Source: Heliocidaris erythrogramma (Eukaryota > Echinodermata > Echinoidea > Camarodonta > Echinometridae). Taken from it: a DNA stretch of 64,000 bases. Under the pieces are notes generated by a model. That model was not told the origin of the DNA. It made no database searches and saw only the letters and a list, made by a program, of their open reading frames with translations. Shown one piece after another: positions 1 through 64,000 of the stretch. The first letter of the stretch is position 1. Each line of letters opens with the position of its first letter. The stretch lies in NCBI GenBank assembly GCA_025617745.1, contig CM046863.1, forward strand, positions 124,001 to 188,000. The letters are read 5' to 3'. The position numbers and the translations under genes are program-made.

Positions 1-520
1 CCTCGTATCCTCTTCCTTCAGTTTCCAAACCTTCCTCTTCTCGATCACTTCCTTTCTAACCACTTTCTTCACTTTCTTCTTATCCATATCCACAACCACC
101 AACCTATGTTGAAGGCCGGCAGGGATGGTCTTCACATCTTTCACATACTTTCTATTTCCCTTACCCACCAATGCAAAGTCAATCGCTGTTTCATTTCCCC
201 CTGCGCTATACGTCACCTTCCTCTTCTCCCCTTTTCTGAACCACGTGTTTACCACACATAATTCCTTTTCATCACAAAACTCTAACAACATCCTTTCTTC
301 CACATTTAAACCTTCTCACACAGCTCCTCCTTCACCAATATTCCCACCCCTCCTGTACCATCACTATTCCCAGACCACCACATTTTATACCTCCTTCCTT
401 TTACACCCAGAAACCTTGCACCTTGCCCTCTCCACCTCACTTCCTGCACACAACACACATCCACCCTCCTTGTCCTCAATTCCTCACACACCTCCGTATT
501 CCTACCTATTGATATATTAT
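1..520 (-). pseudogene. RTE-like non-LTR retrotransposon endonuclease remnant
   Basis: Read on the minus strand, 491 to 306 encodes the front of an apurinic-type endonuclease with the motifs VCCVQEVRWRGQGAR and GTGGVGILVKEELCEKV. From about 300 to 1 a second open stretch resumes with LLEFCDEKELCVVNTWF, then TYSAGGNETAIDFALV, then QHRLVVVDM, the usual end of an RTE-like endonuclease. The middle of the domain, including the expected GDFN region, is missing between the two parts, so this is an internally deleted copy. It runs off the left edge of the window, where the reverse transcriptase would lie. A plus-strand reading frame across 125-724 is only its shadow. The family assignment rests on motif recall, not on a search. 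Confidence 0.75.
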
Positions 521-555
521 ATATTTTTTATATTCATGTATTTAAAAAAAATAAA

Positions 556-1218
556 TGTGACCCGCCGCCTCAAAACCTACAATAAGTCGCACGGACCACA
601 ACGTAGCAAACAGCCCAAAATAGTAAATTTGCTTGGATCAGTCGATTTTCTTTTTTTGATAGAAATGGGTAGTTTCATTATCATTCTATCATGTCTCAAG
701 TTTGTGAGTCGTAATTCGACCTAGAAATATGTTTTTGAGGCATTTTAAAATGACTCCTTTTTTTTCACCTGTCGAGCTAATCGATGTTTGGAAAGCTTTT
801 GTAATACTTTCATTCAATGCCATATTACTACTTTACCTCTAAAGGTATTAAATTGATTTTTGGAGTGAGTAATGAATAGGTCCTCCTGGAGCAGCTTGCC
901 AAAATTCAGCCTAATCTAATAATCCCTTCATACGGGTTGATATGGCCATTTGAATACCCAGTTTTACTTCGGCGCACACAGAGAGGGAAGGTTTAGCACT
1001 CTTTTGTTCCGAACTTAAAAGGCCATTTTCTCTGAATAGGAGTTATTGATTGCTGGTTACATACTGATTCTAAATGTAATATTTAAAGGTGTTATCATGG
1101 AGTAAACTAGGCAAGTGATATACCATTGAAAAGCTGGGAATCTCTACTTTCAGAAAATGTATAAAACAAAAAAAATAATTTTGGCGACTTATTGTAGGTT
1201 TTGAGGCGTCGGGTCACA
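556..1218. mobile_element. Non-autonomous DNA element with ~34-bp terminal inverted repeats, copy 1
   Basis: The element starts TGTGACCCGCCGCCTCAAAA and ends with the inverted match, whose last bases are GGCGTCGGGTCACA. The inverted match runs about 34 bp, through the AATAAGTCG side, with one mismatch. The interior is AT-rich and has no coding frame. A second full copy lies at 31644-32307 and a 5'-truncated copy at 2529-3103. The AT-rich flanks hide any target duplication here. The superfamily is not identified. Confidence 0.85.
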
Positions 1219-1415
1219 AATTGTTGTACGTGTGTGTGGGGAGGGCTGGGGGGGGGGGGGTATTGCCACATTTAATTGTACAAAGTATAGGCCTACCTCT
1301 CCAAGCTTGAGCAGGTCAGTATATTTGCTCTTTTCTCATGTGTATCTCAATATCCATTGTAAGAATTATGCTGTGTAAAAAAAAGGATAAATAAATAAAT
1401 TTATAAGTAAATGAA

Positions 1416-2527
1416 AGTAAACGAAGAAGCTTGACTGGGGAGGAATTTTTAATTTGTAAACAAATCTTTAGGCATTTTACTCCCAGTGTTAAAGATCGTA
1501 TGCTCGATCTGTAATGAAAAACACAAGTCAGAAAAAATTGGAACCAGCGGGATTCGAACCTGTCATCTACTGCTTGCCGGGCAGCGACTTAACCACCAGG
1601 CTATTCTGGTTCACGGCCAAGTCACGATGAAACTAGAATCAAATACCCAAGATCATCTTCTTTCTGACTCATTAATATTCATTTTTAACGGTCCGCCGTA
1701 GATAATGGTTAGTAAACGAAGAAGCTTGACTGGGGAGGAATTTTTAATTTGTAAACAAATCTTTAGGCATTTTACTCCCAGTGTTAAAGATCGTATGCTC
1801 GATCTGTAATGAAAAACACAAGTCAGAAAAAATTGGAACCAGCGGGATTCGAACCTGTCATCTACTGCTTGCCGGGCAGCGACTTAACCACCAGGCTATT
1901 CTGGTTCACGGCCAAGTCACGATGAAACTAGAATCAAATACCCAAGATCCTCTTCTTTCTGACTCATTAATATTCATTTTTAACGGTCCGCCGTAGACAA
2001 TGGTTAGTAAACGAAGAAGCTTGACTGGGGAGGAATTTTTAATTTGTAAACAAATCTTTAGGCATTTTACTCCCAGTGTTAAAGATCGTATGCTCGATCT
2101 GTAATGAAAAACACAAGTCAGAAAAAATTGGAACCAACGGGATTCGAACCTGTCATCTACTGCTTGCCGGGCAGCGACTTAACCACCAGGCTATTCTGGT
2201 TCACGGCCAAGTCACGATGAAACTAGAATCAAATGCCCAAGATCCTCTTCTTTCTGACTCATTAATATTCATTTTTAACGGTCCGCCGTAGACAATGGTT
2301 AGTAAACGAAGAAGCTTGACTGGGGAGGAATTTTTAATTTGTAAACAAATATTAAGGCATTTTACTCCCAGTGTTAAAGATCGTATGCTCGATCTGTAAT
2401 GAAAAACACAAGTCAGAAAAAATTGGAACCAGCGGGATTCGAACCTGTCATCTACTGCTTGCCGGGCAGCGACTTAACCACCATGCTATTCTGGTTCACG
2501 GCCAAGTCACGATGAAACTAGAATCAA
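1416..2527. repeat. 295-bp satellite array A carrying tRNA-like units
   Basis: Units start at 1416, 1711 and 2006, exactly 295 bp apart, with a partial fourth from 2301. Every unit begins AGTAAACGAAGAAGCTTGAC and contains a minus-strand tRNA-like sequence. Units differ by only a few substitutions. The 71-residue frame repeated in each unit is not a plausible gene, because it runs antisense through the tRNA-like core. Confidence 0.9.
1540..1613 (-). repeat. tRNA-like core, representative of nine copies
   Basis: On the minus strand the 74 nt fold with a near-complete acceptor stem (TGAACCA against TGGTTCC), a T-arm with a perfect B box GGTTCGAATCC, an A-box-like TAGCCTGGTGG, and an anticodon-type stem GCTGC/GCAGT around loop CCGGCAA. 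The usual T33 is C and two T-stem pairs are mismatched, so it looks like a tRNA-derived SINE head and not a working tRNA. Further copies: 1835-1908, 2130-2203, 2425-2498, 3429-3502, 3724-3797, 4019-4092 (all minus), 4377-4450 and 60300-60373 (plus). Confidence 0.75.
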
Positions 2528-3304
2528 TATTTTCTTTTTTTTGATAGAAATGGGTAGTTTCATTATCATTCTATCATGTCTCAAGTTTGTGAGTCGTAAT
2601 TCGACCTAGAAATATGTTTTTGAGGCATTTTAAAATGACTCCTTTTTTTTCACCTGTCGAGCTAATCGATGTTTGGAAAGCTTTTGTAATACTTTCATTC
2701 AATGCCATATTACTACTTTACCTCTAAAGGTATTAAATTGATTTTTGGAGTGAGTAATGAATAGGTCCTCCTGGAGCAGCTTGCCAAAATTCAGCCTAAT
2801 CTAATAATCCCTTCATACGGGTTGATATGGCCATTTGAATACCCAGTTTTACTTCGGCGCACACAGAGAGGGAAGGTTTAGCACTCTTTTGTTCCGAACT
2901 TAAAAGGCCATTTTCTCTGAATAGGAGTTATTGATTGCTGGTTACATACTGATTCTAAATGTAATATTTAAAGGTGTTATCATGGAGTAAACTAGGCAAG
3001 TGATATACCATTGCAAAGCTGGGAATCTCTACTTTCAGAAAATGTATAAAACAAAAAAAATAATTTTGGCGACTTATTGTAGGTTTTGAGGCGTCGGGTC
3101 ACAAATTGTTGTACGTGTGTGTGGGGAGGGCTGGGGGGGGGGGGGGGGGTATTGCCACATTTAATTGTACAAAGTATAGGCCTACCTCTCCAAGCTTGAG
3201 CAGGTCAGTATATTTGCTCTTTTCTCATGTGTATCTCAATATCCATTGTAAGAATTATGCTGTGTAAAAAAAAGGATAAATAAATAAATTTATAAGTAAA
3301 TGAA

Positions 3305-4260
3305 AGTAAACGAAGAAGCTTGACTGGGGAGGAATTTTTAATTTGTAAACAAATCTTTAGGCATTTTACTCCCAGTGTTAAAGATCGTATGCTCGATCTG
3401 TAATGAAAAACACAAGTCAGAAAAAATTGGAACCAGCGGGATTCGAACCTGTCATCTACTGCTTGCCGGGCAGCGACTTAACCACCAGGCTATTCTGGTT
3501 CACGGCCAAGTCACGATGAAACTAGAATCAAATACCCAAGATCCTCTTCTTTCTGACTCATTAATATTCATTTTTAACGGTCCGCCGTAGACAATGGTTA
3601 GTAAACGAAGAAGCTTGACTGGGGAGGAATTTTTAATTTGTAAACAAATCTTTAGGCATTTTACTCCCAGTGTTAAAGATCGTATGCTCGATCTGTAATG
3701 AAAAACACAAGTCAGAAAAAATTGGAACCAACGGGATTCGAACCTGTCATCTACTGCTTGCCGGGCAGCGACTTAACCACCAGGCTATTCTGGTTCACGG
3801 CCAAGTCACGATGAAACTAGAATCAAATGCCCAAGATCCTCTTCTTTCTGACTCATTAATATTCATTTTTAACGGTCCGCCGTAGACAATGGTTAGTAAA
3901 CGAAGAAGCTTGACTGGGGAGGAATTTTTAATTTGTAAACAAATCTTTAGGCATTTTACTCCCAGTGTTAAAGATCGTATGCTCGATCTGTAATGAAAAA
4001 CACAAGTCAGAAAAAATTGGAACCAGCGGGATTCGAACCTGTCATCTACTGCTTGCCGGGCAGCGACTTAACCACCAGGCTATTCTGGTTCACGGCCAAG
4101 TCACGATGAAACTAGAATCAAATACCCAAGATCCTCTTCTTTCTGACTCATTAATATTCATTTTTAACGGTCCGCCGTAGACAATGGTTAGTAAACGAAG
4201 AAGCTTGACTGGGGAGGAATTTTTAATTTGTAAACAAATCTTTAGGCATTTTACTCCCAG
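3305..4260. repeat. 295-bp satellite array B carrying tRNA-like units
   Basis: Units start at 3305, 3600 and 3895 with a partial unit from 4190 to 4260. The order of single-base variants (the second unit has ACGGGATTCG and AATGCCC) matches array A shifted by one unit, so the blocks are duplicates and not independent expansions. Confidence 0.9.
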
Positions 4261-4540
4261 TCAAGCTTCTTCGTTTACTAACCATTGTCTACGGCGGACC
4301 GTTAAAAATGAATATTAATGAGTCAGAAAGAAGAGGATCTTGGGTATTTGATTCTAGTTCCATCGTGACTTGGCCGTGAACCAGAATAGCCTGGTGGTTA
4401 AGTCGCTGCCCGGCAAGCAGTAGATGACAGGTTCGAATCCCGCTGGTTCCAATTTTTTCTGACTTGTGTTTTTCATTACAGATCGAGCATACGATCTTTA
4501 ACACTGGGAGTAAAATGCCTAAAGTTTTGTTTACAAATTA
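4261..4540 (-). repeat. Inverted 295-bp unit facing array B
   Basis: At 4261 the sequence turns round. The text after ACTCCCAG is TCAAGCTTCTTCGTTTACTA, the reverse complement of the unit start, and a whole unit then follows in opposite orientation to about 4530. The last direct unit and this inverted unit form a head-to-head palindrome with almost no spacer. The tRNA-like core reads on the plus strand here (4377-4450). Confidence 0.85.
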
Positions 4541-4858
4541 TGAATGAAAGTAATTTAGAGGTTAACAAGATATCTTTTGCAAAAAAACTTGTACTCCTTT
4601 AATTCTTATTTTTTTGTATCTCCTCAAACATGTAGATACATGTAGAAATGTACATCTAATTAAGATCATAGATTAAAGCTAAAAAGAGACCGTTTTCATA
4701 GAATGTATTGTGAATAAATGTGGAATCTTCTCCTTCTCCATGCTTACACACAATGTTAGTAATGGTTTCAAATATTGTTTACATACTTTAAGGACAAGCT
4801 ATCAAAATATTAATGGCAACTAGTGAGGGTATCTGATTTTAACGAACACATTTAAGGA
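4541..4858. other. Gene-free AT-rich spacer
   Basis: I see no coding frame, RNA gene or repeat that I can name. The stretch joins the tRNA-like array to the minisatellite block. Confidence 0.5.
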
Positions 4859-6480
4859 CCCCTGGAAGCCCTAATTGCTTTTATAGTTAATTTCCTTGTT
4901 TTCTGTTAAATTAATTTGCATTACGTAGTAAGCATATAATACTCATGAAAGACAATGGTTGGATTAGTCATGGTCGGGAATCCAACGTCTAACTAACGTT
5001 GGGCCAACCATTTGTCTTTGTGTGTGCGCGCGACGTCGGGTAATGGTTAGCTTTGCAACGTTGGATCAACGTTGACAATGGTGGGATTAGTCATGGTCGG
5101 GAAGCCAACGTCTAACCAACGTTGGGCCAACCATTTGTCTTTGTGTGTGCGCGCGACGTCGGGTAATGGTTAGCTTTGCAACGTTGGATCAACGTTGACA
5201 ATGGTGGGATTAGTCATGGTCGGGAAGCCAACGGCTAACCAGCATTTGCATTTATGTGTGCGCGCGACGTCCTGTAATGCGAGTACACAATATTAATGCA
5301 CACGACACGTGCGACTGGTGGCCATTAAAACAACAACAACAACGAAGCGTGCGTGCTGTATATCCATGATGTAATTTATGTGCGTGTACGTACGACGTCG
5401 ACCGCGTATAACATGCGCATGCCGCTAATTTCCAACCCCTGGAAGCCCTAATTGCTTTTATAGTTAATTTCCTTGTTTTCTGTTAAATTAATTTGCATTA
5501 CGTAGTAAGCATATAATACTCATGAAAGACAATGGTTGGATTAGTCATGGTCGGGAATCCAACGTCTAACTAACGTTGGGCAAACCATTTGCTTTTGCGT
5601 GTGCGCGTGACGTCGGGTAATGGTTAGCTTTGCAACGTTGGATCAACGTTGACAATGGTGGGATTAGTCATGGTCGGGAAGCCAACGTGTGTGCGCGCGA
5701 CATCGGGTAATGGTTAGCTTTGCAACGTTGGATCGACATTGACAATGGTGGGATTAGTCATGGTCGGGAAGCCAATGTCTAACCAACGTTGGGCAAACCA
5801 TTTGCTTTTGCGTGTTTGCGCGACGTCGGGTAATGGTTAGCTTTGCAACGTCGGATCAACGTTGACAATGGTGGAATTATTTATGGTCGGGAATCCAACA
5901 TCTAACCAACGTTGGGCAAACCATTTGCTTTTGCGCGTGCGCGCGATGTTGGGTAATGGTTAGCTTTGGAACTTTGGATCAACGTTGGCAATGGTACGTG
6001 GGATTAGTCGCTGTTGGGAAGCCAACGTCTAACCAACGTTGGGCCAACCATTTGCCTTCGTGTGTGCGCTCGACATCGTTTAATGGTATGCTGAGCAACG
6101 TTGGATCAACGTTGACAATGGTGGGATTGTTCGCAGTCGGGAAGCCAACGTCTAACCAGCGTTTGACCAATTATTTGCCTTTGTGTGTGAGCGCGACGTT
6201 TGTTAATGGTTAGCTACGCAATGTTGGATCAACGTTGTCAATGGTGGGATTGGTCGCAGTCGGGAAGCCAACGGCTAACCAACATTTGCATTTATGTGTG
6301 CGCGCGACGTCCTGTAATGCGAGTACACAATATTAATGCACACGACACGTGCGACTGGTGGCCATTAAAACAACAACAACAACGAAGCGTGCGTGCTGTA
6401 TATCCATGATGTAATTTATGTGCGTGTACGTACGACGTCGACCGCGTATAACATGCGCATGCCGCTAATTTCCAATTGCA
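4859..6480. repeat. Duplicated ~120-bp minisatellite block rich in CCAACGTTGG
   Basis: A unit of about 120 bp contains GACAATGGTGGGATTAGTC, then CCAACGTTGGGC, then GTGTGCGCGCGACGTC, then TTGCAACGTTGGATCAACG. It repeats three times in 4951-5250 and about six times in 5525-6280. The whole block is itself duplicated: the left flank CCCTGGAAGCCCTAATTGC occurs at about 4859 and 5437, and the right flank starting near GCATTTATGTGTGCGCGCG occurs at about 5246 and 6286 and runs about 190 bp in both. Confidence 0.85.
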
Positions 6481-6969
6481 ATTCGCGCCCGCAATTTGCA
6501 AGCATGCTTTCGGTCTTTCCTCGAGCAGCCATCATAGTGCATGCGCCTAGTGGGTAAGTCATCCTGATACTCATGTCCTATTTTTATGGTTTAATTTTCT
6601 GTATTTTATCAATGACTCTATGAACTTCTGAGTGTTTTTTGCCACTAACATTCGTAGAGGGATCGTATCATCTGTAGCCCTTCCTTGGTTAGTCCTGAAA
6701 TGTGTCGTTTATTGACTATAAATTCACGCATGTTGACCCACTCGGTCATGCTCGTGCTCTCGTAGCATGCTGGCCTGGCTGTCTGCCCTGCAGGCATGGG
6801 GCTACCATGCGACCTACCCATGCAGCCATTGGACAGTGCCGTGGCGCATGGCCTGTCCTGCTCTTAGTCTTACAGTCTTCGTAACAAGTTGATTTGTTTG
6901 AAAGAAGAAAAATAAGAGAAACAGAACTGTGAAATATATTTATTACATAAATCATTATTAATTATTTGT

Positions 6970-7125
6970 TTGTATCCACCTGTAGCTAGGGCATGTTTTT
7001 TTGCAAGCGTATCCACTGTATCCACCTCTAGCGAGGGTAATTTTAGGTGTGCGTATCCACCGTATCCACCTCTATCTAGGCTATGTTTTAGGCGTGCGTA
7101 TCCACCGTATCCACCTCTAGCGAAG
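6970..7125. repeat. Short tandem repeat, ~46-bp unit
   Basis: Between three and four imperfect units each hold CGTATCCACCTCTAGC and a GCGTATCCAC end. No coding meaning is seen. Confidence 0.75.
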
Positions 7126-7957
7126 TCCGCATGAGGGATTCGCCAACGCGCGTGACCCTAGAACTACTTTCTTGAACCGATAGATTGTGAAGACTTTTTT
7201 TTTAAATCATTGATGACATTGGATCCTAAAGGTAAGCCACTATGACTATGTGGGGCTATGTCAATTTGGCGACGGTCACGACCTCTAAGTTGAAGAGGTA
7301 AAAACACCAATATAATCAGCAAAATTTTGAGAAAATAATTTTTTCATTTTGGGATGATACAGTATCTGATTTCATGTCAGATCTTCAAAAGGATTTTTAT
7401 CATCTCGATCAAGTGAAATTTTCAGGCCTTTTTTGCTCCTTTCTTGCACAGTTCTGTGCTAGATATCACACACTGGCTAGCCTATGGGAGGCAATTCCTC
7501 GCGGTACACAGGTATTGATTTTGTGTGTTGGAGCAAGTGGGAGAGTTGTCCATAGCATACATGTACATCACAGTCACCATACCGATTCGGTCAATTTGAA
7601 ACTCCCATATGTATAGTGAATAAATACTTTAAATAGCTAAATCTAATTCTTTCTTGACAATTATACAAAAATATAACATCTCAGCGTTAATAAATATGAT
7701 CTGCAAAGTAATCACGACCAAATGGCTGACAGTTTCCCTGGATATGTGATATAGATTATTCAGTGTTAAATTTCTCATGCAGATTGTTCTTTTTTCTTAA
7801 TTGAGCATACTGCTTCGCACACAATTTGTTGAGGAAAAATTCGGATCTATGGTCCTTGCAATTTTCATTGCATGAAGTGTTATTTATGTGAGTGTGTGTT
7901 TATTTCTACATGAAAACATACATGGTTATACTAAATTATATACATTTTCATCCACAG

Positions 7958-8117
7958 GCACAGTTCCTGGGCACTTTGGGCGGGCCAAGCCACCAAGAGT
8001 CTGTCCATAGAATTTGCAGACAGGTATTTACCAACCAGTTTGCAGCACTGCTGAACTGGAGAGGGAGGGGAAACAATACAGGGTTAAGTTCCCTCATGCT
8101 GGTCAAAGTTATCTGCC
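7958..8117 (+). CDS. DUF4806-like domain, internal exon
   Basis: The exon opens after the acceptor TCCACAG and closes at a strong donor, GTGAGT at 8118. It starts in phase 0 and ends in phase 1. It encodes FLGTLGGPSHQESVHRICRQ followed by VFTNQFAALLNWRGRGNN and LMLVKVIC. The pattern of GG, VxRIxxxxxTNxxAAxxxWxGRG and LxxVI is that of the DUF4806 domain, which has no known biochemical role and is numerous in many invertebrates. The next exon at 10235 completes the split codon and the rest of the domain. Upstream exons are not certain; a 60-bp phase-0 candidate lies at 7452-7511 but has no recognised domain. Assignment is by motif memory. Confidence 0.6.
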
Positions 8118-10234
8118 GTGAGTCCTATTTATTTGTCATGTAACAGAATGAAATTCTTTAAATATAGTGCTATTATGTTTAATTAGTCTATTTCTTCACC
8201 ATGAGCTGACATTTTGTGGGAATTGGACTGTTCATACCAAAACCTAATGTCGTAGTTCGAAGTAGGTCACAACCACTGTTGTCTGTTCTCATCTTTTATT
8301 ATAGATAATAAAAAAAACCCTGCAAGATATAATCAAAACAGTAATAAGTGTACAATCAAATAATGACATATGTCAATAGATAATTGATCTTCTTAGTTAA
8401 TAAACTAATGATAAAGAGTTAAAGACACTGAATGTAGCAGATTTACTATGACAGAGTGTCTATATCCTTTGGCAAATATCGCAAGATTAGAAATGTATTA
8501 AAAGTTACACTTGTTGCATTAAATTCTTCAAGATATGAATGCTCAGTATTCCTCGTAGCTAGCCGTCTAACCACCCTTATCCTCGTATGTTTGTACCAAC
8601 AACCAAACCTCAAGAATGGCAGACAAAGAGACCATCGTCATTATCCTCTTAAAAATGACATACAAATCCCCTAAAATTGTACAGTCTAACTACACCCCTC
8701 GTTGTCCATGAAACAGAACATCTCAAAATAATTCAATAGGATAGCATCCATAAGTCAAATCATTATTTTGCACAAAAACTATAAAGTTTCTGAAATATTC
8801 TCTGTATTAATCTCAACCGATTTCAATTTAAATCGATAAATCGATGCCGTACAATCATAATAATTGACACACAACCATACATACAATGAGGTTTCTAAAT
8901 AGGGCGTCGCCCAATCAAATATATCATTACTGCTTACCCAGGATATCAACACCCACTCGTCACAGGGACCAATGCACTGCCTGAACGCAGTCAATTCCAA
9001 TACTGGAATTACTGTTAAACAAAGAACAGATTTACAATCACTTAGTTGTCATACATATTAATTTTACTTTAAGTTTGAATTCCATCACAAAAATTTGTCC
9101 TATATCAAAATAGATAAGACTTCTATCAATATCAACTTGAAACTTGAGAGTTCATCAATTAAAGAAACTGTAAATAAAGACAACTCATCATCCCAAATAT
9201 CTATTCATATTTTGGAATTACTATAAAAGAAATGACTTACAATCATTTATATTCAATGCCTCACACCAAGGTAAGAGAGCCATAATGAATTAATCAAATT
9301 GCCCTCAATTCTTCAACCATAATCTTGAGATACATATACCACACACCTTTCCAGGTCTAACATGTTTGTGTACATGTCCCACACAAAGAAATCTGTGTTA
9401 CTCATATAAAAATCAATGTCATGAATCGTTATCCCGTCACAATATTATTCCATCTTAAACGCTCTAATTTGACTGACATTTATTTTCAATACTGATACAC
9501 AAATAATATTTCAAATTGTATGTACATACCAAACTCGTGAAGAATTGAAGTATCAAGAACCAACTTCGGCCTTCGCACAACAAATTACTATGTTCATGCA
9601 AGCATGAGAGAAGGAATGAATCTCCGATGCCCTGGCCGATTTAACGAGTACTCTATATCACATCACTGGTTTGACCGTATCACTTAAAAATTAATGCGCC
9701 TGCATCATTAAGACCTTCAATCCTTCACTTCCCTCAAACTTTCTAATATTACCTAATTACAATGTACCTCTGAACTAATTTACGTAAATTCCGACCCTCA
9801 ATCTCTTAACTGGGCAGAACTATTTTACCTTATGAAGGAATATTACAGTGATTAGCCTTCATCAATAAAAACGGGGCAAACGCCCAGTTACAATTAACGT
9901 AAAAAGGAATTCAAAGAACCTCAACGATGATTGGTTTTCTTTCAGAAACTTATGGCGCGATTCAAGGAATCCAATTTCAAACAATCTTGAACCCAAATAA
10001 CAGAGCTTACATGTATAGAAAACAATCATTCCATAGCAAATTCCTCACATACATGTATCTTCTTGACTAATGAGAAGCATGCCAAACACGACTTTAATAC
10101 CTTTATAAAAAGCACTAACAAAAACTCAACTTTCCACAATAATATGTCTAATTTAATTTAATTTAAAATTAAATGGAGTTTAATTTCTGGTATGAAGTAT
10201 TTATTAATAAAGCATTTCTCATTAAATATTTCAG
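8118..10234 (+). other. Putative intron of the DUF4806-like gene
   Basis: This AT-rich stretch lies between the donor GTGAGT and the acceptor ATTTCAG before 10235. No retroelement protein or tandem repeat is evident. A weak inverted pair (AACTGGGC near 9808 and GCCCAGTT near 9890) is the only structure noted. Confidence 0.5.
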
Positions 10235-10359
10235 AGGCTACACGGAAATGCTGGCGGGAGGCAACGGACTTGGCCACAGAAGGCTTCATGAAGAACTGGC
10301 TCAAGTACGTCAAAGATCGTGCCGGGGGCAGGGAGAAGAGGGCCCAGAAAGATACATAA
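10235..10359 (+). CDS. DUF4806-like domain, terminal exon
   Basis: The exon follows the acceptor ATTTCAG and begins by completing the codon left open at 8117. It encodes QATRKCWREATDLATEG, then FMKNWLKYVKDRAGGREKR, then a short basic tail and the stop TAA at 10357-10359. The WL...DR.GGR.KR ending is typical of the DUF4806 C-terminus. A polyadenylation signal AATAAA lies at 10664, and another at 11122. An alternative last exon near 10929-11000, following a CAG acceptor and encoding a Pro/Ser/Asp-rich tail, is possible, but no good donor leads to it. The codon-phase match with the previous exon is the strongest support that both are real. Confidence 0.6.
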
Positions 10360-12337
10360 TCATCCAACATTTTCCATTTAATAGATGGCATAAACAACTA
10401 GATAATAGTATATCTGTACATTTGACTGCATGTTTTGACATCTATTTTACTGCATCTGTACAAAATTATGTAGCATAATGTGATTCCCAGAATTTTTGCT
10501 ATTTTTTACCCTTTTCACGTTGGCAAGTGATATCCTAATGGCATTGAACATATTACAGTAGACCGAGCGTTTTACGAAATTGCATTTAGATACACCATTG
10601 AAAATATTCCGTTCTTTCAGGTGATTCTTTCCCGGTTTCACAGTTCTTTACTCTGCGTTTTAGAATAAATGTGTATTGATATCTTTGGAACCTATGGGGA
10701 AAAGCCACAGTTAAGGAATTATTTGTTCAACTGAAGATCATGTGATACAGCTTTACAAGACATATTTTTCACACCTGTGTTACACTATTGATGTGATTTC
10801 AGATATATTTCACCTCTAAAAAATATAACTGCATGCCCTTAAATTTCTGGTTTATTATACAGTACTGCATATTCCACATCAAAACAGTCATACGTTTCCA
10901 TCTTTTCCAATGTTTTTCACCAGTTCCTGCAAACCAACCACCAACCAACCCGGAGGATGGATCTACCGACAGTGATGGCTCCCCCTCCTAATCTCGACCA
11001 TCGATCATCTAACACTTTTATTCCTTTTTGTGTTTGTTTATATCTTGGCCAGAATTAATGACCATTTTGCGAACGTGATCAACTGACCCTCTGTATGTTT
11101 TTTTTTGTGCACATGCCAATGAATAAAGCTAGTACATGTATCTACTGTGATATACATTTATTCCATTTTTTTCTAGAATTCCTAAACTACAATATTGAAT
11201 ACTAGTACATGTATTGTGAATAGTCCAATATTTCCATTTGCATATTAGATATAAAACTACTCTCATTAATTCCCAGTTAAGACATTGATATATTGTTAAA
11301 GTATAGATTGGATAATTGAATTATAAGGTTAACTGATTCATTTATGAAGTAACGCTTATCTGGGTACTGGTAAAGATTTTTTTTATGCCTCCGCCCACCG
11401 AAGGTGGCCCGAATTCACAAAGGAGCTTTAACCCTAAAAGGGCAGAGGGGGGCAGGGGGTGTATTCCACCCCCAAACGCGCAAAGCAGTCGCCGCGGCGA
11501 TTCCTGACTTTCTTCTTTTGAATCTGACGCATCTTTTGAGACCAAATTCGCGACGTCCGGGCACGTGCTTCCGAAGTTCCGCAACATTTCAAACTTGCAC
11601 GTCAGACTAAAATTTGCTCAAAAACGTAATGTATAATTTCAATACAAATTGTGTTTTCAGCCAAAATTTATAAATGTACCATCATTTTTACTTTTATTGA
11701 ATAAGATTAATTAATGGAGTCAAAAGGGGCATGAGCTTTCGATCCTAGCAGAATCTTCGTCAGAGGCAAAAAGACAAACATAAAGACCAAGACAAGCATA
11801 TATATAGACTACAGGCACAAAACAGATTACATGTAACAGAAACTGTAAGGGAGGAGCTGTGGACACAAGATTAATTAATGTTATGCTATTTATGATCACA
11901 AAAGTGTCCCCGACAAATTTCATCGAAAAAACAATGCAAACAAAAGGTAAAAAAACAAAGAAATACATAAGAAATTTGACATACAATAAAATACATAAGA
12001 AATCAATTTTGATACCGATTTTTTTTTCAAGTACATTTGCTGCGAATACTACAAAGAGTGTCTAGACAAAAAATTAGCACTTTTAGAGCTTTTTTGGAGC
12101 AAAATTCTGATTTCACGCATAAATTAGCATAATTGATTAATGTGAAATTATTTCGGAGCAATTAACTATACAGTTTTGAAGATTAGGTTGTGGGCGACGT
12201 GTGTTTTTTTAGGGTTAAACCATGATTTAGGTTTAAACCTCCATAAGCGTACTAAAATAAGCGTAAATAGCGCACATTGTCCATGCGCGCGCTCAAACGC
12301 ACGCGAAAATAATGGCCCGAACAACGCTAAATGCTGG

Positions 12338-12520
12338 TTCACAAAGGTGGTTTCAGTCAAATCCATGGTTTCAACAGTGGTTTGAAACCATGGATTAGAC
12401 CACGGTTTCACTTTTGCGATTCACAAAGGTGGTTTCAAGTGAATCCATGGTTTCACCCACGGATTTTACGTCATCATTTTGAGTCAACTGTGGTTTCACC
12501 TGAATCCACGGTTTTAACCA
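12338..12520. repeat. GAAACCATGG-type subterminal repeats, left side
   Basis: Two copies of TTCACAAAGGTGGTTTCA in direct order are followed by several direct and inverted copies of ATCCATGGTTTCA and ACCACGGTTTCA. The matching set lies reversed at 18755-18930. This looks like the subterminal binding region of a DNA transposon. Confidence 0.65.
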
Positions 12521-13148
12521 ATCAGAGTGCAGCATTTAGGCTGCAGACATCATCAACCGGCCGGCTGATCATGATCGATCGTGAACGCTGCGGAAAGAAA
12601 TTTTCTCGGAACAAAATTGAGGAGCTAGCATACTTTCCCGAGCCCAAGCTGGAAGGAAATCGTAAGTAATTTACCGATTCCGAGTGATATCTAATTTAGA
12701 AATTTCTTTTCTTCTTATCTGTACGTATCGTGTTGCGCAGAAAAGTAAAAATTACTTCATAAAAGCATGCTGTTTGGAGCCTAGCGCCAGTGTGCAGCTG
12801 GTGGAGAAAAAAAAATCGCACTCTGGTTAATTCTTTAGTCCCGGGCGTGTATTTTGGTGTCCCTGATCACAACAAACAAAGACGAGTCTGAGACTGAAGT
12901 CCAAAGTCGAGGTCAGCCTCATCAGGTAACCTGGCATTCTTGTAAATAGGCCTCGACTATTTAGTAGTATCCAGCATGTATTATTTTGTATGGATTTTCA
13001 TCAAAATTTCACCATTATTGGGGAGTCGATGAACAAGACATTGCACATTTTACTTGGTTGCTAAAATTAAAATCAACGCCCACGCACGTAGGCCCATTAA
13101 CTTATATAGTAGGGCCTATTAGTACAAGCTTATCTGAAGATAGCCCCG

Positions 13149-13175
13149 GGACGCTGCCACGAAGTGGCAGCGTCC
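13149..13175. repeat. Perfect hairpin, 12-bp stem and 3-nt loop
   Basis: GGACGCTGCCAC, loop GAA, GTGGCAGCGTCC. No U-tract or gene end follows it, so it is not a bacterial-type terminator. Its role is unknown. Confidence 0.9.
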
Positions 13176-13426
13176 TGAGTGAAACCAGTACGATTTGGTG
13201 GGTCTCACAATTTACCAATGTTCAAATGACCATTGAAAATATGGCCATATAAGTTATTTTTTTAAATTAAAGTATCATATATACGATGCCACTTACCTAA
13301 ACAGACCTTCCGCAAATCAGCTTTTCCTAAAAAATGTGTAGAATCGATGAATGCCACTTTTTACTCTCAATTTTCGAAACCAGTCCCATTCGCCATGTTG
13401 TTGAAGCAGAAGCGAAAATAGGCACT

Positions 13427-13598
13427 TGCGCATGCGCCTATGAATATTTATTACAACGACGGCATAGTTTTCGTCACAGGAATAATGAATATTCATATAT
13501 CCACTGTGATCCGGCGATCTCTATTCGCTCGAGCTCCTGCCTGCCACTCGTCTTAATGAATATTCATAATGCTCCCTTCTTGTCTGACGCATGCGCAT
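13427..13598. promoter_or_regulatory. Pair of NRF1-type GCGCATGCGC sites with ATGAATATTCAT palindromes
   Basis: TGCGCATGCGCC at 13427-13438 and ACGCATGCGCAT at 13587-13598 match the NRF1 (sea-urchin P3A2-type) recognition core. Between them lie two AATGAATATTCAT palindromes, near 13486 and 13556. Such sites are usual in animal promoters, but no transcript start is visible here. The assignment is inferred. Confidence 0.35.
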
Positions 13599-13827
13599 TG
13601 CAAGCAAAACACCGACCTACGGAAGTTTTTAGTACAGGCTTTTGGAGATAAATACATGTAGGCCTTTTTTGTATCATCCTCATTGAAAAGAAAGACGACA
13701 GTCAATCGTAAAGTATTGTAAGTACCTAAAGTAGCCTAAAATCAAATAATGTCATGTTTCATGGCTATCATTTTGACAAACGACCTTGTAATTAAGAGAC
13801 ATCCAAGCAATCAAAGGACTGCTGATC

Positions 13828-13856
13828 GCAGCCCGAACACTACGTGTTCGGGCTGC
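13828..13856. repeat. Perfect hairpin, 13-bp stem and 3-nt loop
   Basis: GCAGCCCGAACAC, loop TAC, GTGTTCGGGCTGC. It lies 680 bp from the similar hairpin at 13149, in the same inverted-repeat element. Confidence 0.9.
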
Positions 13857-14902
13857 CGCAGTAAATCTGAAGATAACCTTGTAGTTGTACTCCAGACTAG
13901 CTTTTACGGGTGAATAGGCTTCAGTAGCTTTTGTGTGTATCAGCAGGCCCTTTTCCAGGCTAGATCATTCATACAGGAGAGGAAAATAATTATTTAAAAT
14001 TTCACTTTCAAGTCTGAATCCCTACATATGTGGCAAAGTAAGAGTTGAGTCCCTGAATCAGGTAATCTAGCAAATTTAAGAAAATTAAATCTTGTTATAG
14101 AGCAATTTTGTTGTCTGCTTTTGACTGCTGCAACAGTGAATGTTGGACACAGTCCCACATAGGCCTAGGCTTAGTCTATTTAATCCAATTCCAGAGTCCG
14201 ACTCAAGGCCAGTTGAGTTAGGCTAATCTATGATTATGAATGAATGATTCAAAAATTAGGTGGTCAGCAACATGTCAATGTCCAGACTCTGCTCGAGATC
14301 CTGGTTTAAAAGCAAGATCTATTCAATCTTTCACCCAAATTGATTTTGAGTAAAATGAGACCAAGGGAACTATAATAAATTAATCTTTGACACCCCCCCC
14401 CCCCGGACCCTGTGTGCTATGTTTGTGTTTTGCTTTGCCTTCGGCTGAAATTGTAATTGTATATAAAGTCTAATGTCATAAACTAAAGCTAGAATCTAAG
14501 ATGTACATGTACATTGTTGAGCATGATGTAGGAATCTCAATTTTTGCGAACTTGTATACCCATCTGTAATGTCATGAATGTAAGATACCATTACAGGAAG
14601 GTTCACAAAAATTTAGATTATTACTTACAGCTTCAGGATGCATCAATGCACATATAAAGCAGAGCGAAGCACAAAGGCAGGTTAAGCAGCACACATTAGA
14701 TGGGAGGGACTGTAATGAGCGACAATATCGGAGACGGTATGATATCGAGGTTCCATTGATCCCACTCATAGGCCCAAACTTATGCGGGACTAGCAAACAT
14801 TCACTGTTTCAGCAGTCAAAAACAGACATCAAATTTGCTCAAATTTTCTTATATTTTGATCTTCCCTCTAATTCTAAATTTCTAACACCATTTTCCATAC
14901 AG

Positions 14903-15074
14903 ACAGCTGCCAGACCACAACGAGGTCTTGTAGACCGGAGGAATCCATTTGAATTGTATGATGACACTGCATTCTGCCTCATTAACATGCTGGAAGGGGA
15001 TGAGGAGGAAGGAAAAAGTCCACTACATGTGATCTTGCAGGTATTGGCCTCTCTATTTTGTACACAGAATTTCA
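14903..15074 (+). pseudogene. HARBI1-like transposase, N-terminal fragment
   Basis: After the acceptor CCATACAG the frame reads TAARPQRGLVDRRNPFELYD, then DTAF, a shortened acidic linker, and SPLHVILQVLASLF. RRNPFE.YDD..F is a typical start of HARBI1/Harbinger nucleases, and SPL..LQVLASL resembles their SPLLQVLIALRFYA segment. The stretch expected between them, around the RFR.SK motif, is lost. A possible donor GTATTG at 15041 would cut before VLASLF. The catalytic DDE residues are not seen. The second fragment begins at 15617. Whether this is an exon or a relic cannot be told. Confidence 0.55.
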
Positions 15075-15616
15075 CATTTTCTTCATTTTCAAGAAAAATT
15101 GAAATTCTTTTGAATTGTTGTTTGAGTATGACATGACTTCATCAATTCTGAAAGCAATTTAGAAAGAATTATGTTGATTCCTAATTTGAAATTTCATATT
15201 AATCATTTTTTTTTAAATTTATACACAAAATGAATGGAGAGTTGTCCACGATGACATCACAGATGCTGGCAAAGTTGCCAACTCAAGGATCCCCATGATA
15301 GGGATTTACTGTAACTTTAAAAAGTCATAACTATTGAATGGATTGTCCGATTTTGCTCCAACTTTCACTATTCACTCTTCTTGGTCATCCCCATTCACTT
15401 ATAGCATACTGATGCCTGGGTTTCATTCCCCTTTAATTTTGTTGTAGCTTATAAGTATTAAATCGCAAATTGATTACATTTTTTCTGCAAAATTTTGATC
15501 TTTTTTTTCCTTACTTTGTATATAATATATTTCTCTTTTTTTTCATAAATTAAAATTCAATACTTCTGATAAAATATTTTTCAGCCCACTATCTGTTGAT
15601 ACGTTGTCATTTACAG

Positions 15617-15744
15617 GGTCATTCCATAGGATGCTTGGTCACTGTGATGGGGCATCAATATCACAATCATCTGTTTGCAGAGACCAAAATGAGGCTTCCA
15701 AAGCTAACGCAAGGAGGAGAAAATCATGGCGTTCCCAACTATAA
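15617..15744 (+). pseudogene. HARBI1-like transposase, helix-turn-helix fragment
   Basis: The frame after TTTACAG reads SFHRMLGHCDGASISQSSVC, then RD and a basic tail to the stop at 15742. It matches the HARBI1 segment GSFQ..VGD..GVSQSTVCR, which normally follows the ALRFYAT segment found at the end of the first fragment. About 540 bp of non-coding sequence separates them. After VCRD the family similarity is lost and the frame ends after 20 codons, so the nuclease domain is missing. Confidence 0.6.
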
Positions 15745-16516
15745 GAGAAGAGGTTGAATCCACCAACCAATGGACTAGGGTTAAAGTACAGTAACATTGT
15801 TAGAAGAACGCAGTTACAAACTCGTTATAACAACGTTATCTCTCTGGTCCTACATCTTTGTAATATACTTTTTAAAACCCTAATATAGCAAAGCTTTGAT
15901 ATTTCCTTAATCCAGAAGAGCAGTGGTGTAAAAGGGAGGTGGGTTGGGGGGGGGGGGGGGGGGGGGTAGAGGAGGGGCATAGGAGGCACATGCTCTCCAT
16001 TGCCTTGAAAAAAATATACACACATACAAAACCCTCTTGTTTCCGCTTGTAGTCTTCTCCCCCCCCCCCCCCTCCCTCCGAAAAAAAACAGTACAGGGGA
16101 GTTTGTTGTAACGACGTTTGCCTGTAGTTACATACATAACTGTTTCTTTGACATATGTGAATTGCAGTGTATCATAGTCAGATTTGTATTGAATATTTTG
16201 ATTCATAATCATAATATCAAAATTTAAATATTTTCGGAAATTTTGTTAAAAAATATATTGGAATAAGAAGAGAAATTCCCATTGTGTACAATCCTATATA
16301 GGGTTTCCTGAATTCAGATATTTAGATGAAAACTGCACATTGTCTTGATCGTGCAAAAATTGAGAAGAAAATAAAAAGTACATGTAGATAATGATTTTTT
16401 TGCAAGATTGAAAACTAAACTAAATTATTTTTGAAGAAGTTGATTTCCAGAACTAAATTATCTTTCAGTGTATTGTACATTCTTATTATAATTTCATATT
16501 AAGTGTAATCTGGGAA

Positions 16517-16750
16517 ATAGACCTGTTTACTAAGTGATTCAAATTTTATGCATACTTTTGAAACAAAGGTTGTTCTTGACGACCTGAAAGCTTGACAGAG
16601 GCTTGTCAGACATAGCAACAAGTAATGTATGCAAACTGGATTCCAAGTATTGTAGTTCATTCATTAATAACAGGTTAATGGAATACCTCGTTACTAGGTC
16701 CCCAGGAAAGAAACATCCATAAATTTGAATCACTTAGTAAACAGGTCTAT
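16517..16750. mobile_element. 234-bp MITE with perfect 29-bp terminal inverted repeats
   Basis: The left end, ATAGACCTGTTTACTAAGTG and the next nine bases (16517-16545), is the exact reverse complement of 16722-16750. If the ends are taken as GACCTG...CAGGTC, both flanks are TA, as in Tc1/mariner-type insertions. No coding capacity. Confidence 0.85.
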
Positions 16751-16887
16751 TGTCTTTTAAAATACCTGTATTATGTTCACCTCAAAATGTGAGTCATAAA
16801 TTTACATGAATTTCATAATCATAGTATCGTTTATAAATGAAATATTTCTTAAAACCTCTAAGAACTGTAATACTAGACTTTTATGCA

Positions 16888-17242
16888 GGGGCGGATCCAG
16901 GATTGAGTATAAGAGGGGGCACACAAATGAAGGTTTGTCAACTTTTGGAAAAGGTAGACCCGTATTTTGGGGGTCTCAGCAGCTTTTCGAAAAGTCGCTC
17001 AATATGGGGGGGGGGGGGGGGGGGGGGGGGGGGGAGGGGGGTTGGCGACAAAAAAAAATTTCGCCAGACCTTCAAAATTCGCTCAGTGGGGGGGGGGGGG
17101 GGGTTATGGGGGCAAAAAAAAAAGTCTTCATTCTAAAAGGTGGGAGAAAATGGTGGATCGTCTATGGTCGAAATGCATAGTTTTCTTCCAAAGGGGGGGG
17201 GGGGGGGGGGGCACGGCCCGGAAGTGTCCCCCTGGATCCGCC
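16888..17242. mobile_element. GGCGGATCCAGG foldback repeat with internal G runs
   Basis: The left end GGGGCGGATCCAGG (16889) faces the inverted CCTGGATCCGCC (about 17231-17242). Inside are three G runs of about 15-30 nt, each next to AAGTCGCTCAAT-like or CGCTCAGTGG words. A related decayed copy lies at 62200-62480 and ends GGATCCCTAAATCCGCCA. Confidence 0.6.
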
Positions 17243-18754
17243 AATGTTTTATGTACATAGGTAGTCATATTATTTATTCCATTGATCAATGCATAACTTA
17301 TTTAACCTTTAACTATTAATGGAAAATATATGTATATAAATGTTTTTAATGTTTTTTATGTAACAGAAATATGACAAATATGTAATATTAAATTGCTGAA
17401 AATAAGTTACTCTATAACAACTTTACATTTTATACTATACTTTGTATCGTAAAGGCCTCACATTGTTTGGTGTTGATGTTGAGGCAATGTAAATATGCTT
17501 GATAAAGAATCTAATGGGGGATATCACACTAACTTGCTAAAGAAATTGTTAATTTATGTTGATAATGATCATGGGAGGCTATGATTGAAGATGGCAGCAT
17601 GTTGGATTTGTTGATATGATGCTTTCCTCTTTCCTCTTGTGAGATCATGGTGTAAGATGGGGAGGGGGGGGGGGGGGGGCTTTGTGCAGATGTTTGTGGG
17701 TGTGCGTATGTAATCATTACCAACCATTTTACTTTCCCATCCTATTGCATAAAAGATTCTCAATGAAAAAAGTCTTAAAATGTCACTGGCAAAATCAGGG
17801 GCTGATGCAGGGTTGACCAGTAGTGGTGGGGGCCACGATTCTGACAGAAATCTCACGTGACGAGGAAAAAAAAAGGGTCCCCGCTATTTATGGAGCAGTG
17901 TTTCTTCCAAAATTCTCTGACAAGCAAAAAAGGGGGTCCTCACTCCAATCACACCCCCTCCAATAAGAGGGTGCGCCGACTTTGTTTAAAACAGTTTTCT
18001 ATTGTCTTTTTCCAAAATGTTCAAATGGGGGGGGGGGGGGCGCCCCCTCCCATAATTATATATATATGATAGGCCTACCGTACTGTTGAAAAAAAATGAA
18101 TTCCTGAATCTACAATTTACAATAATCCTCAGAACAAAGCCCCAATCCTTACAAATACATGAATCGTCTTTAATATTTGTCTCTGAATTAAATTCAAAAA
18201 TTGAGAATAAACTATGTCATATACTGTACATGTCAAGTACGATAAATTCAAAGAAAATTTACATTTCACTTTTAGTTTTGTAGACATGTGTGATCTTTAA
18301 TAAGACACCGTGTAGATGCCCAGAGTTGGCCATAAGCGTCTTATTCATACTATTACAAAATCCATGTCATTTTCGTCCTTAAATAGTTTTTGAAAAACAA
18401 ATATAAATGATTTGATTGCAGGCGAGTCGGACCCTCCAGATCCAGCTCGTACACTATCGCGGTCTACGTCTCTGCAATTAATAGCAGGCTGCGCTATCTA
18501 CTTGTTGAATGAAGTAACTGGGCTAGCTGTGCGCGCGGACCGGACAACAACGCGTCGATCGATATGGCGCTTGTTACTACTCGGGAGAGACAAGCGCAGG
18601 AAGGATTATGCAAAATACGCCCTGCGATACACGTCCTTGTTAAAAACACGACAATAAATTGTAAAGGAAAACTCGGTATACTGGTTGGATCAATCTTACT
18701 GAGCATGCTCAGTGCAGTGCAAAAAGGGGAAATCCCTACCACCAGTTGCAACCA

Positions 18755-18930
18755 GAGTTTCAATCCGTGGTTTCAACAGTGGGTCTGCTTGAAACCGTGG
18801 ATTTTTGAGTCCACTGTTTGTGAATCACAGACTCGGTGAATCCGTGGTTTCGGGTGAAACCGTGGTTTCAAAAATCCATGGATTCTTGAAACCACGGTTT
18901 CAAATGAAACCACCTTTGTGAATTCGGGCC
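18755..18930. repeat. GAAACCACGG-type subterminal repeats, right side
   Basis: Repeated direct and inverted copies of GAAACCGTGGAT and CCACGGTTTCA end in TGAAACCACCTTTGTGAAT. They mirror the array at 12338-12520. Confidence 0.65.
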
Positions 18931-19019
18931 AATGGATCTGAGTCCGTGTGCACGTACGCTTAAAAGCCCCATAGGGTAGTTTAAACCAAACCTCCTTTGT
19001 GAATTCGGGCCTTTGTTTT

Positions 19020-20255
19020 CGGGTTGTCCGTCTGTTCGTCCGTCTGTCCGGAGAATCGTTTGAGGTATGAACTTCACAGTTGGTGCAAGCATGTATCACC
19101 ATAAAAATAGGAACTGATTAGATTTTGGGGTATGTAGGTCAAAGATCATAGAGGTTAAATTGTGAAATGTCAGGTTATATCATACCGCGATATCTCACGA
19201 ACCGTTTGAGGTATGAACTTCAAACTTGGTACTAGTATGTATCACATAGAAAGACGATCTGACAAGATTTTGGGATATGTAGGTCAAAGGTCATAGAGGT
19301 CAACTTGTGAAGTTTTCGTTTTTTTCCGATATCTCAAGAACCATTTGAGATATGCACTTCAAACTTGGTTCCAGTATGTATCACCATAGGAAGACGATCT
19401 GACAAGATTTTGGGATATGTAGGTCTAAGGTCAAAGGTCATAGAGGTCAAATCACGATATTTCAGGTTACATCCTTTTGAGCACGATATCTCAAAAACTG
19501 AGGTATGATCTTGAAACTTGGTACTAGTATGTATCACCATAGGACTATGATCTGAATAGATTTCGGTGTATGTAGGTCAAAGGTCAAAGGTCACAGAGGT
19601 CAAATCGTGAAATTTCATCTTACAGCTTTGTTAACACGATATCTCGAGAACGATTTGAGGTATGATATTCAAACCTGGTCCCAGTATGTATCACCATAGG
19701 AAGAAGATCTGATTAGATATTGGGATACAAAGGTCAAAGGTCATAGAGGTCAAATTGTAAAACTTCAGGTTATATCTTCGTTAATGCAATATCCCAATAA
19801 CCGTTTGAGTTATGGATGTATCACCTTTGCATTTTATAACATGCAAGTAAATGATTGAGCGACATGTTAATTGGAGGGAGCGCAGGTCCTTTATTGCATC
19901 ATTGGCATTCATTTTGAACCCAAAAATGTGCTTAAATACTTGTTGATAATTAGGGCTAAGGTCAGAGAGGTCAATTAACATGTGACCATAGATTATTATT
20001 TCTTATTGTTTATCACAATATTTCAAGAAGAGTTTGAGCCATAACCTTAAAGGGGATTTTCATTGTTTTCCCCTGTTCTTCATGGCATTAAATATTCATA
20101 ACTTTCTTATTAGTTGTCCGATTTTCCTCAAACTTTTTTTGATCTATTCATCTGATTTTCCTGCTTCTGGTGAAAGCAAGGTATTTTATGGCTGGACTTC
20201 CCCTTTAATTGAATTTAGGCGGAGGCATATAGGAGACGGAGTTGCATTCATCTTG
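19020..20255. repeat. ~150-bp tandem array with AGGTCA half-sites, array 1
   Basis: The array opens with GTCCGTCTGTTCGTCCGTCT and carries about six units with ATATCTC(A/G)(A/C)GAAC, then TTTGAGGTATGA, then CAAACTTGGTACTAGTATGT, then a half-site cluster. Perfect AGGTCAAAGGTCA occurs at 19281-19293, 19428-19440, 19574-19586 (with a third half-site at 19588) and 19731-19743, usually followed by TAGAGGTCA. It closes with TTTAGGCGGAGGCATATAGG (about 20213), which also closes the second array at 58853. Confidence 0.85.
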
Positions 20256-20547
20256 TTACATAAAGTTTTATGGCCTATGTATGCAAGAGTTGAAGTATCC
20301 ATGTGAAAGTGATTTGTTGGGCTGCATGTGCTGAATTGCGGGGGGGGGGGGGGGGGGGGGTAAGACAATATATTTGTTGTCTGGGATTTTTTGATAGAAA
20401 GTTAATTGTAATAAAGTGAGTTTTATTCTGAAGTAAACTTTTTTTCTGAGCTGTGGTTTATTTTGATTGAATATATTAACCAATTTTAGAGTACTCATAA
20501 CACTATTTGTAATTGTTGAATTAAGCCACATAATTGTGATTTAAGGT

Positions 20548-20925
20548 TGAGCAACTGTTGGCAAAACGTTGGTTGATAGTTGGGTGAATGTTGGCAAAAC
20601 GTTGGTTGATGGTTGGGTGAATGTTGGCAAAACGTTGGTTGATGGTTGGGTGAATGTTGGCAAACGTTGGTTGATGGTTGGGTGAATGTTGGCAAAACGT
20701 TGGTTGATGGTTGGGTGAATGTTGGCAAAACGTTGGTTGATGGTCGGGTGAATGTTGGCAAAACGTTGGTTGATGGTTGGGTGAATGTTGTCAAAACGTT
20801 GGTTGATGGTCGGGTGAATGTTGGCAAAATGTTGGTTGATGGTTGGGTGAATGTTGTCAAAATGTTCGTTGATGGTTGGGTGAATGTTGGCAAAACGTTG
20901 GTTGATGGTTGGGTGAATGTTTTTT
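20548..20925. repeat. 33-bp minisatellite, about 11 units
   Basis: The unit is GTTGGCAAAACGTTGGTTGA plus TGGTTGGGTGAAT, 33 bp, with a few substitutions and one single-base deletion near 20660. Because 33 is a multiple of three, long frames exist on both strands (VGKTLVDGWVN forward, QPSTNVLPTFT reverse). Neither looks like a gene. Positions 20940-21215 carry a related CCAACGTTGGCCCAAC-rich repeat, partly duplicated. Confidence 0.85.
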
Positions 20926-21219
20926 TTGGGTAACCGTTGGTTGACGGTTGAATGGATGTTGTGCTAACATTGGCCCGACGGCAAGAATGACGTGGGCCCA
21001 AGGTCGTACTTCCAACGTTGGCCCAACATATCTGCTTACGTTGGGCCAATGTCGGGCCAACATCCATATGACGTCGAAACGTATGGTTGGTCATACGTTG
21101 AGCCAACGTCATACTGCGACGTTGTGCTAACATTGGCCCGACGGAAAGAATGACGTGGGCCAAACGTCGTACGTCCAACGTTGGCCCAACTTATCTGCTT
21201 ACGTTGCTGGGCCAACAAA

Positions 21220-23481
21220 GCGTTGCTATCTGGGCGTACCTGTAATTTAGGAGGGCTAAATTTCTGCTTCATCATGTACGGTCGCAATGTTTGAATAACA
21301 TTTCTTGGGTTCCTTTCCATTTTGATCTGTTGTAAAAAAAAAAAAAAAAAACACAGTTGTAACTTTTTTTTTGTCTTTCTTGATACATGCCATAGTTACA
21401 TTGATAATAATTATATTTATCAGGCAAATACATTTGTAAATTCCAATCCATTATTTGTAATAGGTAAAAATTAAATATTCATCAACTGTCTTATATTTAT
21501 TTATTAAGGTGCATTCAAGCTTATAATTCTCTTGGAAAGAAAAAGAAACAACCTCTGCAATTTCTAGTGTATCTGCAATTTTGAACAGGGATCCATAAAA
21601 TGACTGAAATTTTGCCCAAAATACATTTGCCTACCCCCCCCCCCCCCCCCCCCATTAAAAAAAAAATCAGTCTATCGGACCATATTTAACTGACCAAATG
21701 GCATGAACTGAACCAAGTGTGATAATAGATCCAAGTCTTTTGAGAACAAAAACAAAGTCAGGCATGAAAGTGAAGTTGAACAGAGTCTACACCCATCATA
21801 ATTTCTTATCAAACATGGTTACGGTACTTTGAATTCGTCCCCCAAGCACAGCTTTAGCCCTAGGCCTAGCTAAGTCTACATCTACTCAAGATTCGGTACT
21901 ATTCCTCAGACTTCGGTTCATGGAATAAAATGTCAACAATTACAGTGAATTGAAAACATTAACAAATTTATATCTCCGCTAATTTCGGTCTGTTACATAT
22001 CTTATAAAAATCATCGACATCGTAGAATCCCACCACACAGTCACACTCAGTCCCCAAATCTATTCTCACCGTACGTTAGATCCAAGATTCCAAGGCCAAG
22101 TTGGACTAATGGATACGCTTGTGTGCAGCATACAGATAAACAACATGAGAAAAAGCTTATGCAATAGTTTATCATAATTCAAAGAGTTGACTAACGTTAG
22201 ATCTAGATCTAGATCTAGGGCCTACTTAGATCCAAAATTTCTTGCTTGCATGCACTGAATTTTTTACTCTGTCGAAATAGCCACCGCGCCGGTGGATGGA
22301 ACTGACCCGGGACTGCCTGGGTAGCTGTCATGAGCTGCAGAGTGTGAGGACAGCCATCTCCCTATCAAACTACCTCTCGACGATAAATTTAGAACTGTAA
22401 TTTCGAGAGAAAATTGTTTCAGTTCTTTTTCAGCACAACTCTTGTCAATCCTTTTAAATTGTAGAGAAATTATTATAGATCACCTGGAATAGTACAACTA
22501 ATTGTTATTAATGAATTGAATTATATAATTTACTCGCAATTTGAGCTCTACTTACCTTGTACTTTTGAACCAACATCTCTCATTTCGTGCGGGTGACGTC
22601 ATTGCATATAATATGCATAATTAATAGGTCTTGAACTGACGAAGTTGAGGTCAAGTAAATTTTAATCGATATTATCGAATTATGTACATATTCATGACTT
22701 AGCATCCAATCAAAGTCTCACAATAAACTGACAAGCGCAAGAAAAATGAATAATGCAACACCTATTATCGATATCACGGCGATAACGGGTGCTTATCGTC
22801 CCTTCAAATGATCCCCAAGAGACGTGACCTAATTCCATTCGCGTGCTGCTTTCCGTCTAGTAAATCTATAATACGTCTATGGTTCTAACCCAGCGGATGC
22901 AATCACGACGAAAGTTCCCGGCTGTCTGGAACGCAGAATATGACCAGTGACCACCAGTATTAAGATCCATGTGGAAAAAAAAAATCATGAGAAACACTCG
23001 AATTTGTTGTTGCGCTTGCCGAGATCATGCTGTCCTGTGACAGTTGACACTAGAACTCAGTCAACCTCATTGCTTCTCTTTTTTTTTTTTTTTTTTCATT
23101 TTTGAACTGTAAGAATGTCTTACAGATGAACAATAAAGCTTGTCCACTTTCATTTCCTGCTGAGTGTATTTCTATTCATATAAGGGCAATGGACGTTTGG
23201 AATTTTTGGTATCGAATGACTGTGGGTCTCTTTAACATAATGATCATATATGAATTGTATTGATTAGAGAATCCATTATGAGAAATAAAAATATGATGAA
23301 AGGTGTAATATAGGTTCAATATTTTAACAAATTAATAATATTAATCATGATTAACATCATTAAGTTTCCACTTCTTTGAAATGTTTGAAATCAAGACAAG
23401 TGAAAACAGCTGCAACGAATTAAGTTTTGTTCTCTCTCTCTCATTTATTTATCTATCTATCTAACTCTCTCATTTTGACAG
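21220..23481. other. Gene-free AT-rich region
   Basis: No coding frame or RNA gene is supported. It contains an A run near 21340, a C run at about 21637-21651, a T run near 23080 and short AGATCT repeats near 22200. Confidence 0.5.
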
Positions 23482-23613
23482 CATGCCCTACCGATTCGTA
23501 TGGGGCAGGATGCATCCAGAAATGTCACTGTGAGTTTTCAGGATCCTGTGACTCTGCTACGGGAGCCTGTCCCAATGGTTGCGATGATGGCTGGACTGGG
23601 GACCAATGTCAAG
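23482..23613 (+). CDS. EGF-like domain exon of a multidomain extracellular protein
   Basis: The exon follows the acceptor TTTTGACAG and ends at donor GTATAG (23614). It starts and ends in phase 1, the usual phase for shuffled extracellular modules. It encodes CPTDSYGAGCIQKCHCEFSG, then SCDSATGACPNGCDDGWTGD, then QCQ: eight cysteines in the spacing of MEGF/laminin-type EGF modules, with the GWTG turn. Such modules occur in MEGF, scavenger-receptor and Tie-type receptor proteins. The next exon at 24710 joins in phase. The gene must continue in both directions outside what I can recognise, so the full architecture is unknown. Confidence 0.75.
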
Positions 23614-23747
23614 GTATAGATCAATAAAGAAAGGGCTCACATCAGAATTGGTTCCATGTCTTAAACTTCCATCCAAAATTTACATGATAACTGAATCACT
23701 ATCGATCATACGTCATGGACATTCCTACAGTTTCTAAAATTTTATTA

Positions 23748-23750
23748 TTA

Positions 23751-23782
<32 letters not shown>
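23748..23782. repeat. (ATT)n microsatellite
   Basis: A run of TTATTA-type trinucleotides adjoining the tRNA-like repeat. Confidence 0.9.
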
Positions 23783-23821
23783 TAATATATCATAAAGAAA
23801 GTAAATGTGAGAAAATTACAA

Positions 23822-23893
23822 TGCCCCGACCGGGATTCGAACCCGGGACCCTGGATTACATGACCAGTGCTCTAACAACTGAGCTATCCGGGC
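23822..23893 (-). repeat. tRNA-like sequence in a SINE-type repeat
   Basis: On the minus strand GCCCGGATAGCTCAGTTGTT begins a tRNA-like fold with a perfect B box GGTTCGAATCC and acceptor ends GCCCGGA/TCGGGGC (one mismatch). The anticodon stem is best drawn with a 9-nt loop around CAT, so it is unlikely to be a working tRNA-Met. Its 3' tail (TTGTAATTTTCTCAC, then a stretch ending TTTATGATATATT) matches the tail of the second copy at 24182. Confidence 0.6.
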
Positions 23894-23908
23894 TCCCGTA
23901 GAAGCAAA

Positions 23909-24322
23909 TTTAGAGGGAAGAGCTGTCTCATTGGTAGGCCATTTACTTTCTTTATGATATATTCAATTTACTTCAATCCTATCAATTATGATATTTAATT
24001 ACGAATTCAAATTGTCCTCTATAGAAATTCGTTGGCATGGATTTGCCCGACTTTAGAGGGAAGACCTGTCTCATTGGTAGGCCATTATATAGCGTACGCA
24101 TGGAATTGGTATGGATGTACCCCCTACGCTCGATGGAAAGAGAGTGGCTATATGTGAGATTTTTAATTTGCTTCGGCGGGAGACCAGATAGCTCAGTTGC
24201 TAGAGCACTGATCCAGGGTCCCGGGTTCGAATCCGGTCGGGGCATTGTAATTTTCTCACGTTTTTACTTTCTTTATGATATATTCAATTTACTTCAATCC
24301 TATCAATTATGATATTTAATTA
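23909..24322. repeat. Rearranged direct repeats between the two tRNA-like copies
   Basis: A ~60-bp stretch beginning TTTACTTTCTTTATGATATA occurs at about 23943 and 24264. A ~35-bp stretch with GTCTCATTGGTAGGCCATT occurs at about 23924 and 24067. This suggests nested insertion or unequal exchange within the intron. Confidence 0.7.
24182..24245 (+). repeat. Truncated tRNA-like sequence, opposite orientation
   Basis: GACCAGATAGCTCAGTTGCT through GGTTCGAATCCGGTCGGGGC matches the minus-strand copy at 23822 but lacks about 10 nt of the anticodon arm, so it cannot fold as a tRNA. It shares the same 3' tail. Confidence 0.65.
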
Positions 24323-24709
24323 TTATTATTTACTTTGTATTTATTTATTTATTTATTTATTAATTTTTATGTTTTATTTATTAATTTATTTATTATCATT
24401 ATTATTTATTTTTTTAAGGGGGGGGGGGGGGGGCTTATTCATAATTATTGATGGTGTCTGAAAAAAAGATATCGCCTACAACGTTGCCAACTAGCCCCCT
24501 CCCCCTCACTGAAAATTACATCAGCCGTCAACAATTACCTGTTTGACAAAATAAATTTGTCTGTTAGCTCAAATATTTCCATCAAGAAAATAAAGTCACC
24601 GATGCTGGTTGGCCAACAGAGAAAAAAGAGTTGATGTGATTTCACGACCCACCTATATTCCCTCTAGCAACGCCAGTGTTTAACATTGTCATTTCCTTAT
24701 TTGTTGCAG

Positions 24710-25112
24710 TAACTATTTTGGACATCACAGCTATGTTAAGACAAGGTGGTGTCTATGATGGCGCGAGTGGATCTAATTTCCTTGCTATATTCATGATTGG
24801 GGATGATAGTTTGACTGATGATCTTTCCTTGAATTATTACATTGGACGAGAGGTGGACACAGGACCAGGAGAGACTGGTCACGGGGCAAGTCTAAGAGTC
24901 GATGGTAACGTGAAGACACAATCCTGGGTAAACACAGGGCTGCCTGCGGCAACATCGTTTAATAAAATATACAACCAGAACTCATCACTCATTCAGAGCT
25001 GAAATCGATAAAGACAACGGTGGAGATGCCCGTGCCGGTGCATATCGAATGGCCGTAGATTACATAGGATTGACCGAGCGAACTGTCTTGCTAAACGAAT
25101 ATCGTGGTGGTG
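24710..25112 (+). pseudogene. Receptor-like extracellular exon with a frameshift
   Basis: The exon follows the acceptor TTTGTTGCAG and completes the split codon of the EGF exon. It reads VTILDITAMLRQGGVYDGAS, then NFLAIFMIGDDSLTDDLSLN, then YYIGREVDTGPGETGHGASL and a stop at 25000-25002. From about 24975 the next frame carries clearly protein-like sequence: HHSFRAEIDKDNGGDARAGA, then YRMAVDYIGLTERTVLLNEY, up to a donor GTATGA near 25113. A one-base shift between about 24940 and 24990 would join them. It could be a sequencing error, a null allele or a pseudogene. It resembles the extracellular part of Tie/MEGF-type proteins of marine invertebrates; I cannot name the gene. Confidence 0.5.
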
Positions 25113-25239
25113 GTATGATTATTATTTTTTTATTAACATTGTTGTATACTTGTATGACTTAATGAAATCTAGCTCTTAAGAAATGTTGGTGGTAGCGATA
25201 ATGGGCCCGCCTTCCTTGACTTTTAAAAATCATTTCACA

Positions 25240-25910
25240 TGCGTAGCCAGGATTTTCCAGTAGGGGGGGGGGGGGGGGGGCAGACGTGAAGGATCCAACC
25301 GCGTAGCGGGGTCGTTTGTGAGCACGCGAAGCATGCGAATTTGGTGATGTGCACGCTCTGCATGCTCCCCCGGGGGGGGGGGGGGGGGGTTCAGGGAGGG
25401 GGACTTTAGACGGAAAGTTAGTTCGACGTCGAGACTGCTGTTCAATTATTGGGACGCAATACTGCACTGTATGTAACAGGGGTGGGTGCAAAGCGCGAAA
25501 GCTCTGACGTTTTGTAGCGAATTTGAAGGAAAGATAACGGATCGAAGCAAACAATTCTTTTTAGGCGGAAAGTTATGGGCATAGTTCAACGCCCAGGCAG
25601 CTTACAAGTTTTTCCCTTCCTTTGCGAAGCGCGAAAGCTCTGACGTTTTATAGCAAATTTGAGAGAAAGATAATGACTCGTAGCAAACATTTTTTCTAGG
25701 CGGAAATTTAGTTCGACGCCCCGACTGCTTTTCAAGACGTAATAATGGAATGATAATACAATAATACAATAATAATAATAATACAGTAATGATGCAATAA
25801 TTATTGCACTCTATGTAACAGTGGTGGGTGCAGGGAAGGGGAGTTACTTCCCCCTTTTCGCTCTCGCTTTTTTAGGGCCTTAATAGGGGGAGGGGGGCAT
25901 GGCCCTCCTG
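25240..25910. repeat. Dispersed repeat family, copy 1
   Basis: Words such as GCGAAAGCTCTGACGTTTT, TAGGCGGAAAGTTAGTTCGA and GCAATACTGCACTGTATGTA recur about every 130-170 bp. Related copies, partly reversed, are at 37495-38480 and 46130-46480. Two G runs interrupt it (about 25263 and 25372). Confidence 0.7.
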
Positions 25911-25989
25911 TGCCCTGGTAACGCCGGGATTGTATATTGTATATCATATTGTTCCATCGCCCCTCCCCATATTGCTTCGACACAGCCGT

Positions 25990-26470
25990 GGGGTGTCTCT
26001 CGTGAATAGCGACCCTCTTCTCCGATTAAGAATAGCGACCCTCTTCTTCGATTATGAATATGGACCCTCCTGCACGATTATGAATAGCGACCCTCTTCTT
26101 CGATTATGAATAGCAACCCTTATGAATATTGACCTTTATGAATAACGACCCTCTTCTCCAATTATAAATAGCGACCCTCTTCTTTGATTATGAGTAGCGA
26201 CCCTTATGATTAACGATTATTATTATTATTATGAATAGCGAACCTTATGACTTATAATGAATAGCAGTCCTCATGAGTAATGACCCTCTTCTCCTATAAT
26301 GAATAGCAATCCTTTTGAATAATGGTCCTTATGAGTTTATGAGTAGTGACCCCCCCCCCCCCCCCCCCCTTTCGCTTTATGAATAGCAACCCTTCAGGTA
26401 TAAGCAATTGCACATTAATAGCGGTCCTTATGAGCCACTGGTCCTTATGACTAGCGAGGTTACCCCATAA
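25990..26470. repeat. Degenerate 26-bp minisatellite, array 1
   Basis: Imperfect copies of GCGACCCTCTTCTTCGATTA and TGAATA, the same unit as the cleaner array at 51109. Confidence 0.85.
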
Positions 26471-26871
26471 GGGCATTGTAAGTAACTTGGCGCTGTTCAC
26501 TGTCAGATATTTTCTAACTCGTCTTAGTTTTGCGAGTCGTGAGGCGCAAGTTTGTTAGATATATATTTTACACGTTCATCCCACTTAAGGTGCTGATCCA
26601 CCCATACCCTAAGATATTTCACGTTCTGCACGTGTCTGATCTGCTCTGCAGATCATCAGTCCGAATGTCAGTGGGTTCCTGTATGTGACGTATTTTTTTG
26701 TTTTTTTGTTCCTACTAATAAAAAGTTAGTCTTGTCATTATTTAACGACAGGTTATTTTGACTGAACCATGACTTTACCTCTCTAGATCACTGTTTAATG
26801 AACTCTCTACTTCTTTTGGATCTGAGGAACTGTACAGAATTGCAGTGTCATATAACATCAACTTAAACCCC

Positions 26872-29226
26872 GGTCACACAGCACTCCACGTCTAAATCAC
26901 GTACAAAAAGTTATGAAAATCTGGTGGACGTGGTCGTAAATGGTAATTTTTGGTCAATTTTGGTTTGGCCGTGCTTTGTACGGGGTATGGCCGTCGGCGG
27001 CTGTTCCACTGCTGAAGCACTGCCTAAGCACGGCTAACCACGTCCAGCCACGTGTAAGGCTAAAAAAAGTACGCGGAAAAATCCATTTGTCAGTGATAAG
27101 CCGCTAAACACACGCTATTTCCCGATATACCAACGCGTAATACCCGTCCGATGACCGTGCTCTGCCCGTGACAGACCGCTAAACTTTCGCGTCTTACCGC
27201 GTCTCCCCAAGTTTTAATCACTGCCGGAACACGGATTATCACGTGTGTTTCACGTGTGTTGCACGTCTTTACCACGTGTGCCGCCCGTGGTTGTCCGCGG
27301 GCTAAAATTTTGAGCAGTTCAAAACTTTTTGCCGCGTCCGACGCCGTTCCGATTTTCCCCGCGTCCTGCCACGTCTATAAATCGACCGTAGCTCCTCTTA
27401 AGCCCCGGTCATACAGTGCTTTACGGCTTACTCACGGCCAAAACACGTCAAAAAGTGGTCACCCGTGAAGCAGACGATGTTGTTCGCGTTGATGTCGAGT
27501 TTAAGACGAGCTACGGTCGATTTATAGACGTGGCAGGACGCGGGGAAAAATCGGAACGGCATCGGACACGGCAAAAAGTTTTGAACTGCTCAAAATTTTA
27601 ACCCGCGGACAACCACGGACGGCACACGTGGTAAAGACGTGCAACACAAGTGAAACACACGTGATAATCCTCGTTCTAGCCTTTTGACAAGGCCTCGTGA
27701 CTTGGCTACTTTCCTCGTCATGCTGTGCCTGAGATGAGACTAGCCGGCGACGAAAAGAATCAACACGGCCCTGGTGTTAGTCGCGAGGCCTTTTGGAACC
27801 TGGGTTTCCATCGTCCGATATGAATTATTCACGAGTTGACATTCATATGCTAACACGCCTACCGAGGATTATCGACCGATCACAACGGTATCTGCGGGGC
27901 TTGCTTTCCATGATTGATGTACTAGTAGCTTGCACGGGCCGCGCTAGCTCGAGATAAAGGCGAATTTGCATACCAAATGTATGCTGACGTCATGCGAAGA
28001 TACGTTTGCTGATTGGCTCCTACCTATAAGGTAGCAGATCCTCGCTAGGAACAAAGGGTAACATAACAAATACAGGCTGGTCCCCGGTCATACAGCGCTT
28101 TACGGCTTAATCACGGCCAAAACACGTCAAAAAGTGGTCTCCCGTGAAGCAGACGATGTTGTTCGCGTTGATGTCGAGTTTAAGACGAGCTACGGTCGAT
28201 TTATAGACGTGGCAGGACGCGGGGAAAAATCGGAACGGCATCAGACACGGCAAAAAGTTTTGAACTGCTCAAAATTTTAACCCGCGGACAACCACGGGCG
28301 GCACACGTGGTAAAGACGTGCAACACACGTGAAACACACGTGATAATCCTCGTTCTAGCCTTTTGACAAGGCCTCGTGACTTGGCTACTTTCCTCGTCAT
28401 GCTGTGCCTGAGATGAGACTAGCCGGCGACGAAAAGAATCAACACGGCCCTGGTGTTAGTCGCGAGGCCTTTTGGAACCTGGGTTTCCATCGTCCGATAT
28501 GAATTATTCACGAGTTGACATTCATATGCTAACACGCCTACCGAGGATTATCGACCGATCACAACGGTATCTGCGGGCTTGCTTTCCATGATTGATGTAC
28601 TAGTAGCTTGCACGGGCCGCGCTAGCTCGAGATAAAGGCGAATTTGCATACCAAATGTATGCTGACGTCTTGCGAAGATACGTTTGCTGATTGGCTCCTA
28701 CCTATAAGGTAGCAGATCCTCGCTAGGAACAAAGGGTAACATAACAAATACAGGCTGGTCCCGGTCATACAGCGCTTTACGGCTTAATCACGGCCAAAAC
28801 ACGTCAAAAAGTGGTCTCCCGTGAAGCAGACGATGTTGTTCGCGTTGATGTCGAGTTTAAGACGAGCTACGGTCGATTTATAGACGTGGCAGGACGCGGG
28901 GAAAAATCGGAACGGCATCAGACACGGCAAAAAGTTTTGAACTGCTCAAAATTTTAACCCGCGGACAACCACGGGCGGCACACGTGGTAAAGACGTGCAA
29001 CACACGTGAAACACACGTGATAATCCTCGTTCTAGCCTTTTGACAAGGCCTCGTGACTTGGCTACTTTCCTCGTCATGCTGTGCCTGAGATGAGACTAGC
29101 CGGCGACGAAAAGAATCAACACGGCCCTGGTGTTAGTCGCGAGGCCTTTTGGAACCTGGGTTTCCATCGTCCGATATGAATTATTCACGAGTTGACATTC
29201 ATATGCTAACACGCCTACCGAGGATT
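26872..29226. repeat. ~678-bp tandem repeat with an inverted partner
   Basis: Copies start at 27403, 28082 and 28760 (the third ends at 29226), each opening CCGGTCATACAGYGCTTTAC and running through three CACGTG or near-CACGTG words and AGCCTTTTGACAAGGCCTCG. Positions 27233-27401 are the reverse complement of 27501-27670. A related end, CCCCGGTCACACAGCACTCC, lies at about 26873. Copies 1 to 3 are nearly identical, indicating recent duplication. No coding frame is supported. Confidence 0.85.
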
Positions 29227-29316
29227 CATCAGGTTATCACGCAGGTATATAACAAATTATTTGAAATCAACTATATTATACTCGGTAAACCCGGACGCAA
29301 CCTAGAAGCCGTAATT

Positions 29317-29705
29317 TCAGAACAATTGCAAAGCTTGGACGAACTCCTTTTGTCTGCACAGAAGAGGTTCATGCGATTGAATGTAAGCGGCTTTCAGAAA
29401 GCGCAAATGCGCTGAGCTTCTGGCCCGGGACATAATTGAGAATTGGTCGTCGGCATAGCTTTGTGCGCAAGCTGGATTGTTCAGCAAGTGGAGACCAATC
29501 GCTGAATCGCATTTGGCTATCTTTGGTCTGTTAGCGTGCATTTCAGATTTGCAGGCACGGACGGGCTGCGTGCGCTGATTGGTTGTACGGTTCCGAATAG
29601 TCGAGGGGATGTGTTGTTTAATGCGATCAGCCAACCGCTGAGAAGTACGGTCCACGTACCTGGCATCGCACCGGCACTGAAATTGGTAAATAACATTACT
29701 CAAGT

Positions 29706-29738
<33 letters not shown>

Positions 29739-29915
29739 AGTACATCCTTGCTAGTTGACGGTAGCATCCTGTGTGTAGAAAACACAATGCGTGTCGAAAC
29801 CGCATAATAGCAACGTGACACTGCGTGTTTGATCTGACTGGCGTATTTGTCAGATACCTTACCCCTCCAGGGTAGTTTGAGATACACGGGGCATTTGGCA
29901 CAAAACAATGTTTTC
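29317..29915 (-). pseudogene. Penelope-like element, GIY-YIG endonuclease remnant
   Basis: On the minus strand 29915 downward reads CPVYLKLPWRGKVSDKYASQ, then RIVFSTHRMLPSTSKDVL, then a proline run from a 30-nt C/G tract, then in a shifted frame NVIYQFQCRCDARYVDRTSQ, RLADRIKQHIP and LLCRQKEFVQALQLF. This is the linker and GIY-YIG nuclease of Penelope-like retroelements. The usual YVGR glycine is D here. The G tract at 29706-29737 both expands the linker and shifts frame. The upstream RT is absent; an L1/Tx1-type RT fragment is joined directly to it. Confidence 0.8.
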
Positions 29916-31051
29916 ATTTTACTTAAAATCTCTTTATAATTAATCCTCTCCTGTACCTCTACATCCAATGAAAAGGTTATCTCCAATATTTTAATAATCT
30001 CTACCAATTTACCAAAGGGAACTGCAATACTTTTTTTGAGAGAGAGAAGGCCTAACGACAATATAAAAGTTTTATCTTTATTCATCTTTAAACCAGAAAT
30101 CTTTGCAAAATTTTCAAATGCTTTTCCTATTCTATCAATTGATATGAGGTATTTTACAAAAAGTGTCATATCATCTGCATAGAGCGTTTGTTTCACTTCT
30201 ACATCACTAAATCTGATTCCGCATATGGATGAATCCTTGCGAATGGAATTTGCGAGGACCTCGATACAAAGTATAAATAGATATGGAGATAGTGGATCCC
30301 CCTGTCTTACTCCTTTCTCAACACTAAAATATCCTGTAGATATGCCCCCATTGAATACACACCTCAAAGATTTGTTATATAATGTTTTGATCCAGCTACA
30401 AAAAGATGGTCCAAAACCAAAAGAACACAAAACATCTTGCAAGAAAATGTGCGACACAGAATCAAAGGTTTTTGAAAAACCTATTGCATCAATACATTAT
30501 TTTGTTTTGTATAGATAATCATACATGTATCATCTATTAATCTTATTGCTTCTCCTATGTTTCTATCTTTTATATACCCAACCTGGTCAATTGTTTTGCT
30601 AAAATTTTATAATCAACGTTTAATAAAGATATCAGTCTGTAATTTCTAATTAACAACGGATCTTTCCCTTCTTTAGCCAAATAATAATAACAGCTTGTTT
30701 CTGAAATGACGAAAGTTCCCCTTTACAACTTGTAACTTTTCCTTCGCATACTTCCTTTGAAGCTGGCTCTAATTTGGGTAAATCCTTCCTCTTGGCTTCT
30801 TCTCTTATTCCCTTCACATTCAATGAAATGAAACTACAATCTATCGATACACTACTACTATTCATGAGGAGTAATAGAGTTTCCCAATCACCATGAAGTA
30901 TTGACGACGAAGCGAACCGGAATACTCTCGCTTGGTTATGTGTAATTATCTCAAAGAAGCTGCGATACCCCACACACAGACAGACACACACGTTATGCAG
31001 ACACAACAAAAGTATACACTCCCAGTAACACACCACACGAAGAATCGCCAT
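29916..31051 (-). pseudogene. Decayed L1/Tx1-like non-LTR element
   Basis: Minus-strand 30490-29920 encodes the later RT domain: DSVSHIFLQDVLCSFGFGPS, FSVEKGVRQGDPLSPYLFIL, and the active site QTLYADDMTLF, followed by SGLKMNKDKTFILSLG. Further upstream, about 30700-30600, KKGKDPLLIRNYRLISLLNV represents RT motif 1 in a frame with stops, and near 30825 SFISLNVKGIREEAKRK is the start of an L1-type endonuclease. Most of the endonuclease and the RT middle are deleted, and several frameshifts are present. RQGDPLSPYLF and YADD point to the L1/Tx1 group. Confidence 0.8.
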
Positions 31052-31643
31052 GCTGTAATAAACATAAAATAACTTCCTTTGTAAGTGTTCGCGCCCTCTC
31101 CTCCCTCTTTCAATAATAACTGTGATACTGAAAAATAATTAAAATTTAGTTACCCAAATAAATAAATACAAATATGGAAAAAAAGAATATCAAAAAAGAA
31201 TTATAGAAGAAACAAAAATCAAAACAAAAGTATAAAAAAGAAATCCCTTGCTCGACCTGTTCATTATCCCACCCAAAGAACTTGAAATATAATATCTAGA
31301 TGTATATTTTCCTAATATGAATTCAACAAAGGGCTTATATCATCTTGACTTATCATCATTCCCAATATCGTGCACCCAATTTAAAGTTAAGAGAGTCACC
31401 TACAACCCAAAGTACTCATGAAACTTAAAAATGGAATTGCATGATAAGAGACAATTGTTCAATTGAGTGTTCAATATACAACGGAAAATATTAAAAAAAA
31501 AGGATGACTTTTATAAGCGAGAATCGAACCAAAGTTACAATCACATTTATTATGTATTACTATTAAACAGGCTAATCCCATCAGAGTCATTTTGGAAATA
31601 CGGGACTTCCCCGTTAACACTCAATTATTTTTTTTAATATATA

Positions 31644-32307
31644 TGTGACCCGCCGCCTCAATACCTACAATAAGTCGCACGGACCACAACGTAGCAAACA
31701 GCCCAAAATAGTAAATTTGCTTGGATCAGTCGATTTTCTGTTTTTGATAGAAATGGGTAGTTTCATATCATTCTATCATGTCTCAAGTTTGTGAGTCGTA
31801 ATTCGACTTAGAAATATGTTTTTAGGGCATTTTAAAATGACTCCTTTTTTTCATCTGCATGTCGAACTAATGAATGTTTGGAGAGCTTTTGTAATACTTT
31901 CATTCAATGCAAATTACTACTTTACCTCTAAAGGTGTATATTAAATTTTTGGTGTGAGTAATGAATAGGTCCTCTTGGAGCAGGGTGCCAAAATTGATCC
32001 TAATCTGATAATCCCTTCATACCGGTTGCTATGGCCATTTGAATACCCAGTTTTACTTGGGCGCACACAGAGAGCGAAGGTTTAGCACTCTTTTGTTCCG
32101 AACTTAAATGGCCATTTTCTCTGAATAGGATTTATTGATTGCTGGTTACATACTGATTCTAAATGTGATATTTAAAGGTGTTATCATTGAGTAAACTAGG
32201 CAAGTGATATACCATTGGAAAGCTGAGAATCTTTACTTCCAGAAAATGTATAAAACAAAAAAAAATATTTTGGCGACTTATTGTAGGTTTTGAGGCGTCG
32301 GGTCACA
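31644..32307. mobile_element. Non-autonomous inverted-repeat DNA element, copy 2
   Basis: Same ends (TGTGACCCG...CGGGTCACA) and interior as 556-1218, with scattered substitutions and small indels. The site without it is present at about 32896-32920. The target lies in an ATATAT tract, so the target duplication length cannot be read with certainty. Confidence 0.9.
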
Positions 32308-32454
32308 GATATATATATATTTTTTTTGTATACACAATTTCATCTCCGGTATAGAAACAGCACATTGGAAAAGAAATAAATATATCATATACTTCTTACA
32401 TATTTTAGTTTATTTTGTTTGACAACTAACGAAATAGAGAGCATTATTTTGCTC

Positions 32455-32848
32455 ATTCAATTCAATTCAATTCAATTTATTTCACATTCGATAAAAAGGG
32501 GCAAACATACAAAAATTAAATCACAATAAATAGAGAATATATACATCAATAGAAAACAAACAGGTAATATCAAAATGTGAGGGACAAACAAAGGCCGAAT
32601 GTCTATCTAGGTTTATCCCAAAATATTCATAATAAAATGTGATGCTTAAAAGAATTAAAAACATTTACACGCATGTACAAAACAATTTACCAAAGTACAG
32701 CGAAAAACAGAGCAAGCAAAACAAAAACAAGGGGCAAAATGTAAACATTATTTTAAAGTGTATAAGATAAGATTAGTTGTTTTTTATAATTCCTCATAGT
32801 TATAGCATATAGGCATATAGCATATATTGGTATATTATATCGATATCA
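32455..32848 (-). mobile_element. LINE 3' end fragment
   Basis: On the minus strand an AT-rich 3' UTR ends GTGAAATAAATTGAATTGAA, a pentanucleotide tail of CR1/L2-type LINEs. The duplicate lies at 33050-33441. Confidence 0.55.
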
Positions 32849-33441
32849 ATCAATCAATGGAAATACGTGACTTCCCCGTTAACACTCAATTTATTTTTTT
32901 AAATATATATATATATTTTTTTTTATACACAATTTCATCTCCGGTATAGAAACAGCACATTGGAAAAAGAAATAAATATATCATATACTTCTTACACATT
33001 TTAGTTTATTTTGTTTGACAACTAACGAAATAGAGAGCATTATTTTGCTCATTCAATTCAATTCAATTCAATTTATTTCACATTCGATAAAAAGGGGCAA
33101 ACATACAAAAATTAAATCACAATAAACAGAGAATATATACATCAATAGAAAACAAACAGGTAATATCAAAATGTGAGGGACAAAGGCCGAAGGTCTATCT
33201 AGGTTTATCCCAAAATATTCATAATAAAATGTGATGTTTAAAAGAATTAAAAACATTTACACGCATGTACAAAACAATTTACCAAAGTACAGCGAAAAAC
33301 AAAGCAAGCAAAACGAAAACAAGGGGCAAAATGTAAACATTATTTTAAAGTGTATAAGATAAGATTAGTTGTTTTTTATAATTCCTCATAGTTATAGCAT
33401 ATAGGTATATAGCATATATTGGTATATTATATCGATATCAA

Positions 33442-33980
33442 TTGCATAGATTAATCTTGCGAAGTTATTGCAGCAAAATAATCCATTTAATAGACTCTGG
33501 TAATGTTGATAAATAAATTATATTTCGAATATATTATGTCAGCTTTAGAGCATCTTCGGAATTTATCGTCAAATGACTACGCATAGCTGCAAGACCAAAT
33601 TCATACTTCACCGTGTGCAGTAAGTTTGCATATTACTTAGCATGTTGTTGCACAGCTATGAAATATCAAGACATGCTTTTCCAAATTATTATAAAAGACT
33701 GTCATGTTTGTGTCAAAGTTGCTGCGATTCACTGGACCGTTGATTGACTCCGTATGACACTAAAGAGAGAAAAAGAATACTTATCAAGAATTTATGAATA
33801 ATATTATAACTACATGTGCATTACAAAGTTTAAAACATTGATTTCCAAAAAGAAGGAAAAATGTGAATATTCTTAATGGCAATGAATGAACGCCAATGAT
33901 AATAAACACCAACAAAATCCAAAATGCTTATTTCATGAAAATGGAGTCACAAACGTATGTGGCACACAACCACTCCCCAA
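33442..33980. other. Gene-free region
   Basis: No supported feature; AT-rich single-copy-looking sequence before the G run at about 33991. Confidence 0.5.
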
Positions 33981-34284
33981 GGGCGTAGGCCGGGGGGGGG
34001 GGGGGGGGGGGGTCAGAAGGAGGCCAAGCCCCCTTGCTCTCAACCTATTAAAAAAAGGATGGATTTATTTCCTGTCCGACAGCACACATCCAATCAATTT
34101 TGGCTTCGACCAACTCAAATTGTAAAATGTGGATACTTGGGGCAAATGTTTAGGTAAAGGCCTTGCATACAATATGTGTACAAGCAGTTCTCAATATAAA
34201 TCTTTGTATACCATGATACCTATAACTGACACAGAAAATTTTAATAAAAACAATTTTAAGACCAATTGGGGTCTAATTATGGGG

Positions 34285-34460
34285 TCATCCCTATAGCTAG
34301 AAGGTCCAATAGTCAGAAGGTCCGATAGATAGAAGGTTCGATAGACCGAATGTACGAGCGGGTCCAATAGACAGAAGGTTCTATAGACCGAATCGGCAAA
34401 AGGGTCCGATAGTCCGAAGGTTCAGTAGGGTTCCGATAGTTAGAAGGTCCGATAGACCGA
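34285..34460. repeat. Degenerate short tandem repeat (AGAAGGTCCGATAG)
   Basis: About ten imperfect copies of AGAAGGTCCGATAGAC-like words. Confidence 0.7.
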
Positions 34461-35157
34461 CATTAAATACGTAAAAAGGGTAAAATAGTGGATATAAAAT
34501 GATAAGTGGGTAAAATATGTGGTTAAAATAAGTGAGGGCGTTCCATCCAAAGAAGAAGCAAAAAAGGAAGAGGTTGAAAAGGAAAGAAGAAAAGAAATGA
34601 AAAGAAGAGAAAAATAACAGAAAATATCAGAAAGGAAGAGAAAAACAAAAATTCAAAAACTTCGCTCACTAGCATTATTAGGGTTATTTACCAATGCCCA
34701 TTATATTTTCATTATTGATATTATTTATTAATATAATCGCCATATTTATGTATATAAACCAATGCAATTATATTAATAAGTCATTATTCTTATGGAAGTT
34801 ATTTGGTTTGCATCTTGAATCTCTAGCGAATGTTATGCTATTTTACTAATCAAAGAATGTTAGCAACATAACTGAAAAGAATCGAGCGGCAAGTTGACCT
34901 AAAGAGGCTAAAGAGATGAATTTTCAGAAATAATGGCCTGTGACCAATAGTCTCTTCCCAATATGAGAACGAAAGATGCCGATAACATGTTACACAGATT
35001 ATGAGGACGGAATAACAATACGCTAGAACCTATTCTCAGGATACAAATTTTTTTTTTCTCTCTCTCGTTCGCTCGCTTTGCTCGCTCATACAATCAAGAA
35101 ACTAGGCCTAGATTGTTTCTTGCAGCAAGCACCTCTTACGTCCTGCAGCAACAAGAA

Positions 35158-35181
35158 GCCCGAATATCATAATATTCGGGC
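35158..35181. repeat. Perfect hairpin, 10-bp stem and 4-nt loop
   Basis: GCCCGAATAT, loop CATA, ATATTCGGGC. Similar in form to 13828-13856. Confidence 0.9.
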
Positions 35182-35806
35182 AATGAGGTATCCCACTATT
35201 CTCGAATTCCCCCACCCCCCCCCCCCAAAATGGTATAATTTACCCGACAGAGTCCACAGACTAAAATCTGCCGCAAGATAGTAGTATGGGTGTAGTCGGT
35301 GAACATTCAAAAAAGTATAAAAGCTGACATCATAGCTGGTAGGAAAATATCACCTGAAAACCCTAAAAAAAAAAAAAAATGGAAACGCCCCCCTCCCAAG
35401 AAGGTGGTAGGGCCTAACTGAAACAATTTCATTTTTATCGGGCAGAATCTTTTGTTAGAATCTTATCTTCTGTTACATTTAATGAATTCAACTATAAAGT
35501 GTGCCCCCATAAACTTTCTTTGTTTAAAAAATAACACTTGTGTTTGAAGGGGACGCCCTTTCCTCAGCTTGCTCCACTAGAAAAAAAATGCTTCGGGCAT
35601 GATGGGCCTCGGGGCTTTAGTGTGCACCATATAATTAGATTTCCATGTTTCAAACAATGGTCAGCGTTCCCCGTTGCCAATGCATCGGTTTAGTGGCAAA
35701 ATTAACGGGGGGGGGGGGGGGCGGGCAGATCTGCATGGGTGGACCACCCTGCCCCACGGTGATGATGATGATGCTCTGTTAAAAATACTTTTAACATGTT
35801 GAAAAT

Positions 35807-36306
35807 NNNNNNNNNNNNNNNNNNNNNNNNNNNNNNNNNNNNNNNNNNNNNNNNNNNNNNNNNNNNNNNNNNNNNNNNNNNNNNNNNNNNNNNNNNNNNN
35901 NNNNNNNNNNNNNNNNNNNNNNNNNNNNNNNNNNNNNNNNNNNNNNNNNNNNNNNNNNNNNNNNNNNNNNNNNNNNNNNNNNNNNNNNNNNNNNNNNNNN
36001 NNNNNNNNNNNNNNNNNNNNNNNNNNNNNNNNNNNNNNNNNNNNNNNNNNNNNNNNNNNNNNNNNNNNNNNNNNNNNNNNNNNNNNNNNNNNNNNNNNNN
36101 NNNNNNNNNNNNNNNNNNNNNNNNNNNNNNNNNNNNNNNNNNNNNNNNNNNNNNNNNNNNNNNNNNNNNNNNNNNNNNNNNNNNNNNNNNNNNNNNNNNN
36201 NNNNNNNNNNNNNNNNNNNNNNNNNNNNNNNNNNNNNNNNNNNNNNNNNNNNNNNNNNNNNNNNNNNNNNNNNNNNNNNNNNNNNNNNNNNNNNNNNNNN
36301 NNNNNN
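35807..36306. other. Assembly gap, 500 N
   Basis: Exactly 500 Ns, a round number that suggests a gap of unknown true length. Frames across it are artefacts. Confidence 1.
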
Positions 36307-36461
36307 TAGGCCTATCCAGCTAGCTAGTATCAATATCCTAATAAGATTAAGCCTAAACAAATTTAATGGAGGAGAATAATCCAGTATTATTGATAGATAT
36401 ATTTATGGAAATACTTATGATTTAAAAATTCTGGGTAATCAGACTTACCATACCTAGTGGT

Positions 36462-36670
36462 GGTGTTTCACAAAGAGTTAAGTTTTGACCTAAAGTCGCA
36501 CTTAAATTCCTAGTTGCGTTCGGTATATGACGCATCACTGGATTGCTCAGATCATGCTCAGGGGACCCGCGCTATTGGATAATCTACCAATGAAATTACG
36601 CGTTTAATACCGTATGCGCATTGGCACTTACGCATGACTTTAAGTCGAACTTAACTCTTTGTGAAACACC
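36462..36670. mobile_element. ~209-bp MITE with 23-bp inverted repeats
   Basis: GGTGTTTCACAAAGAGTTAA plus GTT at 36462-36484 is the exact reverse complement of 36648-36670. The match continues inward with mismatches (GACCTAAAGTCGCA against GACTTAAAGTCATGCG). Non-coding. Confidence 0.9.
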
Positions 36671-36898
36671 CCCTGAAAGAGCAAGATTCATAAGTCACCA
36701 TGAGTCCTAAATTTGTGCATATTACCTCTCACGGTAATGAAGTCATCGAATTTCAAGACATGGTTTGTTCTAATATTATAGAGGAGATATCGTCACAAGA
36801 AAATACTAATCGTGTCATTAGAAATTCAAACTCCTTTTAACTGCATATCTGTCAAAATGTATGGATAATAAAGCAGGCCTGGCGGAAGGGTTCCATCA

Positions 36899-36909
<11 letters not shown>

Positions 36910-36939
<30 letters not shown>

Positions 36940-36988
36940 GTTTGTTGTTTGTTTTTTTTTTGTTTTTTTTTTTGTTTGTTGTTTTTTT

Positions 36989-37019
<31 letters not shown>

Positions 37020-37020
37020 G
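36910..37020. repeat. T-rich then G-run low-complexity tract
   Basis: Runs of T broken by single G pass directly into about 22 G. The Phe-rich frames here are artefacts. Confidence 0.9.
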
Positions 37021-37494
37021 TCACACATTAACGCCTTTTGCCCGAGTATCTCTCAGTCTCTATGTTCTTTCCGAGAAAGCAAAAAAAAATACCCTTTTGG
37101 GGTAATGAAAATGCAGAAATTACATATTTGGGTACTTCGAACCCCGTCGTGTCCCCGAATATGTGCATCTCGCTGCAACTAAACTGTATAAGAAGTTTAG
37201 GGCATTTTTGTGCCCGTATTCGATGATATGTGGGCACCTCGCTGCCCAAATATGAGGATATTTTCAAACCTCACTGCACGAATATGAGGATATGTGGTCA
37301 TCTCGCTGCCCAAATATAAGAATATTCTGGAATCTTGCTCCGGCTTCTGGCACCTATGGTAGACAGGGTTTATTCAATATAAGCACTGAACCTATTAAAA
37401 TGCGAGGGAACGAAGCGATAAAGAGAGAATATTAAATTTTGGAATGTTGGACCATTGAATTTTAAAGCAATTGAAAGCTTTTTGGTCATCATAA

Positions 37495-38480
37495 TCAGGT
37501 GCGTAGGCAGGGGGCGGTGAGGGCGATTGCCCCCTCCCCCCCCCCCCCCAAAAAAAAGAACGCCAAATAAAAAAAAGTGGCGAGAGCGAAAAAGCGGGAG
37601 GAAGTGAGAGAAAAAATGCTTAAAAAGATGCTACAAGCCGTTATTTTTCTCTAAAAAAAAACTGCTAAAACGTCAAAGGAAGGGGAAATCCCACCTTCCT
37701 GCACTCTTTGCTGCTACATACAGAACAGTATTGCGTCCAAATAATTAAAAAGCAGTCAGGGCGTCGAACTAACCCTGCCGCAAAGACCACAGTGTCCCCC
37801 AGTGTGTATTTACAGTGTGAAACACAGTGTAAAATCATATTCACACTGTTAAATTCGAGCGTTTTAACATTGTGAATCAAAACTTCATAGAGTGGACGAT
37901 GTGAACACACTGTGTTCTTTCCGGCAGGGTACTTTCTGCATAAAAAGGGTGCTATGAGCCGTTATATTTCTCTCAAATTTGCTAAAATTCTAACATGTCA
38001 AAGCTTTCGGGCTTCGCACGGGAAGGGGGCACTCCCCCTCCTGCACCCACCCCTGTTAAATATACAGCACAGTATTGCGTCCAAATAATTAAAAAGAAGT
38101 CCGGGCGTCGAAACAACTTTCCGCCTAAGGAACAAAGGTGCTACGAGCCGTTTTATTTCTCTCATATTTGCTAAAACTTCAGAGTTCACGCTTCAGGCGG
38201 GAAGGGGGAAACTCCTCCCTCCTGCGCCCACCCATGTCACCCCCCCCCCCCCCCCCCCCCCCCACCGGCCTGTGCCAACTCCCGTTACATACAGTGCAGT
38301 ATTCCGTGCAAATAATTAATAATTGAAAAGCAGTCAGGGCGTCGAACTAACTTTCCGCCTAAAAAGGGTGCTACGAGCCGTTATCTTTCTCTCAAATTTT
38401 CTCAAACGTCAGACCTATCGCGCTTCGCGCGGGTGGGGAAAAACTCCCCCCCCCCCCCCTTCCCTTATGGGATTTTATTT
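37495..38480. repeat. Dispersed repeat family, copy 2 (tandem)
   Basis: Three to four units with GTGCTACGAGCCGTTAT, TTTCTCTCAAATTTGCTAAA and AGCAGTCAGGGCGTCGAACT recur; C-rich runs sit between them. Related to 25240-25910 and 46130-46480. Confidence 0.7.
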
Positions 38481-39309
38481 TAAGCGCCATACTAGAGTCT
38501 GACAATTGCAGGCCACGAGTAGACCAGGAGTAGAGGAGGTGGCACGAGCTCGTTTATATATGCAGTTCAGGGTCATGGATTTATAATTGTCTGCTTCGTC
38601 TGTCGTATTTTCATAACGGCGGCAGAGTGAGTCACTTTTGGCGCCATTGCATGATACATATAGGGTTTATACGATCGTGAGGTACACTGCTCCTATCTTC
38701 ATGTATGTGAGGGAGCGTAGTGACCATTTGAAAAATTTAGGAGTTGGAATGGTGCATATCGCCTTTTAGTCTAGAGTTACAAAGCTGATCGCAATACGGC
38801 TATAAGTTGGTGTGTGTGGGGGGGCGGGGGGGGGGCAAAATATTTCCCTCAGAAAGATTGTTATTCACATACCTTCATAATTTTTGAACAAAAAAAAGTT
38901 GAAGTGTTCAGGCCGAACATGTGCGCGCAGTCCCATATACCCATTTATGTGTGCAGTGCATGTGCTTTTCAGCGAGATTGGGTCAATTTCTTATCACTCT
39001 GATGATTCCAAATCCTCAGTGTACACTCATTCTTATGCAGACCCATGCAGGCCCAACTTGAATGATAGGGGGGGACTGCCCCTGTGCCCCGCTTCCGGCG
39101 CCTATGATAATGTATATCAGTTTTTTTCAACAAGTGTGTACTATGCATATGCAAATGATACTGAAATCAGGCTTTTCAAGATTATCAAGAGGAATTTCTC
39201 AATGTCATGAGGATGAATATTAATTATTCATAATTTTGGCAAAACATTATAGAATTTGATTTTTTTCATATTCCGTTTAGTAGTTATAAGTTATATATCA
39301 TGTATACGT
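38481..39309. other. Gene-free region
   Basis: Contains a G-rich stretch at about 38816-38836. No coding frame or RNA gene is supported. Confidence 0.5.
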
Positions 39310-39928
39310 TTACGAGAGAGGAACACGGGATGATGCCTTCTTCTCACTCCGTCTCAGAGCCTCTAACCGATTAACTCTTGCAGATTTTTTGGCGACGATC
39401 TCAACCATGTTGACAGGAAACCCCGGTCGATGAAGAACGACGACATTTCGGCTACTGCATAGCCTCCTGAGACGGGTGAATTGGGACTGGGGAATAGCCT
39501 TCTTGCACGCAGGTGGATGGAAAGATTTGAAGGTGAGATAGCTGTGGGCGTCAGTGGGTTTGTAGTGGATGCTTGTATCGATACGGCGACTTCCGTTGAC
39601 AGAAATCTCTATGAATGGGAGAGAGTTGTCGGAGATGGTGTGGGTGAAGCGGAGAGAAGGGTGGAATGAATCGAAATGCTGTATGAAAAAGTTCAATTCA
39701 TCTCGTGAGCAGGTCGCGATGCCGAATAAATCATCGATGCATCTCTTGAAGAGGATGGGACGGGGGCCCTCATAGGATGTCAGCATTTGGGACTCCATGA
39801 AACCCATGAAAAGGCAGGCATATGGAGGTCCCATCTTGGTCCCCATGGCAACGCCTTTTCTCTGATTGTAGAAATTCCCATCAAACTGGAAGGATGAAAG
39901 GTTCAAGACCAGCTCCGTTAGAGTGATC
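39310..39928 (-). pseudogene. Penelope-like element, reverse transcriptase C-terminal half
   Basis: On the minus strand the frame reads LTELVLNLSSFQFDGNFYNQ, then KGVAMGTKMGPPYACLFMGF, then the active-site region FKRCIDDLFGI, then YKPTDAHSYL and IPQSQFTRLRRLCSSRN, ending near SSRVPLS. AMGTKM.P.YA..FMG and the IDD active site are hallmarks of Penelope-like RTs. The 5' half is missing because a LINE tail abuts at 39929. No GIY-YIG domain follows. The frame is open throughout, so the fragment is relatively young or short by chance. Confidence 0.85.
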
Positions 39929-40566
39929 ATTTGATTTGATTTGATTTGATTTATTTCTGCATTTTTCCATTTTTCCAAAAGCATAATTGATATATAATAA
40001 GTGAACGGAACATAGTAACACAATACATGATAATATAATCATCAATACAAAATATATATACTTTGGCATAACAAATTATAGAACGCAAACAAAACAACGG
40101 TTTGATGAGGGGGAAAATGCAGGAGGTTTCCATCATAAGCATATAGCTTGAATGGGATGGGAGCCTCGAGAAGATTTTATACGATTTTTGGACATTGTAA
40201 CGGTTTAATAATTTAAAAAAAGGAAAAGAAAAGAAAAAAAATACATCTGCAGTTTCAGGCGTTTGGAAGTAAAAGCAAAAGCAAAAGCATTAGCAAAAGT
40301 GTGCACGTGAGTGCATAAGTGTAGAGATGTGTGGATGTGCATCTTGGTTGATCCATTGTTTTATTGTTTTATTATGTAGGGTGTGTATTGAAGAAGTAGT
40401 TCAACCCTTTGTTTTTTTCATAATGAATGTATCAAAATCTAACGAGAACCCTGAATAATTGTTATTATATAAAGAAAGAAAGAAAAAAAAAGTTGGGTTG
40501 GCCAAGAGTTAATTCTTTTTTTCCAGTGGCATTTTGTTAAGTTAGATTAGATTAGGTAGGTGTACT

Positions 40567-41682
40567 TTAATATTTAAGTAATAAATATTTTTTAATCGAT
40601 GTTTTAAAAGAGTAAATTGAGGAACATTGCTTTAGCCATTGTGGTAGGGCGCTCCAGACATCCGGACCATGGTGCCTGATTGACTTTTGTGCTAAAATAA
40701 TTCTGGGATTTTCTAAATGATAATCTATGGAGTGACGAGTAGGATATGCATGTATATTTGAATTCAAGTTGAATATGTTACAAAATAACGAAGGGAGTTG
40801 CTTAAATGTGAATTTGTACACAAACATTCCTGTTTGAAAAGCATGTATATCCTGTATTCTTAATGTTTTTAGACGCTTAAATAAAGGATCAGTGTGAGAA
40901 AAATAAGTAGAATTAGTTACAATGCGTAATGCCTTTTTTTGAAGTAGTAATATAGAATTTAATTTAGTTACACAGCAATTGCCCCAAACAATGTTGCAGT
41001 ACATTATGTGAGATAGAATTAAGGAATTATATAATATCATTAGGGACCTTTCAGTTATTAAGTGTTGTAGTTTGTAAAGAATTCCGATGTTTTTGGATAT
41101 TGATGTATGAATGTTACGTGTGTGTTCTGCCCAGGTTAAATTTGAGTCAATTGTAACTCCTAAAAATTTTGTAGAGTGTTTTTCTACCAGAGGCAATCCA
41201 TCAATTAGTATATTACAATCTACATTCTGTGCGTTTGCCTGTCTAAACTGAATAAAATTAGTTTTATTAATATTGAGAGCCAATTTATTACATTTAAACC
41301 ATAAAGATATGTTTTTAAACTCAGAATTAAGCCTATTTATAAGTACATTTGAATCATGGTGAGAATAAAGTATACTTGTGTCGTCAGCAAACATAACGAA
41401 ATTCAAGGATAAAGAAGAATTAATTATATCGTTTACATAAATAATAAATAATAATGGACCCAATATGACGAAATTATATAATAGTTTATAAATTATTTTT
41501 TCTAGGATTTTAGAGATACTGGGTAACAGAGATATTGGCCTATAATTACTCATTAATGATGAATCATCCTTTTTAAACACAGGGATTACTTTTGCAACTT
41601 TGAGAGAGTTAGGGCATTTACCGTTTAATAGTGATAAATTAAAAATATGAGGGGTAGCGACGTAGTTAATAATTTGTTTCAA
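40567..41682 (-). pseudogene. LINE ORF2, RT with in-frame core deletion and C-terminal domain
   Basis: The minus-strand frame begins IFNLSLLNGKCPNSLKVAKV, continues IPVFKKDD and NYRPISLLPSISKILEKIIY, then jumps at about 41468 from KLLYNF straight to VILGPLLFIIYVNDI. The RT block that should lie between (the QYGFR, FD..DH, and most of the QGSILGP motifs, roughly 100 residues) is gone with the frame kept. The active-site motif FADDTS remains, followed by the usual C-terminal region (FLGVTIDSNLTWAEH, LQKKALRIVTNS, GPDVWSALPQWLK). Without the first catalytic aspartate this RT cannot work. Confidence 0.85.
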
Positions 41683-42101
41683 TAAATAAACACTTATACC
41701 ATCATGTCCCGTAGATTTACTCGATTTAAGTTGTCCAACAATATTTAATATTTCCTGATTATAAGTTGGATTAAGAAATAAAGAATTTTCACAAGGGGGG
41801 GGGGTAAAAACTTGGAAAATTGTGTGTTACCAGCATCAATATTAGAGGCTAATTTCTGACCTATATTAATAAAATAATTATTAAACGCATCCGATATTTT
41901 ACCAAGGTCGCTAATTTGTTCGCCATCAATATTAAAGGCATTGAGTAACTTTGTGGAGGCTTGATTTAATAAATTGTTGAATATTGATATCTGTCTTGTA
42001 TAATGATGTTCAGAATGATAAATAAATAGCCAGGCATAGAAAGGTTTTCAAATATATAATGCTATAATTAAGATATCTGCGACTGAATACTCCCATTTAC
42101 G

Positions 42102-42123
42102 AAAGCGTATGGCCATACGCTTT
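42102..42123. repeat. 22-nt perfect palindrome
   Basis: AAAGCGTATGG directly joined to CCATACGCTTT with no loop, inside the non-LINE insert of 42010-42430. Confidence 0.9.
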
Positions 42124-42520
42124 AGTCTAACACTGAGTCAATGGGGAAAATGAGTCTGGCATTTTCCGGTCACTTGCATATGTTTACTTTTGTGAAGCAC
42201 ATGATGATTTTGAAGTGCTTTTTTCCACATGGGCTTCATTTTACACCATATTACATACACTGATAACATGTAAGGCCAGAAAGCTCAGATTTTATCAATC
42301 CTCCACAAAGTTACTCAATCACTTTAAAACTATCACTAAGACCTACCTTTTTCTTACCCATGAGATTACTTATACTTTTCCATACCGAATTAATGTTATT
42401 TATATTTTCTTCTAATATTCGAGAATAATGTAATTTACGTGATTATCTTATTAAGGATGTGAGTTTATTTCTATATTGTTTATATATTTTCATTTTAGAG
42501 TCACATTTACTTTTGAGTGC

Positions 42521-43536
42521 TTACTTATATAATTTGTTGCGTGTAGATATTGATCGCAAAATGCCCTTAGTGATCCAAGGTTGTTTCGATTTCTTGTATT
42601 TCTTAGTTTTTAAAATGGGTATATTCTTATTATGATAGTACATTAATTTACAAATGAAATTTTCATACGATACATCAACATTTGTCTCATTTAACACTTC
42701 ATAGCATTCCTCTTGAGCTAAATCAAAATTTAATAATTCTATATTATATTTCTTTTCTAAGTGTTTGATGTATAGTCTTGTTATTTTGCATAAAAATAGG
42801 TTGATCAGAGATGGTAAATATTGGCAAATGATCTGAAATATCATAATAAAGTATGCCATTGGCGCTTTTTTTGTTAATTGTATTAGAGAAAATATTATCA
42901 ATAAGTGTTTGTGATGTACTTGATATCCGCGTTGGCTGAGAGATGTGTGAATGAAATGTATAAGTTAATGAGTTTATTATCATCTGTGTGGAGTAAATTA
43001 ATATTGTAATCCCCCATTATATAAACTTCTTTATTTTCCTTTGAAACAATATTAAGGCATTGGTCAAAGCTATCTGAAAATAAATCAATATTAGAATTAG
43101 GGGGTCTATATATCAAGCCTATTATTATATTTTTAGTGTTAGTATTTAAAATTTCAATGAAAATGTCTTCACTACCTTCGATGTGTAAGTCGGGTCTTAA
43201 TTTTAGTTTAATATTATCACAAATATATAGTGCTACCCCACCCCCTTTACTATGTTTGCGGTCCGAACGATACATTTGATAATTGTCAAGATTAAATAAA
43301 GGTGGGGAATTGTTGTGAAGCCAAGTTTCCGATATGCCTATTACAGAAAATGGAAAATTTTGCAGATTGGATAGGAGTAATTCGATTGAATCAAAGTTCT
43401 TAAATAAATTCCTAGCGTTTATATGTAATAAACTTAAGGATTGTGTATACAAATCAACTCCATTGTACTCTCGTTTATTATTAATTGACTCTATTTGATT
43501 TTTTTTTGGGGGGGGTATTCTTAAGAAATTTATCAT
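42521..43536 (-). pseudogene. LINE ORF2, endonuclease part with frameshifts
   Basis: From 43536 the frame reads SLLHINARNLFKNFDSIELL, FSVIGISETWLHNN, GGGVALYICDN, GLIYRPPNSNIDLF and EVYIMGDYNINLLHTDDNKL, with the catalytic ISETWL and GDYN motifs intact. A shift near 42980 moves to the frame with LIDNIFSN and ISDHLPIF, and another near 42780 to QPWITKGILRS. At least two frameshifts are therefore present. Confidence 0.85.
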
Positions 43537-43679
43537 GAAAATCTTCTACTGTAAATTACGTTGATTGTAGTATAGCGGAAGCTATTAAATCTTGGTCATA
43601 ATATCCGTGCCGACTATTCATTCACAGAACCAAAAATACAATCATCTGAAAAAGAAGGGCGATATTGTGACACTTGCTG

Positions 43680-43765
43680 TATTGTGTGTATGTGTGTGAG
43701 AGGGTGTGCGTGTGTGTCTGTGTGTGTGATTTTGGGTGTGTGCACATGCATGTGAGTGTGTGCAG
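43680..43765. repeat. (GT)n-rich microsatellite
   Basis: Interrupted GT repeat with GTGTGTGTCTGTGTGTG words. Confidence 0.85.
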
Positions 43766-44186
43766 AGAGAGAGAAGAAATGAAAACGAATCGAACGAAAT
43801 AAAAAGGAAAATGAAATCACAGTGGTGATGCTCCGTATAGAGGTAAACAAAAGAAGGAACTCGAAATACACTGAAAAGAAATTCGTATATGTTGGCAATG
43901 CAATTGGATAAACTTCAAATTCATAACGATGAGAAAAACAATAATAATAATAATAATACATAAAATACAAATAATTAAAAGTTGCTAGGACGTGTGTGAA
44001 AAAAAAAGCAAAATTTTAGAACTTTTTAGAGAGAGAAAAAAATATATTAGTATAAGCTAGGCTTTAAAACCCAATTATGAGAGAATCTAACCAGTTATTG
44101 AAATAAATTGACAAATCGTCGATGGCCATTGTGTAACACAAAAGTTAACACTATATGAACCAGGAATATATATATATATATATTAT

Positions 44187-44359
44187 ACAAATATACCAAG
44201 CTGTGAGAAAGTGTAGTGGAAATTATTTATCTGAGGAGGGACTGGCATAGTACTATTTTTTCCGAGGGGCAAAGCCCCGAGGAAAAAATAGTTATGCCAG
44301 TCCCTCCGAAGATATATAATTTCCACTATAATTTCGAACTAAATGCTTGGTATATTTGT
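44187..44359. mobile_element. 173-bp foldback element
   Basis: ACAAATATACCAAGC (44187-44201) is the exact reverse complement of 44345-44359, and the similarity continues inward nearly to the centre: TAGTGGAAATTAT, GAGGGACTGGCATA and CTATTTTTTCC all have inverted partners. The apex is GGGGC, AAA, GCCCC. Nearly the whole element is one long hairpin. Confidence 0.85.
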
Positions 44360-44379
44360 TTTATATCCCTTCTTTACAA

Positions 44380-45300
44380 CTAGGCCTAGGCCCTAGTTTA
44401 GGCCCTAGGCCCTAGGCCTAGGCTAGGCCTAATTAAAAAAGAAGAAAAAACATAAAACAATATTTTGACTAACCTTATCCATAGTACCGTACAACTGTCT
44501 ATATGTAACTTGTATAGACTCGACGGTCTACGTTACATGACTTGCCTTAGCTGTTTGATCGAAGACCTTCGAGTTCGAATGCTCGATAGGCCTAGGGCTA
44601 GGCTAGAGTAGCCTAGCCCTAGGGCCTAGTCCTAGACCTAGACGAAAACATGCAGGGTGAACGGTGAAAGTCTACAAATAAAATTATTGCTAGGCCTACA
44701 TGTACATGATAATCTACATGATCATGGTCTATGCACGACGTTTCCCACATTTTTAAAACTTTCTTCGTATTCGAACTGTCAGTGGAAGCAATAAAATCGT
44801 CGATATTAGCCCCTTGTAAGACTAAGAGGTCAATTGAAAGCGAACTTCCTCGGAGGCTAGGCCGCCATGTATGATGTTTGCTTACTTACAAGTTACATAT
44901 CCGATCCGAACCGATTTCTACAAGTCCAATCACTTAGACCAGTGAAAACCAGTATAACCAGTTTAACTATTTGACCTTGGTATGTTACTTACAAGTATGT
45001 TACTTACAACATATTTGGTATGTTACTTACACGCCAGTAGCTGATTCGGATCCAGGCGCGGGGCTAAAGTACCGGTGACTTGCGCCGATAGTGCAGGCGG
45101 CAAGGTTATGAGCAGTCCGTACAAATTAAGGTCAAGGACTCGCTTAGCGGGTCGCCTGAGCGTTCGAATTTGACACAACTTTTCTTCAATGAACAGTGAC
45201 TAAGTGAGCATGCGCAGTAGCGCCTTGGAAGAAAATATTAAATAGAGCATGCGCAGTTCTGCCCAGGAAAAAATAGTTAAAGATATTCGGAGCTCTGACA
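44380..45300. other. Gene-free region with AGGCCTAG words and two NRF1-type cores
   Basis: Clusters of CTAGGCCTAGG-like words lie at 44383-44430 and 44588-44640. GCATGCGCAG occurs at 45208-45217 and 45247-45256, in the AGAGCATGCGCAG / TGAGCATGCGCAG context. No coding frame is supported. Confidence 0.45.
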
Positions 45301-45904
45301 GAGATTTGTTTTTCCTAGTTAAATTATATTTTATCACGTGATCACCAATTGACCAATCATGTATTTAGAATACTCATGAATATTCATAGAAGGGATATAA
45401 ATATATATATATAAAGGTATATTAGCAATAAACTGTAGGAACGATAGTAAAATAACAGAAATTGTACTTATAATAATTAACAAGTGGTATGGAAAGTGAG
45501 TGTAAAAAGCAAACAACGAGGAAGGAGAAAAAAAAAGAAATAATAAGACACGTATACATGCAGTATAAGGTAAACCAAAAAGTAAAATAGCGTGGAACAA
45601 TTTGTGTAATCGAATATGAATATATTGCATGCAATACGAGTTAATATATAGAATCATTGATGGGGTCATTGAAGAGCGAGGCTTGCTCAAGCTGTATATG
45701 GCATACCTGTAGTATTTCTTAATTATTAATTTGTCATCTACTTAAATGACTTCAATATTTGAAATACCTTTTTATCTGTAATATGTTTTAAGTTGGTTTC
45801 TATTACTAATTACAATGGAGGGCCATGATTAGATGTTCGTGTCAATAATGTTGCCGCGACTCACTGGATCGGTTGATCGATTCCGTGTTAATGGATTCAA
45901 CGTA

Positions 45905-45923
45905 TTATATATATATATATATA

Positions 45924-45955
<32 letters not shown>

Positions 45956-45956
45956 C
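45905..45956. repeat. (AT)n microsatellite
   Basis: Two AT runs around GTGTGTGTAT. Tyr/Ile frames here are artefacts. Confidence 0.95.
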
Positions 45957-46129
45957 GAACAATCAAGAGAGAGAAGAAAATACTTATATCCAGATTTATG
46001 AAGAGCATAAACCACAGGTGTATTGAAATAATAATAATAAAAAGACAAGGTGTAAATAATCTTAACATTCAAAATGGTTCCAAGTAGGAAAATAGAGAGC
46101 GAACGTATTCTTAAATTTGCTATAAAACG

Positions 46130-46480
46130 CCACAGGGGACAAATTGTAAAGCAGTCTATGCATATAACTTTCCGCCTAAATATAAAATTGTTTGCTACAA
46201 GCCTTTATCTTTCTTTATCTCTGTAGATAGAGACCCCAAGGAAGACCAGTGTTATTCTAATAATAACGCTGAATTCGGGCCATCCTCTCGATGTTACATA
46301 CAGTGCAGTATTGCGACGAGCCATTATCTTTATCTCAGATTTTGCTACAAAACGTCAGAGCTTTCGCAGTTCGCGCGGGAGGGGGAAAACCAAAGAGTTA
46401 CATACCCCTAACAACTCTATGGGCAAAACCCCCCTCCCTGCACCCACCCCCTGGGGAGCACGCAAAGAGTGATCATCACC
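46130..46480. repeat. Dispersed repeat family, copy 3
   Basis: Contains AACTTTCCGCCTAAA, TACAGTGCAGTATTGCG and AAAACGTCAGAGCTTTCGC, shared with 25240-25910 and 37495-38480. Confidence 0.65.
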
Positions 46481-46666
46481 AAATTCGCAGTCCGACCACG
46501 TTGCGTCATTCGACCCATCTTGCCTCGGTACAAGCACATAGTACTGACAATTTTCGTCACAGCAATTCATAAATAGCATAGCCTGTGTGCGGGTGGCGGG
46601 AGGTGGGGGTGTAGTAGGTGTTGCCACCAGGTGTTGTTCTATCATGTCCATAATCCTCAGAGAAAG

Positions 46667-46860
46667 GCGAGATAGCTCAGTGGTCGAACAGTGGCCTCGT
46701 AACTGAAGGACCCGGATTCGAAACCAGGATGCACTCGTGTCCTTTGGTAAGGCATTAACCCCAAGTCCCTCGGAGAAGACTTAAAGCCGTTGGTCCTATG
46801 GTTGTTTACATACAAGCAGTATGCTTTACAGTTTTACGTTTTTGGCAAAAGTGGACCTTT
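46667..46860 (+). mobile_element. tRNA-derived SINE
   Basis: The head GCGAGATAGCTCAGTGGTCG has an A box, and GGATTCGAAACC a damaged B box. The body GTGTCCTTTGGTAAGGCATT followed by GACTTAAAGCCGTTGGTCC is a shared SINE-type core I recognise from other invertebrate repeats. Truncated or diverged toward the 3' end. Confidence 0.55.
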
Positions 46861-47719
46861 TTGTCATAATCAATACAACTGACAGCGTGTGGGTAATTCT
46901 GGTAACAAATTAAAGGTGTGTGTGTGTATTTTTTTTTCATGAAAAATCGGACCACAGCCCAAGAAGGGGGGGGGGGGGGGGGGGGGGGGGTCGTCCAACC
47001 ACTCCGACCCCCTTCTGGCTATGGCTACGGGCCTGTCATTGGCAATGATGGAATAATGTCAGGTTGATGCTGAAGTTTAAAGAAATGTTATACATTAATT
47101 AATTGTATACATCATGTACATGATAAATTCAAAGCTAGTTCTAAAACCCATATCTTTTACAATTTATATATTTCTATCTCTAATTTTGATTAATTTTCTT
47201 GGAATGGTTTTTGCTGGAAATGGGAATAAATTGGATTGAACTGAATAAAGGTCAAAGCAAACATAGAAAAACCATGATACACAGGCCCTTATTATAAGGG
47301 GCGCTGGCGAGCAGGGTCCGCTTGAACAAAACAAAAGAATGCAAAACAAAAAAAAGGGTCCAATTTTGTCTTATTTTCTCTTCCTTTTCCTCTCCCTTAT
47401 CTTTTTCTATTTTCTCCTCTTTCATTATTTTCTTTTCCCCATCTGATTTGCGGGGCACGTGCCCCATACCCTCTCGTAGTTAGTAATAGTTACCCCTCTG
47501 TTTTTGTTTTGTTTTTCATTATTTTGCCCCAGTATAATTATGTTAAAGCACATATAAAATCGCATTTTCAATGTTCTATGGCCCTCCGAAATTCCCGTAT
47601 TATTTCTCACTTGTTGGGGGCGATCGCCCCCTCCACTTCAGCGCCTATGAACGCATCCTACATCTCAGTTAGGTTTAAATGACGTCACAGTTTATGGCAG
47701 GTTTCTTCCCCAAAACCGC

Positions 47720-48480
47720 ACCCTTCTGGAGAAAACTAGAAGAAAAATATAAAACAAAATCATACAAAATGAGAAAGAAAGAAATAAAAGAAAAATACTG
47801 AAAACATAAAAGAAGGAAAGAGAAGATGATGCTAGAATAAGAAAGTCAGAATAGAGAAGATGATAAAAGGAAGAAACAAAGAATAAGAGATAGAGGAAAG
47901 ATCAAAAGAGAAGATAAAAGGAGAATAATGAAGAAATACACGGGGTAGGGTAGAACAAAAATGAAGAGATGAAAGAAGGAAAGAATAAAGGAAAACATAA
48001 GGAGAGAAAAAGACAAAATGATGGAAGGATAAAACAAAGAATAACATTTATAAGGGAAAGACAGCAAGAGAAGATAAAGAAAGGGAACAAAGAACAATAT
48101 ATGGAAAGACAGAAAGAGAAGATCCAAGAAAAATCAAAATACAGAAAGAGAAGAACAAATAAAGTTCAAAACAAAAAAAAAAAAACATGAGAGAAGACAA
48201 CAAGAGAAGATGAAGAAAGAACAAAACAAAGAATAACAAGAAAGGACAGAAAGAGAAGATGAAAAAAAAGCCCAAACCAAAGAATAACATAAGCAAAGAA
48301 GGAAAGGAAGAAGAAAATAAAGAGAGACGAATGGAAGGAAGAAGTAAAGAAGAAGGGGGGAAGATAAAGATAAAGATAAAATGATACTAAAACAAAAAAT
48401 ATCATAAAAGTTAGGGAAAACAAATGCAGAAAGATAAAGCAATATTAAGTTTAGGACAGAAGGCAAGATAAAAGGATGAA
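47720..48480. repeat. Purine-rich minisatellite
   Basis: About 750 nt of A/G-rich sequence with loosely repeated AGAGAAGATGA, GGAAAGA and AACAAAGAATAA words at roughly 50-bp spacing. The long Phe/Leu/Ser frames on the minus strand are its shadow. Confidence 0.8.
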
Positions 48481-48849
48481 AATATGAACGAACATAAGGA
48501 AGAGATGTCGTGGGGGTAGTTGCCTAAGGGGGTAGCTGTCTGGGGGTAGTTGTCCGGGGGTAGTTCTCTGGATACGATATATACCTGGGAGGAGTTCAAG
48601 GGAGGAGTTCATAAACGACGGTTCTAGTAGTAAAATTTGTATTTTAAATTCTGTGGAAGCATGGATATCAAAATGTGTGATATATTCCCCAAATAATGCA
48701 GGGGGGGGGTGGTGGCCTGTAGGATTGGCCTGTATCATCACCCCCCCCCCCCCCCCCCCCCTCCGCAATAATTCACCTTCAATAAATGACATCATCAAAT
48801 AATATGATCAGGAGGAGGAGGAGGATGACCATGATGATTATTTTTCATA

Positions 48850-49987
48850 CACTCTTAAAATGGTAATCATGCGGTTGGTAAAAAAAATGCCCAACTATGA
48901 GCATTTTTTAACGAACTGATCGCCTAAGGTTTTCACCAATTTGTGGCAAATAAATTTACACAACTGTTGGGCACATATTTACCAACAACATTGGTTAAAT
49001 CTAGGTTGGGAATATTTGCCTCGTAGTTAGATAATTGGGAATGAGTTCCTCTTTCATGTTGGGGGAAAATAGTTGGACATAGAAAAGTTGGTCGAAATCT
49101 ATGAGGGAAATTTTGCCATACAGAAGTTTACCTAACAGTTGGGAAAATTTTGCACAAGATTCAGGGAAAATATTAATTTAAGTTACACTGCAAAAAAAAG
49201 AAGAAGAAAACAAACAAACCCAATACTTCGGCAACGTCAACCCAACCAACTGTTTGGCAATGTTTGCCTAATATTTGTCCAACTGTTGGGCAGTTTTCCC
49301 CAAATCTCTAACATTGGGCAAACATTGCTCAACAACTACTCAAACAATGCCCTACAGTTGCACACTCTTAAAATTTTGGGCGAATTAAGTTGGGCAAATA
49401 CGAGTTGGTTAAAATTTTACCAAGTTATTTTAACCAACTCAGCTTAAGCAAGCTTGACCAATTTGTGGCAATTGTATTCACCTAATAAATGGGCATGTAT
49501 TTACCAACAGATGGTAAAGTTAAATATGAATATTCATGATGTTTAGTTGCGTACGGTTTGGGGTGGGCCAGATTTACTAACTGTCACCTAATGCATAACA
49601 AATATCTTTGTTTGAAAGAAATTTAAGGCGCAAATATTCACTCTTGAATGATAAGCGCCTTAAAACATAAATAAACAATGTTGGACAATAATTACCAGTA
49701 TATGGGCATTTTGAGAGTTGGGCAAATGTCTTGTTGTGGAAACAAAGTTGGTTCTTCTGTTGGCTTACCCAACAGTTGGTAAACTACCAATTGGGTAATA
49801 TAATATAATACATTTTACCCAATAATATTATTATTGGGTAAAATTTGTTGGGCAATGAATTAACCAACTAAATGTATAACCAATAATTGAGCAAATAAAA
49901 GGTTGGGTAAATGTGATTGGTGAACAGCTGTTGGGCAATTAAACTTGCCCAAATTGGTTAATTATTTGCCCAACTCTTCTAAGAGTG
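48850..49987. mobile_element. Inverted-repeat element rich in CCAACTGTTGGGC words
   Basis: The left end CACTCTTAAAA (48850) faces TTCTAAGAGTG (49977-49987). An internal CACTCTTAAAATTTTGGGC at about 49364 suggests two related elements side by side. The interior repeats GTTGGGCAAA, CCAATTTGTGGCAA and ACCAACTG in both orientations. Non-coding. Confidence 0.65.
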
Positions 49988-50526
49988 AAGGATCAAGATC
50001 GATCAACATGGTCATAATTTTTGTCATGATTTTTGTTGAATTTATGATAAGGAAGACCGAAATAAAGATTAAAAGAATATAATGAAATTAAGCAAGTTAG
50101 TAATTACCATGAAACCACATGCACTCAAATGCTCTGAAAGGTGATTTAAACTCGGGGAAATTTGAAAGTCCCAACCGTGGGAGGGCATACTTCATTCCCA
50201 TCCATGCCCATGGACAGGGGCACACTGTAAGAACGGTAGATGCCAATGAATTGTACGTTACTAAAATCACGTATTATGGAAATACTACTACCCCACCCCC
50301 AAAAAAAATAAAAACAAAAACAAATTTCTCGCGGCAATTTCTAAGCCCGTATCCGGACAACTACCCCCTACAACTAATCTCCAGGACAACTACCCCCTAC
50401 GACAATGCCACCGCCCCCCCCCCCCCGCCCAACTTTCCCCTCAGCTCCCCCAAATGGACGATTGCTGGAACTTGAGATAAAGGCTAAGGATTAGGTCTCC
50501 ACAGGAGTTGAGAAACGGGAAGATCT

Positions 50527-50760
50527 GGATGATTCAATGATTCATTTATTGTCATGCAACAAGCATAAAAATTGTGTTACAATCTGATTTCCAAATTTCA
50601 AACATAAAAATACATATCAGAAAATTGCACGTGATGGATAAGAATGAATACAGAAAAAACATAATAATGCACATGTATCAAACATAAATTAACACATTGA
50701 GAATAAACAGGCATGACAATATAATACCTCATTATTCCATGATAAATCTACATAAACAGT
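50527..50760 (-). mobile_element. LINE 3' UTR fragment (tentative)
   Basis: GATTCAATGATTCATTTATT at the left looks like a reversed pentanucleotide-tail junction followed by an AT-rich UTR. No protein part remains. Confidence 0.35.
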
Positions 50761-51108
50761 ATACAAAAGGAAATAGAGTACAAGCAAGAGGTCCATGTCT
50801 TGCAGAAAACCATGCAGAAACAAAGAAACAAGAAGCTGGAAAAAGAAGGAAAGAGAAAGAGAGAGAGAGAGAAAAGGAGGAAAAAGAAAAAAAGAAAGAA
50901 CGAAAAAGGGTACATACATAGGTAAAATAGACAACCAGTACTTCCCCTAACTCTAAAACAGGTGAGGCAATGACACAATATTCAAAACAAAGAACATGTC
51001 TGCGTGTGTGTGGGTGTGTGGAGGGGAAGGGGTCGTCTCCTCCCACGTAGATGTATGGATTAGATATCGTTTTGTAATTATTAAGGCACTGGCAAAGCGC
51101 CTTTCACG

Positions 51109-51820
51109 ACCCTCTTCTTCGATTATGAATAGCGACCCTCTTCTTCGATTATGAATAGCGACCCTCTTCCCTGATTATGAATAGCGACCCTCTTCTCTGA
51201 TTATGAATAGCGACCCTCTTCTTCGATTATGAATAGCGACCCTCTTCTTCGATTATGAATAGCGACCCTCTTCTCTGATTATGAATAGCGACCCTCTTCT
51301 TTGATTATGAATAGCGACCCTCTTCTTCGATTATGAATATCGACCCTCTTCTTCGATTATGAATAGCGACCCTCTTCTTTGATTATGAATAGCGACCCTC
51401 TTCTTTGATTATGAATAGCGACCCTCTTCTCTGATTATGAATAGCGACCCTCTTCTCCGATTATGAATAGCGACCCTCTTCTTTGATTATGAATAGCGAC
51501 CCTCTTCTTTGATTATGAATAGCGACCCTTATGAATATTGACCTTTATGAATAGCGACCTTTATGAATATCGACCTTTATGAATAGCGACCCTGTTTTCG
51601 TATTATGAATAGGGACCCTTATGATTAACGACCCTGATTTGGTATTATGAATAGCGACCCTCTTTCCGTATTATGAATAGCGATCCTTATGTCTTATTAT
51701 GAATGGCGGTCCTTATGAATAATTACCCTTATGAATAGCAACCCTTATGTCTTATTATGAATAGCGGTCCTTATGAATAATTTTTTTTATGAATAGCGGT
51801 CCTTATGATTAGCGAGCGGA
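51109..51820. repeat. 26-bp minisatellite, array 2
   Basis: Unit ACCCTCTTCTTCGATTATGA plus ATAGCG, exactly 26 bp, in about 16 regular copies to about 51530. Shorter, degenerate copies (GACCTTTATGAATA, CGGTCCTTATGAATA) then run to 51820. Same family as 25990-26470. No unique spacers, so not CRISPR. Confidence 0.95.
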
Positions 51821-51974
51821 CCCCATTCTTTCATACCTATAAAGGAATGGAAAGTTTCAGCTCAGAAGTGCTATCTTTACACCCAATTTAAGACGAGACA
51901 TTTCAGAATAGTTCAAATATCGTAAATCTCTTTGACTGTAGGCATACATAACACACATAACATGCCATCATTTT

Positions 51975-52030
51975 CACACTCTCTCTCTCTCTCTCACACT
52001 CTCTCTCTCTCTCATACACCCACCCACACA
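51975..52030. repeat. (CT)n and (CA)n microsatellite
   Basis: CTCTCT runs broken by CACA. Confidence 0.9.
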
Positions 52031-52199
52031 CGTACATGCATAACTTTTTTTATTATTTTAATTTTCACTCAATAATACATGAATATAAATTAACATTTCA
52101 ATGAACGTGTATAACATATGAAGCGCATGATTATTTAAAGTCTTCTATATATGAATAAACAACTGAAATTCAAAACTGTAAAGTAACACAGTAACACGA

Positions 52200-52478
52200 A
52201 AAGGAGAGCGACCAATTATAGTTAAACTCAAATCATATCGCAAGCGGCACGAGTTGCTACAAAATAGAAGGAAATTAAAGGATACAGGAATAACAATCCA
52301 AGAAGACCTGACTGAAAGAAACAGGGATCTGCTTCATGAAGCGTACAAACTCTTCAAAAAAGGCGGAGTTCAGGGCGCGTGGTCTTCTGATGGAAGAATC
52401 TTTGTGTCTATCCCAAATAAAACTGGGAGCCCTAAAAGGAAACTCATCACCTGCAAAGGAGATTTGACAAAAATTTGA
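52200..52478 (+). CDS. LINE ORF1, C-terminal part
   Basis: In one open frame the sequence reads RPIIVKLKSYRKRHELLQNR, then RKLKDTGITIQEDLTERNRD, then AWSSDGRIFVSIPNKTG, and stops at 52476-52478. RPIIVK, LK.TGI.I.EDLT..N and AW..DG.IFV are the usual end of the nucleic-acid-binding ORF1 protein of CR1/L2-type LINEs. The start and the RNA-recognition part are missing, so it is a truncated copy. ORF2 follows in the next 300 nt. Confidence 0.75.
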   Translation, partial: KGERPIIVKLKSYRKRHELLQNRRKLKDTGITIQEDLTERNRDLLHEAYKLFKKGGVQGAWSSDGRIFVSIPNKTGSPKRKLITCKGDLTKI

Positions 52479-52752
52479 TAATATAATTGCATCACAACAT
52501 TGACCAGTATAGAACATTGTAGAAATAAGTTGAATCTGTTTATCTGATGGACGGTTGATGCAATGTAAGAAGTGATTGTATATTGCACCATGTCTTCATG
52601 ACATAACCCTTCTTGGACCTTTTATCTGTATTTTTAAGGGTCTGTATCTGTATCTGTATCTGATTGAGCTTCTTCCCCCCCCCCCTGTTTTTTTTTTTTT
52701 TTTTTTTTTTTTTATATATATATGTATATGTCTTTCAAAGTATATTACTTGT

Positions 52753-55700
52753 ATGTCTTTGTGCAATGGATGTATGAATCCCGGTCAGTTTGAAAATTCT
52801 GAAGAAAGTTTACAGCATTATTTATGTACCCAATCGTCTTTCACTGCTGATGATGATGATGACGGAGTCTATGATAGTGATACATTATATTATTCCCCTG
52901 ATAGTTTTAATGATATGATTACTGATATTCAAAATCCTAGAGATATTTCACTAGTTCACATGAATTGCAGAAGCCTGAATAAGAATTATGAAGCTATATC
53001 TGTCTATCTTCAGTTACTGAAAGTTGAATTTGATGTCATTGCTTTTAGTGAAACATGGTTAACTGATGGTTTGAATTACCTAGAAACATTACCTAATCAC
53101 ACATTTTATGGAAAGAACAGAGAGAGCCGTGGTGGTGGAGTTGGTGTTTTTATTAACAATAAATTCATCGTAAAGGAACGTCTTGATTTAAATGTATTTA
53201 ATGTCAATATAGAGTTTCACTGTCTTGAAATAGTACAAAAGAGTAAAAACCTTATTATTGCTGTTGTTTATAAACCACCAAAACAAAGCGATGAATGTTT
53301 TATCTCAGACCTAACATATATATTATCCAAAATGTGTAATGAGAACAAACGAAACTATATACTTGGAGATTTTAAGTTGAACCTATTAGATCTGAATGCA
53401 AACCGAAATGTAAATTTGTTTCTAGAAACTATGAATGCACATTCTTTTTTCCCTATTATTATGAAACCTACAAGAATAGTGCAATCTTGTGCTTCCCTGA
53501 TTGATAACATTTTTACGAATGATAAGGACTGGATTATAAAGAGTGGTATACTGATTGCAGATATATCAGATCATCTGCCTATATTTGCTATTACCAAAAC
53601 AGATACTAAACCATGTAAGTTACCTGAATCTATATGTGTCCATGACATGTCAGAAAAAAATCATAAAGAGTTTCGGAATCACCTCACTAAAATATCCTGG
53701 GAGAGTGTATTACAATGTACTACAACAGAAACATCATATGATAGATTTGTTCATATCTTACAAAATATTTATGATGTTTCTTTCCCATTAGTAAAAAGAA
53801 GAACATACAAGCACAAAAGGAAACCCTGGATAACACCTGGTATCTTGAAATCATGTAAAAAAAAATTATACTTGTATAAAAAGTTTTTGAAAAATCCATC
53901 TGAACTTAAACATACAAATTATAAAAGATATAGAAATAATCTCACAAAGACAATTCGAATTGCTAAACAAGATTATTATACTACAAAAATGAATGATAGT
54001 AAAAAAGATAGTAAAAAGTTATGGTATACTATTAATGAAGTCTTAGGGAGAACCAAAAAAAAAGATATTTTATCAAATTTTGTTGATAATGATGGTTGTA
54101 TTATTAATGATCCCAGTGAAATAGCAAATAAATTTAATCAATACTTTGTAAGTATTGGAACTAAGGCTACTGATATATCGAATATTGATCTTTCTCAATG
54201 TTTGAATTATTTGAAAGGTGATGTTTCTCAGTCCATGTATTTGAAACCTATAGAAGCATATGAGATTATAGAAATAGTCAGAAAATTTAATTCGAAGAAA
54301 AGCCCAGGTCATGATTGTATTAGTACCACAATCGTTCAACGAAATATAGATGTATTGATTTTACCTCTTAAATATATATTTAACTTGTCCTTTGAATCTG
54401 GTCAAGTTCCACAAAGTATTAAACGTGCAAAGGTATCACCCATATTTAAAAAGGGCCGTGTTGATCAGTTTGTAAATTATCGTCCTATATCAGTACTACC
54501 AGTGTTTTCAAAAATTCTTGAACGTTTATTTTATGTACGTTTGGTATCATTTTTAGAAAAAAACAGCATTTTATCTAGTTTTCAATATGGATTCAGAACT
54601 GGCCATTCTACTATACTTGCAATAACTGATTTTTTAGATCAGGTCATAAATGCTCTTGACAAGAAAAAACATACTATTGGTTTATATTTGGATATTTCAA
54701 AGGCTTTTGATTGTATTAATCACCAATTACTACTTGCCAAACTTAGATTTTATGGAATTAGGGGACTGGTGTTTGACTGGATTAAAGATTATTTAAAGGA
54801 TAGAAGACAATTTGTGAACTATAATGGTATCCACTCTAATGATTTGCAACTTTCATGTGGAATTCCGCAGGGATCTATTCTCGGCCCCCTATTTTTTCTC
54901 ATTTATATAAACGACCTTCCTAATGTATCTGAGGTACTGTCATATATTATCTTTGCAGATGATACAAATGTTTTTTTAAGTGACTCAGATCTGACGTCAC
55001 TGATGTATAAAATGAATATAGAAACTAACAAGGTCTTTGATTGGTTCAAAGTTAATGGCCTACGAGTCAACCTAGATAAAACAAATTATATGCATTTTAC
55101 TACTCAAAATACAAAGTTTGACAGTAATTTATTAAATATAAAAGTTGCAAATATTCCTAATAGTCTTACTCAGATAAAATACGTACAATTCTTAGGTCTC
55201 ACTATTGATGAGAAGCTCACATGGTCAAACCATATTGATCGTTTATGTTCAAAAATTGCTCGAGTTATTGGTGTAATGAGCAAACTTAAATTTGTTTTAC
55301 CCTCACATGCATTGTTACTTATTTATAACTCATTAATTTTACCACATTTATCATATGGCAGTATGTTGTGGGCAAGTAGTTCAACTTATCTTGTTAACAG
55401 AATCTTTTTATTGCAGAAACGTGCCCTGAGAGTAATAGCCAAGATACATTTTAGAGCACATACTTCAGATATTTTTCTAAGATATAATGTTTTGACAATT
55501 TATCAGCTATGTGATTTACAACTTGGGGAATTTATGTATAAATATGTTCAAAAATCCTTACCACAAAATTTTAGTGATTGGTACATGTTAAATGATTTTG
55601 TCCATAATTATAATACCAGGAACTCACAAAAACTTCATAGCATATACTTTAAAACAGCCCTAGGGCAAAAAAGTGTAAGATATAGAGGGCATGTCCTCTG

Positions 55701-55800
55701 GAATGGGTTAAGTAATGATATTAAAAATTCTGCATCGCTCCAAAGTTTTAAAAGGAATTTTAAAAAAGATTTATTGTTAAAAATGCAACTCTCTTCTTAG
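52753..55800 (+). CDS. LINE ORF2: apurinic-type endonuclease plus reverse transcriptase
   Basis: One uninterrupted frame of 1,015 codons from the Met at 52753; it stays open to 52576, but that part crosses C and T runs and is unlikely to be translated. Endonuclease motifs: HMNCRSLNKN, AFSETWLTDG, GGGVGVFINN, LGDFKLNLLD, SLIDNIFTN and SDHLPIFAIT. The RT follows: KSPGHDCIST, NYRPISVLPVFSKILERLF, FQYGFRTGHST, LDISKAFDCINHQLL, CGIPQGSILGPLFFLIYIND and the active site FADDTN (54952). The C-terminal region LLQKRALRVIAKIHF closes it. The endonuclease GDFN motif reads GDFK (53365-53376); that Asn is normally a metal/catalytic residue, so DNA cleavage is probably lost while RT looks intact. Confidence 0.9.
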   Translation: MSLCNGCMNPGQFENSEESLQHYLCTQSSFTADDDDDGVYDSDTLYYSPDSFNDMITDIQNPRDISLVHMNCRSLNKNYEAISVYLQLLKVEFDVIAFSETWLTDGLNYLETLPNHTFYGKNRESRGGGVGVFINNKFIVKERLDLNVFNVNIEFHCLEIVQKSKNLIIAVVYKPPKQSDECFISDLTYILSKMCNENKRNYILGDFKLNLLDLNANRNVNLFLETMNAHSFFPIIMKPTRIVQSCASLIDNIFTNDKDWIIKSGILIADISDHLPIFAITKTDTKPCKLPESICVHDMSEKNHKEFRNHLTKISWESVLQCTTTETSYDRFVHILQNIYDVSFPLVKRRTYKHKRKPWITPGILKSCKKKLYLYKKFLKNPSELKHTNYKRYRNNLTKTIRIAKQDYYTTKMNDSKKDSKKLWYTINEVLGRTKKKDILSNFVDNDGCIINDPSEIANKFNQYFVSIGTKATDISNIDLSQCLNYLKGDVSQSMYLKPIEAYEIIEIVRKFNSKKSPGHDCISTTIVQRNIDVLILPLKYIFNLSFESGQVPQSIKRAKVSPIFKKGRVDQFVNYRPISVLPVFSKILERLFYVRLVSFLEKNSILSSFQYGFRTGHSTILAITDFLDQVINALDKKKHTIGLYLDISKAFDCINHQLLLAKLRFYGIRGLVFDWIKDYLKDRRQFVNYNGIHSNDLQLSCGIPQGSILGPLFFLIYINDLPNVSEVLSYIIFADDTNVFLSDSDLTSLMYKMNIETNKVFDWFKVNGLRVNLDKTNYMHFTTQNTKFDSNLLNIKVANIPNSLTQIKYVQFLGLTIDEKLTWSNHIDRLCSKIARVIGVMSKLKFVLPSHALLLIYNSLILPHLSYGSMLWASSSTYLVNRIFLLQKRALRVIAKIHFRAHTSDIFLRYNVLTIYQLCDLQLGEFMYKYVQKSLPQNFSDWYMLNDFVHNYNTRNSQKLHSIYFKTALGQKSVRYRGHVLWNGLSNDIKNSASLQSFKRNFKKDLLLKMQLSS

Positions 55801-55858
55801 TGCCAACATTAATATTTAAAATGACCCCCTCCCTTTACAGTTTTATATTATGATTATT

Positions 55859-55902
55859 AGGGGGATAACCCAGACAAGCAAATTTGCTTTTGTTATCCCC
55901 CT
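55859..55902 (+). promoter_or_regulatory. Stem-loop in the LINE 3' UTR
   Basis: AGGGGGATAAC pairs with GTTATCCCCCT (11 bp), and within the loop AAGCAAATTTGCTT is a second self-complementary stretch. It lies about 60 nt after the stop and about 150 nt before the TGAAA tail. Some LINEs use a 3' stem-loop for RT recognition; that role here is inferred. Confidence 0.6.
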
Positions 55903-56627
55903 CCACGTACTAGATTATGAATTACTTTTCCCTTTATCAACACCTGTATGTTTGTTTCTCTTGTATATTTGTCTCCGTTTTTTATTCTATCAAATGTAAA
56001 TTGTGATTTGTATTTTGTATATTTTGTATGTCTTTTACTAGTACTGGAAATAAAATGAAATGAAATGAAATGAAATGAAATCTTTTCATAACCCCCACCC
56101 AATTAACAAGGGAAACAATATATAATCATATTATTGCATATACATTTGCACTGGCCTCCCTTCTTCACTCACACCCACATACATACAAACACACGCTCCC
56201 TCACACACATTGATTTGTGGGGAACATTATTGTTCTCTCTTATTGTATTTTGTACCCCGCAAGCACTTCTCCTATTGTATTTTGTACCCCACAAGCATGA
56301 CGGAATAAAGGCCATCAGTGTGCTCTATTGTTCTCTGTGCCCCACCACTGAATCCATGTAAGCCCACACAAACACACGCACACACACCCACACACACTCT
56401 TTCTCTCTCTCTCTCCTTCTCTCTCACTTACTCATGGATACCGCCCTCAGTCCTGCTGTTTTCATACAACCTCTCCCATTAAAAAATATGCTTATCTAAC
56501 TTATTCCTTTTTCATTCCTATCGAGTTTTCTATATCTCTATATTCTATTATCTTTTTGAAAAATTTCCTGCTGAGTAGGAACTACACACTTTGACCTTGA
56601 CCTGAAAATAATGTATTCTAAACTCAC

Positions 56628-57190
56628 CAAAAAGTAAGTTCCCGGAAAGCAAAATGGCGTAACTTTTTTAACGAAAGGTTTTAAGCAAAATAACTCGGCA
56701 GGGGTGTTCCTACATGCATGAGTGGTGTATGTTCAAGTGCTGTAGCTGTTTATCATCCATCGTTAGACCCCTTCCCACCTATCTTGACACTTTTCGTGTT
56801 TTTGCATGGTGTGGTGAGCACAATTTTAGTGGAAAATTGCGATGTTCATCCCTCATTTATTTGAAATTGCAAAGTCCATTCGGATTAGGCCTATTGAAAA
56901 AAATAACGTCAGATATTGCTACCAAAATGTGTTGTCAATTGTTATGGAAACTCAAAAGGTAATTATCGTGTAATGGTTGAGTGAACACACTTTAAAATAA
57001 ACAAAAAAAATGCTAAAATTCACTGTTAGGCCTAATATGGCATAAAAATTACTCCTGTGACTTTTGAAAAGTGACTATTTTGCCTTTAATGTGTGCTAAC
57101 TTATGCATGTAGGAACACTCCTGCCAATTTTTTTTTGCTTAAAACATTAAAACATTACGCCATTTTTGCTTTGGGGGAAATTACTTTTTG
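56628..57190. mobile_element. ~563-bp element with ~95-bp imperfect inverted repeats
   Basis: CAAAAAGTAAGTTCCC at 56628 faces GGGGAAATTACTTTTTG ending at 57190. The pairing continues through AAAGCAAAATGGCGTAA, TTTTAAGCAAAA and GGTGTTCCTACATGCAT with mismatches. Non-coding; the 82-residue frame at 56714 is chance. Confidence 0.8.
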
Positions 57191-57209
57191 TTATTGTGTT
57201 TATTAAAAG

Positions 57210-57700
57210 ATTACTGTATTACAAATTTAGATGTCAAGGTCCTTTCCAGTAATCCCCACATACTGTATATATCTTTCCACTCTGTATTTTGAAGTTTTAC
57301 CAAACTATTTTTTTCAATCACCCTCTGCCATAAGGTTTTGACATAATCCCAATTCCAAAATATGTGTTAATAGGATTTTAAATTTTACCTACAGAAGGAA
57401 AAATGATTATTATCAACAATACTAAATTCAAAGAGATGTTCGTCTGTGTATATTGCTCCATGAAGTAAATCATACTGACTGAAATTCCCTTTTGATAACA
57501 TTGTTACGATTTTAGGTCCTATGAAAATTTCTGCGATTTCTTTTTTGGAGAATTCAAAGTCATTGTGGCTGTATTTTACTCATAAAGTATAGAAATGTTG
57601 TAAATTTGTTATAAAAGTATCGTAAACCTTTCTAGAAGGTACATCTTTAGACAGAATTATATTTTCCAATAAATCTTCAACGAAGTGTTGTAATTGTGTA
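57210..57700 (-). pseudogene. L1/Tx1-like ORF2 C-terminal remnant
   Basis: On the minus strand the sequence reads SRKVYDTFITNLQHF, then GNFSQYDLLHGAIYTDEHLF, then after two stops IFWNWDYVKTLWQRVIEK and EWKDIYSMWGLL. This resembles the cysteine-containing tail of L1/Tx1-type ORF2 proteins (VPSRKVY, HGSI...EHLFKF, HIFWNC..V..LW). It is short, has stops, and carries no RT motifs. Identification is by motif memory only. Confidence 0.5.
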
Positions 57701-57765
57701 TAAAATTATCACAATCTTATAGGTTCCCTTCATAATTTTCCGCTATCCAAAACTGTATCATTTTT

Positions 57766-58969
57766 AACGTTGAGAAGGCATACGGTTCACCATGTGGTTA
57801 GTCCTGAAAAGGACTGTTGAGTAAGAAAAAGAAAGTGGAGAAAGTGGAGAAAGTTGAGAGGAGAAGAAATGGGAAGGCGGGAAAGAAAGTAAGAGAATGT
57901 ATATAAAGTAATCTTTCTTAAAAGTCCTGAAAAGGACTGTAAACCAGATGAGAAGGCTAAGACTGGAGAAGCACCGTTACCGCGATATCTCAAGAACTGT
58001 TTGAGGTAAGAACTTCAAACTTGGTACTAGTATGTTTCCCTATACGAAGATGAACTGATTAGATTTTGGGGTAAGTAGGTCAAAGGTCACAGGGCACAGG
58101 TCAATTTACATGAAATTACATGAAATTTTTTAGCACCGTTACCGCGATTTCTGAAGAACTATTTGAGGTAAGAACTTCAAACTTGGTACTATTATGTATC
58201 CCCATAGAAAGAGGAACTGATTAGATTTTGGAGTACGGAGGTCAAAGTTCAGAGGTCACAGAGGTCAATTTACATGAAATTACATGAAATTCTTGGTTTT
58301 TAGCACCGTTACCGCGATATCTCAAGAACTATCTGAGGTGAGAACTTCAAACTTGGTACCAGTATGTATCCCCATAGCAAGATGAACTGATTAGATTTTG
58401 GGGTAAGTAGGTCAAAGGTCACAGGTCACAGGTCAATTTACATGAAATTACATGAAATTCTTGGTTTTTAGCACCGTTACCGCGATTTCTGAAGAACTAT
58501 TTGAGGTAAGAACTTCAAACTTGGTACCATTATGTATCCCCATAGAAAGAGGAACTGATTAGATTTTGGGGTAGGTAGGTCAAAGTTCAGAGGTCACAGA
58601 GGTCAATTTACATGAAATTACATGGAATTACTGGTTTTTAGCACCGTTACCGCGATATCTCAAGAACTATCTGAGGTGAGAACTTCAAACTTGGTACCAG
58701 TATGCATCCCCATAGAAAGATGAACTGATTAGATTTTGGGGTAAGTAGGTCAAAGGTCAGAGGTCACAGGTCAATTTACATGAAATTACATGAAATTACT
58801 GGTTTTTAGCCTCGTTATCAAATATTTCTAGAAGAGTTTGAGCCATCAACTGAATTTAGGCGGAGGCATATAGGAGACGCAGTCGCATTCATCTTGTTTC
58901 GTTCTTTTTCTTACTCAACAGTCCTTATCAGAACTAACAGCATGGGGAACCGTAAGCCTTCTCAACGTT
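57766..58969. mobile_element. Element with 68-bp inverted repeats carrying AGGTCA-rich tandem array 2
   Basis: Positions 57766-57833, starting AACGTTGAGAAGGC, match the reverse complement of 58902-58969 over 68 bp at roughly 85-90% identity. Between them are five ~168-bp units with ACCGTTACCGCGAT, AAGAACT, CTTCAAACTTGGTAC and an AGGTCA cluster. Perfect AGGTCAAAGGTCA lies at 58077, 58409 and 58747, with AGGTCAAAGTTCA in alternate units. The array ends with ATTTAGGCGGAGGCATATAGG-type sequence shared with array 1. Confidence 0.8.
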
Positions 58970-59137
58970 ATAAGTACCACCATGCAAACCTCTACCTTCA
59001 AAGTGTATCATTTTTATCGTCCAAATTCCCATAACATTTTCACTACTTAAACCTTAGTCATGGAAATAACCAAATGTGTCCACCTGCCCTTTCTCTAAAA
59101 TATGATAAACTAGATAAATTTCTTTAATTTTTACTCC

Positions 59138-60500
59138 CAGTGTTAACTGACTTGTGTTTTTCATTACAGATCGAGCAATCGATCTTTAAAGATCACATTG
59201 CAAGAAAATTCCATCAAAATAAATATTGGCTTAATACTTATTATTGCATAGATGGCATAATTTATACAAGGTTATCCAAATTCAACGCTTGGAAACATTT
59301 GAATTAATGATTATTATCAATTATAAAACGGTAAAATACAGCCCCCGATATAGCAGCTGAAGAGCTCCTTGAACGCTGCTGAAATGTGTGACGACACACG
59401 AAGGACCAGTCCTGTCTAAGCAGACGATGTCCCATAACATCTTACACATTTTTCAGTGCCTCTTTTGTCATCTCCTATTCACTTATTTCTCTTACTTGAC
59501 TAGCGTCAGTCTTAATGTTAGTCTGTTGCCTCACTCTTAACTTCGTGTATGGTATTATTTTGATGAAAAATGCAGCGTTACAAAAATAAAGGAATCAGTC
59601 ACTTGTAGACAAAATAAGACGCCATTGTATTTTCAGCTGCTTGCACCGGGGCATGTTCGGCGTTTCAAGAGGGAACGAATACAATCTGTGATATTATTCG
59701 GAGGGCTTTTCAATTTGAAAATGGGGTTTATTTCATTGATCATTGACCCTTCTCCTGTGTATTTACAATCAAACGGTTTTAGTTATCAGAATCAGTTTCA
59801 CTTTCCCTTTTAGAATGGTGTGAAATAAGGTCATGTTAAATATACCAAACTCTTTATAATTTGATAAATAATTGCATTGCAATTACGTTCATTCATTATA
59901 GGACGTCGTCTGCTTAAGCAGGATCGATCCCTAGTGTGACGACATCAAAACATCGCTATATTTCTGGCGAATCCTCGGATATTCCAGATGCTTAGAAGAG
60001 CTTTTATTTATGTTGTTTTTATAATCATCAGATACGCAGTTGACATAAAACTTATACGATTGCCATCTGTAAGCTTCCCAATTTCTAGTGATACATTAAT
60101 TGCCATATTTGTGATTTTCTTGCAATGTGATCTTTAACACTGGGAGTAAAATGCCTAAAAATTTGTTTACAAATTAAAAATTCCTCCCATCAAGCTTCTT
60201 CGTTTACTAACCATTGTATACGGCGGACCGTTTGAATATTAATGAGTCAGAAAGAAGAGGATCTAGGGTATTTGATTCCAGTTCATCGTGACTTGGCCGT
60301 GAACCAGAATAGCCTGGTGGTTAAGTCGCTGCCCGGCAAGCAGTAGATGACAGGTTCCAATCCCGCTGGTTCCAATTTTTTCTGACTTGTGTTTTTTCAT
60401 TACAGATCGAGCATACGATCTTTAACACTGGGAGTAAAATGCCTAAAAAAATGTTTACAAATTAAAAAATCCTCCCATCAAGCTTGTTCGTTTACTAGAT
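59138..60500 (-). repeat. tRNA-like 295-bp family copies, split by an insertion
   Basis: A partial unit at about 59138-59189 is interrupted by the 944-bp element and resumes at 60134. A second, full unit with the tRNA-like core at 60300-60373 follows, ending near 60500. The B box here is GGTTCCAATCC, so this copy is damaged. Orientation is opposite to arrays A and B. Confidence 0.85.
59190..60133. mobile_element. 944-bp TTAA-flanked non-autonomous element with 20-bp perfect inverted ends
   Basis: AGATCACATTGCAAGAAAAT (59190-59209) is the exact reverse complement of 60114-60133. TTAA lies on both sides (59186-59189 and 60134-60137). A second, inner inverted pair of about 43 bp includes CTAAGCAGACGATGTCC (near 59414) and GGACGTCGTCTGCTTAAGCA (near 59900). 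The TTAA target is typical of piggyBac- or Kolobok-type transposases. No transposase is encoded. Confidence 0.9.
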
Positions 60501-62180
60501 AAATTTCTTTGTTAAATAAGTGTGCACCAAAAATTATTTTACCTATAGGAGGTTAATCTTTACTATTATTATTAATAATGATTGGATTAGCTTTTCCTAC
60601 AATAAATAACACTCACCACATGCAGCACAAACACGCACGCGCGGGCACGCACACACCCAGCATGCAATAATATAATATTAATACATGGTTGGGAGTGCGA
60701 TGGTGCGATCTGGCAACACAAAGGTTTTTATTGTGGCGTACTATATACGAACGAGGCGCAACATGTACATACTAGTACATTAACCTTAAAGTCACGATTT
60801 ATGCATGTTTCGAAATCCCCCTGTCGTGTCATTGCTATACGGCATTAATCATGGATTTTGCCGTGCATAATAGTTAATTATAACTTAGTGAACCATCAGT
60901 CTAGGCCTTTGAAGAAGATGAATGGCTTTCGGCGTCCTCGAGTGACAAAGAAACTCTGACAATAAGAACTGAGATAATACATGCACGATACATGTCTATT
61001 CCAAAAATATCTCCCCGGGGAAAACCCAGCATAGACACATTTTCAGAAAACGGGGGCCTTTGTTTATTAACAGTGAACGTGAAATGAGGGGAATGTTATT
61101 TTGTTTTACGGGGGAAGTTTCGTATCCAGATTTTGTTTTTTGTAACTGTTGTTTCACAGCCCAAATCCTTGTTTTATAATACAAACCCGTACTTCATCGA
61201 CTGTTAAATAACGGGCCGAAAAAGTGCTCCGGAAAATATGAGCTGCCGGCCGCCAAAAATAAATCCCATTTATTCAGGCTTACGGGAATTTCCCGCAAAT
61301 CAACAGCCAGTCTCAAGGCTGCACTCATCAAAAAAGAAAAGAAAAAGAAAGAAATCAGTAAAGTCAGTGTCATAGTATCCAGTTGCCATGGTTTTGAAGG
61401 TTCTATTCAACATGAATATTGTAAACACTGTTTAGCAACACATCAAAATTAACATGTAATTAATATTTTACATTATACATTTAGAAAATGATGAGCATAA
61501 ATTATTCATAATAGCGTTAAAATTGTTAGCAACACATCTGAATCCGCATGTCATTAATCAGTGGCGTAGATTAGTTACGCAATACTATTAGGCCAGGAAC
61601 CTGTCCCGAAACAGTTACCCAATTTTACCCATATGTTTTTGGCTAGTATTATTATACTCAAAATTATCTTGTAAAACTTTGAATTGAATTGAATAAAACA
61701 CTTTTTAATTATCATAGTGAGAAGGTAAGAAAGAGTTTTTTCTTTACCTACAAAGCATTTGGGGGCCAAAACTTTGTCAAAGGGCAATTTGGGGTTTTCA
61801 TTTCATAGGATCTGACACCCCCTTCCCGACGGACAATTTTGTTAGTTTTTATTTTTTGGGAATAGACCTCCATAGCTCTTCCTTCTGACAAAATTTGGTC
61901 CCTGGGCTTCAAGGAGAAAAATTTATCCGAATAAAAATGGGGTGACTATTTCGGGACATGCAGGCTCACAGACTATATTCATCAGGGGGACGACCTATTG
62001 CTATGCCCCCCATCCCCCCCCCCCCCGATAAAAAGAATTTCCTGCATATTTCCGCCAATGGAATTAACAATGAACATTTATATATTTGAAGACATATGAT
62101 AAACATTGTTCCCAGTTTTAAAAGATCTGAGCTGACTTGTTCCGATTATATGGTGGGTAGCGTCGCGTTGCGTCGCGATG
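60500..62180. other. Gene-free region
   Basis: AT-rich sequence with no supported gene. A C run lies at about 62017-62027. Confidence 0.5.
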
Positions 62181-62199
62181 TCTGGAACACTTTCATTCG

Positions 62200-62480
62200 T
62201 CCAAAGCCGAAAGGGTGCGCTGGGGTGCGAGAATTTTTTTCGCCAGCCTTCTAAAAGTCGCTCAGTGGGGTGGGGGGGGGGTGGGGATGGGGGGGGGGCT
62301 AGCTTTAGCAGATTTTATGGGGTCTAGTTTTCCTCCCATAATTCTTTGAAAAGCAAACTAAATAATTTTTAAAAGGTTGTCAGTTCTAAAGGGGGGGGGC
62401 ACAATAAAAAAAGGGGGCACAATGTATACTTTTCTTTCACATGGGGTATATGCACCCGCCGGGATCCCTAAATCCGCCAC
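62200..62480. repeat. GGATCC...CCGCC / AAGTCGCTCAGTGGG repeat with G runs, copy 2
   Basis: Shares CGCCAG, CCTTCTAAAAGTCGCTCAGT and a closing ATCCGCCACTG with the element at 16888-17242. Confidence 0.55.
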
Positions 62481-62509
62481 TGTCTTTCATATTTTAGAAA
62501 AAGTCCAAA

Positions 62510-62925
62510 CGCACCATTTCCAGTTTGGCTTACCCCATTTAGTCTAAAACCCATTTGGGCTAATTTTCTCGTCAGCTAATTTTCACTTCGTCTATTTCCA
62601 AATAGTCTAACAGTCATTTTGTCTACAAGCCACATAGTCTAATATCCATTTGGGCTACACCTTCTTTGGCTAATACCATATGGTCTGCCTATCATTTGGT
62701 CCAATTCCATTTAGTCTAATAAACATTTGGGCTATCTATCATTTAGTCTAACTGTCATGTGGTCTAATGAACATTTGGTCTAATATCAAATTCGTCTAAA
62801 AACCAGTTAGGCTACTTATCATTTGGTCTAATTTTCATATAGTCTAATGACCATTTGGTCTAATTTTCATATAGTCTAATGACCATTTGGTCTAATTACT
62901 ATTTATTCTTCTGGTCATTTAGTAG
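62510..62925. repeat. Degenerate short tandem repeat (CATTTGGTCTAAT)
   Basis: Around 25 imperfect copies of CCATTTGGTCTAAT-like words at about 15-18 bp spacing. Confidence 0.85.
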
Positions 62926-64000
62926 CAAGTTGAGAAAGCACAGGGATGAAACTTTAAAAAAATGAAACTTTAAAGAAGTCATATACGTAAATGTGTATTA
63001 AAAGAGTTATTCACCTTGTTGCTGCATATATCAAGATCAATCAATATCCCTACATTTTATTCATTAATCATTTAATTTACTAAAATCAATTATTTAATTT
63101 TATTTTTTAGCAATCATAACATTCATAGGTCTCCTCTTCCTTTCATGACTTAAGTAGAAGAGCCTGATTTTGTATGGCACTTAAAATTATGTTTGTTGGG
63201 TTGATAATCTGTTATTCATGTTTCTTATTCAGGGGCGGCGGAGCATTTGTCAAAGTGGGGGAGGACCAACAAAAGGGGGAACTTTTTGGGAAAAGGGGCA
63301 ACTACAACGGGTCAAAACAAGGCGGAAAATTCCACTCTGAGACATTAGTATACCGATACATTCTGATTAATACACTATCGAGGATCATTTTCGACATATT
63401 ATCGTTTATGTCTTAAAATGGTTTTAGATTAAAAAAAAAAAACTACTTTGCAGTTGAGTGTAATGGTCTGATTATCCATTTGCAAGCGAGCGAAGCGAGC
63501 GGGCAATATATTGAAGAAATTTTGAATAGCAGCGAATTTCCTAATATGATAAGAAGACAATGGTAAATGTGAGCGAGGGTAGCGAGCGAGCTTTGGAAAA
63601 AAGTTTGAAAAAAAGTTGTCTTCCTTCCTGTTATAACTTAGGGGCACTGCTCATTCTTGTATAATTTAGGGAATTGTATCCCTCTTGCCCCTGGTCCACT
63701 GCCTCTCATTGTGCTGATATCAGTAGGGGAATCTATTATTATGAAGTCACTTTCATTATTTGGAGATAGGTATATGGCTCTTTTGTGGACTTTAGGGCAC
63801 AGCTTGTAAGCGACACCGGAGTGTATAGGTGCAATATATTAAATATATATAGGTATATATGTAGGCCACTTATCAGAAGACAAAAGCGGCACTTATCAAA
63901 AGGGAAAATAATCATATTAGAAAGAAAAAGGGCACTTAAAAAGAGGCATTTATCAGAGGTGAAAAGGGGACTTATCATAAGGAAAAATTGCACTATTAGA
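62926..64000. other. Gene-free region to window end
   Basis: No gene is supported. GGGGCGGCGGAG near 63231 and the GCGAGCGAAGCGAGCGGGC hairpin-like word near 63485 are repeat-type sequence. The last 150 nt repeat GGCACTTATCA/AGAGG words loosely. Confidence 0.45.

Follow-up and report, generated by a model that had tools for sequence, protein, structure and literature searches.

We analysed a 64,000-nt stretch of the Heliocidaris erythrogramma genome (contig CM046863.1, positions 124,001 to 188,000 of the forward strand), hereafter referred to as the window; all coordinates are relative to it unless stated otherwise. At 57.8-59.0 kb the window contains a conspicuous repeat structure, in which the initial annotation had noticed inverted repeats enclosing five units of about 168 bp. 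This geometry was confirmed: the arms at 57762-57833 and 58902-58973 are 90% complementary over 72 nt (68 nt and 91% by another measurement), and the units between them are 162-170 bp long. It was also correctly noted that three of the units hold a perfect AGGTCAAAGGTCA and the other two a near match, which is AGGTCAAAGTTCA in both. AGGTCA-N-AGGTCA is the DR1 site for nuclear receptors of the RXR/HNF4/COUP type. A related array with the same closing sequence had been reported at 19020-20255, and there too our analysis agrees, as the 3' ends of the two copies differ at only 2 of 38 positions. The features of both arrays are compiled in Table 1.

Table 1. Features of the focal structure and of the older related array (window coordinates).
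Feature	Position	Strand	Remarks
Older related array, five units	19039..19781	+	Based on unit matches
GTCC-type microsatellite ahead of older array	~19024-19051		By eye
Older copy, 3' end	20218..20255	+	Contig positions 144218-144255
Left target-site duplication of outer retroelement	57754..57766		TGTATCATTTTTA; scripted direct-repeat search, exact flanks
Outer retroelement of Penelope-type anatomy, left arm	57767..57969		36-nt tail absent; 86.9% to arm query from its position 37; alignment to the query spans 57765-57971
Non-autonomous Helentron-like element, 5'-truncated (array and 3' end)	57970..58896	+	3' terminus CTTG at 58896
Unit 1, type b	57970..58131	+	162 bp; AGGTCAAAGGTCA at 58077
Unit 2, unclassified (type x)	58132..58301	+	170 bp; AGGTCAAAGTTCA
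Unit 3, type D	58302..58469	+	168 bp; AGGTCAAAGGTCA at 58409
Unit 4, type C	58470..58639	+	170 bp; AGGTCAAAGTTCA
Unit 5, type D	58640..58807	+	168 bp; AGGTCAAAGGTCA at 58747
Helentron-like 3' end	58808..58896	+	subTIR GGCGGAGGCATA at 58859-58870; 98.9% to 91-nt right-end query, which takes in the TT downstream of the 3' end
TT target dinucleotide, 3' junction	58897..58898		Based on termini and empty sites
Outer retroelement, right arm	58899..59003		Includes the tail absent from the left arm; 93% to arm positions 105-4 (58902-59003)
Right target-site duplication of outer retroelement	59004..59016		TGTATCATTTTTA

The window contains further repeats and frames. Two arrays of a 295-bp unit (1416-2527 and 3305-4261; 3.8 and 3.2 copies at 99% identity) sit within a longer near-identical duplication (1733 nt, 99.2%) and contain four and three tRNA-type B-box words, respectively, on the minus strand. 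The unit looks like a tRNA-derived SINE that was amplified in tandem, and pieces of it also occur in the flanks of two loci of the outer retroelement (L022 and L026). Two related 16/26-bp minisatellites of the TTATGAATAGCGACCC type, about 82% alike, occupy 26003-26276 and 51107-51814. The 3' part of the older array copy is interrupted by a short element (20051-20204) with AAGGGGA/TCCCCTT ends and TTAA flanks, by eye of the piggyBac-MITE kind. An open frame of 1074 aa on the plus strand (52576-55800) includes RVT_1 and a sub-cut-off endonuclease-like region and represents a LINE-type retrotransposon frame. On the minus strand, frames at 39310-40023 and 29317-29901 resemble, by eye, pieces of Penelope-type reverse transcriptase and GIY-YIG endonuclease; a Pfam search with these two frames returned no family.

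Two nested elements

The structure at 57.8-59.0 kb consists of two unrelated mobile elements, a Helentron-like element with an array of units residing inside a retroelement of Penelope anatomy. This partitioning emerged from searches of 1.06 Gb of the genome in 26 contigs. Using the whole structure as a query, we obtained at least 84 matches including the window's own (40 of 4844 candidates were scored). Among the matches listed, all those outside the window lie within 57970-58915: none begins ahead of the first unit, and they stop at the 3' end or slightly past it, so that the outer ends are matched by the window alone. The best matches provided the 39 other array copies that we read (L002-L008 and L039-L070). 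Sequence from the left end of the array element was found in all but one of these loci (38 of 39; L059 lacks it, and in L002 it starts only at query position 37). The right end is represented by at least 87 of its 91 nt in 31 loci, including L070, where it belongs to a second, oppositely oriented array; three loci retain 24 nt of it and five none. At locus L006, sequence of the outer element was found outside the left end of the array element. The left outer arm, when used as a query, produced at least 57 matches including its own, most of them at 80-88% (40 of 1544 candidates were scored); the best matches elsewhere reach 83-88%. In 29 other loci found through the outer element, DR1 words are completely absent (0 in 92,324 bases).

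In the window, both partners are incomplete. The array element is without its left end and unit a, and the outer element is without its centre, its left arm directly abutting unit b with an AG common to both. Such an arrangement could have come about in two steps. The Helentron-like element would first have inserted inside the outer retroelement; a later deletion would then have removed the centre of the retroelement, most of its right inner arm and, from the array element, the left end together with the first unit. The junction would be marked by the 2-nt AG overlap at 57970-57971, and the outcome would be a single array left between two inverted ends. Judged from this one locus, a single deletion after the insertion appears to be the simplest account of the window copy. 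The eye-catching structure is thus explained as two nested elements, and the find with it for the most part.

The initial annotation had viewed the structure as a single mobile element, of which the mobility stands and the unity does not: the 68-bp ends are the arms of a different retroelement that hosts the array. A composite element of the foldback/MITE type, with 68-bp ends that carry and spread an array of receptor sites, would agree with the geometry seen in the window. We nevertheless regard it as extremely unlikely, since inverted ends enclose none of the 39 other array copies read, the outer ends are found without the array, and the two parts differ from each other in termini and in target-site signature. 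There is similarly little in favor of the array being simply satellite DNA that no mobile element carries. The units are indeed tandem, and longer arrays do occur, such as the one of 13 units in L059, where neither end is present; yet the near-constant termini, the recurrent order of the first units and the empty sites, all described below, make a plain satellite barely credible.

Anatomy of the array element and of its host

Full copies of the array element are arranged in the order host TT, TTTATGCCTCCGCC, GTCC microsatellite, units, 3' subTIR GGCGGAGGCATA, CATTCATCTTG and again host TT. The termini are near-uniform in that host TT precedes TTTATGCCTCCGCC and follows CATTCATCTTG; the exceptions are L002 and L059, in which no left terminus was matched, and L006 and L050, in which the right terminus is altered. 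Full copies have a 12-bp subTIR, identified by eye, that reads TATGCCTCCGCC on the left and GGCGGAGGCATA on the right; the threshold for HINEs is at least 11 identical bp. The 5' end forms a hairpin at TTTATGCCTCCGCC (-15.7 kcal/mol, z -4.94). No stem-loop was detected at the 3' end: the last 40 nt fold no better than shuffled sequences (z 0.38), the last 60 nt contain no perfect 5-bp stem, and the nearest stem (CAGTT/AACTG) ends 46 nt before the end of the 91-nt query, upstream of the subTIR. Both the microsatellite and the central tandem units expected of a HINE are present. No frame of 150 aa or longer was found across the window copy.

To characterize the insertion sites, we joined the flanks of the 28 loci that have both ends. 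For four of them (L004, L040, L042 and L050), the joined flanks could be aligned with paralogous copies of the target that lack the insertion. The cleanest empty site is that of L004, a T-run that was split without duplication; in the empty copies of L042 about 10 additional bases adjoin the junction, and those of L050 are of low complexity. Taken together with the termini, the empty sites indicate insertion in T-runs without target-site duplication, which is also a property of HINEs. The element is numerous, as its 38-nt 3' end occurs at 2449 places in the genome (1197 + 1252) with up to three mismatches, compared with none for the reversed control. Unit type a opens the array in 35 of 40 loci and the usual order is a-b-(CD)n, the exceptions including L039, L057, L059, L067, L069 and L070. 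This recurrent order suggests that the copies descend largely from one array, with units gained or lost.

We also looked for a possible source of the replication machinery. The genome has 103 matches to the Rep domain (PF14214), the longest open frame among them reaching 4199 aa. Such an abundance of Helitron-type Rep domains in open frames may mean that rolling-circle elements are recent or active in this genome. No similar left end was found near the five of the 103 Rep loci examined (4.4-4.9 kb, upstream side only). The first 100 of the 2449 3' ends, all exact and located on contig 1 up to 64.5 Mb, lie by eye at least about 58 kb from the Rep matches there. The array element works like a HINE and is Helentron-like. 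We refrained from formally filing it as a HINE because it has no 3' stem-loop and because those five Rep loci yielded, on the one side examined, no partner with matching ends. Its spread would proceed by rolling-circle replication, with Rep/helicase presumably supplied in trans. The whole array would be copied together, retaining the recurrent unit order, and unequal exchange, frequently involving the CD dimer, would make arrays shorter or longer.

The arms of the outer element were compared in 30 loci, in 13 of which a second arm was not recognised. Among the 17 two-armed copies, 16 have one arm that is complete or nearly so (starting at position 1-4 of the arm query) and another starting at position 33-40; the arms of the remaining copy (L030) start at 37 and 36. 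Exact target duplications of 12-15 bp flank five two-armed copies (L012, L015, L017, L037 and L038). The window copy (L009) has a duplication of 17 bp with one mismatch that includes the element ends, its exact part being the 13-bp TGTATCATTTTTA. Weaker duplications are 9 bp long and exact (L024, L025) or are one-mismatch repeats (L013, L026, L028, L029), and in five two-armed copies (L018, L022, L030, L031, L035) none was found. None of 200 shuffled flank pairs scored 10 or more. The element therefore displays inverted pLTR-like arms, one of which is shorter, and short target-site duplications of variable length. The centre of longer copies includes what by eye is a hammerhead-like core (CTGATGA..GAAAC) with a 7-bp hairpin. 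Twenty of the 30 loci were scanned with Rfam and showed no hammerhead match at E up to 1, a strict pattern search detected none in the window, and a literature search combining Penelope, hammerhead and sea urchin returned no match. The arm could encode the start of a frame, MVNRKPSQR...

Two kinds of RNA candidates in the outer element were considered and rejected. A hairpin resembling the histone stem-loop (Rfam Histone3; minus strand, 57820-57775) scored 20.4 bits (E 0.019), less than the gathering score of 34, and, at E up to 1, was found in one of 20 sister loci scanned (L011); we take it for a palindrome of the arm. Matches to miRNA families in loci of the outer element were all under the gathering scores and were taken as long foldbacks.

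The outer element (57767-59003) is a head-to-head retroelement of Penelope-type anatomy. It might be argued that it is instead a DNA-transposon MITE or a foldback element. Such elements have inverted ends, and the lack of a hammerhead match to Rfam in the 20 loci scanned, the five two-armed copies without target duplication and the lack of a reverse-transcriptase frame linked to the outer element in the copies read would all be in line with this assignment. However, the exact duplications of 12-15 bp speak against it, as do the 16 of 17 two-armed copies that are truncated on one side only, with a tail of about 36 nt, a combination that matches descriptions of Penelope elements in passages of PMC3846280 and PMC11167929. 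On balance, a MITE or foldback origin seems rather unlikely.

Dispersal and decay of the AGGTCA words

The word AGGTCA-N-AGGTCA occurs 12 times in the window, always inside the two arrays; in shuffled sequences it averages 0.01 occurrences and never exceeds one. The central parts of the 39 other array loci contain 390 DR1-shaped words (overlapping ones counted), or about ten in each of these best-matching copies, and their outer flanks 11 in 70,200 bases. The idea that clustered AGGTCA words are being spread is thus borne out. Not every 3' end is accompanied by units: L077, L078 and L083 have no unit match, and L094 has short ones only.

We asked whether the half-sites are better conserved than the rest of the unit, a check that the initial annotation had put forward. 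From 283 aligned young units, 13 with coverage under 85% were dropped, leaving 270. Typing resulted in five types of at least eight members (259 units), the smaller clusters (11 units) being discarded, and columns with less than 75% consensus within a type were excluded from the mutation count. In this young family, private mutations affect 28 of 3353 DR1 positions versus 425 of 38698 in the rest of the unit (odds ratio 0.76, Fisher p=0.19), a ratio that leans to fewer DR1 changes without significance. The comparison with non-CpG columns gave p=0.46, and the DR1 window ranks 41 of 156 for private mutations. Decay of the half-sites in the young family is therefore not detectably different from that of the rest of the unit. 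Equal decay of the words and arrays that lack the inverted ends had been named as the two observations that would tell against the proposed element, and our sample includes both, given this result and the 39 of 39 other arrays that are unbounded. At the DR1 spot of the aligned young units, 181 of 270 are perfect and 67 have AGGTCAAAGTTCA, a variant with an altered second half-site that multiplied together with type C. In raw letters, 182 of 270 hold AGGTCAAAGGTCA, 194 some AGGTCA-N-AGGTCA and 76 none; raw letters were used for this count, as dropping insertion columns gives an artefactual 265 of 270.

Diverged units provide a longer view. When the older array of the window is compared with the young unit, DR1 comes first of 112 windows, with 98.5% identity where the core averages 82.9%; within the set of five older units the DR1 window ranks 2 of 112. 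The corresponding values for 18 diverged sequences, again set against the young unit, are 92.6% and 76.2% (rank 1 of 112); all these rankings are based on units collected by profiles that contain the DR1 block. We therefore also sampled units anchored at the 3' end. Of 35 places within one mismatch of the older 3' end, 20 were taken as 520-bp stretches, in which units were still located by the unit profile; five of the 27 long units scored at least 180 bits and were dropped, leaving 22. AGGTCAAAGGTCA is intact in 6 of these 22 units (5 of 16 intermediate and 1 of 6 diverged ones) and some AGGTCA-N-AGGTCA is present in 8, while deletions of 7 or 14 bp have shortened the motif in 7 of the 16 intermediate units. 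If deletions are ignored, the rank of the DR1 block is 5 of 112 for the six diverged units; for the intermediate units it is 23 of 112.

Neither the young family nor the 3'-anchored sample, then, suggests that DR1 is kept better than its surroundings. We read these data as pointing to no detectable constraint on the copies and, at most, to weak past retention in source elements, which leaves room for some DR1 retention. The AGGTCA words belong to the unit and spread along with it, and would then drift without detectable constraint. Their changing number may be due to an internal 7-bp AGGTCAA repeat, which would gain and lose copies by slippage. The alternative offered by the initial annotation, that the motif is a by-product of repeat expansion, fits best.

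A different explanation is that the DR1 block was selected in source (master) elements, for example as a putative nuclear-receptor site of the host that would drive transcription of the element or open up chromatin, while the copies decay freely. It draws on the first rank of DR1 in both comparisons with the young unit, on its second rank among the five older units, and on rank 5 of 112 in the six diverged 3'-anchored units with gaps ignored. However, the units behind the leading ranks were found with profiles that include the DR1 block, and other blocks are nearly as conserved. AGGTCAAAGGTCA is absent from 16 and any AGGTCA-N-AGGTCA from 14 of the 22 3'-anchored units, in some of which 14 bp of the motif are missing. 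The shares of AGGTCAAAGTTCA and of word-free units in the young family also argue against selection, and the 7-bp slippage could keep the words alike without it. We thus consider selection in master elements unlikely. A more specific version, in which the source lineage kept DR1 through a host receptor of the RXR/COUP/HNF4 type and thousands of insertions sowed putative sites, some of them co-opted near genes, strikes us as quite improbable. If true, it would involve up to some 20,000 words, a figure obtained by extrapolating the roughly ten words per best-matching copy to all 2449 3' ends. The receptor reading finds no support in conservation, and the receptor sites are putative. In contrast, we hold with considerable confidence the account as a whole, comprising nesting, deletion, rolling-circle spread in trans and AGGTCA words that drift without detectable constraint. 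The 2449 dispersed 3' ends constitute a natural experiment on binding and on regulatory side effects, the 39 best-matching copies carrying about ten DR1-shaped words apiece.

Comparison with known mobile elements

Literature searches with the unit strings found no match in published work. Titles listed for papers containing either of the subTIR 11-mers revealed no mobile-element topic, and among the best matches listed for Helitron paired with receptor words none named Helitron. The DR1 context pattern had no match in collections of viral and genome contigs. For AGGTCAAAGGTCA together with transposable elements, Alu work alone was found: HNF4-alpha binding sites have been reported in Alu repeats (PMC3252374, in the part concerned with these sites). 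The likeness is that of a mobile repeat bearing AGGTCA-type words; the differences are that Alu belongs to another element class and that the receptor sites here are putative. The nested elements described here suggest that a row of transcription-factor words can be passive cargo.

The outer element resembles Pen2a of Adineta vaga and Poseidon of Anolis in its long inverted arms, one of them shorter, in an optional tail of 30-40 bp at one end and in short target duplications (as far as described in passages of PMC3846280 and PMC11167929). In Penelope elements of a rotifer, one of the inverted pLTRs is 37 bp shorter and the tail measures 31 bp (same part of PMC3846280). The Penelope tail is attributed, in a passage of PMC11167929, to an internal start of reverse transcription. 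Two points differ: the hammerhead-like core was seen by eye, with no Rfam match in the 20 loci scanned, and no reverse-transcriptase/endonuclease frame was linked to the outer element in the copies read.

The array element has its closest counterparts among HINEs, namely DINE-1, Cg_HINE of the Pacific oyster and the Pearl elements of bivalves. Shared features are the 12-bp subTIR, an internal inverted repeat, a GTCC-type microsatellite on the left flank, a short array of tandem units in one orientation, and insertion in oligo-T without target duplication. The units of the oyster Cg_HINE type average 140-180 bp (PMC7492417, in the section on these units), and satellite-like arrays in non-autonomous Helentrons are described in parts of PMC7492417 and PMC4067079. 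Two differences concern the 3' end. The stretch from the 3' subTIR to the terminus forms no stem-loop, and the subTIR lies about 26 nt from the end versus 38-60 nt in the HINEs of mites (as given in a passage of PMC4067079). Helentron-like elements with satellite-like arrays are already known from oysters and flies, and the sea urchin element represents a further case, one with an unusual 3' end.
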